Below are positions 1 through 24,794 of a DNA stretch of 24,794 nt, piece by piece. Origin of the DNA: a virus; IMG/VR virus record IMGVR_UViG_3300017760_000086, positions 1 to 24,794 of that record. One strand, given 5' to 3'. Each line of letters starts with the position of its first letter. Within the stretch, counting starts at the first letter, position 1. The position numbers were made by a program, and so were the translations under genes. The notes below the pieces were generated by a model that had not been told where the DNA came from, ran no database searches, and saw only the letters and a program-made list of their open reading frames with translations.

Positions 1-304
1 CATCTACTTGTCCCTCTAAAACACGAGTAATTACACCAGCTCCAGACTTTATTATTACATCATACACGTATCTTCCTGGCTTTAGCGCTGCAGTTTCGGC
101 TGCAGTTAACTTTAAGTCAAGTTCATTATTCGTATCGTCTACTTCTACAGTAAAACTTCCTTTACTTGTTCCATCGTAAGATTTAGCAATTTTAGCGGCT
201 GATGTATATCCTGTTAAGTCTAATGTTCCAACCGTCTGTGCTAAGTCTATAATCGCACTAAAGTCTGAACCTTGATCTATAAATAAATTTGAGTAAGTAG
301 CCAT
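1..304 (-). CDS. Small virion structural protein, 3' end cut by window
   Basis: The ATG at 304-302 opens a frame that runs off the left edge, giving the first 101 residues. The protein starts MATYSNLFIDQGSDFSAIID and continues through an alternating beta-strand pattern (LDLTGYTSAAKIAKS, then GSFTVEVDD, then PGRYVYDVIIK and ITRVLEGQV). From memory, this start and the 'GRYVYDV.I' strand occur in small immunoglobulin-like or BppU-N-like structural proteins beside T4-like phage fibres. That is recognition, not an alignment. The gene lies 5 bases after the stop of the 310-555 gene. No Shine-Dalgarno sequence is visible in front of the ATG, but an exact TATAAATA late promoter element lies 25 bases upstream. 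Its role is inferred: a small fibre- or neck-associated protein of the virion. Confidence 0.72.
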   Translation of the reverse strand, partial: MATYSNLFIDQGSDFSAIIDLAQTVGTLDLTGYTSAAKIAKSYDGTSKGSFTVEVDDTNNELDLKLTAAETAALKPGRYVYDVIIKSGAGVITRVLEGQVD

Positions 305-309
305 AATTA

Positions 310-555
310 TTAGTCGTTAAATATATTGTTATTTATAGTCTCGTGTGTGATTAAAGCGTTATCAAGTATATACGTTTCGCCTTCTTCTTCAGAATCGAAT
401 GTTACCAATTTGCATCCCTTCGATATAGTCATTGCTACATCATCACTTAATTGTTTTTCTAAATCAAAAATAATTTCTTTGCTATCCTCAACAAAAATAA
501 TGTACCATTTTCGGTGTGGTAAGTTTGTGCTTGTTTCAATGTATTCTGTTATCAT
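310..555 (-). CDS. Small protein of unknown function (81 aa)
   Basis: I do not recognise this 81-residue acidic protein. It starts MITEYIETSTNLPHRKWYII and has a strand-helix-strand look: KWYIIFVED, then a helix around IIFDLEKQLSDDVAMTI, then CKLVTFDSEEEGETYIL. It has no signal peptide or membrane segment. Its ATG shares one base with the stop of the preceding LRR gene (TAATG at 557-553), an arrangement typical of translational coupling, and this supports it being a real gene. A late promoter element for the next gene lies inside its 3' end. A small fibre-assembly helper or a non-structural accessory protein are both possible. Confidence 0.65.
   Translation of the reverse strand: MITEYIETSTNLPHRKWYIIFVEDSKEIIFDLEKQLSDDVAMTISKGCKLVTFDSEEEGETYILDNALITHETINNNIFND
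330..337 (-). promoter_or_regulatory. T4-type late promoter TATAAATA
   Basis: This exact TATAAATA on the minus strand lies near the 3' end of the 310-555 gene and 25 bases before the ATG at 304. T4 geometry predicts a start near 324 and a 20-base leader. It lies in coding sequence (Asn-rich codons), so confidence is lower than for the intergenic element at 22406. Confidence 0.58.
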
Positions 556-1709
556 TATGCTGGCCAGTTAAAGTTATTATTTTGTCCTGTTGTATTATAC
601 AGGAATGACCAATTTTTTGCTAGCAATGAAGTCATGGCAGCGTTTCCTGCGCCGGTCGCTGCACTCGTTAATCCTGTTGGTTTTGCGTTTCCTCTTAAAT
701 CTATTACTCTACCACTCACTGTCGAAGTGGCGTTTGCGCTATCAATCGCAACCAATATATCATTAACAACTGAAGAAGTCATTACGTTATAGCTTAATAT
801 TATTTTAGTACCGCTGGTAAATAGGCAACCAGTAAATGCTGTGCTTGCGCAGGATGTGATTCTAGGAGCGGTGGACCCACCCTTTATATTACTTATTGTC
901 AAAGTTTTAAGGGAGTTACACGCGCTAAATGAAGGAAAAGCCTGATTAGTAGTAACACCATTGTTGTATGTACCGATTGAAGCTCTACCTCCTATCTTAA
1001 AAACTTGTACGTTTGGTGCTATTGAAGTAGGTAATGAGCCAGTCAATTTGCAATTTATGCCGTTAAACGTTATTAAGTTTGTAGCTGTATCTAAATTACT
1101 CGGCAAAGCGCTAGTGTGAGTAACAACTGCGGAGTCAGCTTCATTCGCAACTGCGTAGTGTTTTAAGTTATTGTGTAATGATGTAGGAAAAAACGCTGAT
1201 CCACTCCACCGTAAACTACTTCCAGTTACACGTATTATCGTGCACAAGGAAGAAGTCGCCACTCCTGCATAAGGACCAACTCCTTCTAATTTATTGCCAT
1301 TTCCTATTATTTCAATTATCGTTAAAGTAGATGGCAACGCTGGAAGTGATCCAGTGAATTCATCATCATCACTTGATAATTCTAATTTTTGCAAAACTCC
1401 AGCAGGAAGAGAACTAAAAAACGGACCTTTCATCGCACCACCTCTAATATTTAACTCTTGTAACGTTGATGGTAAAGCTCGTGATCCACTTATAAGAATA
1501 TCCTTTACACCTTGACCAGTATTCCCTTGATAACGACCTCCGCTAAAAGATGCTTTCGAAACATCACGTAAGGTTAGTAATGAGGAAAAATCAGTAAGAT
1601 CTAACGTAGGTTGTAACTGAACTGATGCCCCCGTTAAAGCATTAGAAAGCAATGGCATTTCAAGTGCAGTCACTAGTGATGCTACATTTATAAAAAATTT
1701 ATTTGCCAT
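555..1709 (-). CDS. Leucine-rich-repeat phage protein, probable fibre/adhesin
   Basis: This 384-residue protein has a short N-terminal segment (1-75), irregular leucine-rich repeats (about 79-305) and a C-terminal cap (about 306-372). Repeat signatures include LPSTLQELNIRGG, LPAGVLQKLELSS, then EFTGSLPALPSTL and KLTGSLPTS, with the L-x-x-L-x-L ladder followed by a G-S-L-P turn. The cap pattern VVNDILVAIDSAN, GRVIDLRGNAKPTG and LLAKNWSF matches the 'next-index, DLRG, PTG, LxxKxW' ending I know from other phage LRR proteins. LRR solenoids usually bind proteins or glycans, so a receptor-binding role on the virion is likely but inferred. It overlaps the preceding 1699-2388 gene by 11 bases and shares one base with the following gene. 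There is no strong ribosome site, only GAG 11-13 bases before the ATG, so coupling to the upstream gene is likely. Confidence 0.78.
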   Translation of the reverse strand: MANKFFINVASLVTALEMPLLSNALTGASVQLQPTLDLTDFSSLLTLRDVSKASFSGGRYQGNTGQGVKDILISGSRALPSTLQELNIRGGAMKGPFFSSLPAGVLQKLELSSDDDEFTGSLPALPSTLTIIEIIGNGNKLEGVGPYAGVATSSLCTIIRVTGSSLRWSGSAFFPTSLHNNLKHYAVANEADSAVVTHTSALPSNLDTATNLITFNGINCKLTGSLPTSIAPNVQVFKIGGRASIGTYNNGVTTNQAFPSFSACNSLKTLTISNIKGGSTAPRITSCASTAFTGCLFTSGTKIILSYNVMTSSVVNDILVAIDSANATSTVSGRVIDLRGNAKPTGLTSAATGAGNAAMTSLLAKNWSFLYNTTGQNNNFNWPA

Positions 1710-2388
1710 CGTAAGGTATTCTCAATTTAATATTTGAATTATTATTATCACCAATAATCTCAAAGGTGTTGTTTGTAAGTAGATTTTTGTAATTATTTTT
1801 TTCAGTATCACCTATAGCGGTTATAGCAGTATTACAATCATCTTCTGTATCATACGTACTTATAACACCATTTAAAGGATTAGATATTTGGTATTTAATA
1901 TTTTTTCCTGTAGAATTATTTAAGACGATTTTTTCTGCGCCGTTTGCAGATTTATTAATAACTGTAATAGAAATGGGTGTAGGGATAAAATTATCTAGTG
2001 TATCTTCAATTTCTTTTAATAATGATATTTTAGTTTTATAGGTTACTCCATCTAATTCGTATATGTAAAGCTTTTTCTTTGAAAATTCTGTATTTGAAGA
2101 AGCTGTAATAGCTTTAGGATTTCTTGATAAAAACTCATTGATATCATCCCAGTGGATTTCTTTAAGATAATTTTCTTTTAAAAAATCGACACTAAAATAC
2201 TTTCCATCTTTCATTAAATCGTAAAGGTTATTTTGAAGAATAAACCCGTCTTTTTCGAAATATTCAATTCCTGTTGCAGGATATTTTTTTATCACTCCTT
2301 CGAATTCATTTACGCGAGACTTATCAAAATGATAAGGATTGCCCCACTCATTACTTATTTCTTTTATTTCTTTAAGTGATATTTTCAT
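1699..2388 (-). CDS. Protein of unknown function (229 aa)
   Basis: I recognise no family in this 229-residue protein. The N-terminal half (about 1-140) is mixed alpha/beta, charged and rich in Lys, Asp, Glu and aromatics (starts MKISLKEIKEISNEWGNPYH; later KKKLYIYELDGVTYKTKISL). The C-terminal half (about 141-229) is Asn/Thr-rich and looks beta-stranded (ISITVINKSANGAEKIVLNN, NIKYQISNPLNG, NSNIKLRIPYDGK). There is no signal peptide or membrane segment. The ATG shares one base with the stop of the glycine-rich gene (TAATG at 2390-2386), and its 3' end overlaps the LRR gene by 11 bases. It therefore sits inside the same late operon between two adhesin-like proteins. It could be a fibre chaperone or an attachment domain for one of them. 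That is position only, not sequence evidence. Confidence 0.66.
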   Translation of the reverse strand: MKISLKEIKEISNEWGNPYHFDKSRVNEFEGVIKKYPATGIEYFEKDGFILQNNLYDLMKDGKYFSVDFLKENYLKEIHWDDINEFLSRNPKAITASSNTEFSKKKLYIYELDGVTYKTKISLLKEIEDTLDNFIPTPISITVINKSANGAEKIVLNNSTGKNIKYQISNPLNGVISTYDTEDDCNTAITAIGDTEKNNYKNLLTNNTFEIIGDNNNSNIKLRIPYDGK

Positions 2389-2870
2389 TATGATAAAAAG
2401 CTATGGTCCTCAACATTACCTGTAGTGGTCAGTAAATCTACTTGGCCATCAGGATATGTGATAGCAGGATTAACACCTCCACTCGCTTTATTGATCTTAA
2501 ACCCAGAAAGAATTATATTACTTAAATCAATGTCGGTCGTCATAAATTCTGATAATACAATATTATTTGATTGTTGTGCACCAAATATATTTCCGTTATT
2601 AGTCACGGTTGGATTTCCTATTAAATATTCAGATTGTATTGCAACTCCCGCGGCACCACCAACCTGCGATTTGCTATTACCTCCTACAGCGCCCCAACCG
2701 CCCCCGCCGCCGCCTTTACCGTCCGAATCGCTGCTGCCTACAGTTCCACCAGCTTCATTGCTACCGCCACCATAGGCACCGCCGCCACCACTTTGTCTAC
2801 TACCAGGAACTATTAGTCCTCCGCCTCCTCCGCCAGAAGCGTAATATCCACCTGATGATCCATTACCCAT
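2388..2870 (-). CDS. Glycine-rich adhesin-like protein (160 aa)
   Basis: Residues 1-75 are glycine-rich with long Gly runs broken by Ser, Ala, Tyr and Asn (starts MGNGSSGGYYASGGGGGG; later SDSDGKGGGGGGWGAVGG). Residues about 76-160 are beta-like (AAGVAIQSEYLIGNPTVTNN, then LSNIILSGFKINKASGG). The KGGGGGGWGA motif followed by a GG-x-A-x-x-A-I segment is typical of glycine-rich fibre tips such as T-even gp38 adhesins, which form polyglycine-II sandwiches and touch the host receptor. Unlike the 1423-residue fibre nearby, this protein has no shaft and no S74 chaperone, so it may be a separately made tip or a detached tip fragment. It has one of the clearest ribosome sites here, CGGAG 7 bases before the ATG, and starts 4 bases after the acetyltransferase stop. 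This supports an intact, expressed gene. Confidence 0.74.
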   Translation of the reverse strand: MGNGSSGGYYASGGGGGGLIVPGSRQSGGGGAYGGGSNEAGGTVGSSDSDGKGGGGGGWGAVGGNSKSQVGGAAGVAIQSEYLIGNPTVTNNGNIFGAQQSNNIVLSEFMTTDIDLSNIILSGFKINKASGGVNPAITYPDGQVDLLTTTGNVEDHSFLS

Positions 2871-2874
2871 AATT

Positions 2875-3336
2875 TTACTCCGTATTCTTTAAAAAATTAT
2901 ATCCTACTACGTCATATCCTAATTTAACATATAAATCTCTAGTTCTATTTATATTTATATTTGTGGTAATTCCTGGCCTTATTTGGCAAGCCCCTTTTAG
3001 CTTGGCCCATCTTTGGAATTTTTTTAATATTTTAATAGCAGCGTATGTACCTCTTTTATTTTGATCTACATATAAAAAAAGTTCACCTGCCCAAACCCTA
3101 TGACTAAAAAAGAAATAATTAATAAATCCAACAAACATCCCATATACGTGTTTATTTTCATCTTCTGCGACTAAAGCAAGATAATTTAGATCTTTTGTCC
3201 ACAAATTTTTAACGTTATCTTTTACAACTTCTTCGTTATAATCACATATACTAAAACTAGAATTTTCTGAATTAGCCATGTGCCAACCCATTTCATAAAC
3301 TCTTTGAGCATCTTCTTCTTTCATTTCTCTTATCAT
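2875..3336 (-). CDS. GNAT-family N-acetyltransferase
   Basis: This 153-residue protein has the size and layout of a single-domain Gcn5-related acetyltransferase. The N-terminal strand and helix are MIREMKEEDAQRVYEMGWHM. The central strands are NYLALVAEDENKHVYGMFVG and the aromatic stretch INYFFFSHRVWAGELFLYVD. The motif A loop, DQNKRGTYAAIKILKKFQRW (about 91-110), corresponds to the Q/R-x-x-G-x-G/A pyrophosphate-binding signature; here the second position is Ala rather than Gly. The C-terminal LYVKLGYDVVGYNFLKN resembles the motif B 'Y.KLGF' end. The family transfers acetyl from acetyl-CoA to an amine; the substrate is unknown. The ATG overlaps the stop of the 1423-residue fibre gene by 4 bases (ATGA at 3336-3333), so the two are probably co-translated. 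Acetylation of virion or host proteins are both possible. Confidence 0.85.
   Translation of the reverse strand: MIREMKEEDAQRVYEMGWHMANSENSSFSICDYNEEVVKDNVKNLWTKDLNYLALVAEDENKHVYGMFVGFINYFFFSHRVWAGELFLYVDQNKRGTYAAIKILKKFQRWAKLKGACQIRPGITTNININRTRDLYVKLGYDVVGYNFLKNTE
2946..2959 (-). promoter_or_regulatory. Overlapping double TATAAATA
   Basis: The minus strand reads TATAAATATAAATA, which contains the late element twice, offset by six bases. It lies inside the acetyltransferase gene, in codons for Asn-Ile-Asn-Ile-Asn, and about 76 bases upstream of the glycine-rich adhesin ATG. It could drive that gene separately, or simply reflect the peptide sequence. Confidence 0.38.
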
Positions 3337-6300
3337 AATACTTCAAACTTCACATCTATTAAATTATAATTAACCTTGTAAAAACCAAATAAACCTTTCT
3401 TTATTGCCTGAGGATGTGTATCTAAAAGTTCCTGAGCCATTACACCGCGATATGTTTTAAAGCCCCAAAGATATTTAAATTCGTATATATTAATCCCTTC
3501 AGATGATTTAGCAACCCATTTAATATTTCTTTTTAATCTTCTGTCAGAAGTATCTCGTCCGGTTCCTCCGCTACCACCAGCTTGACCACCATGGCCGGCT
3601 TTACCGTCCGAATCTTCAGCGCCGTCTCCGCCAGCGTTTCCTGGTACAGTAGCTCCAACTCCACCTGCATTCTCGCTGTATTCAGCGTCGCCATAACCAC
3701 CATTTCCACCTCCGGCACCTCCGCCACCACCAGATTTCATTGCACTAGATCCGCTCGCACCACCGCCGCCTCCTCCACAAATAAATCCGTTATTAGTTAT
3801 AATATATTCTGATGGAGCAGTAAAGTGAATTGCTGGCCCGGCGTTCGATCCTGCCTGCCCGGACGCGCCGGCGCCATTGGTGCCTCCACCGTTTCCACCT
3901 TTACCTGTTATTTTTCCATTGTTAATAATTACTAGGCCCTGAGGGAATGCACCTACTGTTAGCGCGTAATTACTTGTACTTGTCGCATGAATATGCGCCG
4001 TGCTAGCAATAGTTAAAAGCACTCTTTCGTTTTGGTTCCACCCTTGCTCAACTAAATAAGTATTTAAATTTAGATCTGTCTGATTAGAAGTAATAGTATG
4101 AACAAAGGATCTTGAGTCTCCATATAAATCACCAAACGATATAGGCCTTGAAAATGTTAAATGATTATTAACTATTCCAAGATTGGGATCATCAGATGGT
4201 GTAGTGCTATACATACCTAATAGCCCTTCCATTTGATTAATATCTGCTATTGAGGCACCTCCGGCACCAGCCTTAAACTCAGTATTAAACTGAATCGCAA
4301 CTGTGTTGCTAGGGTGTACCATAGTCTGTGTACTAGCGACAGATAACGTTTGTGCGGCGGCCCATGAGGCTGGAATTGCGTTGTTGAATCTATCATTTAT
4401 GCTCTCACCACCAAGTCCAAAGGTTTTAGTTGTGCTAAAAGAAAAACTATAAGTTTCAGATATGGTAGCAGTAGAGGGGATGTTGTTGTCTGATTGCGCA
4501 TATACATTTAAAGGAGGAGAATTACCTGCGCCTACGTTAACTTTGCCAAAGTTATAAGAACTGCTCGCCACGCTGTAATATCTAAAGCTTCCGGGTTCTT
4601 CTATCTGAGCTGTAAGTATCTCACCCTGTGTTCCTACAGTTAATACTTTAATGGTTGGTTGTATGTTAAGAATCAAAGGAGATTCTGGCATACCGATGTT
4701 TCCTGAGTAATAGTAAGTATCAGATGTTTCATCGTCGCTTTCATAAAACCATCCGTGCTTACTAGAGACGAGTGGAACATTTAGAATCTCTCCTACTGAA
4801 AAGCCACTTCCCGTGCCTCCGCTTGGAATAGAAATAGTTGCCATTTGAAAACTACTTCCCAAATTATAACTTCCTATAGAAGCAGATGTCATTGTTATCG
4901 CAGCTGGCAAACGGTCAAACTCGCCAGGTAGCGCGCTGCTATATACAAAATTTCCACTATTTTCTACTTGTGCAGAAGTTATTTCGCCATCTGAACCTAC
5001 ACCTGTAACCTTAAACGTAGGCTGAACATTAAGTATCAGATTTGTTAACAAAGAGAAGTCACCGTCATTGTCTTCTAATTGTTTTATACTAGAACTTTGA
5101 AGAGGAACATCTACAATATCATTTACCGCAAAACCAGACCCACCGCCGCCAGGAATAACATTTACTGATTTTATAAAAGACTGACGAGTCGATATACCGC
5201 CCGCAATAGCTGTGTTGTCTGTGCTAGGAATAGTTAGGGTGTCAGAACCAGTGAAATTTCTACTTTCAGCGGCATGAGACCCGCCTGGAAGTCCCCACCT
5301 TGAATTACCAACTCCTGAATAATAATAGCTACCCCCATTTTCTATACTTGCCGCAAGTATTTTTCCGTTTGAGTCTACAGCATTTACCCTAAAGGTCGGT
5401 TGGGTAAAAAGAGTTAGGGTATTATTATTAGTATAGTCATTCCCGTCATCGTCTGACGAATAATGTGTCTCAGTAAGAGCAAGAGGAATATCTACAATAT
5501 CATTTACCGCAAAACCAGACCCCGTTCCTCCACTGGGAATACTTATTACATTTATTCTAAGCCTCCAATCGTAGTAACTACCATTGCCAATGTCCCTAAA
5601 GAAAATACTTGCAGGTGCGCCATAATTGGTAGAGAAAAACTCGCTATCGAAAGAAATAGACGCTGAAACTCCTTCCGGTTCAGCAAGCTGTCCTACAGTA
5701 AACTCACTTGAGCCGGCTCCATAAGTTACATTACTTAAATCGAATCCTGTTCCAAGGCCGAACTTATTTGTCGGTGAAGCTGCAGGAATATATACAAAGC
5801 TTCCAGCATTTTCGAGGTCCAAAGTCAGTATTCCGCCAGCAGCATCAACAGTTATAACCTCCATTGTCGGTTGAGTATAAACTGTTAACGCTGCGTTATA
5901 CGTAATCTCACCTGTTGTTATATTGCTTGTTACTACTCCAGCTCTCATCGAAGGCCAACCTTCATCCTGACCAGTCATATCATCTGTTCCATTATCGTTA
6001 TAGGTCACGGGATATATTCTTATATAGCGAGCAACAACACCTACAGTAAACATATTCGTAACCTCAGTAGCTCCATCGGTGTTACCTGTAAATATATTTC
6101 CGCTATCTACACTTGAAAACGCGAACCCATCATTAGAATGCTCTACAAAGAACGTTCTAACAAACTGCGAGTTCACTCTTCCCTGAGTAACTACTCCTGC
6201 TACTGCTTTAGATTCTCCTAAATCAATTTGCATCCATTCGCTATAATCTCCAGAATCAATGTTATTTTTACCTAATTGCGAAACTCTCCAGGATTGCGGA

Positions 6301-7604
6301 GTATTTGCAGGCACATTTGACAAAATTGAACTAAGAGATCCATTGTAATTGACGACCGAAGAGATGTTCGAAATGGTTGAGCCTACTGATGAATATGATC
6401 TAAAAGATTCTGGAGGATTTTCAGTAGTAAAGGTTGGAGTCGCCCCACTCGCCGCGGTGTCGAATACAGTAATATCTCTTGAAACAGGAAGAGGTATATC
6501 TATGATTTGTCCTGCTGTAAATCCTTCACCACGAACTATGCCAGATGCGGATGTATTAGTTGAAGGTACAGTCGGATAAAGTTCAGGGCTGCTTGTAGCT
6601 ACATACGGCTCGAAAGTGTCAAACCCTGTTCCTGTGGCTTCGAAACCAGCATGTTGTGTGTCACCCGAATAAAAGAAATTCCCTGCTTCTTGGATGGTTG
6701 CTGTAAGTATAGCACCAATATTATCTGTAGTTAATACTCTAAAGGTTGGTTGTACGTTAAGAGTTAAATTTAAAGTTGCACTATATATCTCTGTTTCATC
6801 TACGTCCTGCGACGCGTCGTATCGGACAATTTTACTTGCACGCATTGGTACATTAACAATATCACCGGGAGAAAACCCGCTTCCTCCTGAAGTTACTTGT
6901 ATTGTTTGCATAGCAAATCGTGGTGCGCCACCGCCAAGCCATCTAGAAATTAAGACTACAGAGGCGGGTGCACCTTGTCCATTTAAGTTCACAGAGGTTA
7001 AAGAGGCTCTACTTGTTGCAGCGTCAAATGTGCTATTAGCACTAATTACTGCAGGAGCATCTACAATTTCAAAATTGTCTAGGGCCCCGGTCGTAACTAC
7101 ATTAGTAACTTTTACATCTGTATTAGTAAAAAAGTGTGTAAGAGATGTAGTCGCTGCGTCAATCGCTGCAGCTTGAGTAGAGTTTACACCACCTACATTA
7201 AGTCCAATTCTATCGCCTACACTTACTTTAGCGCCAAAGGCAATAGCATCAGCTTCGCCAGTTGATCCAACCGGCGCTGATTGTCCAAAATTAATAATAA
7301 ACGAATTTAATGAAACACCATCAGGCCCGCGTATACTTCCTGTTGCCCAGTTTGAATGTGCCGCGGATTCTAACCGCATATGCACATCTGAAGATAAGTG
7401 TGGATTAAACAAAGGTAACGAGCCAGGGTGCGTACCAAAATTTTGAGTTTCTTCGTTCGGATTATTAAAATGACCCGGACCAATAGCGTCAGAATAGTAT
7501 TCTGATAATTTTACTAAAGGCTGATTAGAAGCTGTATCCCCTAAGACTTGATCAACCTCAGAAGCTTTAATTGGGCCAGATGTTTGTAAACTATTTTGTG
7601 ACAT
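3333..7604 (-). CDS. Modular tail fibre: repeats, F5/8C domain, Gly-rich tip, short S74 tail
   Basis: This 1423-residue fibre has four parts. Residues 1-235 are an N-terminal region (starts MSQNSLQTSGPIKASEVDQV), probably for attachment. Residues about 236-1010 hold five copies of a module of the form GSGF-x-x-x-DI-V-x-V/I-P, then N-x-QPTF-x-V, then G-x-I-L-x-A-x-I-E-x-x-G-x-F-x-Y. The second copy is split by an F5/8 type C (discoidin) domain at about 405-560 (WMQIDLGESKAVAGVVTQGR, FVRTFFVEHSNDG, VARYIRIYPVTYN). Residues about 1234-1350 are glycine-rich and resemble the T-even gp38 adhesin (KITGKGGNGGG, then FICGGGGGGASG). The last 71 residues start SDRRLKRNI and contain YRGVMAQELLDTHP, a short S74-type chaperone. 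In that family the serine starts a self-cleavage that releases the chaperone after trimer folding. The start overlaps the preceding S74 fibre gene by 14 bases. The protein is most likely a receptor-binding long fibre or fibre tip. Confidence 0.88.
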   Translation of the reverse strand: MSQNSLQTSGPIKASEVDQVLGDTASNQPLVKLSEYYSDAIGPGHFNNPNEETQNFGTHPGSLPLFNPHLSSDVHMRLESAAHSNWATGSIRGPDGVSLNSFIINFGQSAPVGSTGEADAIAFGAKVSVGDRIGLNVGGVNSTQAAAIDAATTSLTHFFTNTDVKVTNVVTTGALDNFEIVDAPAVISANSTFDAATSRASLTSVNLNGQGAPASVVLISRWLGGGAPRFAMQTIQVTSGGSGFSPGDIVNVPMRASKIVRYDASQDVDETEIYSATLNLTLNVQPTFRVLTTDNIGAILTATIQEAGNFFYSGDTQHAGFEATGTGFDTFEPYVATSSPELYPTVPSTNTSASGIVRGEGFTAGQIIDIPLPVSRDITVFDTAASGATPTFTTENPPESFRSYSSVGSTISNISSVVNYNGSLSSILSNVPANTPQSWRVSQLGKNNIDSGDYSEWMQIDLGESKAVAGVVTQGRVNSQFVRTFFVEHSNDGFAFSSVDSGNIFTGNTDGATEVTNMFTVGVVARYIRIYPVTYNDNGTDDMTGQDEGWPSMRAGVVTSNITTGEITYNAALTVYTQPTMEVITVDAAGGILTLDLENAGSFVYIPAASPTNKFGLGTGFDLSNVTYGAGSSEFTVGQLAEPEGVSASISFDSEFFSTNYGAPASIFFRDIGNGSYYDWRLRINVISIPSGGTGSGFAVNDIVDIPLALTETHYSSDDDGNDYTNNNTLTLFTQPTFRVNAVDSNGKILAASIENGGSYYYSGVGNSRWGLPGGSHAAESRNFTGSDTLTIPSTDNTAIAGGISTRQSFIKSVNVIPGGGGSGFAVNDIVDVPLQSSSIKQLEDNDGDFSLLTNLILNVQPTFKVTGVGSDGEITSAQVENSGNFVYSSALPGEFDRLPAAITMTSASIGSYNLGSSFQMATISIPSGGTGSGFSVGEILNVPLVSSKHGWFYESDDETSDTYYYSGNIGMPESPLILNIQPTIKVLTVGTQGEILTAQIEEPGSFRYYSVASSSYNFGKVNVGAGNSPPLNVYAQSDNNIPSTATISETYSFSFSTTKTFGLGGESINDRFNNAIPASWAAAQTLSVASTQTMVHPSNTVAIQFNTEFKAGAGGASIADINQMEGLLGMYSTTPSDDPNLGIVNNHLTFSRPISFGDLYGDSRSFVHTITSNQTDLNLNTYLVEQGWNQNERVLLTIASTAHIHATSTSNYALTVGAFPQGLVIINNGKITGKGGNGGGTNGAGASGQAGSNAGPAIHFTAPSEYIITNNGFICGGGGGGASGSSAMKSGGGGGAGGGNGGYGDAEYSENAGGVGATVPGNAGGDGAEDSDGKAGHGGQAGGSGGTGRDTSDRRLKRNIKWVAKSSEGINIYEFKYLWGFKTYRGVMAQELLDTHPQAIKKGLFGFYKVNYNLIDVKFEVL
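5100..5141 (-). repeat. 42-base direct repeat, copy B
   Basis: The 42 bases on the plus strand here match 5481-5522 at 41 of 42 positions; the only difference is c at 5108 against t at 5489. The repeat encodes the GSGFAVNDIVDVPL segment of the fourth fibre module. The copies are 381 bases (127 codons) apart and in frame. Confidence 0.93.
5481..5522 (-). repeat. 42-base direct repeat, copy A
   Basis: This is the partner of 5100-5141 with one mismatch. It encodes GSGFAVNDIVDIPL of the third fibre module. Such DNA identity, against much weaker identity among the other modules, points to recent duplication or gene conversion. Confidence 0.93.
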
Positions 7605-10290
7605 TGCGCTTAAGTTCTTCTACTTCTTTTTGTAGATCCTTAACCGCTTCAATCAATAAGCCAACTACATTTCCATACGCAACTGATTTAGTTTTATCTT
7701 CATCATTGTTTGTTATAACAACTTCAGGAAGAACTTTTTCAATTTCTTGGGCGATTACACCAATGCCCTGTTGTCGTGTATCTTTACGTGTGTATTGTAC
7801 TCCTCGTAGTTGAGTTACTTTTTCAAGAGCGTTAGGGATCGTTGTTATATTTTCTTTCAGTCTTTCATCAGAGAACGCTGTTATATCACCTTCTGCTAAA
7901 ATTTGTCCATTAACATGAAGTCTTTGAGAAATTACGGGGTTAGTTCCGGTCAATCCAATACCAACGAAACCATTGTTACCAATCGACATACCGTTGAATG
8001 GATCATCTCCAACATCCAAATATCCTTCACCCGACGTTGAAAAGCTTAATCTATCGCCTGAGTTATCATAGTGAATAAGTCCTCTAACAGCACTATTTTC
8101 GCCATCGTTAAAATTAATGTTACATTTTCCGCTAATAGAACTTAGTATAGTCATACCAGACTCTGAAGAATTAGATTTACCAATGACTAAATCCCTCGCT
8201 CTTTCATTAATGACTGACGCGTCAGTTCCGTATTGAGTTAATCTACCAGAATTATCAATTCTAAAATACTCTGTTGAACTAGTTAAACCGCCTGTACCGA
8301 ATGATATCATATCTTCACCAAGATTAGTATCACCTGCAGAATTTGTAGTGGTGTTATGACCAAAGTCAATATAACCATTTGAACGAACAGTCGCACTACC
8401 TGTTGTAGTAAAATCTTCTGTATCTAATCTTTGAATACGGAATCGCGAAGTTGCGGATGTTGGTGTTGCATCATCAGTAGTTTTTCTGTAATGTCTAAAT
8501 ACAAGCTTGTCATGGTTGTTAATGTCTGTAGAAGCATCTCCATCAGAAGGATTATCGTTTTCTACTCCATAACCAGTATCCGCGTCAAGTCTAAGGTGCT
8601 CGATAAGGTTACCTGCAGTCACACCTAATTTTTGCGAACCTCCAATATGTAAAGAGGCGCTGCTTGCAGACGTTAAAGCAACAGGCGAATTAATACATAC
8701 CTTTCCTCCATCGGTGCCAAACATTTTTACTGCGGTGAGTTCTGTACCTACTTGACGAACTTTAAATAGCAATTCAGCACTATGATCGGAAGGGCCCGTC
8801 CAAGCGTTTAGTGTTTGACACACTATTCTACCTCCAGAAACAAATCCGCTTCCTTGATACCCTTGGAAATTAACTTCACCAAGTTTTGAATTATCAATAG
8901 AATTGCCTTTTGCAGCATTAGTACCTCCTGAGGTTCTTAACGTTATCCGCGCGCCTTCTTTTTCATCAGTACCCGCAGGAGCATTAGCCTCAAATAAAAC
9001 ATTATCTAATCCACCATTACCTACAACGTGAAGGTCTCCTCCAGGAGACGTGGTTTTAATACCTACCTTTCCTTCAAAATATGCTTTTTCTTTTTGCACA
9101 ACAAATGCTGTACCCCAAGTAACTGGATTGTCAGCAGTAGGCGTTGCATCGGTCGAAACTTTAATTTCGACTTTAGCGCTAGTAGCATTTCCTAAATTCT
9201 TTTCACCAATGTATGCTGCGGCAGTTCCGGTGTGTGTAAACTCTTCACGCGAAGGTGTTTCACTTTGATCTACCTTATGTCCACCTCGAATATTTACTAT
9301 TCCTACACCATCGTCGTGTGTAATTAAATGCTTTCTGCCACTTCCTAAAAAGATTGCGTTATCATTCTCCAATACAATACTATCTGCTTTAGCATTACCT
9401 TTTACTTCCAACTCATTAGTACTTCCAACATCATCGCTTGTTGTCAAATTACCAACCATTACAAATCCATCGCGCGCAATTAAACTTACATGGTCAACAG
9501 TTGCAGAATCTGTAGCTGTAGTTTGAAGCATAATCTTTTTACCAGTATCAGCACTCAATATTAAATCACCAGCACCGTGATTAACTATTTTGAAATCTTT
9601 AGCAGTATCGCGAATGATATGTGGTTTTATAGTTGCGTCAGTTACTAAAGACTGAAAAAGTATTTGTGAATTACCATCGCTTGTTCTTCCATCACCCATC
9701 TTAAGTAGTGCAGTGCTTGTTGTGTTAGCACCACCAATAGTAATATTTGGTGTAGTTGTACCAAGATCTATATAATTAAAGGTGTCGTCAGCAAGATCGC
9801 GTACTCTAAATCTTTCAGCGTCAATAACAACTTCACCAGGCTCACTTGTATGGTTGTTTCCAAATAACTCGATACTACCACCACTAGCTGCTGCATCAAG
9901 TCCTCCACATAAGACAAGCTTACTTAGTGTTGAAGAAGTAGGATCAGTTGCCCTAATTACCTGCGTAAGAATATCACCCGTGACTTTTAAAACACCATCA
10001 CTACCACTTCCTCCATCAACGGTTAAATCTATTCCGGTTTGACCGCTTATGTTAATACCAACACCCTCTGTATTTTCAGATATGTATGATGATATAGAAC
10101 CCATACTGCTAGTACCGGCATCACTAGATGCTAATCTATTTAATGTCCTTATTGCGTTACTTGTGTCTTTAGTATAAATTTTACCATCAACAAGGTTAAT
10201 CGCAAGTTCCCCTTGATCTATATCAGCCGTTCCAGGTGCGGCGGTGTTAGTCGAATTAGCGGTTTGAATTATTGTTTGATATGTTGGCAT
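7591..10290 (-). CDS. Tail fibre with C-terminal S74 intramolecular chaperone
   Basis: This is an 899-residue fibre. The N-terminus (MPTYQTIIQTANSTNTAAPG, then DQGELAINLVDGKIYTKDTS) is the usual start of phage fibre proteins that carry a 'GELAINxxDGKIYxK' attachment segment. The long middle is beta-rich, with fibre motifs such as VGIKTTSPGGDLHVVG (about 410-425) and VGIGLTG followed by RLHVNGQILAEG. The last 93 residues form the S74 domain: S807 in FSDERLKENI, the GIGVIAQEIEKVLPEVV core, and a C-terminal coiled coil (LLIEAVKDLQKEVEELKRN). In this family the domain helps the fibre trimerise and is then cut off at the serine, leaving about 806 residues. An exact TATAAATA lies 5 bases before the ATG with no Shine-Dalgarno sequence. 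The gene overlaps the following fibre gene by 14 bases. Confidence 0.9.
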   Translation of the reverse strand: MPTYQTIIQTANSTNTAAPGTADIDQGELAINLVDGKIYTKDTSNAIRTLNRLASSDAGTSSMGSISSYISENTEGVGINISGQTGIDLTVDGGSGSDGVLKVTGDILTQVIRATDPTSSTLSKLVLCGGLDAAASGGSIELFGNNHTSEPGEVVIDAERFRVRDLADDTFNYIDLGTTTPNITIGGANTTSTALLKMGDGRTSDGNSQILFQSLVTDATIKPHIIRDTAKDFKIVNHGAGDLILSADTGKKIMLQTTATDSATVDHVSLIARDGFVMVGNLTTSDDVGSTNELEVKGNAKADSIVLENDNAIFLGSGRKHLITHDDGVGIVNIRGGHKVDQSETPSREEFTHTGTAAAYIGEKNLGNATSAKVEIKVSTDATPTADNPVTWGTAFVVQKEKAYFEGKVGIKTTSPGGDLHVVGNGGLDNVLFEANAPAGTDEKEGARITLRTSGGTNAAKGNSIDNSKLGEVNFQGYQGSGFVSGGRIVCQTLNAWTGPSDHSAELLFKVRQVGTELTAVKMFGTDGGKVCINSPVALTSASSASLHIGGSQKLGVTAGNLIEHLRLDADTGYGVENDNPSDGDASTDINNHDKLVFRHYRKTTDDATPTSATSRFRIQRLDTEDFTTTGSATVRSNGYIDFGHNTTTNSAGDTNLGEDMISFGTGGLTSSTEYFRIDNSGRLTQYGTDASVINERARDLVIGKSNSSESGMTILSSISGKCNINFNDGENSAVRGLIHYDNSGDRLSFSTSGEGYLDVGDDPFNGMSIGNNGFVGIGLTGTNPVISQRLHVNGQILAEGDITAFSDERLKENITTIPNALEKVTQLRGVQYTRKDTRQQGIGVIAQEIEKVLPEVVITNNDEDKTKSVAYGNVVGLLIEAVKDLQKEVEELKRNVTK

Positions 10291-10295
10291 ATTGT

Positions 10296-10303
10296 TATTT
10301 ATA
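10296..10303 (-). promoter_or_regulatory. T4-type late promoter TATAAATA
   Basis: This is an exact TATAAATA on the minus strand between the oxygenase stop and the S74 fibre ATG. If it works as in T4, where the element spans about -13 to -6, transcription would start at or next to the A of the ATG at 10290, giving a leaderless mRNA. Confidence 0.68.
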
Positions 10304-10319
10304 CAAATTGTTATGGTGT

Positions 10320-10865
10320 TTAATAAGCAAATCCTAATGAAACTCTATTCGTTTGAGAACCTACACAGTGCCAATATAAAGATTCTTTTGATGAACTTAG
10401 TTTAAATTTTTTTATTTGCCAACCTTTAATATCGTAGTTTGTTTTAATTTCTCCTGTGGTGTTATCTTGATATCGAAAAAAACTTTTGTTATCTTCTTGA
10501 GCCCATATTAAATAAATTCTATTTGGTTTTCGTGTATTAGTGTTACTGTTCGTGTGCCAGCCGCAATAAGCATTAGGCGGATATTTAAAAAATCCACTTG
10601 GACGAGGCCTGTGGTCTATTTCTTCTTCTATTAAAGACACAAGATTGCTAAGAGGATTACGAAAATCAAAAATTATTCTATTGTCATTGAATTCGAGATG
10701 TCGAGCTTTTGGTAAATCACCATTTTTTTGTATACTGCTTAATGTTGTATCAGATAATTTAGTTTCCATATCAAGTGAAGTAGGTTTATATAAATTTTGC
10801 ATAATTCTAGTGTTTCCAATATTTAGCAAAATATTATCACACTCTTTTAAAATTTTATCGTTCAA
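10320..10865 (-). CDS. 2OG-Fe(II) oxygenase-like protein, probable TTG start
   Basis: The protein is 181 residues from the TTG at 10865. The C-terminal half has the double-stranded beta-helix pattern of 2-oxoglutarate/iron oxygenases: GFFKYPPNAYCGWHTNSN, then RIYLIWAQEDNKSFFRY, then LYWHCVGSQTNRVSLGF. Candidate iron ligands are H104 and H166, with R174 for 2-oxoglutarate. The acidic ligand of the usual HxD is Asn here (H104-T-N106). I chose TTG because AGGAGGAGAGGGAG ends 6 bases before it and the TTG begins one base after the stop of the preceding gene (TAA-A-TTG). The longer starts, a TTG at 10964 and an ATG at 10949, lack ribosome sites and would overlap that gene by about 80-98 bases. The family hydroxylates proteins, nucleic acids or small molecules; the target is unknown. 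The setting among fibre genes suggests modification of a virion protein or a host factor. Confidence 0.76.
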   Translation of the reverse strand: MNDKILKECDNILLNIGNTRIMQNLYKPTSLDMETKLSDTTLSSIQKNGDLPKARHLEFNDNRIIFDFRNPLSNLVSLIEEEIDHRPRPSGFFKYPPNAYCGWHTNSNTNTRKPNRIYLIWAQEDNKSFFRYQDNTTGEIKTNYDIKGWQIKKFKLSSSKESLYWHCVGSQTNRVSLGFAY

Positions 10866-10866
10866 T

Positions 10867-11889
10867 TTAATCTCCCTCTCCTCCTGGTTCTTCACCTGAG
10901 AATCTAAGTTTTGCAAAACTTTCTCCGCATGTATGACCCGTAAATTCATGAGATTTTTTTTCAAAATCTTTTAAAAGCATACCACCAAAGCTAGTAACAT
11001 CTGAACGGGAAGAATGTTGACTACCAAACGTATCAACAACGGGAACATATACAGAATCTTCTGTCCACGCAATGCTTGGTAAATTATTTTGTGTTCTGCC
11101 TGCTGTCAAATAATTATATGACGAACCGTAAGCGCCGAAATATCGCCAAATTGCAGCGGCGCCGTTAACAACCTGATACGATGCACCTGATGATCCCCAT
11201 TCAAATCTGAAATACGGGATCATTATAGTTCCTTTATTTCCTAGTATTATACTTCTTTCATAATTTGGTTCTTCATTTTCATCATCATATTCGCCATGGT
11301 TACCATTCGTAAAATTTTTATTGTTATTTCCACCTAGGTTGTTCCAAAAAGTATTATTATAATAATTACCGGTGGATGTGCCATTGCTAAAGGAATTTCT
11401 TACATCACCTATGTTAATACTTTGTATTCCACCTGTAGAATTAAGTGTGCAACTGTGCCATCTGAATGTATGCTGCATAGTACTTCTATTCCAAGGGTGT
11501 GTGCCTGCATTTAAAAATCCTTCTACTTGAGCGCCAGAAGTAAAGCCTGCACCTCTGTTAAATATTTGAATGGCTCCTGCAGTCTGCCCACTCACGCGCT
11601 GAACACCTGGCTGATCAGATACCGTTATGTATGTGTTGGTGGATCCACTTCCTATACCAGCAGGAAAAATGCGCCCTAGAAATCCTTGTCGCCCATAGCC
11701 ATTACCAGTGTTATAATAACCACGCGGCGTCAAATTTCCAGTTTGTAAATCACTAGTTATAGGATTTTTTCTCCAAACCTCTTGACCGTCAATTACTAAA
11801 TAACAAACTTCTTTATCGGCACCGCCGTTAGGCTTAAAAACAACACTTTCTGTGTCAGCGTTATCTAATGATATATTTTGTGTAGGCAT
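10867..11889 (-). CDS. Virion structural protein, unknown fold (340 aa)
   Basis: The protein starts MPTQNISLDNADTESVVFKP and continues EVCYLVIDGQEVWRK. From memory, this opening occurs in proteins beside fibre genes of T4-like marine phages. Residues about 50-330 are rich in Gly, Asn, Ser and aromatics (RGYYNTGNGYGRQGFLGRIF, NNTFWNNLGGNNNKNF, AIWRYFGAYGSSYNYLTAGR), as in beta-structured fibre or adhesin proteins. No catalytic motif is visible. The C-terminus ends in a Gly/Glu-rich tail (EEPGGEGD) whose codons double as the purine-rich ribosome site of the next gene. The ATG lies 17 bases after the stop of the collar-domain fibre, with only AAAGTG in front of it. Its role is inferred: a fibre or fibre-attachment component. 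Confidence 0.72.
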   Translation of the reverse strand: MPTQNISLDNADTESVVFKPNGGADKEVCYLVIDGQEVWRKNPITSDLQTGNLTPRGYYNTGNGYGRQGFLGRIFPAGIGSGSTNTYITVSDQPGVQRVSGQTAGAIQIFNRGAGFTSGAQVEGFLNAGTHPWNRSTMQHTFRWHSCTLNSTGGIQSINIGDVRNSFSNGTSTGNYYNNTFWNNLGGNNNKNFTNGNHGEYDDENEEPNYERSIILGNKGTIMIPYFRFEWGSSGASYQVVNGAAAIWRYFGAYGSSYNYLTAGRTQNNLPSIAWTEDSVYVPVVDTFGSQHSSRSDVTSFGGMLLKDFEKKSHEFTGHTCGESFAKLRFSGEEPGGEGD

Positions 11890-11906
11890 ATATTCACTTT
11901 ATTTCA

Positions 11907-14900
11907 TTACGATGTTATAGTTAAAGTCTTTGTACTAGCGTTATAATCAAAGTCTGCACCTGCATTTGCATCAACATATTCTTTTGTAGCGATTGCTTTA
12001 TCACCAGCATCCGTTATATCGCTTATACGTACTTTCGGCAAGGTTGCTTGAGCGTAAACGTTTCCACTCACGTTTTTAATTACTAAAGCAGCATTTGATT
12101 CTAATTTCATGTTATCCGCTCCAGTGTCACCAACAGTCAACCAAACTTGATCATTACCTCCTACTATCACAGCATCGTTCTTAGCGACTCGTATACCTGT
12201 AATAAACGCATTTGGCATTGCGGGTGATGTATCTTCGCTTGCAGAACCATCGCCTAACGACCTATGTCCTACTCGTGTTCTTCCATAAAGTAGGTTATCT
12301 TGACCAGTTTCTTGTGTACTTGGATATTGCTGGTAATTGTATACAACAAGTCTTCCTCTTACGTTTGTTCTTCCAGTTGCATCCCAGTAAGGATGACCTG
12401 CTTGAAGACTTATGCTTTGCGTGTCAAATCCTAATTCACCTACTGATCCGCCCGTACTTGTAAAGTCATCGGCGTTAAGATTAACTGAAAGTGCTGCAAC
12501 TCTATCGCGTTTAACTTTAATAATATAAGTAAGAGCCACGTAAGGAGGATAGTTATTTGTACTATTACTTCCTGCGGATCCAGTGTTTCCAGTACCTGCA
12601 GAATCTGTATTGAAAGCGGCTTTATTACTTACAGTTACAGATCCACTATTGCTGCTTGTTCTTCCTCTATTAGGTGTGGCGCTACTACCTGTTAATTCGT
12701 ATTCCTTATTTTCATTCTGATACGGACTTCCGGGCGCGTCTCTATCATTCGCGCGTTTTATAAAATTACTGCTACTTATAGCAGCAGTAGCAGCCGTCAA
12801 GGAATCACTATTAACAACATAGTGGAAGTGGTCAGCTGAACTCGCGCTGTGTCCGTGCGATGGAATTTCGTGCGTGTGGCTAGGTCCTGTATGTGTGTGT
12901 GAAGGCATAGTAGCTGCTGCGGTACCTTTAGCATTACCAACTTCAAAGTTAGTAAGACCGGTTTGTCTTCCTACAACAACCCTTTGTTTTAAATTGGGTA
13001 TTTTAAAATTGCTTATACCACTACCACCATAAACATTACCAATTGCATCATATAAGAATTGAACTTCATCAGACTCGATTAGTCCAGAAGCTTCTAAGCC
13101 ACCTGTGCCTCTAACTCGTTGTCCCAAACATTCAACCCAACCAGTCGGTATAGTTGATGATTGGCCGGCCCATGGAACTACAGATCCAATTGGCATTGTT
13201 TCGTCTCGATTGAATACCGTTTGATTAAATGTTTGCGCGCCAAAGTTCAGCCATTGAAGAGTACCATTACCATCGGTGTCGCATAAAACACGATTTACGT
13301 TTCCACTCACCGCACCTGTATTACGGCCGGTCGGCCATGTGTATGTCAAATTTCTGATTTGCGTGATACCTTCGCCTCCAGTAACTTTCAGTTGAGTTGG
13401 AAATTCAGAGTACGCATTCGCACCATTATTACCAGAACTGCCGGGATGTATTATTAATCCTTCTTTAAGTTCTCCATCATCACCAGCAGTGCTGTCGACA
13501 TTCAGCGCTGTACTAAATACCAATCTACCTTTGCCATCTCTAGCACTACCAGTTTTAACACAAGAAATTCTTCCAGCTAAATGTGTATGATCAACTTTAA
13601 AGTGAGGTGTATTTTTTAATAAATCTGAACCTGTAGAATCAGGAATATGAAAATCGATTGCAGGTCCATGTCCGGCCGCCGAGGTACCATCATCGCTTGA
13701 TAAGTTATCACCAATTGCTAAAGTAAGCATAGTGGTTGATGTCCCACCCCCAATGCTATGATCTTTGGTTTGACCAATAAACAATTGTTGCTTCATGCTA
13801 TTATGCATGCGTGGATCATTACCATCGGCTATAAGATAACCAGCCGCAAGATGGGAATGACCACTTAAGTTATCAGCATAATTAGCAAAGTCGTCGGAAT
13901 ATTCACCTTCCTTATAGCCACTATCTGAACTAAATCTAAATACTCCACCGTTTGGTAAGGTTCCTGTTGCGCTATCATCATGCCATATATGATCTAAATT
14001 ATCTGTCCCATATTGGTAGAAAACAAGTGCACCTTGATTTAAATGAACACCGCCGTTAATAAATGCCGCGATATTTGTGTTATAAGTTCCTGTACCATCA
14101 TTAGTGGTTGTTAATAACTCGTTATGACCTATATAAAGATTAGCGCTAGGATCACCATCAGTTGAATCGTGCGAATCAAGAATTAATCCTGCTGGCATTC
14201 TATCTACTTGGATACTTTGAATAATTACATCGTCTGCGGTTGAAGCCCAAGCTTCACCCGTCGTGGTATCTGATGTAGCATTATAAGATACGTACTTATT
14301 AATAAAAACAATGTCAGCAAACTTTGCAGCTGGATCAAATTTCTTTTTATTAGTTCCGTTATCTGCATTAAATCCATTTATAATCGCGCTATATTCTGTT
14401 ACAGCATTATTTGGAAGTGCAGTGTTCGAAGCAATACCATAATTGAAAGTAAATGCATCATCTGTACTTAACGCCTGCAAGTCAGCGTTTAGTCCAATAA
14501 ATCCAAGATATATTCGATTCTCGCCACTTGTTGCTAAATTTTTAATTCTTACTTTTACTCGGTACTTTGCAAACTCGTCAATAGGCATCCTTGTAGAAAT
14601 TCTAGCCCATTGCCTCATTTTTCCGGTAACGGAACCCTGTGTTTGATCTGCAGCGTTGGCTAATGTAAAGCGGACACCACCTTGTGCCGAATCATACGTT
14701 ACTGAATCACTTGGGTCCCATACACCATTAGTGCCATCAATTACAGTTTCGGTTCCTGTCGTTGCACCTGTGGGCAATACTGCAGCTCGACTAACTCTAC
14801 CACTCCAATCAAAATCACCTAAATAAAAAGATCCACCGATTATAGTACCTGTCCCTTGATCTGAACCAAGACCATTAGTAATACGCCGCCAATCGTTAAA

Positions 14901-14957
14901 CGTTGTAGCTCCAGTGATTGTTTGAAAGGGTAAATGATCTATGTCTGTATTCGCCAT
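11907..14957 (-). CDS. Tail-collar-domain fibre with His-rich segment
   Basis: This is a 1016-residue fibre. Residues 1-586 are a beta-rich shaft (starts MANTDIDHLPFQTITGATTF; contains a carbohydrate-module-like stretch ARISTRMPIDEFAKYRVKVR). Residues about 587-665 match the phage tail collar domain: MPIGSVVPWAGQSS, PTGWVECLGQ, then GGSGISNFKIPNLKQRVVVG. Residues 687-712 hold four HxH motifs (H687/689, H694/696, H701/703, H710/712). The collar unit closes with NNYPPYVALTYIIKV (801-815). In T4 gp12, HxH from three chains binds zinc near the receptor-binding tip. A C-terminal extension (818-1016) ends with DAGDKAIATKEYVDANAG, a common fibre motif. The protein is therefore probably a short-tail-fibre-like host-binding protein. 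The start is preceded by GATAAATA-ACATT with no ribosome site. Confidence 0.87.
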   Translation of the reverse strand: MANTDIDHLPFQTITGATTFNDWRRITNGLGSDQGTGTIIGGSFYLGDFDWSGRVSRAAVLPTGATTGTETVIDGTNGVWDPSDSVTYDSAQGGVRFTLANAADQTQGSVTGKMRQWARISTRMPIDEFAKYRVKVRIKNLATSGENRIYLGFIGLNADLQALSTDDAFTFNYGIASNTALPNNAVTEYSAIINGFNADNGTNKKKFDPAAKFADIVFINKYVSYNATSDTTTGEAWASTADDVIIQSIQVDRMPAGLILDSHDSTDGDPSANLYIGHNELLTTTNDGTGTYNTNIAAFINGGVHLNQGALVFYQYGTDNLDHIWHDDSATGTLPNGGVFRFSSDSGYKEGEYSDDFANYADNLSGHSHLAAGYLIADGNDPRMHNSMKQQLFIGQTKDHSIGGGTSTTMLTLAIGDNLSSDDGTSAAGHGPAIDFHIPDSTGSDLLKNTPHFKVDHTHLAGRISCVKTGSARDGKGRLVFSTALNVDSTAGDDGELKEGLIIHPGSSGNNGANAYSEFPTQLKVTGGEGITQIRNLTYTWPTGRNTGAVSGNVNRVLCDTDGNGTLQWLNFGAQTFNQTVFNRDETMPIGSVVPWAGQSSTIPTGWVECLGQRVRGTGGLEASGLIESDEVQFLYDAIGNVYGGSGISNFKIPNLKQRVVVGRQTGLTNFEVGNAKGTAAATMPSHTHTGPSHTHEIPSHGHSASSADHFHYVVNSDSLTAATAAISSSNFIKRANDRDAPGSPYQNENKEYELTGSSATPNRGRTSSNSGSVTVSNKAAFNTDSAGTGNTGSAGSNSTNNYPPYVALTYIIKVKRDRVAALSVNLNADDFTSTGGSVGELGFDTQSISLQAGHPYWDATGRTNVRGRLVVYNYQQYPSTQETGQDNLLYGRTRVGHRSLGDGSASEDTSPAMPNAFITGIRVAKNDAVIVGGNDQVWLTVGDTGADNMKLESNAALVIKNVSGNVYAQATLPKVRISDITDAGDKAIATKEYVDANAGADFDYNASTKTLTITS
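12822..12899 (-). other. Four HxH metal-binding motifs in collar fibre
   Basis: The codons cover residues 687-712 of the fibre. Three HxH pairs are spaced exactly seven residues apart (687, 694, 701) and a fourth follows nine later (710). HxH is the zinc-binding motif of trimeric T4 gp12; four in series would allow stacked metal sites along the trimer axis. The motif count is seen directly; metal binding is inferred. Confidence 0.7.
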
Positions 14958-14961
14958 AATG

Positions 14962-15168
14962 TTATTTATCTATTTTCTTAGCTAGTTTTTCAACTAAAGA
15001 AGTAAGTGTTTTAACTTGACTTTTCAAATCATCTACTTCTTTTTCTTTTTTTTGTTTTTCTTCTTTGCGCTTTTTTATGGCGTCGTATAGTTTTAAATTG
15101 CGATTGATAAGAGCACCAGTGTTTAAATCCTTTTCAAAGTTTTTATTTTCTTTTACGACCTTTCTCAT
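14962..15168 (-). CDS. Small coiled-coil phage protein (68 aa)
   Basis: I place the start at the ATG at 15168, one base after the DUF4815 stop (TAAC-ATG); a GTG at 15183 would add five residues and overlap that gene. The protein starts MRKVVKENKNFEKDLNTGAL and has the segment DLNTGALINRNLKLYDAIKK. From memory, this resembles small phage proteins with a 'DP-TGA-IN-D...Y' pattern. The second half is a charged linker (KRKEEKQKKEKE) and a perfect coiled coil, VDDLKSQVKTLTSLVEKLAK-KI, with V, L, V, L, V, L, I at a and d positions over three heptads. It sits between the DUF4815 protein and the collar fibre. A trimeric or dimeric connector or a fibre-assembly helper fits, but that is inference. Confidence 0.76.
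   Translation of the reverse strand: MRKVVKENKNFEKDLNTGALINRNLKLYDAIKKRKEEKQKKEKEVDDLKSQVKTLTSLVEKLAKKIDK
14963..14970 (-). promoter_or_regulatory. Near-consensus late promoter GATAAATA
   Basis: GATAAATA differs at one base from TATAAATA and sits 5 bases before the ATG of the collar fibre, the same spacing as the exact element at 10296-10303. It overlaps the stop codon of the coiled-coil gene, so chance cannot be excluded. Confidence 0.4.
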
Positions 15169-15169
15169 G

Positions 15170-18100
15170 TTAATCCGCTTCACCGAATGTTGCGATCGAT
15201 CTAAAATCTTTTACTGTTGGAACATACCTATGATCAGAACTGGTTAAAACAACTCTTACTGCAAAGGCATTAAATTCTAAAGTGCCGAATGGATCATTAT
15301 TATTTATAGTATCTATTACTGATGTATCAAAATCAAACTCTACTTCGCTATATGTTAATCCATCAGAGTTAACTGGTATTGGTGAAGTTGGTTTAATTTC
15401 ATACCATTCTACACTAGAATAATCTTCATCGCCCGCTCTGAATTTGACCATGAGCTTTACATCAGTATTTTTATCAGGTCTATTCACAAGAAGATAGGAA
15501 GTTAATCTATCGGCTGGGTTATTTAAAATCACAGACCGTGTGATGTAATTAGCTTTTGTACTAAGTAGTCCTGTGCGTGTAAGGTATAGATGATCATCAC
15601 TTTTTCGTGCATCGTTATCACCAGAATCTGTTGTAGAAGGTATATCGTCTGCAGCGTTTCCAGTTGTAGCATTTGTCATTAGTGCCAACTCGTTGTTTCC
15701 TGTAGTTGGATTATTAATCAGATTAAATATAGAAAGTATTGATAGTCTTTGTGAATCAAGCATAGGAGTAATATTCGTACTCGTAGTACTTAAAGTCGCT
15801 ACCACTGTAACTTTATTTGTGTCACTAGTTGGTCCTATTGCGCCAATAACCTTATCGGTTGTAGATACGATATTAGTTGTGTGTGGAATAATAGCTGCAA
15901 AACTATCGCTATCAAACTTATATGTGTAAGAAATATTAGTTCCAGGAAGTACAACTTCTTCTGCTAATAACTGAATATAGGAGTTTGAAATAGTATTCAA
16001 TACTGCGGTCGCGCCTGGTTGAGCAGATACACCACCGTCCGAGAATGTTAAAGTAGGAGGACTAGTATATCCACTTCCTTTATTTCCCATTGTTACACCA
16101 GTGACTGCGGTGTTTCCTGCATTCATTACTGGTGTTCCAGTTGCTCGTATTCCTCCGTTATCCGGCGCACTAAATACTACAGTAGCATTAGCCGAACTAA
16201 ATGTGCCTCCGCTGTTTATTGTTACGCTTTCAACTGAACCATCATGTTGTGTTTTAAACGTAACTGATTTAGTAGTCGAAGTATCGTATACTGCTTTTTT
16301 AATCTTAAATTTAAAGTCTCTATTTTGATTAGGTGTCCATGTAGAAGCATTCTGTGATTTAAACGAAACACCAGCATAAGGATTCTTACCAATTCTTTGA
16401 TTACCTGCACCAGGCGTATTATCATTACCACCGACTTCAGCCATATACAACATATATTCTGGAGAATTCGATAATACTACAATAGCATACTCAACGCCTG
16501 GTTGCAAATGCACAGGCTGATCGTAAGTAAAGTGTGTAGCATATTGCGCTCCATTTTCGTTCAATATACTCACGTTAGAATCATTAATCTCACTTTGAGA
16601 TCTTGCTCCAATATGTCCTCTTTTACCAACATTGGCAAGATAGTCTGCGTGAGTTGAAGCTAATTCTGATCCACTCGAGTTTGTAACAAGTGTACTTGGA
16701 TTTAAAATGACCTCAGTACCAGGAACAACCTTTTGTGTAGGTACACCATTTTCAACTGTAACTAAATGTGTTCTTACAGGAATTGTTGCATGTTTCTTTT
16801 GGAAATATAATTCGATACCAGTTGCCATTATGCCTTCGTTATAATCACCAATAATAAATGATTGTGCTAAAGGATCGTAGTAACGCACGCCGGATGTATC
16901 ACGCGTAGATACAGATGAGTTTCTTGACAGAAGCAACCTTTGCTCATTGATTTGCCCTGTGCGCGTAGTAATAATAGTATTTGCTTTTGTTTCAATCGAC
17001 CCAGTTGCGCTGTATGCTGTTTGCGCAGTAGTAGTAGACTCTGCATCCTGATTTCCAACCGAATCTGTTAGTTTAAATATACGTTCACCAACCCTAAACT
17101 TAAGAGAAGAATTATTTGGAATTAGAAATCTTCCTCTTAACACACCTTTATCATCAGTGATTAACTCGTGCCTTCCAGCAAGAGGTGATCCTGTAGCAGT
17201 TAATTCACTTAGTGTTTTATCTTTAAAGGTCGGAATAGAAGTATTAAGCGCAGCGCCATTTGCAACTTCTGCAAAATCACCTCCACTAGTCATATCTGAA
17301 ATGGCTGTACAAAAGGATGAAATATCAACACCATCGAAATACGCATAAAGCTTAGTATTGGGTTTCATTAACTTAGCTTCAAAGGTGATTTGTCGCGACC
17401 GCATGAATGGAATAAAGCTTACATCGATAACTTTATTTCCAGAAGCACTTACAAAATCCTGGTGCTCAAGTGTACGACGGATACCCTCACGCTGTTCGAA
17501 AGTAGTCGTAATTGTATCTTTAACTTTACCTTTAATAGGTCTCCAATCTGTAAACCCAAGCTCGCGCTTCGCTGCAGCGTTAGCAGCGGAATTGCTATTA
17601 CCGATATGAACATTTCTACTTGTGGTTTCGCTACCTCTCCAACTGACTTCCCATTCATCCCAAACAGTTCCAAGAATATTTTGTTCGTTGGCCATTTGAA
17701 CCATTTGATCATACTGTGATGTATCATTAATGATAATATCAGGACGTTGGTCAGTTATTTTCCAATTATCTGTTGTAGGATTTAAAGAAACAAATCCTCG
17801 CCAATCGGCTAAGTCAAATGGATTTACACTTTCAGCAATTGATGCTAAAGGCTGATTAATTAGATCTGCTTCAGTATAATCTAATTGAATAATGTCGCTA
17901 TCTATTTCACTAGTAGTCGTTGGTTTTAACGACGTATTATTCATTGAAAATTGCGGCCTTAAAACACCTTGCTTAGAGTCAATAGAGCAGGCGTAGTCTG
18001 TGTCAGAAGGATTACCAATATTGTGACCAAAGAAACTATCAACTAAAATACCATTCTTAAATCTTACGTCTCCACCTGATGTAAAAATATCTTTATCTAA

Positions 18101-20872
18101 AGTTTCTTGTTCAAGCAATGAAAGAGATGTGTAATACTCCACATTTTTAATTCTTCGTGATAAAGCACCAATATCTCTCATGGTGTAACGTCTGTTGTCA
18201 ATATATTTTGGTACTATATCAGAAGCCTCTTCGGTGTAAGCGGGAACAGATAATTCATAAAGAGCCATTGACTCTTGAGGAGTTTCTGGTACTTTAGGAG
18301 AAGTATCGGGTTCACCAGTAATAACATTAAAGTCTCCTATAGAGTTTACTGTTACTAAGTCAGTTCTGCGATTATAATATTCTATAGATGTTAATTCGAT
18401 AATACCACTTGGATCTATAGGAAATACTTTATCTTCTGCTGCACCTCTTATCTTACGGAAATCAATGACATCAGACAACTTATCATTTTCGTAATAAGGG
18501 ATAAGCGGATAAACACTAGCTGCATAACTATCTACTGAAAAATAGTCAAAGTCACTAGAAGGATGAGCAAAATACTTAATACTAACTTTCCAATTCGTGG
18601 CGCTATCATAAGCACTAGTTCCGGTATAACGCACTCGAGCAATATCGTAGTAGTTATCACGTTGTCCATTATCTAAAACATAATCACTTGGAGGAACAAC
18701 AATAAAAGAACCACTACCATTAGCTTGTACTTTGACTTCAGTTAAAGCGATAACATCGTAATAAGCGGTGCCGCTTGATCCTCCAGAACCCGTACGTATC
18801 GTAATGTAATCACCTTCGCCTGCTGCTTGATCTATAAGATCTACTTCTAATGAAGTGCCGTCTACAGGAGTAAGTGTCTTTTGTCCTCTAGTCAAATTAG
18901 CGCTGTTTATTTGAAAAGGCGCGATGATCGAGGCATCTGTTGCAGTAGCAGGTGAGTCAAGGTTATCAGCAAAATTTAATTGAACCGCAATACTACCCAC
19001 AGGATTCGTCGCATCGCCCGGTGTCTCATCTAAATTCCTTTCAGCACCATCCGGATCATGCTGCGCCACATAGTCTGATGTTGCGTCAGAGTGAAATATG
19101 TTTCCAGATCCTGCATTAAGTATTACACTAGTGCCTCCTTTACCTGTAAATACTCCGCGGGCCTTTATATTAGAAACATCAATAGATTTTACACTCTTTG
19201 CAGGAAGTGGTATAAGCAAATTATTATTCGCAGAATCGTTAATCTTAAACGAACCACCCTTTGCTTCAAATTTGAAATTAGTTTGTTCTATAAATTTGCC
19301 ATCAGCAAGTGAAGCGCCACTTAGCATTACAACATCATAAATATATAGATGATAAACACCATTAGATATTTTTTCGATATTGCGTACTCTACACGTTCCA
19401 ACTTTCGCACCGGCCGCGTTATCTATATCTGCAGTTACTTGTTCAACATCTCTAGGATCAAATAATCTATTATTAGTGCCGGTGTCCGCGAAATTACCAA
19501 TAACAAATCCACCAATTTGTGCCGAAACACTTTGCGATGAAAGAGTGTTTGTAGTACGAGACTTCTCAACAGGTATTTCTACTTTCTCGTTAAGCTCGAT
19601 TTGATAACCTGAAACGTATGCTGTAGAAGGTTCAAGCCCTACGACAAATCTTGTATCGCCATAAGCGTCTGCATTCGTAGCATTGTTAGTACCAATGTTA
19701 ATTTCACCCGCAGTAGCCAACGCTTGTATTTCAGTAGTAGTATATTTTCCTCGATTACCTAGTTCATCGTTTAAGTAATCTCTAATGTCGAGTTGAAATG
19801 GCTTAACCGCGTAGTTACCGCTTTCATCAAATGTTCTTTCAGCCAAAGTACGATCAAGCTGTGTGTATTCAGTACGTGCTGGAATCAACGCCTTTGTCGC
19901 GGTAATCGATAAAAGATTTACAAATTGGCCGGTGGTGTCGCTTGCTAATACTTCTGTGTTATTATTTTTAATTATATCAACACTACTCGTATCTCCCTTA
20001 ATAGTGTTATCGTTAGTTAAAAACTTAAGCGCTAAATTAATTTGGTATCTATTCGCGCCAGGCGCTTTTAAGTTAGGTTCACCTGCAGCATTGTCTAATA
20101 GATCTTCATCAGTAAGAGCTGTAACTTCTGATTCGGTTACAAGCCAACAAACTTCACCATTTATTTCTTGTGTGTCGCCTGTTTTAGTAATAAAAATACT
20201 TGTTTTGTCGTTTACTACAAAATTACCATTAATTAAAAATACACCTTTATCTACTGTTGCAGCCGCAGCGTGTCCAACTCGTATAACAGTTCCAAGCACT
20301 GCGTCGGTTATCACCTGTATTGTACCAGCAGCGTCTTTAATTTGATCTCCGCGGTTATATAACGTTTCACCTTGAGTAAATGTTTGATCAGATACTGCGC
20401 CGGCCGTATCAGATTTCATATATCTTATAAAAAATCTATAAGGAACTCCTGTATAATTTGCAGAAGCTTCATAACTTAATTTTTTATAACCTAAAATTTC
20501 TGCTTTTAAATTATCAGATGAAGTGTTTGCGGTGTCTCCAAAGTTAGTTAAATCTGCAATAAAACTTTCGTTGGTTCTTAAATTGTCAGAACCACTCGCG
20601 TTGAAATCCAAATCAACGTAATATACATTTGTATCAAACGAGGTTAATCCATCAATTACGGGTGTTCCTTCTTTATAAATGCTTCTTCCCAATTGATCAA
20701 TCTGATTCTGTAGTTGCGATTGTATTTGATTCAGTTCGCGAACTTGCACAGATTGACCAGGCTGAAATAAAATCCTTACGTAATTTTTATCACGAGGACT
20801 TTTACCACCACTGCCAGATTCATTAAGATAGTCGTCCCAGTAAGGATTACTGCTAAAAGATTTTATTGACAT
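15170..20872 (-). CDS. DUF4815-type large tail/baseplate structural protein
   Basis: This 1900-residue protein starts MSIKSFSSNPYWDDYLNESG, followed by KNYVRILFQPGQSVQVRELN and QIQSQLQNQIDQLGRSIYKE. This is the hallmark N-terminus of DUF4815 proteins, large virion structural proteins of T4-like marine phages; I place the domain roughly in residues 8-600. Further conserved-looking parts are YDPLAQSFIIGDYNEGIMAT (about 1330) and LQPGVEYAIVVLSNSPEYML (about 1455). Between about 1543 and 1630 there is an inserted-looking glycine module (VTINSGGTFSSANATVVFSA, then GSGYTSPPTLTFSDGG). The length and place after the YIGIGKTDPW protein suggest a baseplate wedge or baseplate-proximal part; I do not assign a T4 gene number. 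Two TATAAATT elements lie just before the ATG. Its stop is followed one base later by the ATG of the coiled-coil gene. Confidence 0.86.
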   Translation of the reverse strand: MSIKSFSSNPYWDDYLNESGSGGKSPRDKNYVRILFQPGQSVQVRELNQIQSQLQNQIDQLGRSIYKEGTPVIDGLTSFDTNVYYVDLDFNASGSDNLRTNESFIADLTNFGDTANTSSDNLKAEILGYKKLSYEASANYTGVPYRFFIRYMKSDTAGAVSDQTFTQGETLYNRGDQIKDAAGTIQVITDAVLGTVIRVGHAAAATVDKGVFLINGNFVVNDKTSIFITKTGDTQEINGEVCWLVTESEVTALTDEDLLDNAAGEPNLKAPGANRYQINLALKFLTNDNTIKGDTSSVDIIKNNNTEVLASDTTGQFVNLLSITATKALIPARTEYTQLDRTLAERTFDESGNYAVKPFQLDIRDYLNDELGNRGKYTTTEIQALATAGEINIGTNNATNADAYGDTRFVVGLEPSTAYVSGYQIELNEKVEIPVEKSRTTNTLSSQSVSAQIGGFVIGNFADTGTNNRLFDPRDVEQVTADIDNAAGAKVGTCRVRNIEKISNGVYHLYIYDVVMLSGASLADGKFIEQTNFKFEAKGGSFKINDSANNNLLIPLPAKSVKSIDVSNIKARGVFTGKGGTSVILNAGSGNIFHSDATSDYVAQHDPDGAERNLDETPGDATNPVGSIAVQLNFADNLDSPATATDASIIAPFQINSANLTRGQKTLTPVDGTSLEVDLIDQAAGEGDYITIRTGSGGSSGTAYYDVIALTEVKVQANGSGSFIVVPPSDYVLDNGQRDNYYDIARVRYTGTSAYDSATNWKVSIKYFAHPSSDFDYFSVDSYAASVYPLIPYYENDKLSDVIDFRKIRGAAEDKVFPIDPSGIIELTSIEYYNRRTDLVTVNSIGDFNVITGEPDTSPKVPETPQESMALYELSVPAYTEEASDIVPKYIDNRRYTMRDIGALSRRIKNVEYYTSLSLLEQETLDKDIFTSGGDVRFKNGILVDSFFGHNIGNPSDTDYACSIDSKQGVLRPQFSMNNTSLKPTTTSEIDSDIIQLDYTEADLINQPLASIAESVNPFDLADWRGFVSLNPTTDNWKITDQRPDIIINDTSQYDQMVQMANEQNILGTVWDEWEVSWRGSETTSRNVHIGNSNSAANAAAKRELGFTDWRPIKGKVKDTITTTFEQREGIRRTLEHQDFVSASGNKVIDVSFIPFMRSRQITFEAKLMKPNTKLYAYFDGVDISSFCTAISDMTSGGDFAEVANGAALNTSIPTFKDKTLSELTATGSPLAGRHELITDDKGVLRGRFLIPNNSSLKFRVGERIFKLTDSVGNQDAESTTTAQTAYSATGSIETKANTIITTRTGQINEQRLLLSRNSSVSTRDTSGVRYYDPLAQSFIIGDYNEGIMATGIELYFQKKHATIPVRTHLVTVENGVPTQKVVPGTEVILNPSTLVTNSSGSELASTHADYLANVGKRGHIGARSQSEINDSNVSILNENGAQYATHFTYDQPVHLQPGVEYAIVVLSNSPEYMLYMAEVGGNDNTPGAGNQRIGKNPYAGVSFKSQNASTWTPNQNRDFKFKIKKAVYDTSTTKSVTFKTQHDGSVESVTINSGGTFSSANATVVFSAPDNGGIRATGTPVMNAGNTAVTGVTMGNKGSGYTSPPTLTFSDGGVSAQPGATAVLNTISNSYIQLLAEEVVLPGTNISYTYKFDSDSFAAIIPHTTNIVSTTDKVIGAIGPTSDTNKVTVVATLSTTSTNITPMLDSQRLSILSIFNLINNPTTGNNELALMTNATTGNAADDIPSTTDSGDNDARKSDDHLYLTRTGLLSTKANYITRSVILNNPADRLTSYLLVNRPDKNTDVKLMVKFRAGDEDYSSVEWYEIKPTSPIPVNSDGLTYSEVEFDFDTSVIDTINNNDPFGTLEFNAFAVRVVLTSSDHRYVPTVKDFRSIATFGEAD
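15301..15308 (-). promoter_or_regulatory. Internal TATAAATA (weak candidate)
   Basis: This is an exact TATAAATA on the minus strand inside the 3' end of the DUF4815 gene, 132 bases before the ATG of the coiled-coil gene. Asn codons (ATA AAT AAT) produce it, so coding constraint is a good alternative explanation. Confidence 0.25.
15985..16245 (-). other. GSGYT glycine module within DUF4815 protein
   Basis: This segment encodes paired half-repeats: SVESVTINSGGTFSSANATV with VVFSAPDNGG, then VTGVTMGNKGSGYTSPPTLT with FSDGG. The same V-x-x-V/I-T-x-x-G-x-G-Y-T-x-x-P-T-x-T-x-x-G pattern occurs in the neighbouring 20888-22375 protein, which suggests a mobile beta-module shared among tail proteins. 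Confidence 0.66.
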
Positions 20873-20892
20873 AATTTATACTCTAATTTATA
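20873..20892 (-). promoter_or_regulatory. Two tandem TATAAATT late-promoter-like elements
   Basis: The 15-base gap before the DUF4815 gene and the preceding stop contain TATAAATT twice (20892-20885 and 20880-20873). Each differs from TATAAATA only in the last base. The upstream copy would give a leader of about 7 bases; the other abuts the ATG. Overlap with the TAA stop makes this tentative. Confidence 0.38.
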
Positions 20893-22375
20893 GTTGTATT
20901 ACAAGTTTAATTTCTTCTGTTTGCTGAGAACTTCGAGTAATAGGTGTTCTATTTTCATAAAAGATTACTTCACCAGTTTTACGTTGATATTCGCCATTTC
21001 CAATAGAATCATATGTAATAGACGCGTCTATAGTTGTTCCACCTGCCCGCGGGTCGATCTTTATAGTTCCACTTGCACTAAAAGATTCTTTAGTAATTAG
21101 ATCGTTATTATTTTGGTGAAAGTATACACGGTCGTTGCTACCAGAAGTATCTATATGATCTACAAACGCTTTAGCACCAGTTGCATTATCTTCAATGATA
21201 TCGCCGGGTGTTATCTGACTTGCAACATTCGTAAGATCCTCTGTGCTAGCACAGACAAAGTATTTTAAAGCATCAAGTGTTTCCTCTTCAGCATATAAAG
21301 TAGTCCCACCAGAATCCGCACCTTCATCTGTTTTTCTTATTGCAGATTCTAATCCACGCAATAATGATAGTTGACGATAAGCAATAATTGCTGCATCACC
21401 TTCCAAATTACCTTCCAATGAAGCTTCAAATCCTACGTAGTATGATGGTAAATCATCTGCTGGATTAAAGCCAAATCCATCTGGAGGAGCGATCATTACG
21501 TGAGCTTCAGCGCCAGTTCCGCCTCCGCCGCTTATTACAACTGAAGCATCGGTGTAATCTACTCCTCCACTTTTGCCATTAAATTCTATAAACGTAATTG
21601 TGTTATTCGACCGAGTGAAAGTAGCATTTGTAACCTCGCCTTGATTACCTACAATAGTTATTGTAGGATCTGATGTATATCCACTTCCTACATTTGTAAC
21701 TTTAATGCCATATGCCAAGCCGCCTGTTGCATCCCCTGCATTAGTTTTAGCAGTTCCGGTTGGAAGATCTGTATCACGTACCTTTACAAATTGATTTGTG
21801 TTAAAGGCTATACTAGCATTATCAACATCTTGAACATAAGCCCATGTATAATTACTATTGGCTATTCCACTAATTGAACCTGCGTACAGATTTGCCGCAT
21901 CAGTAGAAGCAGGTTCATCGGAAGCCGTCGTGACTGCCCCTAGCCCTTGGTTTACACCTGTAGCTTTATTGTATAAGCACACCCAAAGTTTCTCATTGTG
22001 AACTACATAACATGGTTCATAAGAAGTACCGCTGATAGATGTTGGAATAAAACAAGTCGGATCACCTGGATCATAGACCTTGTATATTTTACTTGTTGCC
22101 CATGTAATACGAGGAACAACTCTCACCGCTTTATCCGTTGGTACTTTAATAAGTGCCATAAGATTTTCCTTTACTTCTTCTCTTTCACGAATAGAACCGT
22201 CCGGGACAGATGGCGCGAAATTAGTTACTGATTCGCCTGTCAATAAATCTGTCCATGGATCTGTTTTGCCAATACCTATATAATAATCAGGTACTGCCGC
22301 ATCGGTTGAAGAGTTTTCTGTAACAATACTCGCTGCGAGTTGTTTACGAAATTCGTCTGTTATAATTGCTGCCAT
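20888..22375 (-). CDS. Tail/baseplate structural protein (YIGIGKTDPW type)
   Basis: This 495-residue protein starts MAAIITDEFRKQLAASIVTE and carries YYIGIGKTDPWTDLLTGESV at about 27-46. I recognise this N-terminus from tail/baseplate proteins of T4-like cyanophages, often placed with baseplate wedge components. I cannot confirm a gp8 assignment from sequence alone. The first 200 residues include an aromatic domain (RVVPRITWATSKIYKVYDPG, CYVVHNEKLWVCLYNKATG). Around 225-295 are glycine modules (VTNVGSGYTSDPTITIVGNQ; VVISGGGGTGAEAHV). The C-terminus is beta-rich, ending GEVIFYENRTPITRSSQQTE followed by EIKLVIQL. An exact late promoter lies 30 bases upstream with a leader of about 25 bases and only a weak ribosome site (AAAGAGAAA). 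It is probably co-transcribed with the DUF4815 gene, which begins 15 bases after its stop. Confidence 0.8.
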   Translation of the reverse strand: MAAIITDEFRKQLAASIVTENSSTDAAVPDYYIGIGKTDPWTDLLTGESVTNFAPSVPDGSIREREEVKENLMALIKVPTDKAVRVVPRITWATSKIYKVYDPGDPTCFIPTSISGTSYEPCYVVHNEKLWVCLYNKATGVNQGLGAVTTASDEPASTDAANLYAGSISGIANSNYTWAYVQDVDNASIAFNTNQFVKVRDTDLPTGTAKTNAGDATGGLAYGIKVTNVGSGYTSDPTITIVGNQGEVTNATFTRSNNTITFIEFNGKSGGVDYTDASVVISGGGGTGAEAHVMIAPPDGFGFNPADDLPSYYVGFEASLEGNLEGDAAIIAYRQLSLLRGLESAIRKTDEGADSGGTTLYAEEETLDALKYFVCASTEDLTNVASQITPGDIIEDNATGAKAFVDHIDTSGSNDRVYFHQNNNDLITKESFSASGTIKIDPRAGGTTIDASITYDSIGNGEYQRKTGEVIFYENRTPITRSSQQTEEIKLVIQL

Positions 22376-22405
22376 AGTTGTTGTTTCTCTTTATGTTATA
22401 TAGTT

Positions 22406-22413
22406 TATTTATA
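22406..22413 (-). promoter_or_regulatory. T4-type late promoter TATAAATA
   Basis: This exact TATAAATA lies on the minus strand in the 48-base gap between the LamG protein and the YIGIGKTDPW gene. It is outside any coding region, so codon choice does not explain it. T4 geometry would place the start near 22400, leaving a leader of about 25 bases. Confidence 0.78.
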
Positions 22414-22423
22414 CGTTTGCGCG

Positions 22424-24794
22424 CTATACTCGAATACCTAGATCTCTTAATTCTGGATCTATACTGCTATTGTCATAAGTAGTACCATCTCCTCCAGCAT
22501 CGCGATTACTTAACACATAGTCGTTATTTGTCACAGCAGAACTTGAAGAAGCTCCACTGAAAACCGCTCTTACATAAGGTAAAATTTCACCACCTCCAAA
22601 TGCGTTTACTTGAGGAGGCAATGCGGTAAATGTTAATTCTTGTAATGGTGTTCCATCAGAATCTGAAAGACTAAGATCTAAGCTCGTGTTCATCGCACCT
22701 TTATCTAAGGTGTAATTTAAATATTGTTTAGAACCTGTTACATCCTTAAATTTTAATTGGCCGAGAGCATACGAATTAAATCCTCTTTCTAATACACCAT
22801 CGTTATCTCCGCCATGTAAAATTTCTAATACTACATGGGCAATGTAATTTTTTCCTACGTTTATCCAATGTTGTTCTTCTTCAGTGAGCGCGTTTGTTGT
22901 GGGTGTAAGAAATGCTTCAACGATAAATTGTATAATAGCAAAGTCTTTGTAAAGATATCCTGGCTGATAAGTAGGTATGCCATAACCTGTAGGATTATAA
23001 GCTGTGTCTAAAGAAACATCACGAATCCAACTAAAATTCGTTCTATAATTTTCACCTTCTTTTAAGCGATACAACTCTTGTATTTCTTTTTCTAAATTTT
23101 CTTTTTCAGCAAGATAAACAGAATTTGTTGGATCAGCGATTAACTGTTGTTTTAGTTCGTAATACTTATTAATATAGTGATCATCCCATTCGTTATCTTT
23201 GTAAAGTTTTAATACGAAAGCAGCGAAAAGTTTTAATCCAGCGGGGTGAGCAAGATTTAAAAATTCATTTCTCCATTGAGTAGAAGATACACCTGATCTT
23301 ACTTCATAAGAAAAGTCTTGCCAATAATTACTATCTTGCAATTTGTTTATCGAAGAAAGCCTGCCTTTTTCATTAGAATAATTACCTGATAAAGGAGAAA
23401 TCGATTCAGTGAAAGTTGGAGAAAGCAATTGTGGCACACCAAATACTCCTTCAAGCTCGGCATACGCTGGAGGATTAGCGGTCACCTCTGCGTGAGTTGA
23501 ACCTGAATAATATATCTTATAGTTGTTTGACACAGATGCAGTTCCTGTAAGACTAATCACCACAAAATTTTCTACATTGGTTTTTGTAGAATTATACAAA
23601 GCTAAAACTTCAGAATTAGATAATTGCTTTCCATATATAAATGTAGAATTAATTAATCCTGAGAAAGGAAAGTACGTAGATTTAGGATTTGCTGTAGCGT
23701 CCAAGGCCATCGATGTCGCGCCGATCGATAATATCTGTGCATTACCAATAGTAAAGTGTGTATTTTCATCAGGTATCCAATTAAGAAAATCACCATCATT
23801 AGAAGAAGCACCAGACCAAATTGTTTCAAAGGCTTCGCCATCTAAGCTAATCGCGACAGAACCGTTTCCGCTTGATCTTCCATCAACCTTCATCGTGACC
23901 ATGTGCCATTTGTCATCAACAATTTTGTTTGTCGTTGAAAAGTTTGCAAGAGATGAATGATAAATCTTAGTAGGTTTCGAAGAAGTTAAACCTTGATATG
24001 TTGTAGCAGCCTGCGCTTTGAAAAACCCAATTGAACCATCAGTCTGATCCAACATTATTTCTATTTTCTTTTCTCCAACATAATCTTCGAGTTTAACAAT
24101 CATACTATAAGTAAGATCTCCACCACCTGCATCAATGTAATCATTCTTTTGTATCCATGCTACAAGCGTAATTTCTTCAGTGCTATTCACCGTGCCATTT
24201 ATGGTTCTATTAGCGATTCTGTCAGTTACTAATCTTGGCTCGCTTTGAGAAAGCGTTGGATTAAATTCGGTATTGTTTGCGCCGTGTGAGCAGAAATCAC
24301 AAAGAATAGAAGAGTCTGCGTTACCATAACTTGAAATATCAGAAAGTATTGTCGATCCCATTGTGTACGATTCTGATATGCCAAAGTCATAGTAGGCCTT
24401 TAAAGAATTTTCTAAGTTAACTTCGTTCGCCAGGCCGGTCGCCGTTTCAATAGTTGAATCAACTAATTCGTAACGAGATATTTGCGCCTTATATCTTGTA
24501 GGATATCCTGTACCCGCAGCTTCATTCCCTGTCATGGTAAAAGGACGAGTTGCATTCATGTTTGCAGTTACATTTGCATTAGTATCACCTGCAGCAATTG
24601 TAGAATCGTCTGAGCAAATTTCTGTTTCGTGTAAATGCATTGCAGAGATTGACCCTGTAAACCAATCTCGGTTTGTCGATGGATTACCATAACCTCCATC
24701 ATCACTTGCTCCAGATTCGCTACCATCACCGATGATACCAAAGCGCCGCGCTCCTTGGCCTAATGCACCAAGTGTTCCAGAATTTGGTGTAAAG
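22424..24794 (-). CDS. LamG-lectin-containing baseplate/tail structural protein, 5' end cut
   Basis: The frame is open through the right edge; an internal ATG at 24640 is not the true start, because 51 further codons precede it in the window (FTPNSGTLGALGQGARRFGI and onward). At least 789 residues are visible. Counted from that ATG, residues about 75-350 form a LamG/concanavalin-like jelly roll: LENSLKAYYDFG, ITLVAWIQKNDYI, then DDKWHMVTMKVDGRSS and the closing FSGLINSTFIYGKQLSNSEV. Residues about 420-510 contain KLQDSNYWQDFSYEVRSG followed by WRNEFLNLAHPAGLKLFAA. From memory, this 'LQDS.YYQDYSY...WR....HPAG' segment occurs in large baseplate-associated proteins of T4-like marine phages. A helical stretch (YYELKQQLIADPTNSVYLAE onward) follows. 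The product probably sits in the baseplate, and the lectin fold suggests glycan binding or decoration. Confidence 0.82.
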   Translation of the reverse strand, partial: FTPNSGTLGALGQGARRFGIIGDGSESGASDDGGYGNPSTNRDWFTGSISAMHLHETEICSDDSTIAAGDTNANVTANMNATRPFTMTGNEAAGTGYPTRYKAQISRYELVDSTIETATGLANEVNLENSLKAYYDFGISESYTMGSTILSDISSYGNADSSILCDFCSHGANNTEFNPTLSQSEPRLVTDRIANRTINGTVNSTEEITLVAWIQKNDYIDAGGGDLTYSMIVKLEDYVGEKKIEIMLDQTDGSIGFFKAQAATTYQGLTSSKPTKIYHSSLANFSTTNKIVDDKWHMVTMKVDGRSSGNGSVAISLDGEAFETIWSGASSNDGDFLNWIPDENTHFTIGNAQILSIGATSMALDATANPKSTYFPFSGLINSTFIYGKQLSNSEVLALYNSTKTNVENFVVISLTGTASVSNNYKIYYSGSTHAEVTANPPAYAELEGVFGVPQLLSPTFTESISPLSGNYSNEKGRLSSINKLQDSNYWQDFSYEVRSGVSSTQWRNEFLNLAHPAGLKLFAAFVLKLYKDNEWDDHYINKYYELKQQLIADPTNSVYLAEKENLEKEIQELYRLKEGENYRTNFSWIRDVSLDTAYNPTGYGIPTYQPGYLYKDFAIIQFIVEAFLTPTTNALTEEEQHWINVGKNYIAHVVLEILHGGDNDGVLERGFNSYALGQLKFKDVTGSKQYLNYTLDKGAMNTSLDLSLSDSDGTPLQELTFTALPPQVNAFGGGEILPYVRAVFSGASSSSAVTNNDYVLSNRDAGGDGTTYDNSSIDPELRDLGIRV

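Follow-up and report, generated by a model that had tools for sequence, protein, structure and literature searches.

A discoidin domain apparently carried inside a shaft repeat of a marine phage fibre

The window analysed here is a stretch of 24,794 nucleotides (IMG/VR record IMGVR_UViG_3300017760_000086, positions 1 to 24,794). Among its products are a gp8-like baseplate protein (PF09215) and a DUF4815 protein with relatives in the Pelagibacter phages Mosig and HTVC008M as well as in numerous other large phages; it also has a number of fibre genes in addition to the one described below, and it can thus be attributed to a T4-like marine phage. A leucine-rich-repeat-like protein without a match in Pfam, PHROG or NCBIfam is encoded next to the fibre genes (555-1709); L003 likewise has a protein that reads as leucine-rich-repeat-like beside its fibre genes (12832-14004). 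Directly downstream of the fibre gene studied here lies a gene for a GNAT-type acetyltransferase (2875-3336; PF00583, 23.1 bits against a cut-off of 20.7).

The layout of this fibre gene is given in Table 1. As judged from profile and family matches, its product is a chain of five small modules, predicted to be beta-rich, followed by a GP38-like adhesin region and then by an S74-like chaperone region. The GP38-like region scores 45.3 bits against a Pfam cut-off of 25 and weakly matches the receptor recognition protein 6f45_D (E 0.0039). The S74-like region scores 20.1 bits with PF13884, just below the cut-off of 22, and the phrog_6121 match extends over residues 1339-1416 (E 1.4e-16). The GP38-tipped fibre of Salmonella phage S16 (6f45) has a GP38-type adhesin of the same kind, but GP38 is a separate protein in S16-type phages, whereas in the window a single open reading frame encodes both the shaft and the GP38-like region, after which comes the S74-like region. 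A short glycine-rich protein encoded at 2388-2870, with no family match, resembles the glycine-rich part of the GP38-like region.

Table 1. Features of the fibre gene (residue r begins at window position 7604-3(r-1))
Feature	Residues	Window positions	Strand	Basis or remark
Fibre gene	1-1423	3333-7604	minus
Module 1, uninterrupted	211-341	6582-6974	minus	Profile match, 139.8 bits; itself a member of the profile
Module 2, left piece	346-378	6471-6569	minus	Profile match at model positions 28-53; not a member of the profile
Discoidin (F5/8 type C), within module 2	396-558	5931-6419	minus	Pfam, PDB, bounds from phage relatives, predicted fold
Module 2, right piece	561-637	5694-5924	minus	Profile match at model positions 57-133, 49.7 bits; not a member of the profile
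Module 3, uninterrupted	662-802	5199-5621	minus	Acidic hairpin tip SDDDGND at residues 717-723
Module 4, uninterrupted	798-896	4917-5213	minus	Profile match
Module 5, uninterrupted	899-1027	4524-4910	minus	Profile match
GP38-like adhesin region	1178-1350	3555-4073	minus	PF05268, E 1.2e-11
S74-like (intramolecular chaperone) region	1353-1399	3408-3548	minus	PF13884 and phrog_6121

A reading of the letters and translations alone had proposed that a complete F5/8 type C domain lies within the second module, and its presence is borne out by the family and structure databases. PF00754 (F5_F8_type_C) matches residues 451-538 with an E-value of 5.1e-19 (69.1 bits against a cut-off of 28.2), and this is the only such Pfam match in the whole window. 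A phmmer search of the PDB with the 156 residues originally delimited returned neuropilin-1 (1.8e-20), then factor VIII and lactadherin. The closest solved relatives are the neuropilins, factors V and VIII and lactadherin, with the discoidins of Dictyostelium scoring lower. The neuropilin, factor V/VIII and lactadherin domains have membrane, protein or heparin ligands, and the Dictyostelium discoidins bind glycans. The vertebrate domains (neuropilin b1/b2, the C domains of factors V and VIII, lactadherin C2) and the Dictyostelium discoidins resemble the domain of the window in sequence and predicted fold, but they come from animals or an amoeba, and their ligands are membranes, proteins or sugars. 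In its phage relatives the domain is delimited by shared motifs, NPPE[S/L][D/F]RSYSS at the start and SMRAGV at the end, and the bounds in Table 1, set by these motifs, make the domain slightly longer at its N-terminus than the location first proposed (residues 405-560). It is about 163 residues long and has about 29 more loop residues than its phage relatives: about 11 close to the N-terminus, two groups of 4 and 2 a short way ahead of WMQIDLG, and 12 preceding the last strand.

The segment running from VPL/M to QPT is 30, 205, 26, 25 and 36 residues long in modules 1 to 5, respectively, so that the other modules do have only a short loop at this point, as had been proposed, and this loop is usually acidic. 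Modules 1, 4 and 5 align to module 3 at 39-44% identity. A module profile built from modules 1, 3, 4 and 5 and five podovirus modules, with module two excluded, matches module two in two ordered pieces, one on either side of the discoidin (Table 1). Scored alone, the left flank reaches 18.9 bits, whereas the best of about 190 shuffles scored 3.2; for the right flank the score is 56.4 bits and the shuffle maximum 10.4; the discoidin itself scores -0.5 bits. The left piece retains the signature GxGF....I.D.PL, and the match breaks off at model position 53 and restarts at 57, in the variable loop. One part of the sequence-only reading has to be given up: module two does not begin normally, since its first 27 or so positions are missing. 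This absence, together with the weak score of the left piece (10.9 bits in context, 18.9 alone) and the very low confidence with which the left flank is predicted, would fit a decayed repeat: two beta-rich stretches would then flank an independent discoidin domain, the left remnant serving as a linker, and nothing would have been inserted into a single folded unit. We consider such decay unlikely, though still worth weighing, because the left piece keeps the module signature, the two pieces stop and resume at the variable loop, and module 4 also begins late, at model position 10; furthermore, the alignment used for prediction contained no relatives of the left flank, so that the low confidence says little.

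An AF2 model of module 3 (mean pLDDT 69.6) places SDDDGND between strands at model residues 50-55 and 63-73, at the predicted tip of a beta hairpin. A fold search with this model gave no significant match in the PDB or BFVD, and the module profile had only chance-level matches in the PDB. The region from residue 339 to 650 was predicted with a mean pLDDT of 54.5, with confidence concentrated in the core of the discoidin, and the model of this region matches structures of neuropilin, factor VIII and lactadherin at about 1e-6. The inserted domain is thus modelled with the discoidin beta-sandwich fold, its core being well predicted and the rest poorly; the left flank of module two has a pLDDT below 50. 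The left half-modules were wrongly placed by MAFFT in every alignment that included the full insert, and the model of module two was therefore made without relatives for the left flank, which may be the cause of its poor prediction. Structure prediction for this region recovered the discoidin fold, but the flanking halves were not seen to pair, at low confidence.

Searches with the module and the discoidin separately provided the relatives described below, a second module scan returning the same contigs. The same fibre was found neither in cultured phages by tblastn nor in viral contigs by pattern scans, and the arrangement is present in one contig only. The module occurs as a single copy, with no insert, inside T7-type tail tubular protein B in five viral contigs (L006-L010) from uncultured marine podoviruses, L009 and L010 encoding the same protein, and a more distant copy is found in L011; the module-bearing proteins of these six contigs have no F5/8C match. 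The closest copy, which occupies residues 210-354 of the L006 protein, shares 69% identity with module 3. In the cultured pelagiphage HTVC041P, tail tubular protein B can be aligned with both sides of the L006 protein but gives no match to the module; in the uncultured phage MedDCM-OCT-S45-C18, any module match of this protein is very weak at best. By its presence, once and internally, in tail tubular protein B of podoviruses, the fibre module connects a podovirus tail with a myovirus fibre. In these comparisons, the discoidin is an inserted domain in what would be a structural unit that also exists uninterrupted. The proposed graft into the loop of one repeat agrees with the split profile match and with the empty loops of the sister modules and podovirus proteins; joint folding of the two halves is the part left unsupported by the low-confidence prediction.

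The occurrence of the arrangement in a single contig, with the closest relative contig (L002) ending before the fibre, would also be expected had two unrelated sequences been joined in metagenome assembly. This is very improbable: both junctions are in frame at a variable loop, so that two precise joins would have been required, and the GC content and third-position GC of the discoidin resemble those of its flanks. Base composition does not point to a recent transfer, and a search for exact repeats of at least 7 bases shared between the surroundings of the two junctions found none.

The phage relatives of the discoidin (in L004, L016, L017 and L012/L013) are 50-56% identical to it and belong to the same subfamily. 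In L004/L014, L016 and L017, the domain forms the C-terminus of a baseplate-wedge-like protein, the L017 carrier having matches to two families, baseplate wedge and laminin-G; the end of a protein resembling these carriers is present in L015. In L012/L013, more than one discoidin is found in tandem in another virion-like protein. The discoidins of L004, L016, L017 and L012/L013 are thus C-terminal or in tandem and do not lie inside this module, unlike that of the window. The presence of such close relatives in different virion-like proteins indicates that the domain moves between proteins. In a scan of bacterial genomes, the only matches were three weak ones (30-33% identity), and no donor is therefore proposed. 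In the discoidin-bearing protein encoded at 4810-7230 of L013 (also in L012), the first discoidin is in turn split by an additional stretch of roughly 100 residues. The window encodes a baseplate protein (22424-24793) that resembles by eye those of L004, L016 and L017; it lacks their C-terminal discoidin, and Pfam gave nothing for it at E 0.1.

Discoidins such as neuropilin b1 bind proteins, and protein-protein contacts are plausible for relatives carried on a baseplate-wedge-like protein; the domain could, on these grounds, be structural, binding another virion protein or stabilizing the fibre or its packing with no contact with the host. Such a role seems improbable for a domain present once, in one repeat of an adhesin-bearing fibre, the four other modules of which do without it.

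Binding domains grafted into tail proteins have been described in other phages. In skunaviruses, carbohydrate-binding domains inserted into the evolved Dit allow adsorption to lactococci with a certain exopolysaccharide (PMC10688798, PMC6669499). The likeness would lie in the insertion of a surface-binding domain into a tail structural protein, providing an accessory contact besides the receptor-binding protein. The evolved Dit, however, is a distal tail protein with a BppA-like carbohydrate-binding module from siphophages of Gram-positive bacteria, for which adsorption has been tested, whereas the discoidin of the window lies in a repeat of a myovirus fibre. The carrier, a repeat fibre with a GP38 region and not a Dit protein, is thus an analogue of the evolved Dit rather than a member of the group. 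Discoidin domains are known in jumbo phages (PMC7824862), Dickeya phages (PMC6143709) and the Oceanospirillum phage GJ44 (PMC8451122), and the LKA1 tailspike ends in a discoidin-like C-terminal domain (PMC5701251). These, too, are discoidin-type beta-sandwiches in phage proteins and proposed binders of surface sugars; the parts of these four reports consulted describe no insertion into a fibre-shaft repeat, and the LKA1 domain is C-terminal.

The discoidin is probably an accessory surface-binding head on a hairpin of the fibre shaft, aiding adsorption beside the main receptor contact, a view that we hold with moderate confidence. The hairpin loop of module two, which is short in the sister modules, would hold a complete discoidin, most likely projecting sideways from the shaft, and this domain may contact a glycan or lipid of the cell surface and help adsorption, either ahead of or during engagement of the main receptor by the tip. 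We infer that the interrupted module folds as one unit and that the discoidin is turned outward, where it would bind the surface of the host; the host-binding role is suggested by the precedents of the evolved Dit and the phage discoidins and by the GP38-like adhesin in the same chain. Against an accessory head stand the poor prediction of the module-two flanks, the absence of the first 27 or so positions, as a result of which the fold may not be intact, and the restriction of the arrangement to one contig.

Grafted binding domains have precedents among other tail proteins of phages, but both the module involved here and the placement of the domain look new. The fibre provides a clear case, at the sequence level, of a discoidin housed within one repeat of the shaft of a phage fibre, and a myovirus fibre is tied to a podovirus tail protein by a common module named in no family library. 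The loop of this module can apparently accommodate a graft some 160 residues long. Much more tentatively, the hairpin loop could be a natural docking site for foreign binding domains, each fibre repeat offering a loop for a head such as a discoidin, a generalization that we regard as doubtful at present. If it holds, phages would change their grip by grafting domains into loops as well as by swapping fibre tips.
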